Shown here piece by piece: positions 1-64,000 of a stretch of 64,000 nucleotides of DNA. The translations under genes were made by a program, and so were the position numbers. The notes beneath the pieces were generated by a model. The model had not been told where the DNA came from. It searched no databases and saw only the letters and a program-made list of their open reading frames with translations. Position 1 is the first letter of the stretch. Every line of letters starts with the position of its first letter. Origin of the DNA: Synechococcus sp. PCC 7502 (GTDB taxonomy: Bacteria; Cyanobacteriota; Cyanobacteriia; Pseudanabaenales; Pseudanabaenaceae); the NCBI RefSeq assembly GCF_000317085.1, contig NC_019702.1:1084394-1148393 (forward strand), in the 5' to 3' direction.

Positions 1-1276
1 ATCCCCCCACATCTAGCTGATTTTTAAATTCAACTGGTGCTTCTAAAATCGTCAGAAACCCACCTGTAGTTGCTAGTAAATTCCGAACTTGTAAAATTTT
101 GGATCGATCTGATCGATCAGCGTCTTCACATCTGAGGATACCTAAACCTGAACTAGCGTGAATTTGTAATGCTATATTTCTAACTTTTTGAGCCGACATC
201 TGATCAGAAATTTTAATTAAATTCTCAATGGCATGGTCAGCTAAAGTGCCAATCTTACAAATTATCTGAGATTCTGATTGCTTAAAAAAAGCATTTTGAA
301 TATGTTGCCAAGTTTGCTGACTTTCAACTAGATTAAGGTTTAACCCTAAGTTGTTTGTAATCTCTATTAATTTATTAATTTGAGCCTCCACCACTTGATC
401 TAGTCCACCAAAGCGCATGATTAGGTTAAATGCCGATACTTCTGATGTTTTTGATTGATTTGATTGAGGTGCAAACTCCGATAATATACTTTCAGAAATA
501 ATATCCATTGCCCAAGGTGTGAGCGTAGAGGTAAGAATTTTTGCCCTAGCTGTATTGATCGCATCCATGTTTCCAGAAATAATTACAGTGCGATCGCATT
601 TCGGTAAAGGATACAGACGAAAAGTAACTTGAGAAACAACACCCAAAGTTCCGTATGCCCCAGTTAATAACTTCATGAGGTCATAGCCCGCCACATTTTT
701 AACAACTCTGCCCCCAGCCTTGACTAATTCCCCATCTGCCCGCACGAAGGAAATGCCTAAGATCATATCTCTAATGCCGCCATAGCGTTGACGGAAGGAG
801 CCAGTATTAGCAGTATTAACGATTTCACCAATGGTTACAGTTTCGGAATAGGCGGAATCAATCGCCAAGAATTGCCCAGATGCTACCAAGATATTTTGTA
901 AATTCCTGAACCTTATCCCCGCTTCACAGGTTACGGTTAAATCGCCCACAGCATGATCAATTAAGTTATGGAGGCGAATAGTACTTACCACAATCCCGAT
1001 TTTAGAAAATTTCACCAAACCTCCCCAACTTAAATAGCTATCAGAGGTCAAGATGGGGATTTGATATTTGCTAGCAAGGGCGATCACTTGGGTTAACTCG
1101 GTTGGAGTTTGGGGATAAATAATACAGGCGGCTTCAGCACTATCGGGATGAAGTAAGTTTCTAATTTTAACGATCTGATCTCTAATTTGATCTGTAATCT
1201 GACCTGTGGATAGAAGATCAACCCCTTGTACTCCTAATAGATCAGTAAAAAGTTGATAAATTTCATTGGAATTCAT
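1..1276 (-). CDS. glcE: Glycolate oxidase FAD-binding subunit GlcE (C-terminus cut by window edge)
   Basis: I translated this from the minus strand. It starts at the ATG at 1276-1274 and stays open to base 2, so the C-terminus lies outside the window. The product looks like the GlcE subunit of glycolate dehydrogenase, a flavoprotein that oxidises glycolate to glyoxylate in photorespiration. The N-terminal half carries an FAD-binding PCMH-type domain: [12 protein letters not shown] near residue 50, then [18 protein letters not shown], then the run [16 protein letters not shown] followed by [15 protein letters not shown]. About 425 codons are visible, close to the expected full length. The start overlaps the 3' end of comB by 14 bases, so the two are probably co-transcribed and translationally coupled. 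A related FAD oxidase such as GlcD is less likely, because the VVKNVAGYD motif and length fit GlcE. Confidence 0.85.
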
Positions 1277-1985
1277 TGGATGCTGCCAAAACACCTGAGG
1301 AAATTTGCTTGGGTAGGACTTTGACTTTATCAATGGAGGCACAATAGGCAATATCCAAGTCTCCACCTAATCGGAGCAAACGCTGCCCGTGACTGGCATG
1401 ACGAAATAACTCTTCAAGGCGATCGCTCCATTGTTGATATAAACACTTAGCGGCAATAGCTTCATCATTGCCAAATTCCCAGTCTAAACCTGCGGCGATC
1501 GCTCCAGCACAGGCGGTATCTTCTAAGGAATAACTACCTTCCCATCCCGATGCTACGATCCATACAGTTGGGGGTTGAGTTTTTTGTAAATATGCCAATA
1601 CTGAACCCAAGTTAATCATGGACGCTGCTAGGACTACAGGAACAGCCTGAATACATTGCAACGCCCTAGTACCGTTAGTGGTACTCATAAAAATGCGCTT
1701 GCCGTTAACCCTTTCATGGGTATAGTCAAAGGGTGAGTTCCCTAAATCAAATCCCTCAACCGTCTTTCCACCCCGTTCTGCCGATCGCAGTCTTAATGCT
1801 TCTGGATGTAATTCACTGGTTTTAGCTAATTCATCTAAATCGGAAAATACTTGTACCGCCTCCGCCCCTGCTGCCAAAGCTGTGGAAATTGTGGTTGTAG
1901 CTCTTAGAATATCGACAGCGATCGCACAATCAGGCAACCCCACCTTAGGAGTTAATTCAGGGGTGTGATAGACAAATAGTTTCAT
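1263..1985 (-). CDS. comB: ComB family 2-phosphosulfolactate phosphatase-like protein
   Basis: The 240-residue protein matches the ComB family throughout: [19 protein letters not shown] near residue 25, RSAERGG near 68, GFDLGNSP near 78, and TTNGTRAL near 103. Family members are Mg-dependent acid phosphatases acting on 2-phosphosulfolactate in coenzyme M synthesis. Cyanobacteria do not make coenzyme M, so the true substrate here is unknown and may be another phosphorylated acid. The length is normal and no key block is missing. The stop codon lies inside the first codons of glcE, which suggests one transcript. The protein should be cytosolic, as there is no signal peptide. Confidence 0.8.
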
Positions 1986-2126
1986 TAATTAATATTTGAG
2001 AAAATATGAGATTTGAGAAAATATGAGGCGATGGTACTAGTTCTAATAATTTCAGAATATCAGCAAGCGATCACGCCATCTAAACCAGATGCCTGTAAAT
2101 AAATAGCAGTATATCCTACTCTATCT

Positions 2127-2546
2127 TTATTTTATGAAGTAGCCCGCCACTCGCCATAAACTATCCTTGTCATGAGTGGATGTCACTGTTTCAATCGCAG
2201 ATGCTTTATTTTGGAATTGGGTGGTAAATTGAATGACAACATACTCACCATCGGGTACACCTGGAAGCGATCGGGTAAAAGTAGCAGAATTGAGCTTTCG
2301 TGACTTTAAATCGCCAAAAGGTATTCGGACAGTCTTGAGCGTTGTTTCCCAATTAGCTTTTGAGATGGATGCCTTAAAAATAGATGCAGCGTTATCCCAA
2401 CTCTGGGCATACTTACCACTATCAGTCAATGTGAGCCAAGATTTAGCCGCAACCTCAGCTTTTGATATGGCGACATTATTGTCTGCTAATACTGGTAAGG
2501 CTCCTAAACTAGAGGAAACAATAACTGTGGCGAGAAAATATTTCAT
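2127..2546 (-). CDS. Secreted DUF4019-type protein
   Basis: This is a small exported protein of about 139 residues. I place the start at the ATG at 2546-2544, because GGAGAG lies 7 bases upstream; a TTG 15 bases further upstream is less likely. The N-terminus is a signal peptide (KYFLATVIVSSSLGALPVLA, cut after ALA). The mature part has an SWLTLTDSGKYAQSWDNAA block, then a beta-rich second half ending DSLWRVAGYFIK, which is typical of DUF4019. The family has no assigned reaction; the fold resembles small NTF2/cystatin-like proteins. It stands alone between comB and the hybrid kinase. Confidence 0.65.
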   Translation of the reverse strand: MKYFLATVIVSSSLGALPVLADNNVAISKAEVAAKSWLTLTDSGKYAQSWDNAASIFKASISKANWETTLKTVRIPFGDLKSRKLNSATFTRSLPGVPDGEYVVIQFTTQFQNKASAIETVTSTHDKDSLWRVAGYFIK

Positions 2547-2776
2547 TATGTTACTCTCCAAGAATTAAGTATTTAAGTATAAATTAAGCTCAACAAAACA
2601 ACTTATTTACAGTTTTTTATGGGTTTGTGTAATACGGGGTACAGGAGTGGAATCCTTAGTCCTAAAATAGGCTGTAAGTAAGTTAATGCAAGCTAGTTAA
2701 TTGTATAGCTACGAAATCAACCCGATGACAAAGCTCAGAAAAACTTAAAAGTAAAATATATCCTTTTTAGCTCTAA

Positions 2777-5700
2777 TTAGTTTAAGGACTGAGTCTGAGA
2801 TTTGAGTGCCGCCAATTCTGCTCTAAAACCTTCTTTGACTTGCTCATACTCATGGTCAAGCTCAGCAATTAAATTTCCTAATTGACGGGTATTCGCCAGC
2901 TTTGCCTGTTTTTCAATAGTTCTTGCTAATTCAGCCATACTGACAGCGCCTAAACTACCACTAGTAGATTTTAAGTTATGGGCGGAAAAATACAGTTTAT
3001 CGAAATCCTGCTGTTGTAATTGGCTTTCTAATGTTTGAATTAGTTCGGGGGTGGTGGTTATATATTCATCAATAATTTTAGCCAGACTTTCAACGGATAA
3101 ATATTCTAAAAGTGACTTGATGACATTAGGATTAATCACCCGTTTGGAGTTCACCCCAGTGGTTGATGGCTGGCAACGTTCAATTACTTTAGCTAGTTCT
3201 TCTGTTAATACGGGCTTACTGATGTAGTCATCCATTCCTGCTTCAAAGCATTCAGCGATCGCCTCTTGGAAAACATTAGCAGTCATGGCAACAATCCGAG
3301 GGCGATTTCCTCTGCCATTTTTTATATTTTGTAAATCCTGACTACGAATAATGCGGGTGGCTGTTAATCCGTCCATTTCGGGCATGTGAATATCCATAAA
3401 AATCAGATCAAATCTCTGCTGCTCGGTCATGACTATAGCTTCTTTGCCATTGCCAGCGATCGCAGGGTTATAACCAAATCTTTCTAGCATTGCCACAGCT
3501 ACTTTTTGATTAATGGCATTATCTTCTACCAAGAGAATTTGCAGAGGTTTAGTCAATCCAGAAACCTGTGGGTGAGATATTTCGGTCACCTCAGAACCAT
3601 GCAGGGAAAAAATCCGCAGTAGAGTTTTGAGCAGTTGGGAACTCTTAACCGGTTTGCTGAGAGTAGCGGCAGCAGCTTCAATTTTACGATGGTAATCCAA
3701 GGAAGTTAGAAGGATAATCGGAAATGTATGCCCCTTTTCCTGAAGAGCGATTGCCAATTCTGCTCCATTGATTTCAGGCATTTTTAAGTCAAGGATCGCC
3801 AAATCAAAATTAGGATCAATTTCTAAAATATCCAGTGCCTCTCTCCCTAAGCCAGCACTTTGGACAAGCATCCCCCAACCCTGTAGCTGAATGGTCAGGA
3901 TATGGCGATTGGTGGCATTATCATCAACTATTAATATGCGTTTGCCCTTGAGGTCATCTTCAAGTATAGTTTCTGGGAGATCATGACCGCAGGCAACTGG
4001 AATCGTAAAGCTAAAAGTAGAACCAACGCCAATTTGCGAATTAACTGTCAAGGTACCACCCATCATTTCACACAGTCGCTTACTGATGACTAAGCCTAAA
4101 CCCGTGCCGCCGTATCGTCTGGTAATAGAGCTATCTGCTTGGGCAAAGGGCTGAAATAGTCTTCCTATCTGCTCATCCTTAATGCCAATGCCTGTATCTT
4201 TAATTTTAAATTGGACTAAACAGTCTACGGCGGAATTTTCGATATAAGTAACAACAATTGTGACTTCACCTTTTTCCGTGAATTTAATGCCATTACTGAC
4301 TAGGTTAATTAAAATTTGGCGCAGTCGCCCTGCATCTCCATTAATAACCGATGGGAGTTTGGGATCAATTAAAGCTGCTAGTTCAATCTTTTTCTCGGTG
4401 ATTTTAGGAGCAAATAGGTCTAGGATTTCTTCAACACATGCCTGGATCGAAAACGGCTCAATCTCCAATTCCATGCGATTTGCTTCAATTTTAGAGAAAT
4501 CTAAAATATCATTGATCACGTTAAGTAAGGCATCTCCGCCCATACGGATAGTTTCTACGAAGTTTCTTTGTTCATTATTTAACTGAGTATCTAAAAGTAA
4601 TCCAGTCATACCGATCACCGCATTCATAGGGGTACGAATTTCGTGACTCATCATTGCTAAAAATTCGCTCTTTGCTTGGTTTGCTGCCTCTGCCGCTTCC
4701 TTGGCGACTTTTAGTTCCAATGCTTGTTTTTGCACTTGGCTAAATAACTCGGCATTTTTAACGGAAATTCCCAACTGACTCCCAATTTGAATGGCGATCG
4801 CTACTTCATTCTCCTTCCATGTCCTAGGTGCAGAATTTTGATAGGCAGCCAACAGTCCCCAGAGTTGTTGTCCTTGAAAAATTGGTACGATTAGGTATGC
4901 CCTTGCTTGGATAGTTTCTAAAAGCTCCACATAGCAGGTAGAAAATCCCGCTTTATAAATATCATTAATGCAAAGATGGGTACCAGAACGATAGCCACCA
5001 CCTTGGGTATTTTGGAGATAGGTATCAACCACATCACTGCTCATTTGATCCAACTCTTCCATTTGTTTGACAATGCAGCGATCACTATCTACAGCACTAT
5101 TTTCGATCACAATGCCGTTACTTTGTCCTTCAATTAGGGAAATCCAACCCGATCCCACCGACTCAGCAACCAATAATCCACTCCAATCGGGATTAAACCG
5201 ATAGATAATTACCCGATCGCAGCTTAACACCTCACGCAATTCCACAACGGTGGTACTGAATATATCTTCTAGGTTCAGGGTACGCCGAATCCGATTACTA
5301 ATCTGAAATATTAATTGTTCTTGGCGTAGCTTCTCTTGCAATATTGCCTCCGTAGTTTTGCGATCGCTAATGTCAAAGGCGATGGTACCAACAGCATAGG
5401 GTAAATTATGGGAGTCTATAAGTGGAAATCGGGTAGTAATGTAGGTATGGGAGCCATCAAATAAATCAATTACTTCTTCGTCCGAGATCACGACTGCTTC
5501 CTTTAAAATCTTCTGATCCTTATCAGTAATGTGTTCAGCCTGTTCTAAGCCAAAAAAATTGTATGCGGTTCTGCCAATCACTTCAGTTTCAGCCAGTTGT
5601 AAAGCCGATTGAAATTCTAGGTTCGCAAAGAGATATTTGCCCTCACGATCCTTAATATGAATCATGGCAGGAGCATAACTAGTAAAGGATTTTAGTCTTT

Positions 5701-6550
5701 GTTCGCTATCTTTTAGAGCTTGTTCCGTAATTTTGCGATTGGTTATATCTGTGGCGATCGTGATCCCAAGCAACTTGTCCCCCAATTTTCCCAATGAAGC
5801 ACAATTCAATTCCACATCAATGATTGCTCCATCCATCCGTACTAATTTGTACTCCTGCTGTGGTAAAGATTCTCCATCAAAATTTCTCTTGATTCGATCA
5901 TCTAAAATCTGATGTTGGGAAGGATGAATAAATTTAGAAATGGGTTCTTGCAAAATTTCCTCTAAGGAATTCCCCCCTAGTAACTGCACTCCTGCTGAAT
6001 TGATAAAGTGAAACCTCAGATCAGAATCATAGATCATAATCGCATAGGGGCTAATTTCTACTAATTTCTGAAAATATCCATTGTTAGGATCAATCTCCCT
6101 AGGATTATGGGAATTAAGACTAAGGGGCGATCGCAGCAAAATATCCTCTAACGTAATTACGCCCAAAATTTGTTGATCTGAACCCAATACCCCTAAATAC
6201 TGAGCTTGATGACTACGCAAGATCGTTAAAACTTGATCGGGGCTGGAATTTGCCAGTAGTTCTGTTTCAGAAATCAAGGGTAAAGTGGTTTTACATACAT
6301 CTCCTACGGTTAGTTCTGGGTTGATTGTCCCCTTTGTTACTAAGGAAACTATCTCTCTCTCTGTGATAATGCCTATGACTTCATTTGCAACCAGAATATA
6401 GCTAAAACCTTGACCGATCTGAGAATTACTCTGAAAATTGATCTGGGAATTAACTTGAGCGATCGCATCAGATAGTTTTGTGTTTGGGCTTACTATCAAA
6501 GGCAGCCGTTCTAGCCAATTAATTTGCTGAGAAGTCATATCTATCACCAT
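2777..6550 (-). CDS. Hybrid sensor histidine kinase: CBS-CBS-PAS-PAS-GAF-HisKA-HATPase-REC-REC-HPt
   Basis: A 1257-residue soluble phosphorelay kinase. Domains in order: a CBS pair (about 15-145), PAS (about 160-275, ending TDITNRK), PAS (about 285-400, ending FDISDRK), a phytochrome-type GAF (about 420-605), and HisKA with [11 protein letters not shown] (phospho-acceptor His near residue 635). Next come a HATPase with [10 protein letters not shown] and GTGLGLVIS, receiver 1 ([19 protein letters not shown]), receiver 2 ([25 protein letters not shown]), and an HPt with [14 protein letters not shown] (His near 1190). All canonical phosphorelay residues are present, so it should run a full internal His-Asp-His relay. 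The GAF lacks an obvious bilin-binding Cys context and no transmembrane segment is visible. The input may be a nucleotide sensed by CBS, but this is inference. No cognate regulator lies next to it. A second Met at 6538 is an alternative start. Confidence 0.9.
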
Positions 6551-6606
6551 TACTACATCTATTTTCAGTCAAAACTTCAATAGTCAGCCGCAAATCACTA
6601 TTTTTT

Positions 6607-6636
6607 TAAAAATAAAAAGGTGAGCATAAACCCACC
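6607..6636 (-). terminator. Intrinsic terminator of the atpB-atpC operon
   Basis: Read on the minus strand, GGTGGG, a TTTATG loop and CTCACC form a 6-bp stem (one G-U pair), followed by TTTTTATTTTT. It lies 41 bases past the atpC stop. Confidence 0.7.
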
Positions 6637-6676
6637 CTCACAGTTATTTATAATCAAATTAATCGACTGAAACTAC

Positions 6677-7075
6677 TTAAGCCGAGGCTGCCAACTTAGC
6701 ACGCGCACGTTTTACATCCTGCACTGCTTGAATTTTGCCCTGCTTATCATCATCTTTAACACTGGCTAGGTGCTTTTCTGCTGCTTCTAGTTCTTGACGC
6801 ACCTTGGTAACATCAACATTACTACCTGTGATCGCCGAGTTTACTAATACAGTTACTTCATTTTCTTCAACTTCAGCCACACCGCCCATTACAGCGATCG
6901 CCTCCCATTGGTTCTTGGTTTTAAAGCGCAATACTCCAATATCTAGCACAGCCGTTAGGGGAGCATGGTTAGTTAAAATTCCTAATTGTCCCGTAGAGCT
7001 AGGTAAGATCACTTCATCCGCCGTAGCATCCAAAATAATCTCACCCGGAGATATAACCTTTACAGTTAGAGTCAT
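6677..7075 (-). CDS. atpC: ATP synthase F1 epsilon subunit
   Basis: The 132-residue product is the epsilon subunit of F1, which links the gamma shaft to the c-ring and inhibits ATP hydrolysis. The N-terminal beta-sandwich is clear (TVKVISPGEIILDATADEVILPSS, quoted in part as VISPGEIILD; GQLGILTNHAPL near residue 30). The C-terminal helical hairpin follows (VRQELEAAEKHL, RARAKLAAS). Its length is normal. The start lies one base after the atpB stop (TAA T ATG), so translation is probably coupled. In cyanobacteria beta and epsilon form their own operon, away from the large atp cluster, as here. Plants name this gene atpE. Confidence 0.95.
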   Translation of the reverse strand: MTLTVKVISPGEIILDATADEVILPSSTGQLGILTNHAPLTAVLDIGVLRFKTKNQWEAIAVMGGVAEVEENEVTVLVNSAITGSNVDVTKVRQELEAAEKHLASVKDDDKQGKIQAVQDVKRARAKLAASA

Positions 7076-7076
7076 A

Positions 7077-8522
<1,446 letters not shown>

Positions 8523-8626
8523 TTAAAGTGATTATTAATACTGCCAATCACCAAAATATCATTTTATGGACAGTTTATAGATAGTTTTTAATGGAGAATT
8601 TAGAGGCTTACCTTAAAAAATTTGTG

Positions 8627-9259
8627 CTATCCATACTGAGAACCCGCTTTGGTCTCAAAATATAAAATATCAATAAATATAGCTCCAGCTAAAAGTAATA
8701 ACTTCTGATCAGAAGTCAGTGATTGATCTATAAAGGTTATCTTAAAATTATCAGCGTCTGTAAATAATTCTTTACCCAGCCCTGACCACTTTTTTTGAAT
8801 TAGTGAGACATTTCTCCCAGCCTTGGTTACGGGAAAATGCCAAAACCGCCAAAACGGGGAAGACATAGTCATAACGACACGATTTTGAGTATCTAAAAAA
8901 TCAAACTCCTTATTGAACCAAGCAAAATTCTGCTGCAAACTTCCCACAGGGCGATCGCCTGCTCCATAAATATCTAAGCGATTAAAAAACCAACGAAATG
9001 GATGATGGGCTCTAAATACTTTCTGTTGCAGTGTATCCGTACCAATTATGTCAAAAGTGCGCCAATGTCCTAAAAATTGCCGTAGGATCGCATCCCCAAA
9101 CCCAAGTTTTGCCTCAGCACAATAGCCGATTTCTTGACTATATTCGTTGTAAATTCGGTAACGATTACGAGTCTCAAACCCAAATAGCTCAAACACCTCA
9201 AATTTTTGTTTGATCGAAATGGCGTTGCAACTAACTAGCGACTGCAAGAACTTACTCAT
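8627..9259 (-). CDS. Scramblase/LURP-one-like family protein
   Basis: A 210-residue protein resembling the phospholipid scramblase / LURP-one tubby-like family. It has the pattern FEVFELFGFETRNRYRIYN near residue 20, a repeat of beta strands with D-R-P-V-G-S near 105, FLDTQNRVVMTMSSPFWRF near 125, and a C-terminal hydrophobic helix (LLLLAGAIFIDILYF near 190) before GSQYG. Family members have a 12-stranded barrel around a central hydrophobic helix; lipid scrambling is disputed even in eukaryotes, and the bacterial role is unknown. It stands alone between atpB and the CAAD gene. Confidence 0.65.
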   Translation of the reverse strand: MSKFLQSLVSCNAISIKQKFEVFELFGFETRNRYRIYNEYSQEIGYCAEAKLGFGDAILRQFLGHWRTFDIIGTDTLQQKVFRAHHPFRWFFNRLDIYGAGDRPVGSLQQNFAWFNKEFDFLDTQNRVVMTMSSPFWRFWHFPVTKAGRNVSLIQKKWSGLGKELFTDADNFKITFIDQSLTSDQKLLLLAGAIFIDILYFETKAGSQYG

Positions 9260-9377
9260 GGCTGATTAAGCGTATTTTCTTTAATACTTAGCTAATTCTC
9301 TAAGGGCTAATTTTCTAAAGCGATACCTAGGACTACATTAAGAATAAGCCCTAGGATTTAGTGATTATATTATTTAA

Positions 9378-9806
9378 CTATTTGCCAATTACTCTTTGCT
9401 TAAGAGTTGTAGTTTTGAGGGCAAGTTCACGACGGGTATCTGCAAATAGCAAGTAGCGGTAGGTAAACCAAATAAAGTAAACCAACCCGATTAGTTCTAG
9501 CAATGAAGAAAACAGGGGAATATTATTAATAATATTGATGACCCCAATCACAATGGTTAGCAGGGGAATCGCCACCAGGATAATACCAATTAAGGTGAGG
9601 GTAGCGAGTTGCTCTTCGGAAATTGCTTTTTTCCAGAGAATTGTTAGTTGTGCCAATGTTGCTCGGACAAATTCCATAAATTGATCTGCGATTTGTTGGG
9701 ATGCCTCAGGACGCTGACTAAAGGTTGATAATGTAGCAATTTCATTTTTGACATCAACTTGAATGCCAGATTCTTCCTTTACTTCTACTATATTTTCATC
9801 AGTCAT
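9378..9806 (-). CDS. CAAD-domain (CurT-like) membrane protein
   Basis: A 142-residue protein with a charged N-terminus and two close transmembrane helices (about 68-90 and 97-118), flanked by amphipathic helices. This is the CAAD layout seen in cyanobacterial aminoacyl-tRNA synthetases, in stand-alone form in plant CURT1 and in cyanobacterial CurT, which bends thylakoid membranes. The start ATG has a strong GGAGGA six bases upstream. The protein is expected in thylakoid or plasma membrane. Whether it is the CurT orthologue or another CAAD paralogue cannot be decided from sequence reading alone. Confidence 0.7.
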   Translation of the reverse strand: MTDENIVEVKEESGIQVDVKNEIATLSTFSQRPEASQQIADQFMEFVRATLAQLTILWKKAISEEQLATLTLIGIILVAIPLLTIVIGVINIINNIPLFSSLLELIGLVYFIWFTYRYLLFADTRRELALKTTTLKQRVIGK

Positions 9807-9940
9807 GGGTTTTCCTCCAATTAAATTTAAAACTCACTGCCTATTAACTCAGCTTATTTAACTCAGCTAAGGATACACAACTTTACTACTTTATGTGTAC
9901 TGGAGAATGCAATTTTTAATGTTCAGTTAATGAGGATTAC

Positions 9941-10360
9941 TTATCTCAAAAGCCCAAGAATTAAACTAACTACAGAGGCGATCGCTACAACTACAGAAAC
10001 AATAAAAGCATTGATCGTGGCGGGTTTAACCTGAGCTTCAATCATTTCCTCTTCGGTTTGCGCTTGCCTGCGTCGCTGTTGCTGAATAGTAAAATAAATT
10101 AATTGCGATCCAATAAGTAATCCCTGAGGTAGTAAAACCCAACGACTCATAATCAATAATCCTAGCCCACTGCAAAAAGTAAGAATAGAACCAATAAACA
10201 GAAACCGATTAATTAAGCGATTTTGCTTGGTATAGGTTAAAGCCTCAAGAGCATCGTCTATAACATTGGCATATCTTGCTTGGCGTAATGCGAATACTCC
10301 ACCCACCATCCAAAACAAGCCAAATATCCGTAAACTCCACTCTAAAATTGGCAAGACCAT
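9941..10360 (-). CDS. Hypothetical four-helix membrane protein
   Basis: I do not recognise the family. The 139-residue product has hydrophobic segments near residues 8-24, 50-70, 74-90 and 117-137, with a charged stretch between the third and fourth (QQQRRRQAQTEEEMIEAQ). This suggests an inner or thylakoid membrane protein with a cytosolic loop. It is transcribed in the same direction as the CAAD gene downstream and the ComFB-type gene 28 bases upstream, so it may share an operon with the latter. Confidence 0.55.
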   Translation of the reverse strand: MVLPILEWSLRIFGLFWMVGGVFALRQARYANVIDDALEALTYTKQNRLINRFLFIGSILTFCSGLGLLIMSRWVLLPQGLLIGSQLIYFTIQQQRRRQAQTEEEMIEAQVKPATINAFIVSVVVAIASVVSLILGLLR

Positions 10361-10388
10361 ATCGCTTAAATTAATTAATTAAATAAAA

Positions 10389-11825
10389 TTAACCCGATGA
10401 AACAAAATCTTGAATCACCGTTACCAGATTTTCGGGACTGAGGTCGGGACGATTAAGGATTTTAATTATTTCCAGAATCGCAGTCTGATATTCTAGGTTG
10501 AATTGCTTGAAATATAAAGGGTTATTCTTTTTGTAAATTTGACCTTGAAGTTGGGTATGGCTATTGGAAATTAGGGCATTGACGCTTTCCGCTTGATTAG
10601 TAAAAAAATACTTACAAATTTGATTAAGTCCCCGTTCACTGGTGGTGTACAAAGGCGGTAATTTATTCAGGGTATGGGCTAAAATTTGTGCAGAGTTTGA
10701 GCTTTCATCAAAAATATCAATCATTAAAAATAGAGCTTGGGCTAGTGCTAACTTCTCGATCACATTAACAAATTTCAGCTTGCCTCGCAGGGTATAGAGT
10801 TCAAGGAATTTGGTTTCAACACTGGGATTTCTGCTGGATTGTTCTTCTTGTTCATGGTTACTGTGGCGGAGCTTAGAGCGTTGTAGGTACATCTGCACAT
10901 TACTAGCCTGACTTTGCCTGATATAGTGGATAGAGCCTGATGATGTTTGTGGTGATATTGAGGGCGTTGATGGCGATCGCTGTTCTTTGAGCTTAAGTAA
11001 AATTTTAGGTATATCAGACCAGCGCAAATCCTTACGATTAAAAGCCAAGGAAAGACAGCCTAGTAATCCTGCTGGCTCACAAAATAACTCGTCGGGCAGG
11101 GGTGTAGAATCATGCAGTGGATCACCCATACGCAAAGAGTGAATGGCACGTTTAACAGCATCGCTAATTTTCGGTTTCATGTCATTAGAAACAAAGCGGA
11201 TTTGCTGGTTATAGTCATCTAGGGTAGTCACATACATACTCGGTAAACGATTGAGGGCATAGGCAGCAACTTCAATGGGCTTAAACTTAATTCTGATATC
11301 TACGGCAAGCTGGGAGTGCTGGGATATTGCCTCTTGAATAACGGGATATTCTATGACATTTACTAAAAAAGACGCATCTATTACTCCCAGAGCCATGTAG
11401 TAATATTTACGTCTTTGGGCGATTTGAATCTTACTTTTTAAGTTTTTTCTTTTTTCTTGAATTTTTTGAATTTGCGCTTCGGTGGCGGTAATCTTATGTT
11501 TGAAAGTCTGTGCTTTATTAGTTAAACTCTCATATTCCTGTTTGAGCTTACTAAGAGTTTGGGTAACATGAAGGCGATCTCCTAGGATAATTTGGATACT
11601 ATCGGGGTTATTTCGTACCTTTGCAACTTCCAATGCGCGATTATACTTAACAACCTCATCGTGGGCTTGTTTATATTTCTGCTCAACTCGGCGAACATTT
11701 GCCAAGGTGTATGCTAAATCTCGGCGATAGGAGGGTAGTGTTTCTTCGAGCAAAGCTACAGCACTAACTAGGGTGCTATCTGGGATTGTTTCAGATGATA
11801 TGATTTCCTCTAGATTAATATCCAT
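10389..11825 (-). CDS. Protein with two ComFB-like domains behind an N-terminal coiled coil
   Basis: The 478-residue product begins with a long coiled coil (about 35-140, rich in K/E/Q). A first ComFB-type unit follows (about 150-245: VNVIEYPVIQEAI, then VAAYALNRLPSMYVTTLDDYNQQ, then SDAVKRAIHSLRMGDPL). After a Ser-rich linker comes a second, more divergent unit (about 350-420: FVNVIEKLALAQAL, then ILAHTLNKLPPLYTTSERGLNQI). Both units keep the N-x-L-P-x-x-Y-x-T signature. Single-domain cyanobacterial ComFB/CdgR proteins have been reported as c-di-GMP receptors that affect cell size or motility, so this may be a tandem second-messenger sensor; that role is inference. Cytosolic, no membrane segments. 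Confidence 0.65.
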   Translation of the reverse strand: MDINLEEIISSETIPDSTLVSAVALLEETLPSYRRDLAYTLANVRRVEQKYKQAHDEVVKYNRALEVAKVRNNPDSIQIILGDRLHVTQTLSKLKQEYESLTNKAQTFKHKITATEAQIQKIQEKRKNLKSKIQIAQRRKYYYMALGVIDASFLVNVIEYPVIQEAISQHSQLAVDIRIKFKPIEVAAYALNRLPSMYVTTLDDYNQQIRFVSNDMKPKISDAVKRAIHSLRMGDPLHDSTPLPDELFCEPAGLLGCLSLAFNRKDLRWSDIPKILLKLKEQRSPSTPSISPQTSSGSIHYIRQSQASNVQMYLQRSKLRHSNHEQEEQSSRNPSVETKFLELYTLRGKLKFVNVIEKLALAQALFLMIDIFDESSNSAQILAHTLNKLPPLYTTSERGLNQICKYFFTNQAESVNALISNSHTQLQGQIYKKNNPLYFKQFNLEYQTAILEIIKILNRPDLSPENLVTVIQDFVSSG

Positions 11826-11980
11826 TTAAAGTTTCTATCAGGTAGGGGATCAAAAGTCAATTCTCAGAGTGATAAGCCTACGGAGAAACTACTTACATTT
11901 ATGATGGTTTTAAGTTGTAAAATTTGCAGTTAAGCCCAGCCGTTTAAGATTAAGTTTAGGATCAAGAGATCAAAAAATCC

Positions 11981-12592
11981 ATGTCACAATCTCCCCCTCA
12001 TAATTCTGAAAAAAATATGCCTAAAAGAACAGAATTTGTTACAAAAATGCATAAGGAGTTGGATGACTTGGAAGACATGTTGCTTGATACGTTTACGATA
12101 TTTGGACGCAAACTAGTTGATGAGGATAAAGCCTATGATCAAATTGATCGAGTACGAGCGGCAATTCCCGAGGCAATTATTAAAGCTCAAGACATCTTAG
12201 ACTATGAGGAAAAAATTGTCCTAGAGGCAGAACAGCAGGCTAGACAGATTGTCTTACAAGCAGAAGAAAAAGCCCGAATGTTAGTTGATGATTCTAAAAT
12301 ATTACGTCAGGCAGAAATCGAAGCCAATCAGATTCGGCAGCATAATCAAATGGAATCCGAGGCATTGCGATCGCAGGTATTAGCAGAAATCAATCAACTT
12401 CGCCAGCAATATAAACAGGAGCAGGAACAAACGCGTAAGCAAGAGATTGCCTATTTACAAAATATGCGTCAAGAAGTTACAGAGTATAGCGATCGCACCC
12501 TTGAAGACCTAGAGCGAAAAATGCTAGAGATCACAAAAATAGTTCAAAATGGGCGCAAGTATATTCAAAAAGAACTAAAGTCACAAAAATAA
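11981..12592 (+). CDS. DivIVA-like coiled-coil protein
   Basis: The 203-residue protein is almost entirely helical. It has a conserved head (VTKMHKELDDLEDMLLDTF, RAAIPEAIIKAQDIL) and then heptad-rich stretches with many Q, E, A and R residues (LEAEQQARQIVLQAEEKAR). This layout occurs in cyanobacterial DivIVA-like proteins, sometimes annotated as ATP-synthase-b-like, including the division factor Cdv3. A role in division or cell-pole organisation is possible but not shown. A second Met at 12017 (MPKRTE) is an alternative start. The hydrolase gene begins 17 bases downstream. Confidence 0.5.
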   Translation: MSQSPPHNSEKNMPKRTEFVTKMHKELDDLEDMLLDTFTIFGRKLVDEDKAYDQIDRVRAAIPEAIIKAQDILDYEEKIVLEAEQQARQIVLQAEEKARMLVDDSKILRQAEIEANQIRQHNQMESEALRSQVLAEINQLRQQYKQEQEQTRKQEIAYLQNMRQEVTEYSDRTLEDLERKMLEITKIVQNGRKYIQKELKSQK

Positions 12593-12609
12593 GTCATAAA
12601 AATAAGTTG

Positions 12610-13395
12610 ATGCCTAAAAAAACCGTTAAGCTCTCCAAATTTAATGCTGCTTATTTGGATGTGGGTGAAGGCGTGCCATTGGTATTTTTACATGGCTTTT
12701 TGGGAAATAGTTCTGCATGGCTACCAATTATGGATGAGTTGAAGGGTGAATTTCGCTGTATTGCCCTTGATTTATTAGGATTTGGAGATTCGGCTAAACC
12801 TCAGCTTAAATATAATATTTGGCACCAAGTGGAGTTTTTACAAGAATTTTTAACAGCGATCGCCATTGATCGTTTCTACTTAATTGGACATTCCTACGGT
12901 GGTTGGACAGCAGCAGCCTATGCCCTAACCCATAAAACCCACGCCTTAACTTTAATTGCCCCCGCAGGGATCAGAGATGATAGTTTTGTCGGTCGCTATA
13001 ATTACTTAAAACCTCTACTTTGGGAAAGCCCTCTAGTTGATTGGGGATTAAAAGCAATTGCCCCACTATCTAGCCTGATGGGGAAAAAGCAAGAATTTCA
13101 GGTAATTTATGAAGCTCGTCAAGCCTTAGTTTCTCAACCCGTAGCTAAGTCATTTCTCTATGATCGCCTCCGTCCTGAAGATGCGATCGACACTCTCGAA
13201 CATGATATTCATAAAATTACCGCTCCTACACTAGTTATAGCTGGGGGTAACGATGACACTATTCCACTCTGGCATTGTCAGGTTTATGCCGATAGAGTAC
13301 CCAATGCAGAAATTAAAATCCTTGAAAATGCTACCCATGCCCTGATTAAAACCCATAGTCAAGAAGTAGCAAGGTTGATTAAGCTTAATAACTAA
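12610..13395 (+). CDS. Alpha/beta-fold hydrolase
   Basis: The 261-residue enzyme has the full alpha/beta hydrolase set: oxyanion motif LHGFLGNSSAW (about 28-37), nucleophile elbow GHSYGG with Ser near 95, an acidic residue in AGGNDDTIP near 215, and His in NATHAL near 242. The substrate is unknown; the family includes esterases, lactonases and C-C hydrolases. I use the ATG at 12610, not the TTG just before it. It lies 17 bases behind the DivIVA-like gene and probably shares its transcript. No signal peptide, so cytosolic. Confidence 0.8.
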   Translation: MPKKTVKLSKFNAAYLDVGEGVPLVFLHGFLGNSSAWLPIMDELKGEFRCIALDLLGFGDSAKPQLKYNIWHQVEFLQEFLTAIAIDRFYLIGHSYGGWTAAAYALTHKTHALTLIAPAGIRDDSFVGRYNYLKPLLWESPLVDWGLKAIAPLSSLMGKKQEFQVIYEARQALVSQPVAKSFLYDRLRPEDAIDTLEHDIHKITAPTLVIAGGNDDTIPLWHCQVYADRVPNAEIKILENATHALIKTHSQEVARLIKLNN

Positions 13396-13447
13396 ATACA
13401 GCGTTGCATAAGCACTCTTAGTTAGATTTTTGGGGTTAGATTTAGGA

Positions 13448-14059
13448 CTAGTTGCCAGTTAAAGACCCCATCAATAGATAAATTCCACCCAAAATTACGC
13501 CACCGCCCGCCCAGCGAATTAAGTTTTCTTTTAAGAATTTTTTAGATGTCAGTGCTGCAACCATACCCAACAGGTGTAATCCCGTAGTTGCTAGGATAAA
13601 TCCCGCCGCATATTCTAGTCCAGATAACTCTTTGGGCATTTCTGCTCCATGGGCATATCCATGAAACAAGGCTAATATTCCCACAATACCGATACTGACG
13701 CGCAAAGGTAAGCGAGTCGCCATCAATACTAAGCCCCCAAGGATCAGATCCGATGCCACAATGCCCTGTTCAACCCAAGGTAATGGCACACCTAAAATGC
13801 ATAGAACTCCACCTAGGGTCATGACACCGACAAAAGCTAGGGGTACTGCCCAAGTTGCCACGCCCCCCAACTGTGCCGCCCACAGTCCCACCGCTACCAT
13901 TGCCAAAATATGATCTAGCCCCCCAATTGGATGCTCTAGTCCATGTAAAAAGCCGGATGTTTCACCCGCAATAACGTGAGCGTATGCGATCGCTGGGAAC
14001 ATACCAATCGTAAAGGCAAATATGAACGCAAGTAATCGTTGGCTAAATTTATTGAGCAT
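13448..14059 (-). CDS. hupE: HupE/UreJ family nickel (cobalt) permease
   Basis: The product of about 203 residues is a HupE/UreJ protein. After an N-terminal signal-like helix (FAFTIGMFPAIAYA) come the His-rich signature HPIGGLDHILAM near residue 38 and FHGYAHGAEMPKELSG near 125, with about six membrane helices. HupE proteins move Ni(II) for hydrogenase or urease; some carry Co(II). The start is taken at the ATG at 14059; a TTG further upstream would add 13 residues with no better signal. No urease or hydrogenase gene is in the window. It lies 109 bases downstream of the response regulator and reads the same way, so the two-component pair may control it (inference). Confidence 0.85.
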   Translation of the reverse strand: MLNKFSQRLLAFIFAFTIGMFPAIAYAHVIAGETSGFLHGLEHPIGGLDHILAMVAVGLWAAQLGGVATWAVPLAFVGVMTLGGVLCILGVPLPWVEQGIVASDLILGGLVLMATRLPLRVSIGIVGILALFHGYAHGAEMPKELSGLEYAAGFILATTGLHLLGMVAALTSKKFLKENLIRWAGGGVILGGIYLLMGSLTGN

Positions 14060-14168
14060 AATTAGTAGAGATAGATTTTGAGTGCTTAGCTGATGCAATC
14101 ATATTCAAGCATATAAACTTAATAAGACTCAACTTCCCAAAATTTTATTAAGAATTTATATAAAGAAT

Positions 14169-14870
14169 TTAGGCTATTGGACTAACCAGTTTTTGCCGAA
14201 TAGCAATGGAAATCGCCTGCTTGCGATCATGAACTCCCAATTTATGCAAAATACCATGCACATGTACTCTTACTGTTCCATGGGCAATAAATAGGATTTC
14301 GGCAATTTCTGCATTAGTTTTACCCGTCACCATTAAAGCCAAAATCTCTTGTTCCCTTTGGGTAAGAGGGAGTGTAAGAGCGATCGCTTCATTTTGATTC
14401 GTTTTTTGCACTAGTTGATCTGATTGCCAAGTAGATTGCAAGATTGATTGAATTTCTAAAGTAGCGGTAGCATCCCACCAAGAGGCTCCAGCAGCCACAG
14501 ACCGAATTGCTAAGATTAATTTTTCTGTGGCAATCCCCTTAACACAATATCCTCTAGCTCCCACTTCTACCAATTGGGCAATTAGCGATCGCTCTGTGTG
14601 GGAAGTTAATACTAAAATCGGTAATTTAGGATGCTGCTGCTGAAACTGACGACAGGTTTCGATTCCGCCTAGCCCCGGTAAACCTATATCTAGTAAAACC
14701 AAATCAAAAGCTTGCTGTTTTGCCAAATCAAGGGCTGTTTCTCCATCCTCAGCCTCGTCTGTAATTTCTATACCTACTTCCTGTTGTAAACGTACCTGCA
14801 ACCCCAGACGAAATAGTTCATCATCCTCAACCAACAAAATTTGGAGAATTTTCAGGCGATCGCTAATCAC
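14169..14870 (-). CDS. NarL/FixJ-family response regulator
   Basis: The 233-residue regulator has a receiver domain (acidic pocket EDDE near 15-18, phospho-acceptor D61 in LVLLDIGLPG, LTSH, then K in CVKG) and a C-terminal LuxR-type HTH (LTQREQEILALMVTGKTNAEIAE, read as LTQREQEIL then NAEIAEILFIAHGTV). All activation residues are present. The start is GTG at 14870, which lies 26 bases from the upstream kinase gene, so the two form a kinase-regulator pair. Targets are unknown; hupE downstream is the nearest candidate. Confidence 0.88.
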   Translation of the reverse strand: MISDRLKILQILLVEDDELFRLGLQVRLQQEVGIEITDEAEDGETALDLAKQQAFDLVLLDIGLPGLGGIETCRQFQQQHPKLPILVLTSHTERSLIAQLVEVGARGYCVKGIATEKLILAIRSVAAGASWWDATATLEIQSILQSTWQSDQLVQKTNQNEAIALTLPLTQREQEILALMVTGKTNAEIAEILFIAHGTVRVHVHGILHKLGVHDRKQAISIAIRQKLVSPIA

Positions 14871-14896
14871 TTACTACTTAATACAACTAACTTACT

Positions 14897-15988
14897 TTAC
14901 CTAGCAGAATCCAAACTCACATCATGGATTAACACTGGCAATCGTACTCCAAATATAGCACCGTGGGGTAAATGATTCTCAGCCCAAATTGTTCCCCCAT
15001 GCCCCTCCATAATTTGTCGAGCTAAATATAGTCCTAAACCTGAACCTCTAGCTTGGCGATCGCTAACCCCTTGATAAAATCTTTGAAATAAATACGGCAT
15101 TTCCTCTAGCTTAATTCCACCACCATGATCAATCACTTTAACCACTTGGTAGGCACTCTCCGCTTCCAAGACCACTTCAACTTTTGTGCCTCGAGGTGAA
15201 TGATTAATTGCATTAGTAAACAAGTTCAGAAATACCCGCCGCAGTTGCAAGGGATCACCATTGACCCAAAGAGATTTACGATAATCCGATGCCCCATAGT
15301 TGATAGATAGATAAACCCGCCGATTTGTCGCAACATGAATCAACTCCCTAGTTACATCCTCAACTAAATTGACTAAATTCACAGGCGCAAGGTGCAGCAC
15401 CAATCCCTCAACTTCATTACGATAGACATCAAGCAAAGTCTCAACTAACTTCAAGCTATTTTGGTGACTACGAATTACCGTATCTAGTATCTTTACTTGG
15501 GAGGTATGAATACTGCCAAATTGTTGATTTTGCAAAGCTGTTAGGGTTTCGATCGCACCTAAAAGGGGAGTTTTTAGATCGTGCACTAGAGTAGAAACAA
15601 AATCTTCTCGCATATACATCAGTCTTTCCTGCGCCTGTAGCTGCGCTTGCTGTCCTCCTAAAATTATTTGAGCTTGGCGATTGCGATCGCTTAGAACTCC
15701 CGTAACGATTAAAGCAATAACTGTGATTATCCGATTTATCACCGTTGCCCCCTGCACTGGATATTGTCCAGGGAACCAAATATTACTCAAAGTCAGAATT
15801 ACGGCTAGTCCTGTTAGTTGAAAAGTGATCGAACGGCGGAATTGGGAGTTTGCCAGCAAGATTGGAGCCACATACAAATAACCCATCACATAACTGGGAT
15901 CAGTGGCAATCTCTAGGCTAAACACACCGATAAATAATCCCAGAATCAAGGCAACTAGAGATGAAGACCGAGATAGGGGCTGAGACAT
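14897..15988 (-). CDS. Membrane-bound sensor histidine kinase
   Basis: The 363-residue kinase has an N-terminal membrane module of about four helices (residues 10-100), a short linker, HisKA with the phospho-acceptor His near 136 (STLVHDLKTPL), and a HATPase with NLFTNAINHSP (N box), VIDHGGGI (G1 box) and GSGLGLYLARQI (G2 box). There is no periplasmic sensing loop, so the signal is probably sensed inside or near the membrane. It is the first gene of the pair with the NarL regulator. The 118-base gap to the divergent KdpD-like gene should hold both promoters. Confidence 0.88.
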   Translation of the reverse strand: MSQPLSRSSSLVALILGLFIGVFSLEIATDPSYVMGYLYVAPILLANSQFRRSITFQLTGLAVILTLSNIWFPGQYPVQGATVINRIITVIALIVTGVLSDRNRQAQIILGGQQAQLQAQERLMYMREDFVSTLVHDLKTPLLGAIETLTALQNQQFGSIHTSQVKILDTVIRSHQNSLKLVETLLDVYRNEVEGLVLHLAPVNLVNLVEDVTRELIHVATNRRVYLSINYGASDYRKSLWVNGDPLQLRRVFLNLFTNAINHSPRGTKVEVVLEAESAYQVVKVIDHGGGIKLEEMPYLFQRFYQGVSDRQARGSGLGLYLARQIMEGHGGTIWAENHLPHGAIFGVRLPVLIHDVSLDSAR

Positions 15989-16106
15989 TGTTTAACTTGA
16001 TCTTTATGTAAGATTTTTTAGGATGTAAGATTTTTAGGAATGTTTTTGTAGGCTTACTATAAACCTGACACAATAAACAATACTTCATTCCCAAGTTTCA
16101 GTCCCT

Positions 16107-17192
16107 ATGACTCCTAATCGACGTGGTAAGCATAAAATCTTTATTGGTATGAGTCCGGGTGTAGGCAAGACCTATAAAATGCTGGAGGAAGGACATCGTC
16201 TGCTTTCGGAAGGAGTGGATGTAGTAATTGGACTCTTAGAAACTCACAATCGGGAAGAAACCGCTAACAAGGCAATTGGACTGGAACTAATTCCCCGCCA
16301 ACAGGTGCCATGGCAAGGCATAACCCTACCAGAAATGGATACCAAGGCTATTTTGGCACGTCAACCTCAGCTTGTTTTGGTGGATGAACTGGCACATACC
16401 AATGTTCCCGGCTCAGAACGAGAAAAACGCTATCAGGATGTAGAAGTAATACTAGCGGCAGGCATAGATGTATATTCCACTGTAAATATCCAACATATTG
16501 AAAGTCTGAACGATACTGTGGCAAAAATTACAGGAGTCATAGTACGAGAACGGATTCCCGATCGCATTCTCGAAGCCGCCGATGAAATTATAGTCGTAGA
16601 TGTCACACCCGAAACTCTACAGGAACGACTCAAGGACGGCAAAATCTATGCACCTGATAAAATTGATCAGTCGCTAAATAACTTCTTTCAACGTCACCAC
16701 TTAATTGCGCTCAGGGAGTTGGCACTAAGGGAAATCGCTGACAATATTGATGCGGAAGGCATAGAAGAGGAAAGTCCTCAAAATAACTTTTATAATGTTC
16801 AAGAACGAGTTTTAGTCTGTGTTTCTACTTACCCAAATTCTTTACAACTCCTACGGCGGGGGGCAAGAATCTGTACCTATATGCACGGACAACTTTATGT
16901 GCTGTTTGTGGAAGACCCCGATCGCTTTTTAACTAAATCTGAAACTCTACATATCGAAAACTGTCAAAGGCTTTGCCAAGATTTTAAGGGTGAGTTTATT
17001 AGAGTGAGGGAATATAACATCGCTAAGGCAATCACTCAAACTGCCCAAAAACATCGGATTACGCAAATAGTAATGGGGGAAAGCCAAAAATCACGATGGC
17101 AAATGCTCTTAAAAGGTTCATTAACCCAAACAATTCTCCGCCAACTAAAAAATGTGGATATTCATATCATCTCCACTAGCGATCGCCCTTAG
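16107..17192 (+). CDS. KdpD N-terminal domain protein without kinase (KdpD-Usp)
   Basis: The 361-residue protein corresponds to the cytosolic N-terminal half of the K+ sensor KdpD. It has Walker A GMSPGVGKT (14-22), Walker B LVLVDELAHTN near 92, the conserved STVNIQHIESLND near 127, and then a universal-stress-protein domain (about 230-360). It stops before the membrane helices and the HisKA/HATPase. In other cyanobacteria truncated KdpD proteins of this kind occur and can work with a separate kinase. No kdpABC, kdpE or full kdpD is in the window. The gene is divergent from the membrane kinase at 14897-15988, which could be its partner (inference). The length is natural, with no sign of a recent frameshift. 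Confidence 0.82.
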   Translation: MTPNRRGKHKIFIGMSPGVGKTYKMLEEGHRLLSEGVDVVIGLLETHNREETANKAIGLELIPRQQVPWQGITLPEMDTKAILARQPQLVLVDELAHTNVPGSEREKRYQDVEVILAAGIDVYSTVNIQHIESLNDTVAKITGVIVRERIPDRILEAADEIIVVDVTPETLQERLKDGKIYAPDKIDQSLNNFFQRHHLIALRELALREIADNIDAEGIEEESPQNNFYNVQERVLVCVSTYPNSLQLLRRGARICTYMHGQLYVLFVEDPDRFLTKSETLHIENCQRLCQDFKGEFIRVREYNIAKAITQTAQKHRITQIVMGESQKSRWQMLLKGSLTQTILRQLKNVDIHIISTSDRP

Positions 17193-17213
17193 GTCTAATT
17201 AGATAAAATCAAC

Positions 17214-17238
17214 AAAAAAGGGATGGCATAACCACCCC
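17214..17238 (-). terminator. Intrinsic terminator of groEL
   Basis: On the minus strand GGGGTGG, loop TTATG and CCATCCC form a 7-bp stem with one G-U pair, followed directly by TTTTTT. It sits between the convergent groEL and KdpD-like genes, about 50 bases after the groEL stop. Confidence 0.8.
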
Positions 17239-17290
17239 AAACTTTTTCTATTCTTTTCCTAATTTAAGATTTATCAGTCTTAGATTAGCC

Positions 17291-18925
<1,635 letters not shown>

Positions 18926-19020
18926 CTAGCCTTAGATTTAGATTAATTTCGATTAATTGAAGGGATTAAGTAAAGATCAAATTGAAGGTTTATACTTACA
19001 AAAAGCCTATCTAGTAAGAC

Positions 19021-19332
19021 CTATGCCACGATCGCTAGAATATCTTTCTCTGCAAGTAAAACATACTCAACACCATCAATCTTGAGTTCATTGCCCGCAT
19101 ACTTGGAGTAGAGAACCTTATCGCCAATTTTGACTTCTAAAGGTTGACGGACTCCCTTATCATCAAGCTTGCCAGCACCAACAGCAGAGACTTCACCAAT
19201 TTGGGGCTTTTCTTTGGCTGTATCAGGTAAAAAGATGCCACCTGCGGTTTTTTCTTCCTTCTCGCTGATTTTAACAAACACGCGATCGCCCAAGGGCTTC
19301 ACGGTAGAAACATTTAAAGACACTGTTGCCAT
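19021..19332 (-). CDS. groS: 10-kDa co-chaperonin GroES
   Basis: The 103-residue co-chaperonin caps the GroEL ring. The start is the ATG at 19332 ([20 protein letters not shown]); an upstream in-frame codon at 19365 would lie inside the CIRCE operator and is rejected. The mobile loop ([19 protein letters not shown], read as TAGGIFLPD) and the roof/core motifs [11 protein letters not shown] and [14 protein letters not shown] are intact. It is the first gene of groES-groEL. Confidence 0.96.
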
Positions 19333-19358
19333 AGCGTTTAATCCAATAACAATACTAT

Positions 19359-19385
19359 TTAGCACTCTTGACTGCTGAGTGCTAA
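19359..19385. promoter_or_regulatory. CIRCE operator (HrcA binding site) of groESL
   Basis: TTAGCACTC, 9 bases, GAGTGCTAA: a perfect 9-9-9 inverted repeat 27 bases upstream of the groES ATG. This is the known HrcA operator, so groESL should be HrcA-repressed. No hrcA gene lies in the window. Confidence 0.95.
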
Positions 19386-19737
19386 TGTAGCTGAATTTGG
19401 GTAACTCCTACCAGTGTGGTTTACCGAACTAGGAAAAATTCAAAAGTTAAGTTTTAAGTTTATAGGCAATAAATTAACTATAATATTTCTAAATATCTTT
19501 ATCTTCAAAATTCAGCCGCAGATAAATTCAAGTCCAAAATCAAGCCACAATAAAGGTAAGTTCAAGTCTTATATCCAAATTTTAATGGATAGAATATGGA
19601 TAGAAATTATGGCTTATTAAAGTTTTCAGAAAAAAAAGAGACAAATCAGAATCGCAAGGCTAGGTTCCCCATTATGGTTTTATATTTCTTTTTGTGCCGC
19701 ATCAAAAAGCATAATAGTCGAATAATAGAATCTTCCT
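19386..19737. other. Intergenic region between groESL and the TPR-like gene
   Basis: This is 352 AT-rich bases between divergent genes. A 68-codon open frame (19414-19620) has no family resemblance or good ribosome site and looks like chance. The stretch at about 19654-19670 carries GCAAGGCTAGGTTCCCC, which also occurs inverted near 31427 (see findings). Otherwise I see nothing. Confidence 0.5.
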
Positions 19738-20541
19738 ATGCAATTAATTAAACTAGCTATTAATCTTGGGGCGATCGCTGCCTTTGCGCTTACTTCCATT
19801 GGTTTACAACTACCTCGACTGCAGCAAAAGCTAGTGGGACAAACACCAGAGGCGGATCAACGGTGGATACAGCAAGAAAAGGCGCGCCTAAAGTTCTTAA
19901 ATCAACTACCGCCTAAAGGATTTGGGTTCAATAATATAATTGCTGACCTGACGTTTTTAGGATTTCTACAATATTTTGGTGATGATGTGGCAAGGCTAAA
20001 AAATAAAACGGGCTATGTATTAAGTCCCGACTATTTTGATGTCATTATCAGTCGTGATCCCAGACATATTTACGCTTATTTATTCATGTCTAATAGTGTT
20101 ACTTTATTTGCAGCACAACCCCATCGGGCGATCACTCTCTATGAGCAAGGACTACCATTCATTATTCCTGAAAAACAATATGATGCCTATACCGTATGGC
20201 GGAGGCGGGCGATCGATGAATTATTATTTTTAGGGGATAGTGCCGCAGCCCGAAAATCCTATCTTAAAGCGGCGGAGTGGGCAGATCGAGCAACCTTTCC
20301 CCCTGATGCCCTCCCAGAAACTAAATTTGTAGCAGCATACTCTCGTGCCTCTGCTGAATTTTTACGTCAAGACCCCAATAGTTCAGCCGCCAGAATTTCC
20401 GCCTGGGGATCGGTTTTAACGTCTGCCGTAGATCAGAAAACCTTTCAGATTGCTGTAAATGAGCTAGATAAATTGGGTATGCTAGTCCAAACTGATGCCC
20501 AAGGGCGATTACAATTAGTCCCAAAGTCGAAAAATCCATAA
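19738..20541 (+). CDS. Membrane-anchored TPR-like protein, conserved in cyanobacteria
   Basis: The 267-residue product begins with a hydrophobic anchor or signal (LAINLGAIAAFALTSIGLQL). It then has helical pairs that read like degenerate tetratricopeptide repeats (SRDPRHIYAYLFMSNSV, PHRAITLYEQGLPFI, SAAARKSYLKAAEWAD). I do not know a function; such proteins usually scaffold others at a membrane surface. It lies 53 bases before the fibrillin gene and reads in the same direction, so they may be co-transcribed. Confidence 0.6.
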   Translation: MQLIKLAINLGAIAAFALTSIGLQLPRLQQKLVGQTPEADQRWIQQEKARLKFLNQLPPKGFGFNNIIADLTFLGFLQYFGDDVARLKNKTGYVLSPDYFDVIISRDPRHIYAYLFMSNSVTLFAAQPHRAITLYEQGLPFIIPEKQYDAYTVWRRRAIDELLFLGDSAAARKSYLKAAEWADRATFPPDALPETKFVAAYSRASAEFLRQDPNSSAARISAWGSVLTSAVDQKTFQIAVNELDKLGMLVQTDAQGRLQLVPKSKNP

Positions 20542-20594
20542 TTTATCTAAATCATTTATCCTTCTGCGTAACATAGGGATATGAATAATAAAAA

Positions 20595-21188
20595 ATGAAT
20601 AAAAAACAAGTTTTACTGCAGGCGATCGCTCCATTTCAAATAGGATTAAATCAAAAAGGCTTAAAACCTACAGAAAATCAAACTAAAGAAATCCTATCTG
20701 CCGTTGCCTATCTTGAAGAATCAAATCCCAATCCTTCTCCCCTAGAAGTCCCAGAATTACTCTTGGGTGACTGGCGCTTATTATTTACCAGTAGTAAAGA
20801 ACTTTTAGGACTAGATCGATTACCCATTATCCGCACCCAATACATCTATCAATGTATTCGAGACGGTAAAATTTATAATATCGCTGAATTTACAGGTTTT
20901 CCTTTCCTAGAAGGCTTCGTAAGTGTATGCGCTAGTTTTACCCCTGTATCCAGACAACGAGTTAATGTTAGATTTGAACGCTCTGTTTTGGGTTTACAAA
21001 GACTCTTAAACCACAAAAATGTTAGTGAATTTGTGAAAATCCTAGAATCTAAGGTAAAGTTACCTGCGGTGGATTTTCCTATTACCAGTACAAATCAAAA
21101 AGGATGGTTGGAAACTACCTATTTGGATGAAAACCTACGCATTGGCAGAGGCAATGAAGGCAGTATATTTGTCTTGGAAAGAAAGTAA
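20595..21188 (+). CDS. PAP/fibrillin family protein
   Basis: The 197-residue protein is a plastid-lipid-associated (fibrillin/plastoglobulin) family member. It shows the signature LLGDWRLLFTSSKELLGL near residue 53 and GWLETTYLDENLRIGRGNEGSIFVL near the C-terminus (read as LDENLRIGRGNEGS). Cyanobacterial fibrillins bind lipids and protect photosystems under light stress. There is no transit peptide, as expected for a bacterium. The gene is convergent with dnaN, with only 11 bases between stops. Confidence 0.85.
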   Translation: MNKKQVLLQAIAPFQIGLNQKGLKPTENQTKEILSAVAYLEESNPNPSPLEVPELLLGDWRLLFTSSKELLGLDRLPIIRTQYIYQCIRDGKIYNIAEFTGFPFLEGFVSVCASFTPVSRQRVNVRFERSVLGLQRLLNHKNVSEFVKILESKVKLPAVDFPITSTNQKGWLETTYLDENLRIGRGNEGSIFVLERK

Positions 21189-21199
21189 ATAATTCAGCC

Positions 21200-22351
21200 T
21201 TAATTTCTGATTTGCACTGGCATAATTAAATAGGTCATATTCACCGTACCAATTGGCTGAAGAATCACTGGGCTGGTGGCAGTATTAATCTTAATTTGGA
21301 TTTCCTTACTAGATAGAGCCTTTAGACCATCAAGTAAATATTTGACATTAAAAGCTATATCTAAGTCATTACCAGAGATTTGAGCAAGTACAGATTCTTT
21401 ACCTGTCGCAACATCAGGGGCATCCACAGTAGCAGAAATTTCCTGGGCGGTTGCATTTAGTGAAAGTTTCACAATATTATTCTTTTGATCTGCTAGAACT
21501 CCGATGCGCTCGAGAGCAGAAATAAATACTTCTCTTTCTAGGGTAATTTGACGCTCAAACTGCTTAGGAATCAACTGATTATAATTAGGGTAACTTCCAT
21601 CAATTAATCGAGAGGTCAGAGTCTGATTGGCAAGAACGAAGATCATCTGATTTTGATCAAACTTAACGGTTATCACTCCTTCTTTTTGATTTTTGAGCAT
21701 TCTTTCCAGTTCCCGCATTGCTCTAGCTGGAATTGTAACTTCAAGGCTAGTCTGATTTTCTAGCTTGATTGGAATTCCATCCTCTTCCTCTAAGAACTTG
21801 GTTTGAATTACGGCAAGTCTATGTCCATCGGTGGCAGCAAATTCTAAAAAGTCAGAGTTCGCAGTGATATGTACACCTGTTAAAACTCGTTTACTTTCAT
21901 CGGTTGATGTGGCAAATAGTGAAGAATCTAATCCCAGTAAAAGGGACTCTACGGGTAAATAAGTCACTTGACCACCTTCAGTAATTTGGGGTAACTCAGG
22001 AAACTCTTCGATCGGTAAGCCATGGACTTGATATTTACCTGAACCGCAAGTAATTAAGGCGATCGCGTCTTTATCGACAGTCCAAGTAATATCTTCATTG
22101 GGTAGGCGGGAAACAATATCACCTAATAGTCTAGAAGGCAAAGTAATTGCCCCAGATTCTGTTACATCCGCAGGGAACACAACTTGAATTCCTAGATTTA
22201 AGTCAAAAGCAGTGAGACTAAGAGTTTGAGAGCTTTGATCGGCTAAAAACAGAATATTTGCTAAAACTGGATGGGTAGGACGACTGGCAACCGCACGACT
22301 GCAAAGGGAAAGGCTGGTACTAAGTTGGGATTGAGAGCAAACAAACCGCAT
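21200..22351 (-). CDS. dnaN: DNA polymerase III beta sliding clamp
   Basis: The 383-residue clamp encircles DNA and tethers polymerase III. The three clamp domains are all present: the start MRFVCSQSQLSTSLSLCSRAV; TGVHITANSDFLEFAATDGHRLAV in domain 2 (read as FAATDGHRLAV); SRLIDGSYPNYNQLIP; and the C-terminal TVNMTYLIMPVQIRN, which ends in the usual P-(M/V)-R pattern. It reads away from the DnaA-box cluster just upstream. dnaA is not in the window, as is usual for cyanobacteria, where dnaN and dnaA are often apart. Confidence 0.97.
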   Translation of the reverse strand: MRFVCSQSQLSTSLSLCSRAVASRPTHPVLANILFLADQSSQTLSLTAFDLNLGIQVVFPADVTESGAITLPSRLLGDIVSRLPNEDITWTVDKDAIALITCGSGKYQVHGLPIEEFPELPQITEGGQVTYLPVESLLLGLDSSLFATSTDESKRVLTGVHITANSDFLEFAATDGHRLAVIQTKFLEEEDGIPIKLENQTSLEVTIPARAMRELERMLKNQKEGVITVKFDQNQMIFVLANQTLTSRLIDGSYPNYNQLIPKQFERQITLEREVFISALERIGVLADQKNNIVKLSLNATAQEISATVDAPDVATGKESVLAQISGNDLDIAFNVKYLLDGLKALSSKEIQIKINTATSPVILQPIGTVNMTYLIMPVQIRN

Positions 22352-22554
22352 AGAGCTTGAACTAAATTTGAGCAGTGACTTGAAGTGACTAGTGACTTAA
22401 GCAGGGATTTGAAAATTAAAAATTAGAAGCCCATACTAGCACTGTTACCTAGAGATGCAACCAAGAAATCAAAATTTTTTCTTTGAACTTTCTCTAAAAC
22501 TCTACTTCTTGAATATTTTTTAAAATTTAAAATCTTAATAGTAGTAGTAGGGGT

Positions 22555-22835
22555 TGTGGAAAATGTGGAAAACTTTTTAAAAACTATATTTAGCTATAGC
22601 TTTGAAGTTTTTAACCTGTGGATAAATCTGTGGATAAATAGGGAGTTTTTCCACAGAGTATAAATACTTAGTCAAGTTTTTCCACAGATCATGCAGAGTT
22701 TTCCACAGCTTTCAGGAAGTTTTCCACATAGTTTTCCACAGGCTAATCTAGCGTTAATCATGATTATTTACAGAAATTAATATAAAATTTAATAAAAATT
22801 TACAGATTTTTTAATCAAAAATCTGGATTTGTTGA
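22555..22835. other. oriC: Probable chromosomal replication origin (oriC)
   Basis: The 620-base gap upstream of dnaN holds nine 9-mers matching DnaA boxes. Four point one way: TGTGGAAAA at 22555 and 22564, TGTGGATAA at 22617 and 22629. Five point the other way: TTTTCCACA at 22647, 22678, 22699, 22720 and 22732. TTTTCCACA is the known cyanobacterial box and TTATCCACA the E. coli consensus. After them comes a very AT-rich run (about 22760-22835) that would suit the unwinding element. Origins next to dnaN are known in Synechococcus. The box polarity flips between 22637 and 22647. The leftover flanks (22352-22554, 22836-22974) hold only AT-rich promoter-type DNA. Confidence 0.85.
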
Positions 22836-22974
22836 AGTTTTGTTAAGGGTTAGGTGGTGCTATACAAATGTCAAAATTAAATCAACATTAAAAATGCCAA
22901 AATTAAAATTATCTTTAGCTATAAAAATTTTCTGATTGTAAAGCTTTTAATTAATTAAGAATATTTAAAAAAAT

Positions 22975-23730
22975 ATGGTGGAACAGGTTATGACATTCGC
23001 ATTATTAGAGAGAAAATTCTTGAAAAGAGATTTATTAAAAAGAGATAAATTGATACTGCAGAAATTAGTACTAGCAATTGTGAGTTTAATCTTGGTATTT
23101 CAGATATTTACGACAGGGGCGATCGCTTCAGAAGTAGCAGATTTACCAGACTTAACACCAGATGATCGAACTTGGGTAATCGATTTTGCTAAGGTTATTA
23201 GTAGTTCAACAGAAAGCACTACTTCGGAGGCTTTGGAGAAATTGGCAACTGAAACTGGAAATCAGGTGAGATTTGTGACCATCCAAAGAATTGATTTTGG
23301 ACAGCCTGCTAGTGAGTTTGTATCAGAACTGTTTGATAAATGGTTTATAACCCCTGAGCAAAGGGCAAAACAAACTTTAGTCCTGCTGGCAACGGAGGAT
23401 CACCGTGTGGCGATTAAAACAGGGGCAGAGGTTGATCAAATCTTACCTAAGGAAATTGCTGCCAGTATAGCGTCTGAAACTATGCTGTTCCCATCGCAGA
23501 AGTCTAACTATAATCAGGCTGTAACTGATGGTATGAATCGCTTGGTTGCTGTGCTTTCTGGTTTAGCTGATCCCGGTGCACCTGTGATTGTGGCAGAAAC
23601 AGATTTATCAATTAAACCCTCGGAAATTAAAACGGAACCTGTCAGTGCTAGTTTGGTAGTTGGTGGTTTTCTGATTGCGGCAACAGTGATTCCGATGGTG
23701 ACTTACTATTGGTTTCAAAATCAGTCCTAA
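22975..23730 (+). CDS. psb32: TPM-domain protein, Psb32-like
   Basis: The 251-residue protein has a basic N-terminus, a signal/anchor helix (LVLAIVSLILVFQIFTTGAIA near 31), a lumenal TPM domain (about 60-195: WVIDFAKVISSSTE, GNQVRFVTIQRIDF, AKQTLVLLATEDHRVAIKTG) and a C-terminal membrane helix (SLVVGGFLIAATVIPMVTYYW, read as GGFLIAATVIPMV). This architecture is that of Psb32, a TPM protein that aids photosystem II repair. The paralogue relation is not certain. The start could also be the ATG at 22990. It begins right beside the origin. Confidence 0.65.
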   Translation: MVEQVMTFALLERKFLKRDLLKRDKLILQKLVLAIVSLILVFQIFTTGAIASEVADLPDLTPDDRTWVIDFAKVISSSTESTTSEALEKLATETGNQVRFVTIQRIDFGQPASEFVSELFDKWFITPEQRAKQTLVLLATEDHRVAIKTGAEVDQILPKEIAASIASETMLFPSQKSNYNQAVTDGMNRLVAVLSGLADPGAPVIVAETDLSIKPSEIKTEPVSASLVVGGFLIAATVIPMVTYYWFQNQS

Positions 23731-23755
23731 AAATTAGGTTCAGAGGGATGGATAG

Positions 23756-24919
23756 ATGCTGAATGTTAGCCCTGATCTGGTTGCTCTAGCTCGATCGCAG
23801 GTGGTGTTATTAACCCAAACCCTTGGGGCTGCATCCAGTGTCATGTATGTTGCTGAGGATATATCAGGCGAAAGGCAACCAAATTTGATTGAAGTTGTAA
23901 CCTACCCTGATACGGTGACATTAGCGGATACGGGATTTAGTAATTCTTTACTGATGCTTCCACCTTCTAGTTTAGAGCAGGGAAGTGCGATCGTCCAACA
24001 GGGCAGAATTGTGATTCCTTTACTCTATAAGGATGGAATTATGGGTTTCTTGATGACTGGTCGTGATGATCGAGACTGGACAGATCAAGAGCAAATTCAG
24101 ATTCAACAGGTTGCTAATACTTTGGCGATCGCCTGCGCTTTGGATCGACGTTCCCACTGGCTGAAACAGAGTATTAGAGATATACAAAGGGATGCGGTAA
24201 TTAGTCAACAGGACTTTACAGCTTCACTTTTTCATCAGTTGCGAAATCCTCTAACCGCTTTAAGAACCTTTGGGCAATTATTAATTCGGCGGATTTTACC
24301 CGAGGATCCTAACCATAATTTGGTCATGGGAATTGTTAGAGAAACCAAACATATTCAAGACCTATTAGTTGAGACCGATACTCTGGCTTCCACATCTACT
24401 TCTGTTATCCTTCCGAGTGACTCCGACTTCCCACTCTTACTTCCTCCTGTTTTAGAGATAGTTGCTGTTAACCTAGCGGAGATTTTAGAAAATTTATTAT
24501 TATCTGCTACAGCGATCGCCCAAGAGAAACAACTTCAACTCACTAGTCATATCCCCCATGAACTTCCGTTTGTCCAAGGTAATGCCATCGCTTTAAGGGA
24601 AGTCCTGAATAATTTAATTGATAATGCCATCAAGTACACACCTATGACAGGTAAAGTAGATGTAGTGGCCACGTTTAATTCTGAGCATGTGGAAGTGAAA
24701 GTTAAAGATACTGGCGTAGGCATTGATGAATTCGATTTATCACATTTATTTGAGCGTAATTTTCGAGGTCGGCAGGCAAAGGGAAATATTACTGGAACTG
24801 GTTTAGGTTTAGCGATCGCCCGAGATTTAGTAGAAAAAATGTCTGGAGAAATTAAAGTGGAAAGTAAACTAAATATAGGTACTTGTTTCACTGTAATACT
24901 AAAACGTGCAAATAATTAA
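23756..24919 (+). CDS. hik2: GAF sensor histidine kinase, Hik2/chloroplast-sensor-kinase type
   Basis: The 387-residue soluble kinase has a GAF domain (about 10-135, ending LAIACALDRRS), a HisKA with the phospho-acceptor His near 160 in LFHQLRNPLTALRTFGQLL, then PEDPN, and a HATPase with NNLIDNAIKYTP, KDTGVGID and GTGLGLAIARDL. The HQLRNPLTALRTFG run is characteristic of Hik2 and the plastid CSK, which couple photosynthetic redox state and salt stress to gene expression. The N-terminal GAF cysteine reported to hold an Fe-S cluster in Hik2/CSK is absent here; the only GAF Cys is in IACAL. Family assignment rests on memory of the motif. It is convergent with sasA, 8 bases apart. Confidence 0.65.
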   Translation: MLNVSPDLVALARSQVVLLTQTLGAASSVMYVAEDISGERQPNLIEVVTYPDTVTLADTGFSNSLLMLPPSSLEQGSAIVQQGRIVIPLLYKDGIMGFLMTGRDDRDWTDQEQIQIQQVANTLAIACALDRRSHWLKQSIRDIQRDAVISQQDFTASLFHQLRNPLTALRTFGQLLIRRILPEDPNHNLVMGIVRETKHIQDLLVETDTLASTSTSVILPSDSDFPLLLPPVLEIVAVNLAEILENLLLSATAIAQEKQLQLTSHIPHELPFVQGNAIALREVLNNLIDNAIKYTPMTGKVDVVATFNSEHVEVKVKDTGVGIDEFDLSHLFERNFRGRQAKGNITGTGLGLAIARDLVEKMSGEIKVESKLNIGTCFTVILKRANN

Positions 24920-24927
24920 TAGACTGG

Positions 24928-26001
24928 TTAATAGACGGGTAAGGTAAAGTGAAAGCTACTACCCTGCTTACCGGCACTATCGACCCATATTCTGCCGTAG
25001 TGAGCACGAATTATGCGCTGACATACAGCTAAACCGATGCCATAACCCTCCTGTTCATCGTTTTCTTGGACTCGAAATCGATCTTCAAAAATGCGATCGC
25101 GCAGTTTCATAGGAATTCCCAAGCCATTATCAGTAACTGTAATTTCAACTTTTTGAGAAGTGCGATGCAAGACAGCAACGGTAATCTCGCCACCTATGGG
25201 AGTATATTTAATGGCATTACCGATGAGATTGATTAAAACTTGACGAACTCTTTCAGGATCGGCATAGACCAATGGCAAATCTGTAGGAATATCTGTGACT
25301 AAGGCTTGCTGTTTTGCCTGTAAGCGGCTGATTAACGAGTAATCACTAACCACACTCTTGCAAAGTTCCCCAATTTGAATTTTTTGAAGATAAATTTTAA
25401 GCTCAGAAGTACTACCCTGGGATGCTTCTAGGATATCTGTAATCATAATATCTAAAGCTTTGGTTTGATTTCGAGCGTGCTTAAAAAGTTGCATTGCTAA
25501 ATCGGAGGTGAGTTGCTCATGATTTAGTTCTATAGTTTCCAAAGCTAAGGATATAGCTGTAAGGGGACTACGCAGGTCATGGGCAAGGATGGCAATAATG
25601 CGCTCCTTAAATCGTAATTCTTCTTCTAAGATTGCCTTTTCTTGGCTCAGGCGAAACATTTCATCGGCAAGCCGAATTAATTCTGAAGAGTAGGGTATGT
25701 CTAATTGATCTAGTGGCTTATCCTCATTAGTGATCGCCTGATTTTGCCAATCTTTCCAGCAATCTGCAAGCTGAGAGATTAAATTTTTACCTGCAATTAC
25801 CTGACGTGGAGATGGGTTAATTTTAAGCAGAGCAGGAGTCATTATTACCTTAAAATGCTCTGCTAAGTATGGTTGGCTGGAGACATTAATTACTTGTAAT
25901 CTGGATTGATTGGGTAAATTATGGTGTAAAAACTCTTCTAATTCTTTGATTAGATCACGGGTAATCGGGCGATCGTCAATGAAGAGTAATAGTTGCAACA
26001 T
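24928..26001 (-). CDS. sasA: Circadian output kinase SasA
   Basis: The product of about 357 residues has an N-terminal thioredoxin-like KaiB fold (about 5-95: LQLLLFIDDRP, LQVINVSSQPYLAEHFKVIMTPALLKI, read as QVINVSSQPYLAEHF and MTPALLKI, then RQVIAG), a coiled linker, HisKA with His near 141 (ILAHDLRSPLTA), and a HATPase (NLIGNAIKYTP, GYGIGLAVCQRI). SasA binds the KaiC CI ring, autophosphorylates and passes phosphate to RpaA to drive clock output. The ATG at 26001 is preferred; a TTG 12 bases upstream is possible. It lies about 6.8 kb from kaiABC in this window. No rpaA is present. Confidence 0.93.
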   Translation of the reverse strand: MLQLLLFIDDRPITRDLIKELEEFLHHNLPNQSRLQVINVSSQPYLAEHFKVIMTPALLKINPSPRQVIAGKNLISQLADCWKDWQNQAITNEDKPLDQLDIPYSSELIRLADEMFRLSQEKAILEEELRFKERIIAILAHDLRSPLTAISLALETIELNHEQLTSDLAMQLFKHARNQTKALDIMITDILEASQGSTSELKIYLQKIQIGELCKSVVSDYSLISRLQAKQQALVTDIPTDLPLVYADPERVRQVLINLIGNAIKYTPIGGEITVAVLHRTSQKVEITVTDNGLGIPMKLRDRIFEDRFRVQENDEQEGYGIGLAVCQRIIRAHYGRIWVDSAGKQGSSFHFTLPVY

Positions 26002-26077
26002 TGACCTACGCAAATTTATAGTTTGTTCCTAAGATTCTTAATTTTTAATTAAGTTTAGCCTAGTTAGATACATTTTA

Positions 26078-26311
26078 TTAGTCACATTTTATAAATGAGC
26101 GTCGTAATCGAAATTTTTCACCCTTAACTCTGGTGATGTATGTCTTGCTAATAATTTGATCGCCATCAGGGATAAAACTTAGATCAATAATCCAAGCATC
26201 AGTGACATAGAAATAAGATTACCATGCTGCCATGATTGCCCATAATGGCTCAAAAGTTTTAGCACTGTGATCGCCTACAGTCCATCCAAGGATACCTTTG
26301 CATTCATTGGG
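26078..26311 (-). pseudogene. Decayed IS1-family transposase fragment
   Basis: One minus-strand frame reads ECKGILGWTVGDHSAKTF, then PLWAIMAAW, an in-frame TAA (26219-26221), then YVTDAWIIDLSFIPDGD, QIISKTYITRVKGEKFRLR and a stop at 26078. The TD(A/G)W, VISK-type and Y-x-x-R-V/I spacing matches the C-terminal catalytic half of IS1-family transposases. Two further stop codons sit just before the visible part (26312-26317), and the C-terminal R-K-SFSKS part is lost. It is therefore a dead remnant. I see no inverted repeats around it. Confidence 0.6.
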
Positions 26312-26534
26312 CTACTACTGTCCACAATAATACTTGCATCTTGCATCATAACTGATAGAGTAAAGCTCCGTTCTGAGTGGAAGTGCTTTGTTATACGGTT
26401 GATACGCCTTTGTCATGCCACCGAGGGGCGTGGTTTGAATTTCCCCATAACAGGAAGTGAAAGGAAAACGCGTACAACGAGTCCAAACGAAAACGGTTCT
26501 TCCCTATTCCAAGGCAACAGATACATCGTTCTTC
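26312..26534. other. Intergenic remainder beside the transposase remnant
   Basis: About 220 bases with no supportable gene. The stretch 26385-26530 is locally richer in G+C than its neighbours and has an ACGCC/GGCGT inverted repeat around 26406-26436. A 92-codon plus-strand frame crosses it but runs over the transposase remnant, so it is not accepted. It may be another part of the old insertion. Confidence 0.35.
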
Positions 26535-26855
26535 CTAGGAATTAGTTTCAAGTACCTTTGTATAAATTTGCTTAATAGTTAATAATACCAGCCCGATCGC
26601 AATTACGCCAAAAATAATTGTAATTCCACTACCCATGGCTAACAATATAGTTCTGATTGCTGCACCAATGCGATCAGCAAGGGTTTGAGCATTTTGAAAC
26701 GGACTCAGAGCTAGTTTGCGTGCTACACCTAGGGTGAAGTTATATAATCCATAGGCAAGGATGGCAGAAATTACTGCACCGATAATGCCTGAAATTGGCG
26801 AAATATTTTCTTGAGACTGAGAATTTGGGGGGGATTTAGGATTTGGTTCAATCAT
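26535..26855 (-). CDS. DUF3082 family membrane protein
   Basis: The 106-residue protein has a Pro/Ser/Asn-rich N-terminus and two membrane helices: about 22-42 (SGIIGAVISAILAYGLYNF) and 68-95 (IRTILLAMGSGITIIFGVIA). The layout, including the YxLT-type loop and the final LLTIK, fits DUF3082, a cyanobacteria/plant-only family with no assigned role. It is probably a small thylakoid or plasma-membrane protein. The next gene upstream, the PfkB kinase, begins elsewhere and ends 82 bases away. Confidence 0.65.
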   Translation of the reverse strand: MIEPNPKSPPNSQSQENISPISGIIGAVISAILAYGLYNFTLGVARKLALSPFQNAQTLADRIGAAIRTILLAMGSGITIIFGVIAIGLVLLTIKQIYTKVLETNS

Positions 26856-26937
26856 AAAATTGTGTTAAAAGTACTAACATACTACCTTCCCAATATAAAA
26901 AATAGGGCTAATTAAGTTTTCAGAGTTTCCACTAACT

Positions 26938-27999
26938 CTAATCGGGGCGATCGCTCAAAAGATGTTCTAAGGCAGTTAACATTTCGGTGGTGTTAGTTGT
27001 AGTTGTACCAAACTGTCTAACAACAATGCTAGCTGCTAAATTGCCCAAAACTGCTGCTGCCCAAACGGAACCACCATTTGCCAAAGCTAAGGTTAGGGCT
27101 GCTACTACTGTATCTCCTGCCCCTGTGACATCAAAGACTTGAGTACGATTAAAGGCGGGAATATGGTCTGCGTTACCATCTTGACCAAATAAGCTCATGC
27201 CATTTTCACCTCTGGTAATTAAAATTTGTTTAGCATTGGTTAGTTTTAATAAATCTTGGGATGCGGTTTGGATATTAGTATCAGAAATGCCATAGCCAAC
27301 TGCTAACTCAGCTTCAGGTAAATTGGGGGTAAAAATTGTTGCCCCTTGATAACGATCTAAATCCTTTTGGGTATCTACAACTACTAATTTATGCTTTAGG
27401 GCAGCATCGATCACGATTTCGGTCATTACACCTTCGCCATAGTCAGAGCAGACGATCGCATCAACTTGATCAATATGGGCTTGAATAAACTGTGCTAATT
27501 GGGTTTGTAAGGTTTCACTAATTGGTGCATCGGATTTACGATCAATCCTGACAATTTGTTGAGTTACCGACTGGCGGGCATGGGCAGAAATTCGGGTTTT
27601 TGTAACTGTGGGGCGATCGCAATCGATAAATATGCCAGATGTATTAATTCCCGCTTCGGTAAAAATGGTTTTCAGAGCTTTACCCTGATCATCATTACCA
27701 ATAATGCCAACAGCAATTACTTTAGCTCCGAGCTTTGCCAGATTATAGATAGCATTGGCACCTCCACCGGGGACTTGTTTTGTACCTTCATGGCGAATGA
27801 TTAAGACGGGAGCTTCACGGGAAATGCGTTCTACCTGCCCTGTGAGAAATTCATCAAGAGTTAAATCGCCCACTACTAAAACCTTAGCTTGATCAAATTT
27901 TTGAATTAGTTCTATTAGCTGGGAATTAGATTCAGAAAGGATTTTATTAAAATTATCGAGCATATAATCTTTATTCTCTATGGTGTGAAATGCACTCAC
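26938..27999 (-). CDS. PfkB-type kinase, D-glycero-D-manno-heptose-7-phosphate kinase-like
   Basis: The 353-residue product (GTG start; the ATG at 27963 gives 341) is a ribokinase/PfkB enzyme closest to the kinase half of HldE/RfaE. Motifs: VLVVGDLTLDEFLTG near 41, VPGGGANAIYNLAKLGA near 78, VVDTQKDLDRYQGATIFTPN (substrate site), and the catalytic GAGDTVVAALTLAL near 295. These enzymes phosphorylate heptose-7-phosphate at C1 for ADP-heptose in LPS core. The cytidylyl/adenylyl-transferase half found in bifunctional HldE is missing, so a separate enzyme would be needed. It is in a nucleotide-sugar neighbourhood with gmd and fcl. Confidence 0.75.
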   Translation of the reverse strand: MSAFHTIENKDYMLDNFNKILSESNSQLIELIQKFDQAKVLVVGDLTLDEFLTGQVERISREAPVLIIRHEGTKQVPGGGANAIYNLAKLGAKVIAVGIIGNDDQGKALKTIFTEAGINTSGIFIDCDRPTVTKTRISAHARQSVTQQIVRIDRKSDAPISETLQTQLAQFIQAHIDQVDAIVCSDYGEGVMTEIVIDAALKHKLVVVDTQKDLDRYQGATIFTPNLPEAELAVGYGISDTNIQTASQDLLKLTNAKQILITRGENGMSLFGQDGNADHIPAFNRTQVFDVTGAGDTVVAALTLALANGGSVWAAAVLGNLAASIVVRQFGTTTTNTTEMLTALEHLLSDRPD

Positions 28000-28087
28000 C
28001 TGCCACCATAAACATTGAATGACTATGAAACTCTACCATAAGGTTAGGGGCAGCATTATTAGGAGTTAAATTGCAATTTGGTTTCAG

Positions 28088-30346
28088 CTATTTAGTGATA
28101 ATGCTAGTTATTTTTTCTATGGAAATCTGATACCAGCGTTTTTGGTTTTCTAGTTCGGTGCTCAGGGGCTGAGTTGGGGGGAAATTTGCACAATCATATC
28201 CAAGTTCTCGCCATGTCGATACAATTACGCAGGGTGCTAGCCATAGCTTTTGTCCTAAATCTAATAAATTAACCTGTAAATTAGCTGACTCAGTACCTGA
28301 ACCAATATATAGGGATAACTTCTGCTTAAGTTCTGACTGTGTGGGTAAAACTGGAATTTGACTACCTAAATAGATTAAGGCTGGTTTGGTTAAGGCAATT
28401 AGCCAGCGCAGATGTGTAATTGAAGGGGGAAGGCTCCAAAGTACTAGAGATTTATAGGTTTTATGGGGAATCGGGCGATCGCTATCTCCAGTAAACTCGG
28501 GATGATCATAACCATAAATTAAGGCAGGCTGAGGAATTTCGGCTAGGGCTTTTAAGTTTTGCCATTTAGGAGCGATCGCGATTTTCGGGGCAGGTTTAGA
28601 TTCTAAAATCGGAGTCCAAGGTGTTCTGATGCCTACTAACTCTAGTTCTACGGAAGTTTTATCCTGCCATTTATTCGCTCTTAATTTATATGCTAAGTCC
28701 ACATAATCAGGAATCGGATAATATTCTCCCCATCGCCAAGAAATTGCCTTAATTTTGGAGCCATTGCCTCGATCCAGTTCCAGTGCTAGACAAGCTTTAT
28801 TTTTACCTCTAATTTGCTGTGAAATTACCCGTACATTAGGCGTATAAAACACTGGATCACTATTACCCATGCCACAGGGATGTAATAAATCAATTTGTTC
28901 TAAAAGTGTGAGGGAAATATCATGTAAGTCGGCTTTAACATCTACTTGAATTAAGGGCTTGAGGTGATGAGGTTCTAGGTGTTGATGGGCAAATTCGCGC
29001 AGGCGATCGCTAAATTTCTGTAAATTCTGACTTGGCATGGAAAACCCACCCGCTGCAGGATGTCCACCATATTTATTTAAAAATTCTCGGCAAAATTCCA
29101 AGGACTCAAATACATTAAATTCTGGAATGCTACGCACAGAACCTCGAATTGCCAAATGATCCTGTTCTTCTTCGTAGGTCCCAATAAATACTGGTACTCC
29201 ATATCGCTCAACTAACCGTGATGCCACGATGCCAATTACGCCATGATGCCAATTGGGTTGAACTACGACTAAAACTCGTTCTTGGCTTAAATCTAAATTT
29301 AGAGACTGAATGTAGGCGATCGCTTCCCGTTCAATTTGGCTACATAGTTCTTGGCGGGTACGGTTGGTTTCTTCGCATTTTTGTGCCAGGGTAATCGCTA
29401 TGCCCATGTCATCGGCGGTTAAAAGCTCAATTACGGTTACAGGGTCACCAATTCTTCCCACAGCGTTAATGCGTGGTCCTAGGCTAAACCCGATCGCCTC
29501 TGGCTTTAACCCTATTTTTTGATCATCCGCTATGCCAGAAGCTTGAATTAGGGCTGTAACTCCGGGTAATTGCGATCGTCCCAATAATCTTAAACCTTGC
29601 TTCACTAAACGCCGATTAATGCCTGTTAAATGTGCTAGATCAGCGATAGTACCAAGAGTGAAAAGCTCTAGGAGTAAGGATTCTAATGCCTGTCTTTTGC
29701 CAAATCGATCAGCCAACTCTAACGCTAACACATACGCCACTCCCACGCCAGCGATCGCATAGTAAGGAGAACTTAGATTAATTAACTTGGGATTTAGAAT
29801 GGCATTGGCGGGAGGTAATTGTTCGGGCAAGTCATGGTGATCGGTAATAATTACGGCTAAATTTAATTCTCTGGCACGGGCGATCGCTGCGAATGCCGAG
29901 ATTCCATTATCCACGGTAATAATCAAACCCACACCCCTAGCCTGTAATTCCTCCACCATGCGGATATTAATGCCATAGCCCTCATTCATTCGACTGGGAA
30001 TTTCATAACTCACCTCAACTTCTAAAAGCCGTAACGTTCTTAGCAGTAAAGCCGTACTAGTCATACCATCGGCATCATAATCCCCACAGATCGCCACTTT
30101 CTGATGATTCTTAACTGCTGCTTCTAAAATATCCAGACTGGCAACCAAATCAGGAAATTCTAATTTAGGATCAACTAATACTTCACGATCAGGATCAAGA
30201 AAAACCTGCGATCGCTCAGGTGTATTCATATCCCGATTGATCAAAACTTGTGCCAGTAGGGGTGAAAGACCAGTAGAATTAGAAATCTCACTGGCTAACT
30301 CTGGCTGAGGAGCCGCAATCTGCCAACGCTGAAGAGGTAAAGTCAT
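28088..30346 (-). CDS. recJ: Single-stranded-DNA-specific exonuclease RecJ
   Basis: The 752-residue enzyme degrades ssDNA 5'-3' in recombination and mismatch repair. DHH-family motifs are clear: GDYDADGMTSTALL near 85, the DHH triad in IITDHHDLPE near 170, GVGVAYVLAL, GPRINAVGRIGDP near 290, and the DHHA1 domain with GHPAAGGFS near 440. An OB fold follows, then a C-terminal extension of about 170 residues (after residue 570) that is common in cyanobacterial RecJ and has no known role. The start is 30 bases from the upstream fcl stop, so recJ may be last in a gmd-fcl-recJ transcript. Confidence 0.93.
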   Translation of the reverse strand: MTLPLQRWQIAAPQPELASEISNSTGLSPLLAQVLINRDMNTPERSQVFLDPDREVLVDPKLEFPDLVASLDILEAAVKNHQKVAICGDYDADGMTSTALLLRTLRLLEVEVSYEIPSRMNEGYGINIRMVEELQARGVGLIITVDNGISAFAAIARARELNLAVIITDHHDLPEQLPPANAILNPKLINLSSPYYAIAGVGVAYVLALELADRFGKRQALESLLLELFTLGTIADLAHLTGINRRLVKQGLRLLGRSQLPGVTALIQASGIADDQKIGLKPEAIGFSLGPRINAVGRIGDPVTVIELLTADDMGIAITLAQKCEETNRTRQELCSQIEREAIAYIQSLNLDLSQERVLVVVQPNWHHGVIGIVASRLVERYGVPVFIGTYEEEQDHLAIRGSVRSIPEFNVFESLEFCREFLNKYGGHPAAGGFSMPSQNLQKFSDRLREFAHQHLEPHHLKPLIQVDVKADLHDISLTLLEQIDLLHPCGMGNSDPVFYTPNVRVISQQIRGKNKACLALELDRGNGSKIKAISWRWGEYYPIPDYVDLAYKLRANKWQDKTSVELELVGIRTPWTPILESKPAPKIAIAPKWQNLKALAEIPQPALIYGYDHPEFTGDSDRPIPHKTYKSLVLWSLPPSITHLRWLIALTKPALIYLGSQIPVLPTQSELKQKLSLYIGSGTESANLQVNLLDLGQKLWLAPCVIVSTWRELGYDCANFPPTQPLSTELENQKRWYQISIEKITSIITK

Positions 30347-30376
30347 ATATTTAATTGGTTGAATATGACTTAGTTT

Positions 30377-31318
30377 TTATACTGCATGCTCCCGATACCA
30401 AGCGATCGTATTTTGCAAACCCTGCTTAAAATCCACTTGGGCAGTAAACTTAAAAGCCGCTTTAGCTCTTTCCGTATCCAAACAGCGTCGAGGTTGCCCG
30501 TTAGGTTTATCGGTTTGCCAGATAATTTCTCCCTCAAATTCCATGAGGTCGCAGATTAGAGTAATTAAATCTTTAATCGAAATTTCGTAACCCGTGCCTA
30601 AATTTACTGGTTCTGGATCATCATAACTTTGAGTACCCATGACAATCCCCCGTGCCGCATCCTCAGAATATAAAAATTCACGGGTAGGGCTACCATCTCC
30701 CCACACTGGCAGTTGTTTATCACCTCTAACTTGAGCCTCATGGACTTTACGAATTAAAGCGGGGATCACATGGGAACTCTTTGGATCAAAATTATCCGCA
30801 GGACCATACAGGTTCACGGGCAGTAAATAAATACCATTGAAATTGTATTGTTGCCTATAGGCTTGTAGCTGCACTAGTAAGGCTTTTTTAGCCACCCCAT
30901 AGGGGGCATTAGTCTCTTCGGGATAACCATTCCAAATATCATCTTCTTTAAATGGTACAGGTGTAAACTTGGGATAGGCGCAAATTGTACCCACACAGAC
31001 AAATTTCTTTACTCCTGCTAAATGGGCAGCATGGATTAGTTGTGTACCCATGATCAAGTTATCGTAGAATAGCTCACCCGGCTTTTCCTGATTTAAGCCA
31101 ATTCCCCCTACATGGGCAGCCAAATGAATCACAATATCTTGATTATCCACAGCCTTTTGGCAGTTTTCCCACACCCGAATATCTAGATCGCGCGATCGCG
31201 GAATGGAAATTAAATCTTTACTAGCACCAGCAGCTAATAATTGGGCAACTACTTGCTGTCCTAAAAATCCTGCTCCGCCCGTAACTAGAATTTTTTGATC
31301 TTGAAGTGAAAGTGTCAT
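30377..31318 (-). CDS. fcl: GDP-L-fucose synthase
   Basis: The 313-residue short-chain dehydrogenase has the NAD(P) loop [13 protein letters not shown] (residues 12-24), [10 protein letters not shown] near 67, the catalytic set with Y-x-x-x-K in [13 protein letters not shown] near 138, and [11 protein letters not shown] near 170. It is the bifunctional epimerase/reductase that turns GDP-4-keto-6-deoxymannose, the Gmd product, into GDP-L-fucose for exopolysaccharide or O-antigen. It lies 183 bases downstream of gmd in the same direction. Confidence 0.94.
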
Positions 31319-31501
31319 TTTAAGAATCCTAATGCTTAATGAATAGTGATAAAAATATTGGTTTAATTTTAGCTATTGCAGATTTCAGTTAAATGTGGCA
31401 GAAATAAAATACTAAAACCAAGGCGGAGAACCTAGCCCTGCGACCCTTTTTTCTCCGAGCTTGATCGAAAACCTCAATAAGAGTCAGATTTAAAGCTTTA
31501 C

Positions 31502-32566
31502 CTAGCTCCAGCTAGAAACAGAATTTTGCCTTAAGGTTGCAATATCCGTAGTTTGATTTGGACTTTTTAATCCTAGTGCTTGCATATCGGCATCAACCAT
31601 TAAATATACTAATTCCTTGAAGTTAACGCTAGGTTTCCAATTGAGCTTTTGCTTAGCTTTAGTAGGGTCACCTAAAAGTAACTCGACTTCGGCAGGACGA
31701 AAATAGCGTGGATCAATTTCCACATAATCTTCCCACTTGAGGTCAACATAGCCAAATGCTACATCTAAAAACTCTCGAATGGAATGGGTTTCCCCAGTCG
31801 CTACTACATAATCATCGGGTTGTTCTTGCTGTAGCATTAGCCACATCGCTTCTACATAGTCTTTGGCATAGCCCCAATCCCGTTTAGCATCAAGATTACC
31901 AAGATATAATTTCTTTTGCTGTCCCGCCACGATCCGAGCGATCGCCCTGGTAATTTTACGCGTAACAAAGGTTTCTCCCCGTCTTGGTGATTCATGGTTA
32001 AACAAAATCCCATTACAAGCAAATAAACCATAGGATTCTCGGTAATTTACCGTCTGCCAATGGGCATAAACCTTGGCACAGGCGTATGGACTACGGGGAT
32101 AAAATGGTGTGGTTTCACTTTGAGGTACGGCTTGAACTAGCCCAAACATTTCTGATGAACCAGCTTGATAAAACCGAATTTCTTTACCCTTGCGTTGCTG
32201 AAAATCTCTTACTGCTTCTAATAGCCGTAAAGTTCCCATTGCTACTGAGTCCACAGTATATTCAGGTGAATCAAAACTCACTCTGACATGGGACTGCGCT
32301 CCTAAGTTATACACCTCATGGGGTCTAATTGCTTCCAATAATCTACCTAGGGCTGTGCCATCGGTAAGGTCACCATAGTGCAGAAATAACTTGGTTTCAG
32401 GTAAGTGGGGGTCTTGGTACAAATGATCAAGGCGGTCAGTGTTGATTGTGGAACTACGGCGAACAATGCCGTGAACTTGATAGCCTTTTGCCAGTAAAAG
32501 TTCAGAGATATAAGACCCATCTTGTCCAGTGATTCCAGTAATTAAAGCTCTTTTTTGGTCGGTCAT
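31502..32566 (-). CDS. gmd: GDP-mannose 4,6-dehydratase
   Basis: The 354-residue SDR enzyme makes GDP-4-keto-6-deoxy-D-mannose. Hallmarks: [16 protein letters not shown] near 9, [18 protein letters not shown] near 88, AGSSEMFG near 135, the Y-x-x-x-K in [12 protein letters not shown] near 155, [17 protein letters not shown] near 185 (read as [10 protein letters not shown]). The length is normal. With fcl it gives the GDP-L-fucose route. It diverges from kaiA across a 248-base region that must hold both promoters. Confidence 0.95.
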
Positions 32567-32814
32567 GTTCTAGTTTTGCTACAGTTTAATAATTTAGATT
32601 ATGATAGAAAAATTCTCTACTACGACAGGACTGTAATAGTCAATTTATAGTAATCCCATATAGGGCAAAGAATAAACTGATTATTTATAAATAAAGAGTG
32701 ATTTGGATTACACCTGAATCAGTAAAGTATGCTTAAAAGCGCAAAATTTGATTCCCCTTAACAACACAATAGGCACTAATATAGGCAATTATTAATAAAA
32801 TATAAAGCTGTTCC

Positions 32815-33723
32815 GTGTCTCCAATTTTACAAATTTGCTGTTTATTACCGCAAACATCCCACCATAAATTTATTACCCAGTTTTTGGAAGCGGATCGATT
32901 TAATGTGACTAGTTTTTATAGTATCGAACAGTTATCAAAAAATCTCATAGAGGAGCAATCCAGTCAAGACTGTCTGATTGCATGGCTTGAGGATGAAGCG
33001 ATTAAGCATCGCCTTTCTAACTTAGGTATTTGTTTGCCCACGGTTTTAATTATTTCTGCTCATAATTTTCAAGAACAGAATCTTCAAGAACAGAATCTTC
33101 AAGAATTAGATCAGCCAGAATTAGATCAGCCAGAATTTATTTACCCCACAGCCGCAGCCGTCAGCCTAGAAGTAGATAACCTGATTGAATTACCCGATGC
33201 CATTGATCAGGCGATCGCTTTATTTTTAAAACTCCCCCCTAGATTACCAAATCAATTTAACAACTCTGATAGCCCAGAATCAAATCAAACTAAAATTACC
33301 CATCTCGCCACAGCCCAACAGCGACTTTCAGAAAAGCTCCAAGAAAGATTAGGCTATTTGGGGGTTTATTACAAACGAGATGCTAAGCAATTTTGGCGGC
33401 GGCTACCAAAAGCAGATCAAGAGCTATACATTCAAAGATTACAAACAATTTATCGTTCTATAATTTTGGAGTATTTCAAAGACAACTCGAAACAACTTAA
33501 TATTTTGATTGATGAGTTTGCCAGCATGTGCTTTTTTGCAGATATATCCGTATCCCAAGTATTACAAATTCATATGGAACTAATGGATGATTTTGCTAAG
33601 CAGTTAAGATTGGAAGGGCGTAATGAAGAGATTTTGCTAGATTATCGTATTACCCTAATCGATGTCATTGCTCACCTGTGCGAGATGTATCGCCGCTCTA
33701 TTCCTAAGGAGGTACAGAAATGA
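32815..33723 (+). CDS. kaiA: Circadian clock protein KaiA
   Basis: The 302-residue protein stimulates KaiC autophosphorylation by binding its A-loops. The N-terminal pseudo-receiver (about 1-140) is divergent. The C-terminal KaiC/KaiB-binding domain is well kept: [16 protein letters not shown] near 180, [23 protein letters not shown] near 240 (read as [12 protein letters not shown]), and [20 protein letters not shown] near the end. The start is GTG at 32815. An internal loop of the pseudo-receiver (about residues 86-107) consists of two tandem 15-base duplications. Its TGA overlaps the kaiB ATG (ATGA), so kaiB has no intergenic promoter of its own here. Confidence 0.96.
33706..33713 (+). promoter_or_regulatory. 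Strong ribosome binding site of kaiB inside kaiA
   Basis: AAGGAGGT lies seven bases before the kaiB ATG, within the last codons of kaiA. Most genes of the window show only weak sites, so this is a marked one. It should give kaiB higher translation than kaiA from one transcript. Confidence 0.7.
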
Positions 33724-34025
33724 GTTTTATTCGTAAAAATTATGTACTTAAGCTCTATGTGGCAGGAAATACCCCCAACTCTATTCGAGCCCTCAAGACC
33801 TTAAATGACATTCTGGAAAAAGAATTTCAGGGAGTCTATGCCCTAAAAGTCATTGATGTGCTTAAAAATCCCCAACTCGCTGAGGAGGATAAAATTTTAG
33901 CAACGCCCACCCTAGCTAAGGTCTTACCACCGCCAGTACGAAAAATTATTGGAGATTTAAGCGATCGCGAAAAAGTTTTAATTGGATTAGATTTATTGTA
34001 CGAGGAATTAATTGATGAAGCGTGA
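33720..34025 (+). CDS. kaiB: Circadian clock protein KaiB
   Basis: The 101-residue fold-switching protein captures KaiA on the phosphorylated KaiC CI ring. The sequence is close to the classical Kai[79 protein letters not shown]. The acidic C-terminus is short (IDEA). It overlaps kaiA by four bases and kaiC by eleven. Confidence 0.98.
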
Positions 34026-35559
34026 TGGAATCAATGGTGCAGTGGAAAGCCAAGAACTTGGGGTACAGAAACTACGCACAATGATTGAAGGACTAGATGA
34101 AATCACCCACGGCGGCTTACCAATGGGGCGATCAACCCTCATCAGTGGTACTTCAGGAACAGGAAAAACTTTATTTGCTGTGCAATTTATTTATAATGGG
34201 ATTGTTGAACTCGGTGAAAATGGTGTATTTGTAACCTTTGAAGAATCTCCCGCTGACATTATTAAAAATGCCCATAGTTTTAACTGGGATTTACAAAAAC
34301 TAATTGATGAAGGCAAGCTATTTATCCTTGATGCTTCACCCGATCCAGAGGGGCATGAAGTTGTCGGTGATTTTGATCTTTCTGCCTTAATTGAGAGGAT
34401 TCAGTACGCGATCTTAAAATACAAAGCCAAGCGTATTTCCATTGATTCAATTACCGCTATTTTTCAACAGTACGAGTCTTTGGGGCTAGTCCGCAGGGAA
34501 ATTTTTAGGCTGGTGGGCAGGTTAAAGTCTTTGGGTGTGACTACAGTTATGACCACAGAGCGGGTGGAAGAATATGGTCCAGTTGCCAGATTTGGGGTAG
34601 AAGAGTTTGTGTCTGACAATGTAATTATTGTTCGTAATGTTTTAGAGGGGGAACGGCGGCATCGCACAGCCGAAATCTTAAAATTGCGGGGTACTACCCA
34701 CATGAAAGGAGAGTTTCCTTTTACGATGACCAGTAATGGCATTAATATTTTCCCGCTTGGTGCCATGCGATTAACCCAAAAGTCTTCTAATGTTCGAGTT
34801 TCATCAGGAATTGATACTTTAGATACCATGTGCGGAGGGGGCTACTTTAAAGACTCAATTATTTTAATTACTGGAGCCACTGGCACAGGTAAAACCCTAA
34901 TGGTGAGTAAGTTTTTGCAAAATGGCTGCCAAAATGGAGAAAGGGCATTACTATTTGCCTATGAAGAATCCCGTGCCCAATTATCCCGCAATGCTTCTTC
35001 ATGGGGGACGGATTTTGAAAAACTCGAAGGTATGGGACTACTAAAAATTATCTGTGCCTATCCAGAATCTACGGGGTTAGAGGATCACCTCCAAATGATT
35101 AAGTCTGAGATTGATTCTTTTAAGCCCTCTCGAATTGCGATCGATTCTCTTTCAGCATTAGCCCGTGGGGTTAGTAATAATAACTTTCGTCAATTTGTGA
35201 TTGGTTTAACTGGATTTGTGAAGCAAGAGGAAATTACAGGGTTATTTACAAATACTACCGATCAGTTTATGGGTTCTCATTCTATCACTGAATCTCATAT
35301 CTCAACGATCACTGATACTATCATTTTGTTGCAATATGTTGAGATTAGAGGAGAGATGGCAAGGGCGGTAAATGTTTTCAAAATGAGAGGTTCGAGACAT
35401 GATAACAAGATTAGAGAATATATAATCACTGACCAAGGGGCACAAATTCAAGATTCCTTTAAGGGATATGAACAGATTCTTAGTGGTTCTCCCTCCCGTA
35501 GTTCTATAGATGAAAAAAGTGAACTATCACGGATTATTAGAGGTGTGCAACCAGAATAA
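34015..35559 (+). CDS. kaiC: Circadian clock ATPase/kinase KaiC
   Basis: The 514-residue double-RecA protein forms the hexameric clock core. CI: Walker A GTSGTGKT (about 44-51) and catalytic TFEES near 75. CII: Walker A GATGTGKT near 287 and AYEESR near 316. The phospho-sites equivalent to S431/T432 of S. elongatus are in SHISTITDT. The residue before that run (D427 equivalent) is Glu (SITESH). The A-loop end is [13 protein letters not shown]. The start is the ATG at 34015, which overlaps kaiB by 11 bases; GAGG nine bases upstream is the ribosome site. A TTG at 34012 is the only alternative. Confidence 0.98.
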
Positions 35560-35950
35560 TTTATGTTTAGAGATCAGTTTTTACAATATTTTTGTTCTCT
35601 ATGCACATAATTGCTTTTTATTAAACCAAAAAAGATACAAATAATTTATATCTCGACATACTCAGATCACATCTATTCGTGATTCAGATTACAGAAAAAT
35701 CCATCTCTTTTATGGTTTTAAAGTTTAATAAGTCTCAATTAGACAATCACTCACGTCAATCATAATTTGTCAATCCCCTAATTATCAATCCTTTTAAGGT
35801 ATTAGTTTTTCCAATCATTGCAACTTTGACGATGGAAGTCGTGATAGGGTTATTCTGCGTCAGAAATTTCTTCATCTGACTTTAGATAAGTAGAAGCGAG
35901 TTCCTCAGAGTCTTCTATTTTTGTTCACTCACATCTCACATGCTTGATTT
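35560..35950. other. Intergenic region between kaiC and the RlpA-like gene
   Basis: This is 391 AT-rich bases. A long TAGAGA/TCTCTA inverted repeat just after kaiC (about 35570-35605) has no clear T tract on the plus strand. I looked for a c-di-AMP riboswitch ahead of the RlpA-like gene and saw no matching conserved core. Nothing else could be supported. Confidence 0.4.
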
Positions 35951-36940
35951 ATGACAAAAAAAACATGGAGATGCCTTTTATTGGCTCTCATTGCAATAAG
36001 TTCTCTAGCTGTTGTTCCTTTTAATGATTCAGCTAACGCAGATACGCCTCTGCAATCTAAAGAACCTTCTGATTTCGATTCCTCTGCTCTATCCTCTACC
36101 CTAAAAGTTGGAGAGACTCGTTCTGAATCCCTTTCTCGCCCTAATACTGCGATCGCCAAAGTCTTTCCTTATCAAATTCGTAATAAAACCGCAGCTACAG
36201 TCTACGTCAATAATCTACCAGTTTTTACCTTTATAGATACTTCAACTCCAACTTCAGAACAGAAAGTTAAGTATCCTACACCTCGATCCTCTGCGAAGCT
36301 TCCTTCTAAGAATGGAAATTTGCTTACTTACGTTGATCCTGTGGAGCGTGCCACTGTTATGGCATCTACCTTTAATCAGTTAGCCCGTGATGGGTTTGAC
36401 GCTAAAAATATTGTTGTAGTTTGGCAGTCTGGCGACTATGTGCTGAAGTTGGGTGACCAAATGAGTCTTAAACTTGATAGTAGTCTGTTAATTCCTGATG
36501 CCACTAAGGATAAGGCTAATGATGCTATTGCCACAGCAAATTTACTTAGGCGTTTACTAGGTAAGGCTCAACCATTGACAACTATAGCTGGTATGCCTGC
36601 CACGAATATTAGACCATCCTATAGCTTGCCAATTGCGATCGTCAGTCAAGTTATTTCTGGCATGGCTTCTTGGTATGGACCTGGTTTTCATGGTGGATAT
36701 ACTGCTAATGGCGAAAGGTTTGATAAATATACCCTAACCGCTGCCCATCCTACTCTACCTTTTGGTACGCCTGTAAGGGTTACTAATACCTATAACGGTA
36801 AGTCTGTAGTTGTGAGAATCAATGATCGCGGACCTTATTCAGGGGGAAGGGTTATAGACTTATCCCAGGGTGCAGCGCAAATGATTGGGTTAATCTCCTC
36901 AGGAGTTGCCCCTGTTAAGCTGGAAGTGATGGGCAGATAG
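35951..36940 (+). CDS. RlpA-like septal/peptidoglycan protein
   Basis: The 329-residue exported protein has a signal peptide ([19 protein letters not shown]), a variable middle region, and a C-terminal double-psi beta-barrel (about 235-328). The barrel shows [35 protein letters not shown], the catalytic-type Asp in [18 protein letters not shown] (read as [16 protein letters not shown]) and [15 protein letters not shown]. RlpA proteins cut peptidoglycan lacking stem peptides. The usual SPOR domain is absent, so recruitment must differ. panC begins 18 bases downstream, which suggests co-transcription. Confidence 0.85.
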
Positions 36941-36958
36941 TTAAACTCTGGCTACATA

Positions 36959-37792
36959 ATGACCGTAGTTATCTCAACTATAGAAACTCTAAGAGCCACT
37001 CTGGACAAGGCTCTAGACTCTGTAGGGTTAGTCCCAACAATGGGTGCTCTCCACGCAGGTCACCTGAGCTTAATCCAACAAGCTAAGCAAGAAAATGGCT
37101 GTGTTGTGGTCAGTATTTTTGTTAACCCTTTACAGTTTGGTCAAGGTGAAGATTATGCCAAGTATCCTCGAAATTTAGCAAGTGATCGCCAAATTTGTGA
37201 AGAAGCTGGGGTAGATATTATTTTTGCGCCAGCCGTAGACCAAATCTATGGGATAGGGGAGATAACTCAGGTAATTCCGCCAGAATCCATGACATCAGTA
37301 CTTTGTGGGCGACTGCGCCTAGGACATTTTACGGGTCTGGCTACGGTCGTGACAAAATTATTAAATATAGTACAACCCCATAGGATTTATTTCGGACAGA
37401 AAGATGGACAGCAATTGGCAATAGTGCGACGGTTAATTAGGGATTTAAATTTTGTCACAGAAGTAGTGGCTTGTCCCACAAGGCGATCGCCATCAGGTTT
37501 GGCATTAAGTTCCCGTAATCAATATTTAACGCCCGATCAATTAGTAACGGCTGCTAGTTTGTATCAGGCTTTGCAGGTGGCTGAATCTGCATTTAGAGCC
37601 GGAGAAGTTGCGGTAAATGCTCTAACTTCCTTAGCCCAAAACTCCTTATCTCCAGATGTGGACTTAGAGTATGTAGAGCTAGTAGATTTGGAAACCTTAC
37701 AACCTTTAGCTAATGCTAAGAACTTATCAATGTTGGCGATCGCCGCTAGAGTTGGGGGAACCCGATTAATTGATAATATAGTCTTGAATTAA
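36959..37792 (+). CDS. panC: Pantoate-beta-alanine ligase (detached PanC half)
   Basis: The 277-residue enzyme joins pantoate and beta-alanine to make pantothenate. Motifs: VPTMGALHAGHLSL (ATP-binding HxGH, about 24-37), SIFVNPLQFGQGEDYAKYPR near 52, and the KMSKS-like region SPSGLALSSRNQYL near 180. In most cyanobacteria PanC is fused to Cmk in one protein of about 510-540 residues. Here it ends in TRLIDNIVLN and a TAA. The cmk reading frame is open from base 37788, one frame away, so a +1 shift at TTGAATTAAG would restore the fusion (see findings). Confidence 0.93.
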   Translation: MTVVISTIETLRATLDKALDSVGLVPTMGALHAGHLSLIQQAKQENGCVVVSIFVNPLQFGQGEDYAKYPRNLASDRQICEEAGVDIIFAPAVDQIYGIGEITQVIPPESMTSVLCGRLRLGHFTGLATVVTKLLNIVQPHRIYFGQKDGQQLAIVRRLIRDLNFVTEVVACPTRRSPSGLALSSRNQYLTPDQLVTAASLYQALQVAESAFRAGEVAVNALTSLAQNSLSPDVDLEYVELVDLETLQPLANAKNLSMLAIAARVGGTRLIDNIVLN

Positions 37793-37820
37793 GTATCAAC
37801 TAAAAAACTTAGAAAAAATT

Positions 37821-38507
37821 TTGCGTAAGCCAATTATTGCCATTGACGGTCCTGCGGGGGCGGGAAAATCAACGATCGCTCGTTTACTATCCCAGCAATT
37901 AAACCTAATCTACTTAGATACTGGGGCAATGTATAGGGCTGTAACTTGGTTAGTATTGCAATCAGGGTTAGTTCTTGATGATGAGCTTGGGATCACTAAC
38001 TTGGCTAATAGTTGCAAAATTGAACTTACACCCGCCACTTCTGAAGGCTTTACCACCCAAGTTAAAGTAAATGGCGTTGATATTACCCGTGAAATTCGGA
38101 CTAGTTCGGTCACGGAAAATGTGCCTGCGATCGCTGCCCAAGCAGGAGTAAGACAAGCCTTAGTGGCTCAACAACAGGAACTGGGTAAAGCGGGCGGGAT
38201 TGTCATGGAAGGTAGAGATATTGGCACAACGGTTTTTCCCGATGCGGAGATAAAAATTTTCTTAACAGCTTCAGTGCAGGAGCGTGCCTATCGTCGTCAG
38301 CAGGATTTATTAGCCCAAGGGCAACCCATACCCGATCTTTCTGTGCTTGAAACTGCGATCGCTGAACGAGATCAAGCTGACAGTACTCGCAAAATTTCTC
38401 CGTTACGACAGGCGGAAGATGCCATCATACTAAACACAGATGGGTTAACTATTGATATGGTAGTCCAGAGAATTATCGAACTATATAGGGGCATAGATCA
38501 TGACTAA
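37821..38507 (+). CDS. cmk: Cytidylate kinase (detached Cmk half)
   Basis: The 228-residue kinase phosphorylates CMP and dCMP. It shows the P-loop DGPAGAGKST (about 8-17), LDTGAMYRAVTW near 32, GRDIGTTVFPDAEIKIFLTAS near 128 (read as GRDIGTTVFPDA) and ERDQADSTRKISPL near 188. No ATG or GTG is available near the N-terminus; TTG at 37821 is the first conventional start and has no evident ribosome site. The same frame stays open upstream to 37788 and would add IKYQLKNLEKI, which looks like a former linker to PanC. The end overlaps the lptA-like gene by 8 bases. Confidence 0.92.
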   Translation: MRKPIIAIDGPAGAGKSTIARLLSQQLNLIYLDTGAMYRAVTWLVLQSGLVLDDELGITNLANSCKIELTPATSEGFTTQVKVNGVDITREIRTSSVTENVPAIAAQAGVRQALVAQQQELGKAGGIVMEGRDIGTTVFPDAEIKIFLTASVQERAYRRQQDLLAQGQPIPDLSVLETAIAERDQADSTRKISPLRQAEDAIILNTDGLTIDMVVQRIIELYRGIDHD

Positions 38508-38976
38508 TCATTTAACGAAGCTATATATCGGAGTTGCTCTTGGTATTTCCACAATACTGGGTACAACTGTGACAATGGCACAGCCTGCGAATACGGCATT
38601 GACAATTCGGGCAGATATTCAAGAAGCAGATTCTCGAAACGGTATTATTACAGCCCGTGGTAATGTCAAGATGAACTATCCTGCCCGTCAAATTGACGCT
38701 ACTTCAGCCAAAGCTCAATATTTCTCTAAGGAACGACGTATAGTTTTATCGGGGAATGTGGTAGTAACTCAGAAAGGTAACGTGATTAAAGCGGAAACCA
38801 TTACCTATTTAATTGATCAAGCTAAATTTGAGGCTTTGCCTGTTACTAATCAGCAGGTGGAATCAGTGTATATAGTTCCCGATCAAAGCTTGCCTCAAAA
38901 TCCTGCCACAGTGCCAGCTACGGAAATTAAACCCTCATTTAAAAATCGTGTGAGTCCTACGGTACCTAAAACTTAA
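38500..38976 (+). CDS. LptA/OstA-like periplasmic LPS transport protein
   Basis: The 158-residue product has a signal peptide (YIGVALGISTILGTTVTMA) and an OstA/LptA-type beta-jellyroll: ADIQEADSRNGIITARGNVKMNYPA, IDATSAKAQYFSKERRIVLSGNVVVTQKG and KAETITYLID (each read in short blocks such as IITARGNVKM and RRIVLSGNVVV). LptA proteins bridge the periplasm and carry LPS to the outer membrane. It overlaps the end of cmk by 8 bases and so belongs to the same transcript. Confidence 0.82.
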   Translation: MTNHLTKLYIGVALGISTILGTTVTMAQPANTALTIRADIQEADSRNGIITARGNVKMNYPARQIDATSAKAQYFSKERRIVLSGNVVVTQKGNVIKAETITYLIDQAKFEALPVTNQQVESVYIVPDQSLPQNPATVPATEIKPSFKNRVSPTVPKT

Positions 38977-39060
38977 ATGTAAAATCACAGCCTTGAAGAT
39001 CATTAATAGATCATTTACCAATTAATTTAATTAATTTGCCAATAAGAGAGGTAAAGCTTT

Positions 39061-39879
39061 ATGGATGTTAACCAAGTAATTAAAACTGCTGCCGATCTAA
39101 TTACCCAAGCAGGATTAAAGATCGTTGCAGCAATTATTTTATGGTTTGTGGGGCGTAAGTTAGTTAGCTTAGCTGTAAAAATTACTTCTACAGCTCTGGC
39201 TAAAAGTCGTACCGAGCCTACAATCATTCATTATTTGGGATCAACTATTTCCGTAGTCCTCAATATTATTTTAATTGTTGCTCTTTTAGGCTTTTTTGGG
39301 ATTGAAACAACTTCCTTTGCGGCTTTATTAGCGGCGGCTGGTGTGGCGATCGGAGCGGCATGGAGTGGGCTTTTATCAAATTTTGCGGCGGGAGCATTTC
39401 TAGTTGTGTTTCGCCCATTTAAAGTTGGAGATTTCATATCTGTAGCGGGTTTATCTGGAACGGTTAGGGAAATTGGTATATTTTTTACAATTATAGATAC
39501 CCCTGATCACGTTCAAACCATCATTGGTAACAACAAAATTCTGTCTGATAATATCCAAAACTATACTAGCAATGCCTATCGTCGGGTTGATTTAACAGCT
39601 ACTATTGACTACAGCGTTGATCATAACCATGCTATGCAAATTTTGCGGGAAGGTTTAGATCAAATTCCTAATGTACTGCCCACGCCTGCGCCAGATGTGG
39701 AAATTTTAGAGTTTAGTCCGTCAGGTGTAGTGTTAGCTATCCGCCCCTATTGCAAACCCACCAGCTATTGGCAAGTCTATTTTGATGCAAACCGCTTAAT
39801 TCGGGAATCATTTGTAGATGCTGGTTTCCCAGTCCCGCAGCAACATCTGGCAGTTCAGCAAGTAGCTCAAAGTAATTAA
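39061..39879 (+). CDS. Small mechanosensitive channel (MscS family)
   Basis: The 272-residue protein has three membrane helices in the first 125 residues. The last one is the MscS pore helix: FAALLAAAGVAIGAAWSGLLSNFAAGAFL (read as AAAGVAIGAAWSGLLSNFA), followed by RPFKVGDFIS. The soluble vestibule domain follows (VREIGIFFTIIDTPD, NYTSNAYRRVDL). Length and helix number match classical small MscS, which opens on hypo-osmotic shock. The gene follows the lptA-like gene by 84 bases and precedes the FAD protein by 14. Confidence 0.9.
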   Translation: MDVNQVIKTAADLITQAGLKIVAAIILWFVGRKLVSLAVKITSTALAKSRTEPTIIHYLGSTISVVLNIILIVALLGFFGIETTSFAALLAAAGVAIGAAWSGLLSNFAAGAFLVVFRPFKVGDFISVAGLSGTVREIGIFFTIIDTPDHVQTIIGNNKILSDNIQNYTSNAYRRVDLTATIDYSVDHNHAMQILREGLDQIPNVLPTPAPDVEILEFSPSGVVLAIRPYCKPTSYWQVYFDANRLIRESFVDAGFPVPQQHLAVQQVAQSN

Positions 39880-39893
39880 GTTGTTAATTAAAC

Positions 39894-41918
39894 ATGATTT
39901 CTAAATACACATTAGCTTTTGTTGGCGGACTAGTTGCCCTTAGTGCAGTTCCCGCTTTAGCTCAAACTCCAAAAGTAAATATTCAATCCGAAGAATGCGA
40001 TATTTTAATTGCTGGCGGTGGGTTAGCGGGATCGGCAGCAGCCTATGAGAGCCTATTGGCAGGTAAGACTGTATGTGTAACCGAAATTACCGATTGGGTG
40101 GGGGGACAAATTTCTGCCCAAGGTACATCAGCTTTAGATGAACGTAAAACTCAGCGATCGCTATTATTTTTTAATCGTGGGTACTTAGAGTTAAGGGAAA
40201 GAATCCAAAAACGCTATGGCATGTTAAATCCTGGTGGTTGCTGGGTAAGTTCCTCGTGCTTTATGCCCAAGGATGGACATGAGTTACTATTTTCCATGCT
40301 CCAAGATGCGGCTAAAACTGGAAAAGGTACTTTGAAATGGTATCCAAATACGGTTATTAAGGATTTAGATATTAGCAATGGCATTATTAACAATGCGATC
40401 GCCATTAGCCATAAACCCGCCCCCAATGCACCACCCTTAAATACATTACCCCTGTCCCAAACAATTTTAGATGCCTATAGTTACCAAGATTCACCATCAT
40501 TTACTAAGGCTGTCACAAAGTTTATTCCCAAATCTGGGTCAACTAACCTACCTGCTAACTCAGCACCCAAGTGGTACGTAATAGATGCTACCGAAACTGG
40601 TGAATTAATTGGTTTAGCTGATGTACCTTACCGTTTAGGGATTGATCCGCTTTCCTATTTAGAGCCATCCTCTTCTAGTCGTACCGCCGATCCCTACTGC
40701 CCCCAAGGATTTACCTATACCTTTGCGATGCAGGCAACAGCCCAAACCCAAACCTATGAAATCCCCAGCTTTTATGCCCGTTATGCTCCTTACTACAGCT
40801 ATGAGTTGCCCAGCCTAGCTAGTTTTCCCTTTGTCTTTACCTATCGTCGGATTTTTACACCCAATCCTGCTAAGTTTGAAGGTATAGATTTTAGCTTTTA
40901 CAAAAAAGATGAAGCGGTTGTAGTCGGCGATATTTCTATGCAGAACTGGACTTGGGGTAATGATTATCGACCAGGTACGAGTAATGACAACTTAATTTAT
41001 AGCCGTGAGCAGCTTCAAGCCTCTGGACAGTTAAAAAAAGGGGGTTGGATGGGTGGACTGAGAGCAAGTACCCTTGAACAGGCAGAGCTATTGGCAAAGG
41101 GCTATTTTTACTGGTTGGTGACTGGAACCACCGATTCCCAACTTAAAGATATTCCCAAACTGCCTAATCCCAACTATATTTTTCTGTCAGGTTTAGATTC
41201 TCCCATGGGTACACGTCATGGTTTGTCTAAGTATCCCTATATGCGCGAAGGACGCAGAATTATTGGCAGACCAAGTTGGGGCTATCCCACGGGTTTTACG
41301 ATCTCTGAAATTGATATTTCTCGCCGTAATTACAATGATGACTACTACAAAAAAAATCTCCCTCCCCAAATGTATGCCAATTTAAGAGTGGCTTTAGCTG
41401 GATTAGAAAGTGCCGCTGCCATCACCGGTTCTACCCCTAGTAGTGAAATTCCGATTAGAACTCGTTCCACCATCTATCCTGATACCGTGGGCATTGGTCA
41501 CTATGCCATTGACTTCCATCCTTGCCTGAATCTTAGTCCTGTGGAAACTGTAGGAAATACGGAAAGAGCAGGGGAAAGACGAGGACAGGGACAGGCTTAT
41601 CCTTTCCAAATTCCCCTACGGGCATTAATTCCGCAAAAAATTGATAATTTGTTAATTGCTGGAAAAAGTATTGCCACTAGTCACATTGCCGCCGCCGCCT
41701 ATCGAGTGCATTCCTTTGAGTGGTCATCGGGCGTGGCAGCAGGAATTACCGCCAGTTTTGCCCTAGAACAAAAGATTGCACCCTTTGAACTAGTTAATAA
41801 TTTACCTCGCCCAGAACCTAAATTGGCAGAATTACAAAAACGCATTGAAAAATCTGGTAATCCTATTGCTTTTCCAGATACTTCGATTTTTAATCAAGAT
41901 TGGAGTAAGTGGGAGTAG
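39894..41918 (+). CDS. Secreted FAD-dependent oxidoreductase
   Basis: The 674-residue protein has a signal peptide (YTLAFVGGLVALSAVPALA, cut before QTPK) and a large FAD-binding oxidoreductase domain: ECDILIAGGGLAGSAAA (dinucleotide loop, about 36-52), EITDWVGGQISAQGTSALDE near 63 (read as DWVGGQISAQGTSALD), SGLDSPMGTRHGL near 430, and the C-terminal LLIAGKSIATSHIAAAAYR (read as LLIAGKSIATSHIAA). It is exported, probably to the periplasm. The substrate is unknown; related secreted flavoproteins occur widely in cyanobacteria. The mltA gene begins 6 bases downstream, so both lie in one transcript. Confidence 0.8.
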   Translation: MISKYTLAFVGGLVALSAVPALAQTPKVNIQSEECDILIAGGGLAGSAAAYESLLAGKTVCVTEITDWVGGQISAQGTSALDERKTQRSLLFFNRGYLELRERIQKRYGMLNPGGCWVSSSCFMPKDGHELLFSMLQDAAKTGKGTLKWYPNTVIKDLDISNGIINNAIAISHKPAPNAPPLNTLPLSQTILDAYSYQDSPSFTKAVTKFIPKSGSTNLPANSAPKWYVIDATETGELIGLADVPYRLGIDPLSYLEPSSSSRTADPYCPQGFTYTFAMQATAQTQTYEIPSFYARYAPYYSYELPSLASFPFVFTYRRIFTPNPAKFEGIDFSFYKKDEAVVVGDISMQNWTWGNDYRPGTSNDNLIYSREQLQASGQLKKGGWMGGLRASTLEQAELLAKGYFYWLVTGTTDSQLKDIPKLPNPNYIFLSGLDSPMGTRHGLSKYPYMREGRRIIGRPSWGYPTGFTISEIDISRRNYNDDYYKKNLPPQMYANLRVALAGLESAAAITGSTPSSEIPIRTRSTIYPDTVGIGHYAIDFHPCLNLSPVETVGNTERAGERRGQGQAYPFQIPLRALIPQKIDNLLIAGKSIATSHIAAAAYRVHSFEWSSGVAAGITASFALEQKIAPFELVNNLPRPEPKLAELQKRIEKSGNPIAFPDTSIFNQDWSKWE

Positions 41919-41924
41919 AAAACG

Positions 41925-43055
41925 ATGAACTTAAGAAATTGGGCAGCATTTTTAGGCATTTCTATGATCTTGCTCGGTTTACCTACAAAAGTAAATGCTC
42001 AAGGGAAGATACAAGCATTAGTTAAAGTTTCTTTAGCACAAATTTTAGCTTCAGATACCAAGGGTTTAGTTGATGATTTATTAGCTAGCGATCGCCCCGC
42101 CCTCTTAGCTGCTATTGATCATAGTTTGAAATATATTCGCACACCCACGGCAAGCAAAACCTACCCCATTGGTGCAATTTCGCAGGTACGCATGGAACAG
42201 AGTTTGATCAGATTTCGCTACCTAGTTCAAACTTCGCCCACTGCCGTAGATTTAAATAATGCCGTTAAGAAAGAATTTAACTTCTACAAATCCGTAGGAT
42301 TAGATCGGAAAGGCACGGTACATTTTACTGGCTACTATGAAGCCGTGTATCCCGCTAGTCGCACTCCCACCGATGTATATAAATATCCGATTTATAAGCT
42401 GCCAAGTAACTTTCAAGCATGGACTAGTCCCCATCCTACTCGTGCTGACCTAGAAAATGGGGATCAATTAAAGGGATTAGAATTAGCATGGCTTAGCGAT
42501 CGCCTACAGGCATTTTTAATTCAAGTGCAAGGATCGGCAAGATTACAATTAACTGATGGCACAACTTTAACTGTAGGTTACGCAGGTAAAACCGATCGCC
42601 CCTATACTTCCGTGGGTGCTGAACTAGTTAAAGATGGCAAAATTAAGCTAGAAGAATTAACCTTACCCCGCCTAGTCAGTTACTTTGAGACCAATCCCCA
42701 AGACCTAAATACCTATCTTCAGCGCAATCCTAGTTTTGTATTTTTTCGGGAAACATTTATGCAGCCAGCTACAGGTAGTATTGGAGTTCCTGTTACCGCC
42801 GAGCGATCCATTGCCACTGATAAATCCGTAATGCCACCGGGAGCGATCGCCCTGATCAGTACCACCATCCCAGTTATCGAACAAGGGCAGTTAGTTTCTC
42901 GTCCCATTCGGCGATTTGTCTTAGATCAAGATACGGGTGGGGCAATTAAAGGTGCCGGTAGGGTCGATATTTTTATGGGGACAGGACAAATTGCTAAAGA
43001 TCGGGCAGGATTGCTAAATAATGATGGAGAATTATATTATTTAGTCCTAAAGTAA
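41925..43055 (+). CDS. mltA: Membrane-bound lytic murein transglycosylase A (MltA)
   Basis: The 376-residue protein begins with a signal peptide (AAFLGISMILLGLPTKVNA) and lacks a lipobox Cys, so it is probably soluble in the periplasm. MltA-domain motifs: FTGYYEAVYPASRTP near 138, YPIYKLP, FLIQVQGSARLQL near 204, GYAGKTDRPYTSVG, NPSFVFFRE near 268, and the 3D domain with DTGGAIKGAGRVDIFMGTG near 344 that carries the catalytic Asp in VDIF. MltA cleaves peptidoglycan with formation of 1,6-anhydro ends. With the RlpA-like gene it makes this stretch a wall-remodelling neighbourhood. Confidence 0.93.
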   Translation: MNLRNWAAFLGISMILLGLPTKVNAQGKIQALVKVSLAQILASDTKGLVDDLLASDRPALLAAIDHSLKYIRTPTASKTYPIGAISQVRMEQSLIRFRYLVQTSPTAVDLNNAVKKEFNFYKSVGLDRKGTVHFTGYYEAVYPASRTPTDVYKYPIYKLPSNFQAWTSPHPTRADLENGDQLKGLELAWLSDRLQAFLIQVQGSARLQLTDGTTLTVGYAGKTDRPYTSVGAELVKDGKIKLEELTLPRLVSYFETNPQDLNTYLQRNPSFVFFRETFMQPATGSIGVPVTAERSIATDKSVMPPGAIALISTTIPVIEQGQLVSRPIRRFVLDQDTGGAIKGAGRVDIFMGTGQIAKDRAGLLNNDGELYYLVLK

Positions 43056-43108
43056 TGTTTGCTACCTTGACAAAACCTAGGCGATAAAATTAACACAACA
43101 TTAAAACT

Positions 43109-43861
43109 ATGCCCAAAATTATATGTGTGCATTCCTATCGTGGTGGTACGGGTAAGTCCAATCTAACCGCAAATATTGCCACAGCCTTAGCCATGGAAGG
43201 GCATCGAGTTGGAGTCGTAGATACAGATATTCAGTCACCGGGGGTACATTTCATCTTTGGGCTAGAAGAAGATGATATGGATAAAACCCTAAATAATTTT
43301 CTATGGGGGCAGTGTAATCCTGAAGAAGTTGCCTATGATGTTTCCCCGCAACAGGTAATTGACTTAGGGGGCAAAATATTTCTGTTTCCTGCCAGCATCA
43401 AGCCTGAAGATATAACCCGCATCTTAAATGAAGGCTATGATTTTAAGCTACTACACTTTGGCTTTCGGCAATTTGTGAAGCGTTTAGAGCTTGATTACCT
43501 AATTGTGGACAGTCACCCAGGCTTAAACCGAGAAACATTGCTGTCCTTTGCGGTTTCTAATCTGTTAATTTTAATTTTGCGTCCTGATCGCCAAGATTTT
43601 CAAGGTACCGCCGTCACTGTGGATATCGCGAAAAAACTCAGCGTTAATAAAATGTCGTTGGTGATTAATAAGGCTTTGGACAGCATGGACTTGGTAACTT
43701 TGCGGAAAAAAGTAGAAAAAACTTACGATCTAAATGTTCTCGGAGTCCTAACCCTTTCCGAAGATATGTTGAGGTTAGGGAGTAAAGGCATATTTTACCT
43801 AGAGTTTCCAGAGCATCCCTTTAGTGATGAAATTCATCGCATTATTAAGCAAATTGAGTAA
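43109..43861 (+). CDS. ParA/MinD-type ATPase
   Basis: The 250-residue ATPase has a deviant Walker A (SYRGGTGKSNLTANIATAL, about 9-27; read as RGGTGKSNLT), DTDIQSPGVHFIFG near 37 (Walker A'), and LIVDSHPGLN near 132 (Walker B). The C-terminus lacks a clear MinD membrane helix. It is thus a SIMIBI partition-type ATPase of the CpaE/ParA branch, not cell-division MinD. Partner and cargo are unknown. It stands 25 bases before the DUF6745-SMI1 gene, so the two proteins may act together (inference). Confidence 0.78.
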   Translation: MPKIICVHSYRGGTGKSNLTANIATALAMEGHRVGVVDTDIQSPGVHFIFGLEEDDMDKTLNNFLWGQCNPEEVAYDVSPQQVIDLGGKIFLFPASIKPEDITRILNEGYDFKLLHFGFRQFVKRLELDYLIVDSHPGLNRETLLSFAVSNLLILILRPDRQDFQGTAVTVDIAKKLSVNKMSLVINKALDSMDLVTLRKKVEKTYDLNVLGVLTLSEDMLRLGSKGIFYLEFPEHPFSDEIHRIIKQIE

Positions 43862-43885
43862 CAACACATAAGAGTTGGAAATTTT

Positions 43886-45859
43886 ATGCCGCAACTAACC
43901 CCTGACCAAGAAGCACAGATTCCCTATTATGCAAAAAAGTGGCGTGACATTGCCTATTCCACTGATCCCATCGATCGAGAAAAAGTCACAGAGATTATCA
44001 ACCGAGCATATTCCCTAATTGGTAAAAAAGCCCCACCGATTATTTTCTGTGGTAGCCCCTTTGACTATATTCAAAAAGTATCAGTTTTTAGTAAAAATTA
44101 TCAGCCCATAGATTACTCAAGACTTGCAGATAAGCTTAATCAATCTTTTAGTGGCATATTTCAGGGATTAGGAGAGTTATATAAACAGGCTGAGGAAGTT
44201 AATAACCAGACTGAGGATCTTGCTCAGGGATTGGAAGGATTAAATCCAAAATTGCAGACTTTAGTTGATGAAGTTTTAAAAACAAGTTTCCCGCAAGTAT
44301 TCAATTTAGATAATTTGGAACCAAATTTAGAACAATTAGCACAAGAAAGCAAAGCCTCTTCCCAACTGTTCAAACAAGAATTAAAGCAAAGCTTCCCAGA
44401 GTTTGAGCTTCCTGAAGAACTTGGGGAAGGCTTAAATACAGACTTACAATGTGGTAATGATTTATTTTTTAAAATCCCCGCTCAGATAACCCATGAATTA
44501 GGAAGTTGTATTCGAGGTTTACTTGGAAACGGACGTGAATTCTCTCCAATGAGACTACACAACTTGATTGACAGGTCAATTGACTCTTTTAGGCAAAACT
44601 TAATTCCTAGATTACTGGGAAACTGCATCTCTAATATCTCACTTTCTGATAACTATAATTGGTGTGATTTCAGTATTTCTATTCTCAATTGTAAATGCGC
44701 TCAAGAGAGGTGGCAGGTTTCCCTTGATATTGTGCAAAATTGTGGATATGTCTATCCATTTGAGAATCTTTGTTATGTTTGCGATCGCCCTACAAAAATC
44801 CTATTAGATGAGAATGAACTAGCTCATGCTTTAGGAGAACCTGCGATCAAGTATCCTGACGGATTCAAAATCTATGCCTATCGTGGAACTCTACTCACTG
44901 AAAAGTATACTTCTGTTCCCCCCTCTGAATGGCAGGCAGAATGGTATAAAGAAGAATCAGAAAGCCGTTTAAGGGAAGCTTTGATTGAGGTTTTACCTTC
45001 TGAGCAATTGCAGGTTAATTGGCTACTAGAAGAAGAAAATACAACTCTCAGAAAGTTTTTGATGGAAAAATTTGGATATGAGCGCATTTCTGCGGAGTTA
45101 GATATCAATGACGATTTAAATATCTTGCCGCAAGCTCTTCAAGATACCTATGGTTCAAGCCTATGGGTTGCGCGTGCTATATTACAAAATAGGGTGGAGC
45201 CAAAAATTCAACAGGTGATCGAAAGATGGCAAGAATTAGGTGATGATTTTAATCAACTCCGAAGGATGATTTTGATTGATTCTTTAGAACGTATTTTGGA
45301 TTGGTATAAAAGTAATGTTCCAGATTATCAAGATGATTTCCTGCCAAGATTGACATTTGAAGAAATTGAAGAACAGGTCAAGGGCTTACCATTTAAACTT
45401 CCTAAGGAAGTCTATGATCTATACCAATGGCGCAATGGTAGTGAATCTCAGACAGTGAGCTTTGATGGATATTATTTCTCTTCTTTAGAAGTAGCTATAG
45501 AAAATAATGAATATATCAATGAAGATTGGAATATAGATATGCGGAAAGAATATAACTACTCTCCCTATCTTTTTCCTGTTTTTCAAGGTGATAAAGGTTC
45601 CTACGATATTCAAGTCAATGAGACTAAAGTTGATACAGTCCCCATCTTTGATGATTTTTATCAAGAGCCTGAAATGACAACACTTTTTAATAGCCTAACT
45701 ACGATGATGATGGCGATCGCCGAAAGCTATGAAACAGGTGTATATGTTTACAATCCCGAATATAACAGTGTGAATTGGGAAGACATGAAAAAATCTGGAG
45801 AAATTCGTCTCAAATACAATTTTGGTACCGTAAAACAAATTTATTGCGATGGAGGATGA
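43886..45859 (+). CDS. DUF6745-type protein with C-terminal SMI1/KNR4 domain
   Basis: The 657-residue protein has a DUF6745-like N-terminus (YYAKKWRDIAYSTDPIDR, then AYSLIGKKAPPIIFCGSPFD) and a central part with a CDRP zinc-like region (CYVCDRPTK near 300). The C-terminal SMI1/KNR4 domain (about 490-640) shows LTFEEIEEQVKGLPFKLPKEVYDLYQWRNG (read as LPKEVYDLYQWRNG) and VYNPEYNSVNWEDMKKSGEI near the end. SMI1/KNR4 domains are common in toxin-immunity proteins and in eukaryotic wall-signalling. The role here is unknown. Uma2 begins 6 bases downstream and the ParA-type gene ends 24 bases upstream. Confidence 0.68.
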   Translation: MPQLTPDQEAQIPYYAKKWRDIAYSTDPIDREKVTEIINRAYSLIGKKAPPIIFCGSPFDYIQKVSVFSKNYQPIDYSRLADKLNQSFSGIFQGLGELYKQAEEVNNQTEDLAQGLEGLNPKLQTLVDEVLKTSFPQVFNLDNLEPNLEQLAQESKASSQLFKQELKQSFPEFELPEELGEGLNTDLQCGNDLFFKIPAQITHELGSCIRGLLGNGREFSPMRLHNLIDRSIDSFRQNLIPRLLGNCISNISLSDNYNWCDFSISILNCKCAQERWQVSLDIVQNCGYVYPFENLCYVCDRPTKILLDENELAHALGEPAIKYPDGFKIYAYRGTLLTEKYTSVPPSEWQAEWYKEESESRLREALIEVLPSEQLQVNWLLEEENTTLRKFLMEKFGYERISAELDINDDLNILPQALQDTYGSSLWVARAILQNRVEPKIQQVIERWQELGDDFNQLRRMILIDSLERILDWYKSNVPDYQDDFLPRLTFEEIEEQVKGLPFKLPKEVYDLYQWRNGSESQTVSFDGYYFSSLEVAIENNEYINEDWNIDMRKEYNYSPYLFPVFQGDKGSYDIQVNETKVDTVPIFDDFYQEPEMTTLFNSLTTMMMAIAESYETGVYVYNPEYNSVNWEDMKKSGEIRLKYNFGTVKQIYCDGG

Positions 45860-45865
45860 ATAACT

Positions 45866-46456
45866 ATGCAAGTGTTATTAAAACCCTCAAATAAGTCAGA
45901 TCAAAAGATTACCTTAACAGGAATTAGTTGGGAGCAGTTTAAATTAATTCAATCAGGCTTGGTAGATACAACTGGAACTAGGCTTTTTTATCACCGAGGA
46001 GTATTAGAAATTTTGTCCACGTCATTGGATCATGAGCTAATTAAGGGATTACTTGGCGCACTTTTAGAGTTTTTCTTTTTAGAGAAAGATATAGAATTCT
46101 TTATTGCAGGCAACTGTAGCCAAGAACAGCCCAAATTAGTCTCCCTTCAAGCTGATGAGTCCTACTGTTTTGGTGAGCTTAAATCTATTCCAGACCTCTC
46201 GATTGAGATTATCTTTTCTAGTGGGAATATGGGAAAACTAGAGAAGTATTTAACTTTAGGTACAAAAGAAGTTTGGCTATGGGAAGATGGCACATTGGAT
46301 ATTTATTACTTGCAAGAAGATAAGTATCAGAAACTTAGCCGCAGTCACTTTCTCCCAGATTTAGATATTCAGCTTTTACAGAAATGTTTGCTGATTTCTT
46401 CACACCTAGAAGCACTTAAAGAGTTTCGGCAAGGAATACGCTTAAATAATGGCTAA
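45866..46456 (+). CDS. Uma2 family (DUF820) putative endonuclease
   Basis: The 196-residue protein has a PD-(D/E)XK-like core: the LTGISWEQFKLI start block, HELIKGLLGALLEFFF near 57, IPDLSIEIIFSSGN near 113 and KLEKYLTLGTKEVWLWEDG near 128 (read as KYLTLGTKEVWLW). Uma2 proteins are very numerous in cyanobacteria; nuclease activity is predicted from the fold but the biological role is not known. It overlaps the radA start by 8 bases, which places it in the radA transcript. Confidence 0.82.
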   Translation: MQVLLKPSNKSDQKITLTGISWEQFKLIQSGLVDTTGTRLFYHRGVLEILSTSLDHELIKGLLGALLEFFFLEKDIEFFIAGNCSQEQPKLVSLQADESYCFGELKSIPDLSIEIIFSSGNMGKLEKYLTLGTKEVWLWEDGTLDIYYLQEDKYQKLSRSHFLPDLDIQLLQKCLLISSHLEALKEFRQGIRLNNG

Positions 46457-47915
46457 ACCTAAATCTCGGTATGTATGTAACCAATGTGGATCAGAATTTG
46501 CCCAGATGTTTGGGCGTTGTCCAGATTGCAGTGCTTGGGGTTCTTTGGTTGAAGAAGCGATCGCCCCTGTGGCAGAAATCCACTCCTTAGCTCAGTCTAT
46601 AACTAAATCTGCTAAAACTAAAAACACCCCTGCTGCTGCCAAGGCATCCCTTACCCTTGCCCAAATTGGTGATGATCATCAAACTAAACTACCTTCGGGC
46701 TATGAAGAGCTAGATCGAGTTTTAGGTGGCGGGATTGTACCGGGTTCCTTGGTTTTAATTGGCGGTGAACCGGGCATTGGTAAAAGCACCTTGCTCTTGG
46801 GTATGGCTCAACAATTGATGCAACGCTATCCCACGTTATATGTCTGTGCTGAGGAATCTGCCCAGCAGGTTAAATTACGATCGCAGCGTTTAGGCTTAAC
46901 AGATACTAATTCCAATCAACTTTATCTTTTACCTGAAACTGATCTAGAGACAATTTTGCAGGAACTGCGATCGCTCCGTCCACCTGTGGCGGTAATAGAT
47001 AGTATTCAGGCTCTCTATTTCGCTAATTTGAATGCTGCTCCAGGGTCGGTTTCCCAAGTACGGGAATGCACTTCGGCGTTAATGCGAGTGGCAAAACGGG
47101 ATAATATTTCGCTGTTTATAGTTGGTCATGTCACTAAAGATGGGGCGATCGCAGGACCTAAGGTTTTAGAGCATTTAGTAGATACGGTTTTATATTTTGA
47201 AGGCGATCGCTATGCTACCCATAGATTATTGCGATCGGTCAAAAATCGGTTTGGAGCTACCCAAGAGATCGGCGTGTTCGAGATGGTAGAGCAAGGACTT
47301 TTAGAAGTACGAAATCCTTCAGAATTATTTTTAGGTAATCGAGATGATCCTGCCCCCGGCACTGCCACCATTGTTGCCTGTGAGGGCACTCGCCCGTTGG
47401 TGGTGGAATTACAAGCATTAGTTAGTCCCACCAGCTACAGCTCTCCTCGGCGTACAACTACTGGAATTGAAAGTAATCGGTTTTTACAAATTCTTGCTGT
47501 CCTCGAAAAACGCATTGGTATTCCCCTATCTAAGCTAGATGCCTATGTTTCGGCGGCAGGGGGCTTAAATGTGGCTGAACCTGCGGTGGATTTGGGGGTG
47601 GCGATCGCCCTATGTGCTAGTTTTCGCGATCGCACTGTTGATCCCCGTACGGTAATGATTGGTGAGGTGGGATTAGGTGGTCAAGTACGGGCAGTTTCGC
47701 AGTTGGATTTACGCTTAAAAGAGGCAGCAAAATTAGGATTTAAGCGCGCAATTATTCCCAATGGTCAGGTAATTCAAGACTATGGCTTAGAAATAATTCC
47801 AGTCACTAAAGTTTTAGAAGCAATTATTGCAGCTTTGCCTGTAACCTCTAAAATAAAGGAAGGCTCCGAAAGTACAAATAATCCTGATGGGGGTCTGGGG
47901 CTGCGCCCCAGTTGA
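46449..47915 (+). CDS. radA: DNA repair protein RadA
   Basis: The 488-residue RecA-like helicase promotes branch migration in recombination. It has a zinc finger with Cys 10, 13, 24 and 27, Walker A GGEPGIGKST near 108, the RadA-specific KNRFG motif in SVKNRFGATQEIG near 260, and the C-terminal Lon-like domain (YVSAAGGLNVAEPAVDLGVA near 370, read as GGLNVAEPAVDLG). The last eight codons and the stop (GGLGLRPS) are supplied by a dispersed repeat (see findings), so the native C-terminus was probably altered there. Confidence 0.95.
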   Translation: MAKPKSRYVCNQCGSEFAQMFGRCPDCSAWGSLVEEAIAPVAEIHSLAQSITKSAKTKNTPAAAKASLTLAQIGDDHQTKLPSGYEELDRVLGGGIVPGSLVLIGGEPGIGKSTLLLGMAQQLMQRYPTLYVCAEESAQQVKLRSQRLGLTDTNSNQLYLLPETDLETILQELRSLRPPVAVIDSIQALYFANLNAAPGSVSQVRECTSALMRVAKRDNISLFIVGHVTKDGAIAGPKVLEHLVDTVLYFEGDRYATHRLLRSVKNRFGATQEIGVFEMVEQGLLEVRNPSELFLGNRDDPAPGTATIVACEGTRPLVVELQALVSPTSYSSPRRTTTGIESNRFLQILAVLEKRIGIPLSKLDAYVSAAGGLNVAEPAVDLGVAIALCASFRDRTVDPRTVMIGEVGLGGQVRAVSQLDLRLKEAAKLGFKRAIIPNGQVIQDYGLEIIPVTKVLEAIIAALPVTSKIKEGSESTNNPDGGLGLRPS

Positions 47916-47945
47916 GGGCAAAGCCCTCAAACTCCCCTCCCAATA
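47890..47945. repeat. Dispersed GC-rich repeat, copy 1 (forms the radA end)
   Basis: This matches the core of the element at 50701-50826 over about 56 bases with a handful of mismatches. It contains two hairpins: GGGGC-TGC-GCCCC and GAGGGC-AAA-GCCCTC. It lacks the terminal inverted repeats of copy 2. The second hairpin lies just after the radA stop and might act as a transcript end. Confidence 0.75.
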
Positions 47946-48060
47946 TAAGAATAGAGCTAGTTAAATGGGGTGAAACCCATTCTTAGAAAACCTGACCTCT
48001 AGATTCAGTAGATCAGTACCCAATATTCAATAGCTCAAATTACCTAAAAATTATCTAAAA

Positions 48061-48435
48061 ATGAAATACAAAGTCCAAATTCATAATCGCCAAAACCAAA
48101 CCATTTTTGAAACGGAAGTTGATGGCGATCGCTATATCCTCGATGATTTAGAATCTCAAGGTGTGGATTTGCCCTCTGCCTGTATTAGTGGAGCTTGTAC
48201 CACCTGTGCGGTGCGGGTCAAGTCGGGAACTATCTATCAACCTAATGCGATCGGGCTATCGCAAAAACTTCGCGATCAAGGCTATGCCCTGATTTGCTCT
48301 GGCTATGCTGAATCGGATTTAGTGCTAGAAACCCAAGATGAGAATGAGGTGTATTACCTCCAATTTGGACAATATTTTGATAAGCAAGTCCGCCGCCGTT
48401 TTTGGTTTAGTTTTCCACCTTTAGATCAGGATTAA
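48061..48435 (+). CDS. [2Fe-2S] plant-type ferredoxin with C-terminal extension
   Basis: The 124-residue electron carrier has the four cluster ligands C41, C46, C49 and C79 in the plant-type pattern (ACISGACTTCAV and ALICSGYAES). It extends about 25 residues beyond a usual PetF core (ending QVRRRFWFSFPPLDQD). Similar extended ferredoxins (FdC2-type) occur in cyanobacteria and plants and may serve other partners than photosynthetic ferredoxin. The subtype is inferred. Cytosolic. Confidence 0.85.
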   Translation: MKYKVQIHNRQNQTIFETEVDGDRYILDDLESQGVDLPSACISGACTTCAVRVKSGTIYQPNAIGLSQKLRDQGYALICSGYAESDLVLETQDENEVYYLQFGQYFDKQVRRRFWFSFPPLDQD

Positions 48436-48471
48436 TCTTGATGATCGGTAGAAGGTACTTAGGTTTTGCAT

Positions 48472-49086
48472 ATGCAACAACTACCAATTTTGATTAAAGA
48501 TAAATTTTTTAAGTACTTAAACGGATCGGAACCCATTACAGAATTTGAGCCTTGGATTTATCAAACTAAGGTTCTGGAAGACATACTCAGTAAGGATGAC
48601 TACTTATATTTAATTTCCTTAGACTTCTCAAACAAATGGGTGAAATATAAAATTGACAACATTTTAAGGCGATATATCGACCTTGGGGAATATGAAACAT
48701 GGAAACTAAAGCATCTACTATTCGCATTTATAAATGAAGATGGAAATCCTCAGCAACTGCTAGATGATATCTACGATCTCTACTACGATGGTTATTATTT
48801 CCTAGAAAGTCTTGGGCTTGGATATGAATTGTGTTTGGAATCATGGGCAGATTTAAGTAGAAGCCAAGAACTTGATTCCTTTCTCCAAAGAGCTAGAGGG
48901 GAAGCTCAAGAAGTATTATCTTGGTTAGAAACAAATAAAATTGTAATTAAAACTGCCCACGATGATAGGAATCATTTCTCAGTTATAGATACCAGAACCG
49001 AAAAAGAGAAGAAACCAACTTGGTACAAATTAGCTAAATTTTCAAATAGGCAACAATCCCAACCTTGGTGGAAATTTTGGGGTTAA
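48472..49086 (+). CDS. Hypothetical acidic/aromatic helical protein
   Basis: The product of about 204 residues is not recognised with confidence. It starts at the ATG at 48472 (AGG eight bases before; a TTG at 48466 is less likely). It is rich in Asp, Tyr and Trp, with FKYLNGSEPITEFEPWIYQ near 13 and YLISLDFSNKWVKY near 47. The block order resembles some small bacterial immunity-type proteins, but I cannot name a family. The C-terminus is basic and ends PWWKFWG. It follows the ferredoxin by 36 bases. Confidence 0.45.
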   Translation: MQQLPILIKDKFFKYLNGSEPITEFEPWIYQTKVLEDILSKDDYLYLISLDFSNKWVKYKIDNILRRYIDLGEYETWKLKHLLFAFINEDGNPQQLLDDIYDLYYDGYYFLESLGLGYELCLESWADLSRSQELDSFLQRARGEAQEVLSWLETNKIVIKTAHDDRNHFSVIDTRTEKEKKPTWYKLAKFSNRQQSQPWWKFWG

Positions 49087-49182
49087 ATTAAATTAATACA
49101 TCTCTAACGATTTATACTCATTACCACTGATTAGCACTGAGTTATAAATACTGAAATTAATTTACTATCAAGCAAAGCCGAT

Positions 49183-50166
49183 CTATTCAGAAACACCTAG
49201 CTCCTTCCACACCGTTTGTAATAGGGTATCTAATCCTTGCTTAGTTGCGGCTGAAATTATTAAAGGAGGTTCAGGAAATTGGGCAGCGATCGCTTTTACT
49301 TCCTCTGGACTAAGTACATCACTTTTATTTAAAACTAATATCTGCTTTTTCTGGATTAAATCATGCCCGTATGCCGACATCTCTTCTTGAATTGTCTCGT
49401 AATCAGCAAGGGGATTTGCGGAGGCGACATCGACTAAATGGATTAAAATCTTAGTCCGTTCCACATGGCGGAGAAAATCATGCCCCAGACCAATGCCAAG
49501 ATGAGAACCTTCAATTAATCCCGGAATATCTGCAAATACAATGCCATCGCCATCGGGTTTGGAAACCACCCCTAAATTTGGCACTAAAGTTGTAAACGGG
49601 TAATCAGCAACCTTGGGACGAGCCGCAGATAACACAGATATTAAGGTGGATTTTCCCGCATTGGGCATTCCCACAATTCCCACTTGAGCAATTAGCTTTA
49701 GTTCCAACCGCAAATGAAACTCTTCGCCTTCTAGTCCGGGTAGAGCATGTTCAGGAGCGCGATTACGATTACTCAAAAAGAACTTATTACCTAGCCCCCC
49801 TTTACCACCCTTCGCTGCGAGATAGCGATCGCCTTTTACAGTCAAATCTGCTAAAACCGCTTCCGTAACGGCATTCACAATTACCGTCCCACAGGGAACC
49901 TTAATTAAGAGATCGGCACCCTTTGCCCCAGTCATGTTTTTAATTCCACCCCGAACCCCATCCTCAGCCTTAAAAATATGCTGAAAGCGAAAATCTAAGA
50001 GTGTTTGTAAATCATCCACAGCCTCAATAATTATAGAGCCGCCATGACCACCGTTACCACCGGCTGGACCTCCTGCGGGAACATACTTTTCCCGTCGAAA
50101 AGCCACAATTCCATCTCCACCCTTACCAGCTTTAACTTGGATTTCTGCTTGATCTATAAATTGCAT
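49183..50166 (-). CDS. obgE: GTPase ObgE/CgtA
   Basis: The 327-residue GTPase takes part in 50S ribosome assembly and stress signalling. The Gly-rich Obg domain is clear (DQAEIQVKAGKGGDGIVAFRREKY, read as KAGKGGDGIVAFRREKY; GGPAGGNGGHGGS near 32), followed by G1 GMPNAGKST near 166, G3 DIPGLIEGSH near 213, G4 NKSD near 282 and G5 SAATKQG near 309. The length is normal for short cyanobacterial Obg. The C-terminal OCT domain is missing, which is common. Confidence 0.95.
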   Translation of the reverse strand: MQFIDQAEIQVKAGKGGDGIVAFRREKYVPAGGPAGGNGGHGGSIIIEAVDDLQTLLDFRFQHIFKAEDGVRGGIKNMTGAKGADLLIKVPCGTVIVNAVTEAVLADLTVKGDRYLAAKGGKGGLGNKFFLSNRNRAPEHALPGLEGEEFHLRLELKLIAQVGIVGMPNAGKSTLISVLSAARPKVADYPFTTLVPNLGVVSKPDGDGIVFADIPGLIEGSHLGIGLGHDFLRHVERTKILIHLVDVASANPLADYETIQEEMSAYGHDLIQKKQILVLNKSDVLSPEEVKAIAAQFPEPPLIISAATKQGLDTLLQTVWKELGVSE

Positions 50167-50192
50167 TGCTTAAATTGAACTAATTAAATATC

Positions 50193-50633
50193 CTAATTCC
50201 GAAAAATATTACCCGATCGCACCCAGCCCTTTTCCTGACTACTCTCCACTTGGATATAAACCCATTCCTTATCAGGAGTTTCCTTAAGTACGGATACATC
50301 GGCTTTGTATTCTACTCCACCTACACGGTTAGAATTGGGCTTAGGCTCACTTCTTAACACCAATCCCCTAGATACATTTACTTTGCCCTTATATTTTATG
50401 TCAGCAGCAATTGGCTTAAATGGTTGGGGCTTTGGCGGTGGGGAAAATTTGACAATGGGCATTGCCAGTCGATCTTTATATAAAGTATCACTCTGATTCT
50501 TGAACATTGGTTTACTGGGGCTAACTAAATAGGGAGCTAAAAGACCTTGCCACACCACATGCACACAGGCAAGAATTATCCCGAGTATAAAGGCAAAGAC
50601 TATAGTGGATTTGATAATACGAGCTAATCTCAT
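50193..50633 (-). CDS. Membrane-anchored SH3-domain protein
   Basis: The product of about 146 residues has an N-terminal membrane anchor (STIVFAFILGIILACVHVV near 9), a Pro-rich linker (FSPPPKPQPFKPIA) and a C-terminal bacterial SH3 domain (VNVSRGLVLRSEPKPNSNRVGGV, read as GLVLRSEPKPNSNRVGG; KEWVYIQVE; GWVRSGNIF). Such proteins usually bind peptidoglycan on the periplasmic side. I use the ATG at 50633; a TTG 12 bases upstream is an alternative. It precedes obgE by 26 bases in the same direction. Confidence 0.75.
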   Translation of the reverse strand: MRLARIIKSTIVFAFILGIILACVHVVWQGLLAPYLVSPSKPMFKNQSDTLYKDRLAMPIVKFSPPPKPQPFKPIAADIKYKGKVNVSRGLVLRSEPKPNSNRVGGVEYKADVSVLKETPDKEWVYIQVESSQEKGWVRSGNIFRN

Positions 50634-50700
50634 CAATTTTGTCAATCAAGCTAATCAATCTTCTGAATTTTGGTGAATATAAACTTATAAATAATTTATT

Positions 50701-50826
50701 TAGGACTTATGCAAATACAAACCAAAACCTTGATATTAAGTGGGGTGTGGGGCTGCGCCTCACTTGAGGGCAAAGCTCTCAAACTCCCTTCTCGCAATAC
50801 TTTTAAATTAAACTGCGTAAGTCCTA
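50701..50826. mobile_element. MITE-like element with terminal inverted repeats
   Basis: A 126-bp element without a gene. The left end TAGGACTTATGCA (50701-50713) and the right end TGCGTAAGTCCTA (50814-50826) are 13-bp inverted repeats with one mismatch. TTATT flanks both sides (50696-50700, 50827-50831) and could be a target duplication. The core (50742-50798) carries two hairpins shared with the copy at 47890-47945. It lies between the SH3 and txlA genes and may affect their ends or promoters. Confidence 0.75.
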
Positions 50827-50895
50827 TTATTAAATAACTTATAAATACAGATAGAACTGATATTACTCCAATAACTAGATCAAGTAGAATGTGAT

Positions 50896-51492
50896 ATGTC
50901 TATGTTTAGTTTAAGGTTTAGTTCAAGCCGCATAAAATCATTACCTATGAATTCCTCTAGTGCCAGTTCTGCCAATTATTTGAGAAATTTATTAGTAGCG
51001 ATCGCTGCCATAGGTTTAACCATTGCCTTGTTTTTTAGCTTACGGGTGCAAAGTAGTGAGGTTTCCTTAAAAGCAGTTGCCCAGTCTAGTATGCCCTTAG
51101 ATGTGGCTCTAGCTAATCCCCAGCCTACAGTTATGGAGTTCTACGCTGATTGGTGTAGCAGTTGTCAGTCTATGGCAGCAGATAATTTAAGTTTGCAGCA
51201 GCAATACTCAGGCAAGATTAATTTTGTCATGCTCAATGTTGATAATAATAAGTGGCTTCCAGAAATAGATCGGTTTCAGGTGGATGGGATTCCTCATTTT
51301 GTATTTTTAGGGGCAGATAATAAAGTTTTAGGTACGGCGATCGGGGCAATTCCTCGCAATATTTTGACTGAAAATCTGGAGTCAATGCTGGCGAGTTTGC
51401 CTTTACCACATATCAGATTGAATTCAGGAGAGACTTCACCATTTAGTTCGCCTCGACCCGCCGATACCACTAATCCCCGAGATCACGGTTAA
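50896..51492 (+). CDS. txlA: Thylakoid thioredoxin-like protein TxlA/HCF164 type
   Basis: The 198-residue protein has an N-terminal membrane helix (LLVAIAAIGLTIALFFSL near 32) and a thioredoxin domain with the redox centre WCSSC (Cys 87 and 90), LNVDNNKWLPEIDRFQVDG near 112 (read as DRFQVDGIPHF) and the cis-Pro in GIPHFVFLG. TxlA/HCF164 proteins face the lumen and take part in cytochrome b6f/photosystem assembly redox chemistry. A second Met at 50947 is possible. The C-terminal 30 residues are Ser/Pro-rich. Confidence 0.85.
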   Translation: MSMFSLRFSSSRIKSLPMNSSSASSANYLRNLLVAIAAIGLTIALFFSLRVQSSEVSLKAVAQSSMPLDVALANPQPTVMEFYADWCSSCQSMAADNLSLQQQYSGKINFVMLNVDNNKWLPEIDRFQVDGIPHFVFLGADNKVLGTAIGAIPRNILTENLESMLASLPLPHIRLNSGETSPFSSPRPADTTNPRDHG

Positions 51493-51521
51493 GCTTGACT
51501 GTCTTTTATTAAAACTCACTA

Positions 51522-51725
51522 CTAAACCTTATATGTAGCTCCACGCTCTTTCATTCTCTGCTCAGGCTTAATGGAAGCATTTTTAGAAACCTGTTCCCAG
51601 TTCGTATCTTCTAAAATGGCATCAAGTACATCTGACAGGTTGCATCTTTGCTCAAAAGCCACCTTTCTCAAAATTTCGTGATGTTCGGGCTTAATATAAA
51701 CAGGCTTTCTTTGAGTTTGTGCCAT
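51522..51725 (-). CDS. Ribbon-helix-helix DNA-binding protein (possible regulator of the R-M system)
   Basis: The 67-residue basic protein has a short beta strand (RKPVYIKP) followed by two helices (EHHEILRKVAFEQ and NLSDVLDAILED), the ribbon-helix-helix pattern of CopG/MetJ-type repressors and many antitoxins. No toxin lies beside it. It diverges from the methyltransferase gene, and the 115 bases between hold three TAGCTA palindromes, two of them in tandem. Its role as local repressor of itself and of the methyltransferase is inferred from this layout. The region has no HIP1 site, suggesting transfer. Confidence 0.7.
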   Translation of the reverse strand: MAQTQRKPVYIKPEHHEILRKVAFEQRCNLSDVLDAILEDTNWEQVSKNASIKPEQRMKERGATYKV

Positions 51726-51760
51726 ATTTTTAAGGTATCAGCAAATCTAAATATACATTA

Positions 51761-51801
51761 AATAGCTATTTATTTATATTGACATTTAGCTAATTAGCTA
51801 A
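51761..51801. promoter_or_regulatory. Candidate operator: tandem TTAGCTAA palindromes
   Basis: TTAGCTAA occurs twice in tandem at 51786-51793 and 51794-51801 (8-base period), with a related palindrome AATAGCTATT at 51761-51770. All three share the TAGCTA core. An 8-base tandem palindrome is the arrangement that MetJ-type ribbon-helix-helix dimers occupy side by side. Confidence 0.6.
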
Positions 51802-51808
51802 TTAAAAT
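51779..51808 (+). promoter_or_regulatory. Candidate sigma-70-type promoter of the methyltransferase gene
   Basis: TTGACA (51779-51784), an 18-base spacer and TAAAAT (51803-51808), with the ATG at 51841. The tandem palindromes fill most of the spacer, so a protein bound there would block RNA polymerase. Confidence 0.6.
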
Positions 51809-51840
51809 GAGAAAAGTTAATCCTCTAAACATTTAAGACT

Positions 51841-53160
51841 ATGTCAAAAAAACTACTATCCCTATTTTCAGGTTGTGGAGGCATGGACTTGGGGTTTGAT
51901 GGTGGATTTAAGGTACACAAAGATTTAGTAAATTCCTTGATTAATCCTAATTGGATTTTAGAAACACATAATAATCAAGTATTACTATCTAAAAATAATT
52001 TTGACTTGGTGTTTGCCAATGACATTGTTAAAGCTGCCAAAAATGCTTGGGTTTCTTACTTCGGACAAAGAGGCATAAGTCCATCTGTTTTTCACCTTGA
52101 TAGTATTGTAAATTTGGTCAAAGACTCCGAACTTGGAAAATTCTCCTTCCCATCTAATATTGATATTGTGACTGGAGGGTTTCCATGTCAGGATTTTAGC
52201 GTCGCAGGGAAAAGGAAAGGATTTAATTCTCATAAAAGTCATAGTGGAGATTTACTGGATAAAAGTGAAATATCGGAAAATCGAGGTCAGTTATATCAAT
52301 GGATGAAAAAAGTCATTGAAATTACTGCTCCAAAGGTATTTATTGCCGAGAATGTTAAAGGACTTATCTCCCTTGCTAATGCTAAATCAATTATTGAGTC
52401 GGATTTTAAATCTATTGGTGAGTATGGTTATATAGTCTTTGCCAAAGTTTTATTTGCTCCCGATTATGGTATCCCCCAACGGCGTGAACGAATTTTTTTT
52501 ATAGGACTTAACAAACAATATTTACGCCCTGAAGCAGTGATCGCTTTACAGCAAGAATTAATCCCTGCAAGGCTTGATCCATTTCCTCCTAAGACTCATA
52601 CGGCAACTGCCACTCAAGGCTCATTATTTAGCTCTTTGCTTCCCTTAAAACCATATACTACAGTCCGATCAGTATTAGAATCTTTAAATGAACCTGAACA
52701 AGAGAAGCAAGACTTAGCGCAGATGAAATACTCAAAGGCTAAACATTGCGGAAACCATCAAGGACAAATCGAAGTAAATTTAGATGGACTATCTCCGACA
52801 ATTCGGTCTGAACATCATGGTAATATTGAATATCGAAGACTATCTTTAGAGCATGGTGGACGATATATTGATGAATTAAACAAAGGGCTATCAGAAAGAA
52901 GGCTAACTGTCAGGGAATGTGCTAGGATTCAAACTTTTCCTGATGACTATGAATTTGTTCGAGAATCTAAAGATGAATTACAACTAGGGGCAAGTAGTAG
53001 CTATAAATTAATTGGTAATGCCGTTCCTCCATTTCTAGCCTATCACTTTGCTAAAAGGCTTGAACTAATATGGGATAAGCTATTTATAACTGATAATCTG
53101 ATAGTAAATCAACGAAAAGATTTGGTCTTACCTAAGATTTGTCTAACATCAGTAAGTTAG
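51841..53160 (+). CDS. DNA cytosine-5 methyltransferase
   Basis: The 439-residue enzyme has the C5-methyltransferase motifs in order: I LSLFSGCGGMDLGF (about 6-19), IV GGFPCQDFSVAGKRKGF with the catalytic Cys near 116, VI ENVKGL near 178, VIII QRRERIFFIG near 217, and IX/X RLTVRECARIQTFPDDYEF (read as RECARIQTFP) and KLIGNAVPPFLA. The target-recognition region lies between VIII and IX (about 225-335). The recognition site is not known. It ends convergently with the nuclease gene (stops overlap by 4 bases), so it is the protecting half of a type II R-M system. Confidence 0.95.
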   Translation: MSKKLLSLFSGCGGMDLGFDGGFKVHKDLVNSLINPNWILETHNNQVLLSKNNFDLVFANDIVKAAKNAWVSYFGQRGISPSVFHLDSIVNLVKDSELGKFSFPSNIDIVTGGFPCQDFSVAGKRKGFNSHKSHSGDLLDKSEISENRGQLYQWMKKVIEITAPKVFIAENVKGLISLANAKSIIESDFKSIGEYGYIVFAKVLFAPDYGIPQRRERIFFIGLNKQYLRPEAVIALQQELIPARLDPFPPKTHTATATQGSLFSSLLPLKPYTTVRSVLESLNEPEQEKQDLAQMKYSKAKHCGNHQGQIEVNLDGLSPTIRSEHHGNIEYRRLSLEHGGRYIDELNKGLSERRLTVRECARIQTFPDDYEFVRESKDELQLGASSSYKLIGNAVPPFLAYHFAKRLELIWDKLFITDNLIVNQRKDLVLPKICLTSVS

Positions 53161-53861
53161 AAATTTTGATCATCATCGTCTGATACTTCAGTATTCAAAT
53201 CCTCAATGGTAATATTCTCTTGCAGTGCTATTTTGATGATCTCTCGGACTAAATCATCTTGCCAAGAATACTTGATATTATTCTGGTAAATTCGGTTAAT
53301 AGCTGCTCTAGCGTATTTTTTGATCCAATCTTTATCATTAATCATTAGTTCAAGTTTAGGGCTTTCACTTCCAGATTGAAATTTTCCCCAACTTAATCTA
53401 GGGCGTGGGGTTCTATCTTGAAATAAATCAGTCTCTCCTGTTGTGATCCCTAAATAGTAACGACCATACCTAAATTCAAATTTTGAATTATTTGATGATC
53501 GGCAACAAAATATGACCCAGATATTAAAGTCAAGTTTGCTAATAGTGGAACCAGGAATAATGCTTGAGTCTTTACAACTTTTAAGTTCAACCTTTCGCTT
53601 AAATTGATGATTGCCGTCACTAAAGGTTATTTGAATGTCAGGAGATTTAATTTCTACAATTTCAATATTCTTATGATTGGATAATCTGAATGCCTCTTCA
53701 AACTTTTGACAAGCTAATCTCGAATAGTCAGAATCAGTATTTGCTTCGCTATCTGTCCATCTTATCCGTAGAAGTTCATCAATAGCAGATTCTAGTATCT
53801 GAGTAGTTTTCTGTACTAATTGCGGAAGTAGCACGAAATCAAGAAAGCTTTGACTATCCAT
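53157..53861 (-). CDS. Probable type II restriction endonuclease, PD-(D/E)XK type
   Basis: The 234-residue protein is not of a family I recognise. It has a PD-(D/E)XK core: PD at 74-75, a beta hairpin, then VELKS with E92 and K94. The helix before (SRLACQKFEEAFR) and the strand after (LDFNIWVIFCCRS) fit the nuclease fold. It lies tail-to-tail with the C5-methyltransferase, overlapping its stop by 4 bases. This is a common type II R-M arrangement and supports a restriction role. The specificity is unknown; the C-terminus is acidic (SDDDDQNF). Confidence 0.72.
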   Translation of the reverse strand: MDSQSFLDFVLLPQLVQKTTQILESAIDELLRIRWTDSEANTDSDYSRLACQKFEEAFRLSNHKNIEIVEIKSPDIQITFSDGNHQFKRKVELKSCKDSSIIPGSTISKLDFNIWVIFCCRSSNNSKFEFRYGRYYLGITTGETDLFQDRTPRPRLSWGKFQSGSESPKLELMINDKDWIKKYARAAINRIYQNNIKYSWQDDLVREIIKIALQENITIEDLNTEVSDDDDQNF

Positions 53862-53899
53862 AGGTTTTAAGACTTGGTATTTGGCTTAAGTATGTTTAG

Positions 53900-55819
53900 T
53901 TACCGCACATTCATTGCCGATATTAGCCATTTATTATTGGTTTTAGTCAAGATGTACTCCACATCATAGGTATCCTGCTTGGAGTCTTTTTGATCAAGTT
54001 GTCCATTGGTATAGTAATTGCGGACTTCTGAAATATTAGTTAGCACCGATGCTTGGTTTTTATCAATTGACTTAAACTCTTTAACCGTAGCGGATTTGAG
54101 AATATATTCAGCATAGGAATTAGTATTTTTAAGTCCCGTAGCCCGCGATCGCCACTGGGTAAGTAGCGGTTCTGCCAAAATTTGCTCTAATCCTTCTAGT
54201 TTAAATTGACTGCCAAGGGCATCGGCTTTAGTTTTTTGCCAAGTTGTAATGATTTCCGTTGCCAGTTTTTGATCAATGCTTTCTGCTAGGTTAGGAACTA
54301 TGGGTGCGATCGGTTTAAGATTAGCAAGGCTAGCAATAATTACAGGCTTTAAGACTGGCTCAGAGCTAATTGCAGGGGCTTTAGTCTTAGTAAAGTAATT
54401 CCAACCCATATATCCCAAAATAATAGAACCTCCACCGATCGCAAAAACAGTCAGTAAAAATAGGATCAAACGTTCGGGATGAAATTTATATCTAGCCTTT
54501 GGTCTGGGGCGAGAACTAACCCTCGGAGCGACTACCGTAGGCAGAAGGGGATCATTGGTTTGGCTGTTTTTTTGACTTTTCGGAGTATTTTTGGGAAAAA
54601 TTTCTGTAAATGTAGGACTAGCAGCTACTTGGGGAAAAACTAACGGTTCTGAGATTACGGGACTAGTATTAGGGAGTTCATTGATATATGCCTGAACATG
54701 GCGATCGCTAAAATAGGAATCTAAATCTACGGTTTGACCAATTAGGTCTTTAAAGTGAGGGTAAATCTCTGTATTCAGCCATACCTGAGTATATTGATAT
54801 AGCCCCTTCACGGGATCATTTTCTGGTTTTGCCATTGCATAAATGGTCGTTAATCGCTCAGTTTCATTACTTTGATCTAAAAATTCAGTGGCTTCTGTTA
54901 ATTGCCCCAACAATAAAGCACAGATTGCAATTTCCAGATAGATATTTTGGGAGGAGCCAATTTTACTCAGGAGATTTTTAGCCTTACGAATTGCATTGGG
55001 TTGGGATTGGGATACACCTTTGGCAATCAGGGCATAAACCGATAGGTAACTGGCAACTAAAGATGGACGACGAGATTCTTCTTCAAACAATTGCTCCTGC
55101 TCTGCTGTGGTCATATAGGCTCTTATTTCTAAGATAAATTGTAAAAACTTGTCAATGTTTAAGCCCGAATGATCATCTCCTTTCCCGTCAATCCCGCGCC
55201 GTTGCTCTAAAATCTCTTTGAGTAAGGCAATACCCTCAGCCTTTGTCTCTGGCGATGCGATTAATTCCAACACTCGATAGGGGCGCAACTGCCATAATCC
55301 AGCTTGTAATTCTTGTTTGATTTCCGCAAAAAATTCCGACTTGGCTAAAACCTCATAACCACGCTCATAGTTATAAGAAGCAGCTTGATATTTACCTTGA
55401 CTCCAAAATTCTCGCCCTAGTTCTAGGTATGCTAAACCCGTTGTGAGCAGGAAATCACGATCGCTAAAATTGGTACTAGTGGTACTCAGCTTAATAATCT
55501 GATCGTATTCGCCTAGCTCGTACAATAACAGCATTGCCCCACATAGATCACGATTATCAATTTCAATCGAGAATGTATGTTCATGCTTAGACTGCAATAA
55601 CTCAGGTAGAATTTGAGCATCGTACAGTTGCCGTTGTGAACTATCTGCTAAGACTGTGTGGGCAACATTTAAGAGCTTTTGACGGGATGAGATTGCTTTT
55701 TCAGAATATTCACGGCGAGGCAAGGATTTATTGCGATCGCTGTACGCCTGATTAATCTGCTCAATTTTTGCTTGGGGAGTTAGACCTAAAATGCGATAGT
55801 AATCTAGTTGAATCCGCAC
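53900..55819 (-). CDS. ftn2: Cell division protein Ftn2/ZipN (ARC6-like)
   Basis: The 639-residue protein is the cyanobacterial ARC6 homologue that tethers FtsZ. It begins with a J-like domain (RIQLDYYRILGLTPQAKIEQINQAY, read as DYYRILGLTPQAKIEQINQA; VLADSSQRQLYDAQ), but the J domain lacks the HPD motif, as is usual for Ftn2. Then come a long helical region (about 80-370), one membrane helix (LILFLLTVFAIGGGSIILGY near 450) and a C-terminal IMS domain (ITTWQKTKADALG, NKWLISAMNV). It has no division partners nearby. Confidence 0.92.
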   Translation of the reverse strand: MRIQLDYYRILGLTPQAKIEQINQAYSDRNKSLPRREYSEKAISSRQKLLNVAHTVLADSSQRQLYDAQILPELLQSKHEHTFSIEIDNRDLCGAMLLLYELGEYDQIIKLSTTSTNFSDRDFLLTTGLAYLELGREFWSQGKYQAASYNYERGYEVLAKSEFFAEIKQELQAGLWQLRPYRVLELIASPETKAEGIALLKEILEQRRGIDGKGDDHSGLNIDKFLQFILEIRAYMTTAEQEQLFEEESRRPSLVASYLSVYALIAKGVSQSQPNAIRKAKNLLSKIGSSQNIYLEIAICALLLGQLTEATEFLDQSNETERLTTIYAMAKPENDPVKGLYQYTQVWLNTEIYPHFKDLIGQTVDLDSYFSDRHVQAYINELPNTSPVISEPLVFPQVAASPTFTEIFPKNTPKSQKNSQTNDPLLPTVVAPRVSSRPRPKARYKFHPERLILFLLTVFAIGGGSIILGYMGWNYFTKTKAPAISSEPVLKPVIIASLANLKPIAPIVPNLAESIDQKLATEIITTWQKTKADALGSQFKLEGLEQILAEPLLTQWRSRATGLKNTNSYAEYILKSATVKEFKSIDKNQASVLTNISEVRNYYTNGQLDQKDSKQDTYDVEYILTKTNNKWLISAMNVR

Positions 55820-55953
55820 GGTTTAATCCTTATATTGGCGAAACTAGTAAAAATAATAACTTATATTATATTTTCCAGAAACTAAATCCTCATAACCACT
55901 TAAAAACGCATATAGACAAATCTCAGATTTAGGCTTTGCTTGTATTTTTTTAT

Positions 55954-56895
55954 TTAAGCTATAAGCTCCAAAGGACTACCTAAAGGCACAATTCCATTGG
56001 GGTTAATTTCAGGAATACCCATGTAGTAAAGCCTTTTAACATGATCAGCATTACAGACTTCCTTTACCCCATCAATCCTATAAAGATGGAGAAGGTACTG
56101 CCAAAGGTGAGGATAATCCCGCAATTGCCTCAGATTACACTTGAAAGCTCCATAATAGGCAAGGTCAAATCTAAAGAGGGTTGGAAATAAGCACCAATCA
56201 GCTAAGGTTAAGCGATCGCCAACCACATATTTCTGATTTGCTAACACTCCTTCCCAGTAGTCCAGAGCCGCAAATAACTCTACTACAGCACTTGTGTAGG
56301 CAGATTGGGATGTGGCAAAGCCAGCACGATAGACTCCGTTATTAATTGGTTGATAGATTTTTGCGATCGCTTCATCAATCTCAGTTTGTAAGTCGGCAGG
56401 ATAAAAGTCCAGTTCAGGATGACGGGCAAATTCATTAAATTCAGAATTTAGGATTTTAATTATCTGCTGAGATTCATTATTAACAATGGTCTGGGTTTTG
56501 CTGTCCCACAGTACAGGCACCGTAACTCGACCTGTGTAGTCAGATTTTGCCTTTACATAAATTTCAGCAAGATACTCGGCTCCATTTAAGCGATCTGGAA
56601 TACAGCCTTGATAATCGGAAAACTTCCAGCCGCGATCGCTAATCACTGGATCAACAATGGATAGTCCGATCGCATGTTCTAAACCCTTAAGCTTCCAAAT
56701 AATGGCGGTGCGGTTTGCCCAAGGACATCCTAACGAAACATAGAGATGATAGCGATTTGGCTCTGCTTTAAAAGTTTTTCCATCCTTGGTAATTTGATTA
56801 TGAAAATAAGTCGGCATTCTCTTGAACTCCCCACTTTCATTATGTTCTGTCCATTCTGTTTGCCATTTGCCATCCACTAATAACCCAAGTGCCAT
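55954..56895 (-). CDS. Glutathionyl-hydroquinone reductase (GST family)
   Basis: The 313-residue Xi-class GST has the GS-HQR signature SLGCPWANRT with the catalytic Cys 57. The C-terminal helical domain includes VGDRLTLADWCLFPTLFRFD near 224 (read as LTLADWCLFPTLFRFD). GS-HQRs remove glutathione from glutathionyl-hydroquinones. It is the last of three same-strand genes (NTF2-like, extradiol dioxygenase-like, GS-HQR, about 77 bases apart each), all facing away from a LysR regulator. This supports a joint role in handling aromatic or quinone compounds. Confidence 0.9.
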   Translation of the reverse strand: MALGLLVDGKWQTEWTEHNESGEFKRMPTYFHNQITKDGKTFKAEPNRYHLYVSLGCPWANRTAIIWKLKGLEHAIGLSIVDPVISDRGWKFSDYQGCIPDRLNGAEYLAEIYVKAKSDYTGRVTVPVLWDSKTQTIVNNESQQIIKILNSEFNEFARHPELDFYPADLQTEIDEAIAKIYQPINNGVYRAGFATSQSAYTSAVVELFAALDYWEGVLANQKYVVGDRLTLADWCLFPTLFRFDLAYYGAFKCNLRQLRDYPHLWQYLLHLYRIDGVKEVCNADHVKRLYYMGIPEINPNGIVPLGSPLELIA

Positions 56896-56972
56896 GATTT
56901 TTCTCCTGTTTTTAGTTTTGAGGTGAGAACTTCGTAAGAATAAGATAATGGAACGATCAAAAAAGCTAACTT

Positions 56973-57752
56973 CTAAGATAAAACTGATTCAAACCTAAAG
57001 GCTGCCATACTTAATATTCCGTGGGTGTAGCTATCGTGGATTTGAGTGGCTTGAGCATCTTTGCCACTGGCTCCCATCACTACGAATAGGGGTAAGAGAT
57101 GTTCGGGAGTAGGATGGTTCCGTTTAGCATGGGGGGCTAATAGTTTGTAGTTGAAAAGTGCATCTAGGTCAAAATTTATGATCTTATCGCTCAACCAATC
57201 AGTAAATTCTCTTACCCAAGCGGGCGGGGATACATATCTACCGATTTCCATGAGGTTATGGGTGGCACTTCCACTACCAATGATCAGAACTCCTTCTGCT
57301 ACTAGAGGAGCAAGAGCTTGTCCCAAGTGGAAATGATAGGCAGCATCTTTCTCAGGTTGAACTGATAGCTGGGTGATAGGAATATCAGCATTTGGGTAAA
57401 TTAACATCAGTGGGCTCCAAACCCCGTGATCAAGACCGCGATCGCTAACAATTTCGGTAAAAAATCCGTTTTGATCTAATAGATTTTTGACGCGATTTGT
57501 AACTTCTGGAGCGATACTTGCTGGATAATTAAGTTTATAAAGCTCGGAGGGAAATCCCCCAAAATCATGTAATGTCTGTGGTTGAAGCGTAGCATTAACT
57601 TGAGGAATTCTAGTATTCCAGTGGGCAGAAATGATCAAAATTGCTTTAGGCTTGGAAATTTTCTGTCCTAGTTGCATCAAAAAGCTTCGAGCTGGGCTGG
57701 GTAAAATAGCCATATCAGGGGAGCCGTGGGAGATAAAGATAGCTGGGAGCAT
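56973..57752 (-). CDS. Class III extradiol ring-cleavage dioxygenase (DODA/YgiD-like)
   Basis: The 259-residue protein has the LigB/DODA pattern: PAIFISHGSPDMAI near 3, the Fe-ligand His in ISAHWNTRIP near 42, GLDHGVWSPLMLIYP near 106 and GSGSATHNLMEIGRY near 160, with a conserved NHPTPEHLLPLFVVMGA block near 213 (read as HPTPEHLLPLFVVMG). Enzymes of this group open catechol-type rings, e.g. 4,5-DOPA. The true substrate is unknown. It sits between the NTF2-like gene and the GS-HQR gene. Confidence 0.88.
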   Translation of the reverse strand: MLPAIFISHGSPDMAILPSPARSFLMQLGQKISKPKAILIISAHWNTRIPQVNATLQPQTLHDFGGFPSELYKLNYPASIAPEVTNRVKNLLDQNGFFTEIVSDRGLDHGVWSPLMLIYPNADIPITQLSVQPEKDAAYHFHLGQALAPLVAEGVLIIGSGSATHNLMEIGRYVSPPAWVREFTDWLSDKIINFDLDALFNYKLLAPHAKRNHPTPEHLLPLFVVMGASGKDAQATQIHDSYTHGILSMAAFRFESVLS

Positions 57753-57829
57753 AGATGCCTCTTAATCGGGACAAAAGTCTGCATGAAAGGGAGAATTAAA
57801 TCTCCCCCTGTTTTAGTTAGCACCTTACA

Positions 57830-58192
57830 TTAGGAAGCGTAGTAGAAGCGTTCGTGGATTACTTTGCCATCTTGCCAACGCTGCACTGAAACTTGATCGT
57901 GGGTAACTTTGCCCCATTCAGCATGGGTATAGTCCACAAACCATTCGGAAATAATCACATCTTCGCCAAAGGCAACAGCTTTCACCTCTGCGGCTCTAAA
58001 TTCCGTCACTTTAGAAAAGAAATCTAGTTCGCGATCGCGGTTAGCAGATTTACCCTCAGTGGCAGGATTTTCATTCTCTTGCATGACTACGTTTTCGCCA
58101 TAGTATTTTTCAAAGGCATCCATTGCTTGCCCAGATAAAACCAGATTTTTAATTTCCTCAAACTTTGCTTGCAGGTCAGTTGTAGTAGCCAT
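57830..58192 (-). CDS. SnoaL/NTF2-like protein
   Basis: The 120-residue protein has an NTF2-like cone fold: LVLSGQAMDAFEKYYGENVVMQENENP (read as AMDAFEKYYGENVVMQE), then FRAAEVKAVAFGEDVIISEWFVDYTH and QVSVQRWQDGKVIHERFYY (read as VQRWQDGKVIHERFYY). SnoaL-like members bind or isomerise small hydrophobic compounds; the role here is unknown. It is the first gene facing the LysR regulator (134 bases apart). Confidence 0.75.
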   Translation of the reverse strand: MATTTDLQAKFEEIKNLVLSGQAMDAFEKYYGENVVMQENENPATEGKSANRDRELDFFSKVTEFRAAEVKAVAFGEDVIISEWFVDYTHAEWGKVTHDQVSVQRWQDGKVIHERFYYAS

Positions 58193-58303
58193 AATTTCTC
58201 CTATTATGATTTTGGTTTAGGTTTTTTAGAGCTTGTGCTGCTCACTAAATTAATTATGTTTTATGCTATACACTTTGAGAAGATGGCAAAATAGAATATG
58301 TAT

Positions 58304-58320
58304 TATTCCTAATAAGAATA
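58304..58320. promoter_or_regulatory. Candidate LysR-type binding site
   Basis: TATTC, 7 bases, GAATA is an inverted repeat that contains T-N11-A, the LysR consensus. It ends 6 bases before the lysR ATG, a place typical for autoregulation, in the gap shared with the divergent NTF2-like gene. Confidence 0.5.
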
Positions 58321-58326
58321 AATAAA

Positions 58327-59199
58327 ATGCTGGATCGTCTTTCTTGTATTCAAAGTTTTGTGCGAACAGTGGAAACTGGCAGTTTTTCCGCAGTGGCAAA
58401 GGAGCTAAATACAACTCAACCCACAATTAGCAAACAAATTGCTGCCCTTGAAGAATATTTAGATGTGCAGTTACTAGTACGTTCCACCCGCAAAGTCAGT
58501 TTGACCGATGAAGGTGATCGATTTTATGAAATTGCCCTCCAACTATTGGCAACATTGACTGAAGCAGAATCTCGGGTGGGAAAACGACAGGAACCGAGTG
58601 GACTTTTACGGGTTAATTGTTCGGTAGGGTTTGGGCAGCTTCAGCTTGTGCCTGTTTTGGATAAATTTTTAAGTCGCTATCCCCAAATTAAAATGGATTT
58701 AACTATGGCTGATCATTATATTGATCTAGTTGAGGAAGGCATTGATCTAGCAATTCGGATTGGCACTTTTAGCGATCGCAGCCTCATTTCCGAACAAATT
58801 GGCGAAACCCGACTGGTAACAGCAGCAGCAACTAGCTATTTTGCCCGATTTCCTGAACCAAAGGTACCTTCAGACTTAATTCACCATAACTGCATAGTTT
58901 ATACTCGCCAATCCACAGGCAATTTATGGCATTACAAGGGAGCCGAAATTACCGTACAAGGAAACTTGCAGGTGAATAATTCAGGGGCATTAACGGAGCT
59001 AGTTTATAAGGGTTTAGGGATTGGCACAGCACCAATGTGGGGATTCAACGCAGGACTGGAAAATAAATCTCTAAAATTAGTGCTAGAGGATTACGAGCCT
59101 TCTCCCTTACCCGTAAAAGTTGTCTATCGGCGTGGACGATTTATCTCAGCAAAAATTAAGTGCTTTATTAGTTTTCTGAAGCAGGAATTAAAATTCTAA
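58327..59199 (+). CDS. LysR-type transcriptional regulator
   Basis: The 290-residue regulator begins with a winged HTH (LSCIQSFVRTVETGSFSAVAKELNTTQPTISKQIAALEEYL, read as FSAVAKELNTTQPTISKQI; about 17-50) and has a periplasmic-binding-like effector domain (about 90-290). It is divergent from the NTF2-dioxygenase-GSHQR gene set and is therefore the likely local regulator of it. The effector is unknown; LysR relatives such as E. coli YhaJ respond to aromatic compounds and also act near GS-HQR genes. The pairing is inference from context. Confidence 0.9.
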   Translation: MLDRLSCIQSFVRTVETGSFSAVAKELNTTQPTISKQIAALEEYLDVQLLVRSTRKVSLTDEGDRFYEIALQLLATLTEAESRVGKRQEPSGLLRVNCSVGFGQLQLVPVLDKFLSRYPQIKMDLTMADHYIDLVEEGIDLAIRIGTFSDRSLISEQIGETRLVTAAATSYFARFPEPKVPSDLIHHNCIVYTRQSTGNLWHYKGAEITVQGNLQVNNSGALTELVYKGLGIGTAPMWGFNAGLENKSLKLVLEDYEPSPLPVKVVYRRGRFISAKIKCFISFLKQELKF

Positions 59200-59227
59200 A
59201 GCATCCGATTATTAAGGCAACTCGTTT

Positions 59228-60058
59228 TTAAGGTAACTTGGGATATTGACGAAAATTAGGCTTACGCTTCTCTAAGAAGGCATTTTTTCCCTCCTGCGCC
59301 TCTTCCGTCATATAAAACAACATCGTCGCATTACCCGCTAATTCTTGAATTCCCGCTTGCCCATCACATTCAGCATTAAAAGCAGACTTGAGACAACGGA
59401 TTGCCAACGGACTTTTATCTAAAATTTCCTCAGCCCAAGCAATTCCCTCTGCCTCTAGTTGCTCAATGGGAACCACCTTATTTACTAATCCCATTTCCAA
59501 AGCTTCTTGGGCATTATATTGACGGCATAGGTACCAAATTTCCCTTGCTTTTTTCTGTCCCACGATCCGAGCTAAATAGGAGGCACCAAAACCACCATCA
59601 AAACTGCCGACCATAGCCCCCGTTTGCCCAAAAATCGCATTTTCCGCAGCGATCGTTAAATCACAAATGACATGTAAAACATGACCACCCCCGATCGCAT
59701 AGCCAGCCACGAGAGCAATTACAGGTTTAGGAATAGTTCTAATTATGCGTTGTAAATCAAGGACGTTTAAGCGGGGAATGCCACTTTCAGATATATAACC
59801 ACCATCGCCGCGAATTTTTTGATCTCCGCCTGCACAGAAAGCATACTTACCATCAGGAGCAGGATTAGCACCTGTTAAAAGCACAACTCCAATCGTAGTA
59901 TCTTCACGGGCATCATTAAAAGCCTGAATCATTTCGGCGATCGTTTCGGGTCGAAAAGCATTACGCACATGGGGACGATTGATCGTAATCTTGGCTATGC
60001 CATCATGCTTGTGATAAAGAATATCTGTAAACTCGCCTACATTCTGCCAATCTTTCAT
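59228..60058 (-). CDS. menB: 1,4-dihydroxy-2-naphthoyl-CoA synthase MenB
   Basis: The 276-residue crotonase-family enzyme closes the naphthoquinone ring in phylloquinone synthesis. MenB-specific blocks: [18 protein letters not shown] near 23, [12 protein letters not shown] near 78, the oxyanion-hole region [22 protein letters not shown] near 117 (read as [19 protein letters not shown]), [20 protein letters not shown] near 150 and the C-terminal [13 protein letters not shown]. Phylloquinone is the A1 acceptor of photosystem I. The gene stands alone here, not in a men cluster. Confidence 0.95.
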
Positions 60059-60103
60059 TTAACTGATTTCATTTAACTTAAATATTCCCTATTTAGTTTT
60101 CAT

Positions 60104-60376
60104 TTAGTTATCAGTATTAGGTGATGAATTATAAATTGCATCAAGGCGAGATCGGGCATCATCAAAATTTAGCGATCGCATTACTAACAAGGGTTCGTCG
60201 GTAATATTGCCGTTTTCATCAATTAATTCAGGGTGAATAGTTGGACGAGGTCTTCTTGCCGCGCGATTGGTAGCCTTGATCTCAGTTTGGGACAGAGCGA
60301 TCATACTTTTAATTAAATTCGACACAGCAACTAAAGAAAGGAGTGTAAAGGCAACTATGTATAAAATTTGCAGCAT
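60104..60376 (-). CDS. DUF2973 family small membrane protein
   Basis: The 90-residue protein has one N-terminal membrane helix (LQILYIVAFTLLSLVAVSNLI, about 2-22), a basic patch (NRAARRPRPT) and then the conserved HPELIDENGNITDEPLLVMRS block. This is the DUF2973 pattern, a cyanobacteria-only family without known function. It lies 45 bases upstream of menB in the same direction and may share its transcript. Confidence 0.75.
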   Translation of the reverse strand: MLQILYIVAFTLLSLVAVSNLIKSMIALSQTEIKATNRAARRPRPTIHPELIDENGNITDEPLLVMRSLNFDDARSRLDAIYNSSPNTDN

Positions 60377-60746
60377 GGTTCGGGTTAATTATTTTTAAAT
60401 CTTTTGGTAAATCTTAAATTCTAAAAAATCGAATATTTCTTTAATTAGTAATACTCTTAATATACAGCATTCACCATAGTAGGCTCGCCCACAGCTTAAA
60501 AAGCCAGCAATTCTAATTAATTATGCGAATTTTGCATCAAATTTATTGGTATTATTGAGAATAATCGCAATACCGAACCTTGAAAAGCCTATATCTTCGT
60601 CAGAAATTTGTAAGCTGGAGTAGCTTATAGGCAAGTTAAAAGTCAAAATGAGAATGGTTGTTCTTGCATTCAGGATTTCTATTGTCTATATCTATTGTCT
60701 GAGCGTCTAAAGCAAGCTAATCTAGGAATAGCTAATCTAGGAGCAA
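60377..60746. other. Intergenic region between DUF2973 and the HEAT gene
   Basis: This is 370 AT-rich bases between divergent genes. It holds nested inverted repeats at 60587-60632: GCCTAT/ATAGGC outside and TAAGCT-GGAGT-AGCTTA inside. It also has a short direct repeat CTATTGTCT near 60679-60700. No gene is seen. Confidence 0.4.
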
Positions 60747-61538
60747 ATGATTGACCCAAACCCAGCCGTAACAGTTGATAGCTCATCGCAAAATTCTTTA
60801 ATGTCAGCAGATGAGGAGCTATTTCATCCTGACCCAGAGGAAATGTTGGTACTTTTAAGCTCTGAAAATGTATTAGAAAGAATGCAGGCAGCAAGGGCAT
60901 TTTGTGAGATTCAAGATCATAGAGCAATTCCTAAACTGATTTTGCTACTAGAAGATACCTGTACATTGGTGAGGGTTAGTGCCGCCTACGCTTTAGGACG
61001 TAATCCAGTTTTATCTCTAGATTTTTTAACTCAATTTCTGCCCGAACTTTCCGATCATTTTTCCATAGTTGATTATCTAATTGCTAAGCTCAGTAATGAG
61101 TGGAATGGCTATGTGCGTAAAGGGATTGTTTGGACATTAGGCAATTATAAGGATGTTAAAGCTCTCAATCCACTGGTCTCAGCCTTAAAATATGATATTG
61201 CGGCGGTTAGGCTTTGGGCTGCTAGTGCTTTGGGGCAGTTAGGACAACCACAGGCAGTAGATGCGTTAACATCAGCTTTGATTAGTGATCATGTTGCTGG
61301 AGTGAGGAGTAATTGTGCATGGGCTTTAGGTAAGCTATTGATAAAAGTAAGCGATCGCTCACCCCAAAATGATACCTATCAATCTGCCATAGATGCTTTA
61401 GTTAATGCCATAGATGACATAGACTTGGGTGTGCAGAGTGATGCCAAAGTAACACTACGCAGACTTGGAGACCCTAGAGGACTAAAGGTTTTAGAAAAAA
61501 TAGATTACGAGCAGGGATACTGTGACTACCCAATTTAG
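60747..61538 (+). CDS. HEAT-repeat protein
   Basis: The 263-residue protein consists of HEAT/PBS-lyase-type repeats: LERMQAARAFCEIQDHRAIPKLILLLED, VRVSAAYALGRNP, VRKGIVWTLGNYKDVKALNPLVSAL, VRLWAASALGQLGQPQAVDALTSAL and VRSNCAWALGKL (quoted in part as VRVSAAYALGRNP and VRLWAASALGQLGQPQ). Cyanobacterial proteins of this kind include phycobilin lyases (CpcE) and NblB-like factors, but others are generic scaffolds. No phycobiliprotein genes lie nearby, so the target is unknown. The start is the ATG at 60747. Confidence 0.78.
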   Translation: MIDPNPAVTVDSSSQNSLMSADEELFHPDPEEMLVLLSSENVLERMQAARAFCEIQDHRAIPKLILLLEDTCTLVRVSAAYALGRNPVLSLDFLTQFLPELSDHFSIVDYLIAKLSNEWNGYVRKGIVWTLGNYKDVKALNPLVSALKYDIAAVRLWAASALGQLGQPQAVDALTSALISDHVAGVRSNCAWALGKLLIKVSDRSPQNDTYQSAIDALVNAIDDIDLGVQSDAKVTLRRLGDPRGLKVLEKIDYEQGYCDYPI

Positions 61539-61659
61539 GAGAATTTAAGCAAAGTTTAATTGAAAAATTTTAAGATAGATTTTGACTTTTATATCTATGA
61601 CAGTATGCTATATAGAACTTATTGGTTAAATTTATTAAATTTGAATAAGTAAAAAATCA

Positions 61660-62079
61660 GTGATTACCCTACATCTTTTACACCCCACCGAAAAAACTCC
61701 TATGCAAAAATGGAGCTTTGAATCGGAGCCAGTAATTCGCATCGGTCGAGTAGAAGATAACCATGTCATCCTCTATAGTTCTGTGGTTTCTAGACATCAT
61801 GCTGAACTCCGCCGACAGCCTCGTTATTGGGAAATAGTAGGACTGGGAGCAAATGGCACTTTTATTAATGGAGAAAAGATAAGTCAAGCCAAGATCACCA
61901 GTGGTACCATTATTAGACTAGCTAACTCTGGTCCCAGAATTCAGATTTTCCTCGATGCTAGTGAAAATGAAGTGGTAAACGATGAAAATGTACTAGAGAG
62001 CCAATCCTTACCCTCTGAACGCAAAAATGACCCAGCCAAAGAACGTAGGACTTTTTTAGCCCCTCGACTAGATCGGTAG
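61660..62079 (+). CDS. FHA-domain protein
   Basis: The 139-residue protein starts with GTG and has one forkhead-associated domain (about 10-105): IRIGRVEDNHVIL, SSVVSRHHAELRR (the phospho-Thr pocket Ser and His) and GLGANGTFINGEKI. FHA domains read phosphothreonine on partner proteins. The C-terminal 35 residues are polar and may be unstructured. The partner kinase is not in the window. It is convergent with ndhE, 23 bases apart. Confidence 0.85.
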   Translation: MITLHLLHPTEKTPMQKWSFESEPVIRIGRVEDNHVILYSSVVSRHHAELRRQPRYWEIVGLGANGTFINGEKISQAKITSGTIIRLANSGPRIQIFLDASENEVVNDENVLESQSLPSERKNDPAKERRTFLAPRLDR

Positions 62080-62102
62080 AGAGAAATTAGCTAAAAATCC
62101 TA

Positions 62103-62408
62103 TTACCAGCGCAATAAATTAAACTGCTCCATATCAACTGTGTCACGACTACGGTAAATAGATAGAATGATTGCCAAACCAACAGCAGCTTCAGCAGCAG
62201 CGATCGCAATCACAAAAGTAGCAAATACCTGTCCTCGAATATTGCCAGAATCTAAAAAATTAGAAAATGCTAACAAATTCAAATTCACGGCATTTAGCAT
62301 TAGTTCCACAGACATTAATACCCGTACAGCATTACGACTGGTAATTAGCCCATAGATGCCAATACAAAACAAAGCTGCTGCAATCAGTAAAAATGGTTCT
62401 AGAGACAT
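62103..62408 (-). CDS. ndhE: NAD(P)H dehydrogenase-1 subunit NdhE (NuoK)
   Basis: The 101-residue subunit has three membrane helices. NuoK hallmarks are intact: [29 protein letters not shown] (read as [17 protein letters not shown]) with the membrane Glu, and [19 protein letters not shown] with the second Glu. It is part of the proton-pumping arm of thylakoid NDH-1, used in cyclic electron flow and CO2 uptake. It is the third gene of ndhI-ndhG-ndhE; the gap to ndhG is 35 bases. Confidence 0.97.
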
Positions 62409-62443
62409 AATTTTTATTATTTATAGAAAATACTCGGATAAAT

Positions 62444-63046
62444 TTAAGGCTTGGTACTAACTAACTGTTCCCGTGGTTTCTCCAGTAGAGATAAGGAATC
62501 ATCTTCAGAGATACTAGATTTTATGGTTTCGGGAATAAACTCACGGCGCGCCAACACAATTGCTCCAATTAAAGCTACTAATAGCAGTACAGATGCCAAC
62601 TCAAAGGGTAACAAGTAGTCGTAGAAGAAATGTTTAGCGATCGTGACTAAAGTTGAAGTTAAAACAAAGGTAGCAGGCTGGACTGTCCAGTTAGTTGAGG
62701 TTAAAGTCACAGCTAACAAGGTAAATAGAGCAATGGAAACTAGAGCGGTAATTGTATTTCTCAAACCACTTAGCTTAAATACAGGATAGTCTTGACGCTT
62801 ATTTACAAGCATAATTGCAAATAAAATCAACACATTGACAGCCCCAACATAAATTAAAACTTGAGCAGCTGCCACAAAGTCGGCATTGAGTAACAGATAA
62901 AGACCAGCTACACTCACAAATACGCCACCCAATAAAAAGGCTGAATAGACGATGTTAGGTAATAAAACAACACCCATAGCTGCGGCTACTATCATCGCTG
63001 ACAGGATCACTAGTGAAACAGATTGAACTCCATCACTTAAATTCAT
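62444..63046 (-). CDS. ndhG: NAD(P)H dehydrogenase-1 subunit NdhG (NuoJ)
   Basis: The 200-residue membrane subunit has five helices: the start VSLVILSAMIVAAAMGVVLLP, then NIVYSAFLLGGVFVSVAGLYLLLNADFVAAAQVLIYVGAVNVLILF (read as DFVAAAQVLIYVGAVNVLIL) and FELASVLLLVALIGAIVLARRE near 150 (read as ASVLLLVALIGAIVLARRE). It belongs to the membrane arm of NDH-1. It lies 11 bases after ndhI. Confidence 0.96.
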   Translation of the reverse strand: MNLSDGVQSVSLVILSAMIVAAAMGVVLLPNIVYSAFLLGGVFVSVAGLYLLLNADFVAAAQVLIYVGAVNVLILFAIMLVNKRQDYPVFKLSGLRNTITALVSIALFTLLAVTLTSTNWTVQPATFVLTSTLVTIAKHFFYDYLLPFELASVLLLVALIGAIVLARREFIPETIKSSISEDDSLSLLEKPREQLVSTKP

Positions 63047-63057
63047 AGTTCTAATTC

Positions 63058-63639
63058 CTAATTTGTATTGGCTTCGATGATTTCTTCGGGTCTTTGTCCC
63101 GCCCTACGCTCGGTATAGGAGACTTCATGCCCATCCATTACCCCTTTAGGCAAGTATCCCAGTTCACGAATGGGGGTAACTAGAGGGTCTTCGGTAACCT
63201 TGGAGGGTAGTCGTCCTAGAGCCACATTATCAAAATTTAGTTCGTGGCGATCGTAGGTAGATAAATCATATTCCTCGGTCATGGATAGACAATTGGTAGG
63301 GCAGTACTCCACACAGTTACCGCAAAATATACACACGCCGAAGTCAATGCTATAACTTTTTAGTTCTTTTTTCTTAATTTGGGGGTTAAACTCCCAGTCA
63401 ACCACGGGTAAGTTTATGGGGCATACTCGAACACAAACCTCACAGGAAATACATTTATCAAACTCAAAGTGAATACGCCCACGGAAGCGTTCGGAAGGAA
63501 TCAGCTTTTCGTAAGGATACTGCACAGTAATCGGGCGACGGCGCATGTGATCGAAGGTTACAGATAAACCCTGACCAATATATTTAGCTGCTTGTACTGC
63601 TTCTTTGGCATAGTCACCGACCTTATTCAAAAATTTCAT
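63058..63639 (-). CDS. ndhI: NAD(P)H dehydrogenase-1 iron-sulfur subunit NdhI (NuoI)
   Basis: The 193-residue peripheral-arm subunit holds two [4Fe-4S] clusters ([12 protein letters not shown] near 63 and [12 protein letters not shown] near 102), passing electrons towards plastoquinone. It has the membrane-contact N-terminus [20 protein letters not shown] and the [30 protein letters not shown] segment (read as [16 protein letters not shown]). It is the first gene of the visible cluster. ndhA, which usually precedes it, is not within the 361 bases left before the window edge. Confidence 0.97.
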
Positions 63640-63929
63640 TTTAGTATTTTCTTGATTAGGCTATTTGGTTAATAAGTTGGCATAAAATGTGAGCGTACTG
63701 TTCTAGTGGTTGTATTGAACCTATTAGACTGGCTCTTAAGTGACATTAATACATTAATATATTACAGCGATCTGAATTTCTATGGTTTTTTACTTTAGAC
63801 TACAAACAATAGTTAATTATCTATAGATTCAAAGCAGATTCACCGCTATTCTTTGCTAAATAACTGACTAATTGACGGAACTTAGTTTTTTACGGTATTT
63901 CTTAAGTTAAATTTTCCACATAGTTGTTT

Positions 63930-64000
63930 ATGATCGACCAGACTGAAGCTAACCTTAGAGCAGAGCAAATAATTGAGACTGAGGGTGTTAAATTAATCGA
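63930..64000 (+). CDS. Start of an unidentified gene (cut by window edge)
   Basis: The first 23 codons of an open frame: MIDQTEANLRAEQIIETEGV and then KLI, running off the window. There is no clear ribosome site. It is too short to name; a glutamine-synthetase-like start is one thought but not supported. The 290 bases between it and ndhI (63640-63929) hold no gene, only AT-rich DNA and one TTTTCCACA at 63912. Confidence 0.4.
   Translation, partial: MIDQTEANLRAEQIIETEGVKLI

Follow-up and report, generated by a model that had tools for sequence, protein, structure and literature searches.

A putative ribbon-helix-helix repressor gene with a tandem TAGCTA operator beside Type II restriction-modification systems of cyanobacteria

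Introduction

A 67-residue ribbon-helix-helix (RHH) protein encoded next to a Type II restriction-modification (R-M) system of Synechococcus sp. PCC 7502 is, on sequence and comparative grounds, probably an autoregulated repressor of the adjoining methyltransferase gene and a dedicated controller, portable among Type II R-M systems and built on the RHH fold; we put the probability of this reading at about 0.8. Comparison across genomes lifts what had been a guess from a single locus to a family, for which DNA binding, repression and enzyme activity are predicted.

R-M systems need the protective enzyme to be made before the cutting one. Control by an RHH protein would add another protein fold to the solutions of this timing problem, and one that is reused across unrelated systems. 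An uncharacterized small gene would gain a testable role, and the RHH gene together with its operator offers a simple search for more systems of this kind.

Gene organization of the locus

The window, that is, the whole stretch of 64,000 nucleotides that was analyzed, contains the RHH gene at 51522..51725 on the minus strand (67 aa), a C5-cytosine DNA methyltransferase (MTase) gene at 51841..53160 on the plus strand (439 aa), and a gene for a putative PD-(D/E)XK restriction endonuclease at 53157..53861 on the minus strand (234 aa). The RHH and MTase genes diverge from a gap of 115 bp, and the MTase and nuclease genes lie tail-to-tail with ends overlapping by 4 bp, a layout that the first-pass annotation of this DNA had read correctly, coordinates included. 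The MTase matches Pfam DNA_methylase (E=7.4e-54) and TIGR00675 (dcm; E=3e-47), with M.HaeIII and M.HhaI as its relatives in the PDB. For the nuclease, no model matched in Pfam, NCBIfam or PADLOC, and its AlphaFold model (mean pLDDT 71) gave no significant structural match in the PDB, SfiI and DpnI being among the weak ones. Its putative label is based on P74-D75...E92-x-K94, residues P74, D75, E92 and K94 of which are invariant in four relatives. In the cyanobacterial relatives L018-L021 the nuclease adjoins the same MTase family, so that the MTase/nuclease pair is kept together as in a Type II R-M system.

This type of R-M system also occurs outside cyanobacteria. On the Psychrobacter plasmid pP60P2 (L101, 2818-5173), an MTase 54% identical to that of the window lies tail-to-tail with a gene for a hypothetical protein that is 33% identical to the core of the window's nuclease, and the operator described below is absent.

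Class of the small protein

Assignment of the small protein to the RHH class is weakly but consistently supported by each of several tests of sequence and modeled structure. All 26 of the 26 aligned members matched NCBIfam ORF56 (CopG-type RHH) at scores below the curated cut-off, with E=0.00025 for the best member and E=0.0015 for the window's protein, and Pfam RHH_4 gave a weak match for 2 members. The AlphaFold monomer, of low confidence (mean pLDDT 68), consists of a coil at residues 1-12 and helices at 13-26, 30-40 and 43-64; helices 13-26 and 30-40 are as expected, and residues 1-12, the expected N-terminal strand, form an extended coil in this monomer model. The best Foldseek matches in the PDB were mostly RHH proteins (Arc, ORF56, MatP, CopG, NikA and AmrZ), all with E>0.5. 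No match was obtained to HTH families, the fold of C proteins, in Pfam or NCBIfam.

The comparison with MetJ-type proteins holds in part. It agrees with the DNA, in which 8-bp palindromes are repeated in tandem and in register, but not with the protein, which on weak but consistent evidence is nearest to ORF56, CopG and Arc and has no match to the MetJ family in Pfam or NCBIfam.

Promoter and operator in the intergenic gap

The gap contains a near-consensus promoter for the MTase gene, with a -35 element TTGACA at 51779..51784 and a -10 element TAAAAT at 51803..51808, both on the plus strand; TTGACA-N18-TAAAAT has 11/12 consensus matches, and its -35 element is conserved in most relatives. The -35/-10 spacer is filled by a proximal operator at 51786..51801, two abutting 8-bp palindromes TTAGCTAA TTAGCTAA. 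A distal operator, identified by sequence and register, is the 14-bp palindrome TAAATAGCTATTTA at 51759..51772, whose TAGCTA core (51763-51768) is set off from the first proximal site by exactly 24 bp. Because 24 bp is 3 x 8, the distal site is in the same 8-bp register, and the gap thus contains three TAGCTA at spacings of 8 and 24 bp. The promoter, the tandem palindromes in its spacer and the third TAGCTA had all been pointed out by the first-pass annotation and are present; the 24-bp register is newly noted. The RHH protein would be expected to bind within 51755-51805, through TTAGCTAATTAGCTAA.

On the side of the RHH gene, a TATATT at 51750..51755 on the minus strand, just beyond the distal operator, is a candidate -10 hexamer read from the sequence, and a TATA(C/T)T-like hexamer occurs at or near this position in many, not all, relatives. 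A clear -35 element for the RHH gene was not found in the gap, and the gene's own promoter is poorly defined. No TAGCTA precedes the nuclease gene.

The arrangement is rare by chance. When the 115-bp gap was shuffled 20,000 times by dinucleotides, 13 shuffles gave identical 8-bp palindromes abutting each other, 42 gave an abutting pair with a third site in register, and none gave the exact pair of the window (0/20,000). The abutting TTAGCTAA pair is the sole perfect copy in the window, and a perfect TAGCTAATTAGCTA occurs once in the 3.58-Mb genome. There was no evidence of a wider regulon of the operator in its own genome, since sites with up to 2 mismatches were no commoner than those of a reversed control (26 vs 29).

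Distribution and neighbors of the RHH gene

Six other RHH homologs were found in 386 cyanobacterial genomes, each directly adjoining a C5-MTase, and a scan of one genome per species, covering 84,980 species of bacteria and archaea, gave 27 RHH loci, all cyanobacterial. Plasmid, phage and viral collections contained no RHH relatives. In a profile search for distant relatives, seven genomes scored E<1e-35 and the next best 0.026; this sharp drop indicates a tight family, set apart from all others, within cyanobacteria. Removal of duplicates left 32 distinct loci, the window included, many of them from closely related Pseudanabaena, so counts over these loci are not counts of independent cases.

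A C5-MTase gene adjoins the RHH gene in 27/32 of these loci. The MTase beside it is cut by a contig end in L039 and is a remnant in L029, and tblastn found none in L032, L042 and L044, two of which lie within 450 bp of a contig end. The RHH-linked MTases fall into four families with mutual identity of 26-33%, and the nucleases into five types, one of them Eco47II-like, with no detectable mutual similarity. Two MTases stand behind one intact RHH gene in four islands (L027, L033, L040 and L043); an operator precedes the second MTase in L033 and is absent there in L040 and L043, while in L027 the second MTase follows directly after the first. In L041 (3021-4721), a GmrSD-type nuclease, a type that is normally modification-dependent, takes the place of the nuclease that is cognate to the MTase in its relatives.

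Conservation and register of the operator

All the RHH gaps examined contain a recognizable tandem operator pair. The consensus of 27 non-redundant gaps is TTGACAAtTnGCTAATTAGCTnnTTtaat, and the pair therefore normally fills the -35/-10 spacer; the exception is L047 (the same locus as L017), in which it lies upstream of TTGACA. Further sites scoring at least 6/8 number 40, of which 30 are offset by multiples of 8 bp and 21 lie at -24, an offset found in 21/33 gaps scored. L040, which carries an extra 8-bp block, has its further site at -32, L037 has one at -16, and no distal site is present in L015 or L016. The evidence for an 8-bp register is strong, yet these are not 40 independent events, as many of the loci are related. 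In L016, moreover, the RHH and MTase genes are co-directional, and the operator is still at the promoter, before both genes.

The operator accompanies the RHH gene and not the MTase, because MTases that lack an RHH neighbor lack it as well. A control set comprised the 23 MTases of one family in the 386 genomes. The two with an RHH gene gave operator scores of 16/16 and 13/16, while none of the other 21 exceeded 12/16 in the 350 bp upstream, not even one (G054) with 85% identity at the protein level. Two orthologs of the window's system (L019 and L020) have neither the RHH gene nor the operator, and the mismatch-free pattern of -35 element plus operator was found in 2/386 genomes, in both cases in the RHH/MTase gap. 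The first-pass annotation had proposed looking for the gene order and palindromes in other genomes, and had taken a small gene always beside an unrelated neighbor as evidence against its own reading. The opposite is seen, with a C5-MTase of one of four families beside the RHH gene in most loci.

Separately, an MTase without a nearby RHH gene (L055) has the operator-like sequence TTGACAATTAGCGTGATAGCTAGTTTACTAA (12/16) upstream of 1501, perhaps a decayed operator.

Exchange of R-M systems and of the regulator

The RHH gene with its two-way promoter looks like a portable unit that serves unrelated MTase/nuclease pairs. Between Pseudanabaena loci with different R-M types, the RHH protein keeps 86-100% amino acid identity and the gap, as far as the -10 element, is 71-90% alike, while the MTase starts agree at only 38-42% (ungapped). 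In L033, the second MTase, of a different family and with its own operator, stands beside a frameshifted RHH remnant. The regulator can also be exchanged: in L020, an orthologous R-M system, a 66-aa HTH_3 gene (3576-3776; E=6.5e-10) sits where the RHH gene would be, in the same orientation. The idea of an RHH protein standing in for a C protein is thereby borne out as an exchange between two genomes, in which RHH and HTH genes alternate in one orthologous system. The gap of the HTH_3 gene contains an inverted repeat, TTTGCTAA...TTAGCAAA.

A more far-reaching reading, which we hold only tentatively and at slightly less than even odds, is that the RHH gene, its two-way promoter and its 8-bp-grid operator form a mobile or exchangeable cassette that attaches to unrelated Type II systems, with cross-regulation among them and convergence with the repressor RptR (see below). 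With a common operator in all these systems, a single repressor could cross-regulate several of them in a cell. Such cross-regulation, if true, could affect which R-M systems establish themselves or coexist, as C-protein incompatibility does.

Proposed mechanism and alternatives

In the proposed mechanism, RHH dimers would bind the 8-bp TTAGCTAA palindromes next to one another, in steps of 8 bp. Of the three sites, two would fill the -35/-10 spacer of the MTase promoter and the third, three repeats off, would lie by the RHH promoter. The array would extend to the start of the RHH gene and, once filled, would shut off the MTase and RHH genes together. Repression of the MTase, not activation, is expected because the operator sits between -35 and -10, and its position before both co-directional genes in L016 fits repression of both. 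In a newly entered cell, where no repressor is present, a burst of MTase would protect the chromosome; the repressor would then build up and hold the MTase at a maintenance level. Incoming DNA would thus be cut before it is methylated, as excess MTase would protect foreign DNA. Early burst followed by restraint is the timing expected by analogy with MTase-repressing C proteins (PMC12707154). The nuclease gene is probably not a direct target, and because no TAGCTA precedes it, its control would be indirect.

The distal site, at a fixed register in most loci, would also allow the RHH protein to be a dual activator-repressor, activating from that site alone and repressing at high level, much as C proteins switch with occupancy (PMC12707154). 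This is unlikely, as the two best-matching sites lie over the core promoter of the MTase gene, no operator precedes the nuclease, which is the gene that C proteins activate, and the distal site is missing in L015 and L016; an activator is, moreover, unnecessary because the MTase promoter is near-consensus (11/12). Alternatively, the operators might be read by the MTase itself, as happens with SsoII-, Ecl18kI- and EcoRII-type MTases, whose fused domain represses the MTase gene (PMC12707154), or by a host regulator, which would leave the RHH protein as a passenger or nuclease accessory. That the operator is unchanged across MTase families, is absent where the same MTase family occurs without RHH, and persists beside RHH genes whose MTase is reduced to a remnant or was not found (L029, L032 and L042) makes such a reader decidedly improbable.

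The repressor of the MTase gene proposed here is nearest in its working to RptR, encoded in a defense island of EPEC, a small dimeric autoregulating repressor beside R-M genes, whose tandem TAGCTA palindromes overlap the core promoter, whose neighboring sites are occupied cooperatively, and whose protein and site are conserved together (PMC12255303, NAR 2025). The shared TAGCTA palindromes in the target promoter (three in the window's gap), placed as direct repeats over it, might suggest that the small protein belongs with RptR and not in the RHH class, but the chance of this seems very slight. RptR is all-helical (four helices, PDB 9R2Z), has 79 aa with its DNA-binding residues in the last helix, and recognizes 9-bp repeats, whereas the RHH system has an RHH-like protein and 8-bp repeats (8 and 24 bp spacing). 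Likewise, RptR controls Type I R-M plus DarTG2 in a same-strand operon of Gammaproteobacteria, whereas the RHH system is Type II C5, divergent and cyanobacterial. The RHH profile has no sequence match to 9R2Z at E<=10, nor is 9R2Z among the fold matches listed for the low-confidence model, most of which are RHH proteins. On present evidence the two are probably not of the same family, and the same TAGCTA core with different folds suggests convergence. If this is true, unrelated folds would have converged on TAGCTA for the control of R-M genes, a remarkable instance in which two folds, to all appearance unrelated, use one DNA core for the same task.

Relation to other known regulators

Repression of their own or neighboring promoters is usual for proteins of the RHH class. 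MetJ and Omega dimers bind tandem short repeats side by side, namely 8-bp met boxes and 7-bp repeats for Omega; however, their site sequences are different and they are not known as R-M controllers. Omega controls a toxin-antitoxin system (PMC3874152). CopG, ORF56 and Arc are the closest relatives of the RHH protein in sequence and fold, at a similarity below curated cut-offs, but they control plasmid copy number or phage genes. TrcR is likewise a cyanobacterial autoregulating RHH repressor whose site overlaps its -10 element, but its motif is ATACTACACTTGTATTAC, it controls tRNA and translation genes, and no R-M role is described for it (PMC10272220).

C proteins such as those of PvuII, BamHI, Esp1396I and Kpn2I are also small dedicated autogenous controllers, some of which repress the MTase gene (PMC12707154). 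They have an HTH fold, however, and their genes usually lie ahead of the nuclease gene that they activate and are transcribed together with it; the RHH gene, in contrast, diverges from the MTase gene, with the nuclease at the far end.

A review of R-M regulation from 2013 brings up RHH regulators in connection with toxin-antitoxin systems alone (PMC3874152), and one from 2025 gives promoter methylation, MTase-fused repressors, antisense RNA and HTH C proteins as R-M controls (PMC12707154). Searches of the open-licence literature turned up no RHH or CopG controller for R-M genes. The claim that no such control of an R-M system had been described thus stands for RHH proteins, but has to be qualified for the operator, since the non-RHH protein RptR controls Type I systems through the same TAGCTA palindrome (PMC12255303).

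Additional features of the loci

Two RHH loci (L024, 3784-5886; L030, 3789-5906) encode an Eco47II-type MTase of about 700 aa, and the L030 enzyme contains, according to Pfam, an intein carrying a LAGLIDADG domain; such an insertion in an R-M methyltransferase deserves attention in its own right. In the window, a MITE-like element with inverted ends AGGACTTATGCA...TGCGTAAGTCCT lies at 50700-50835, upstream of a thioredoxin-like gene, and has 16 matches in the genome, 5 of them close to full length.
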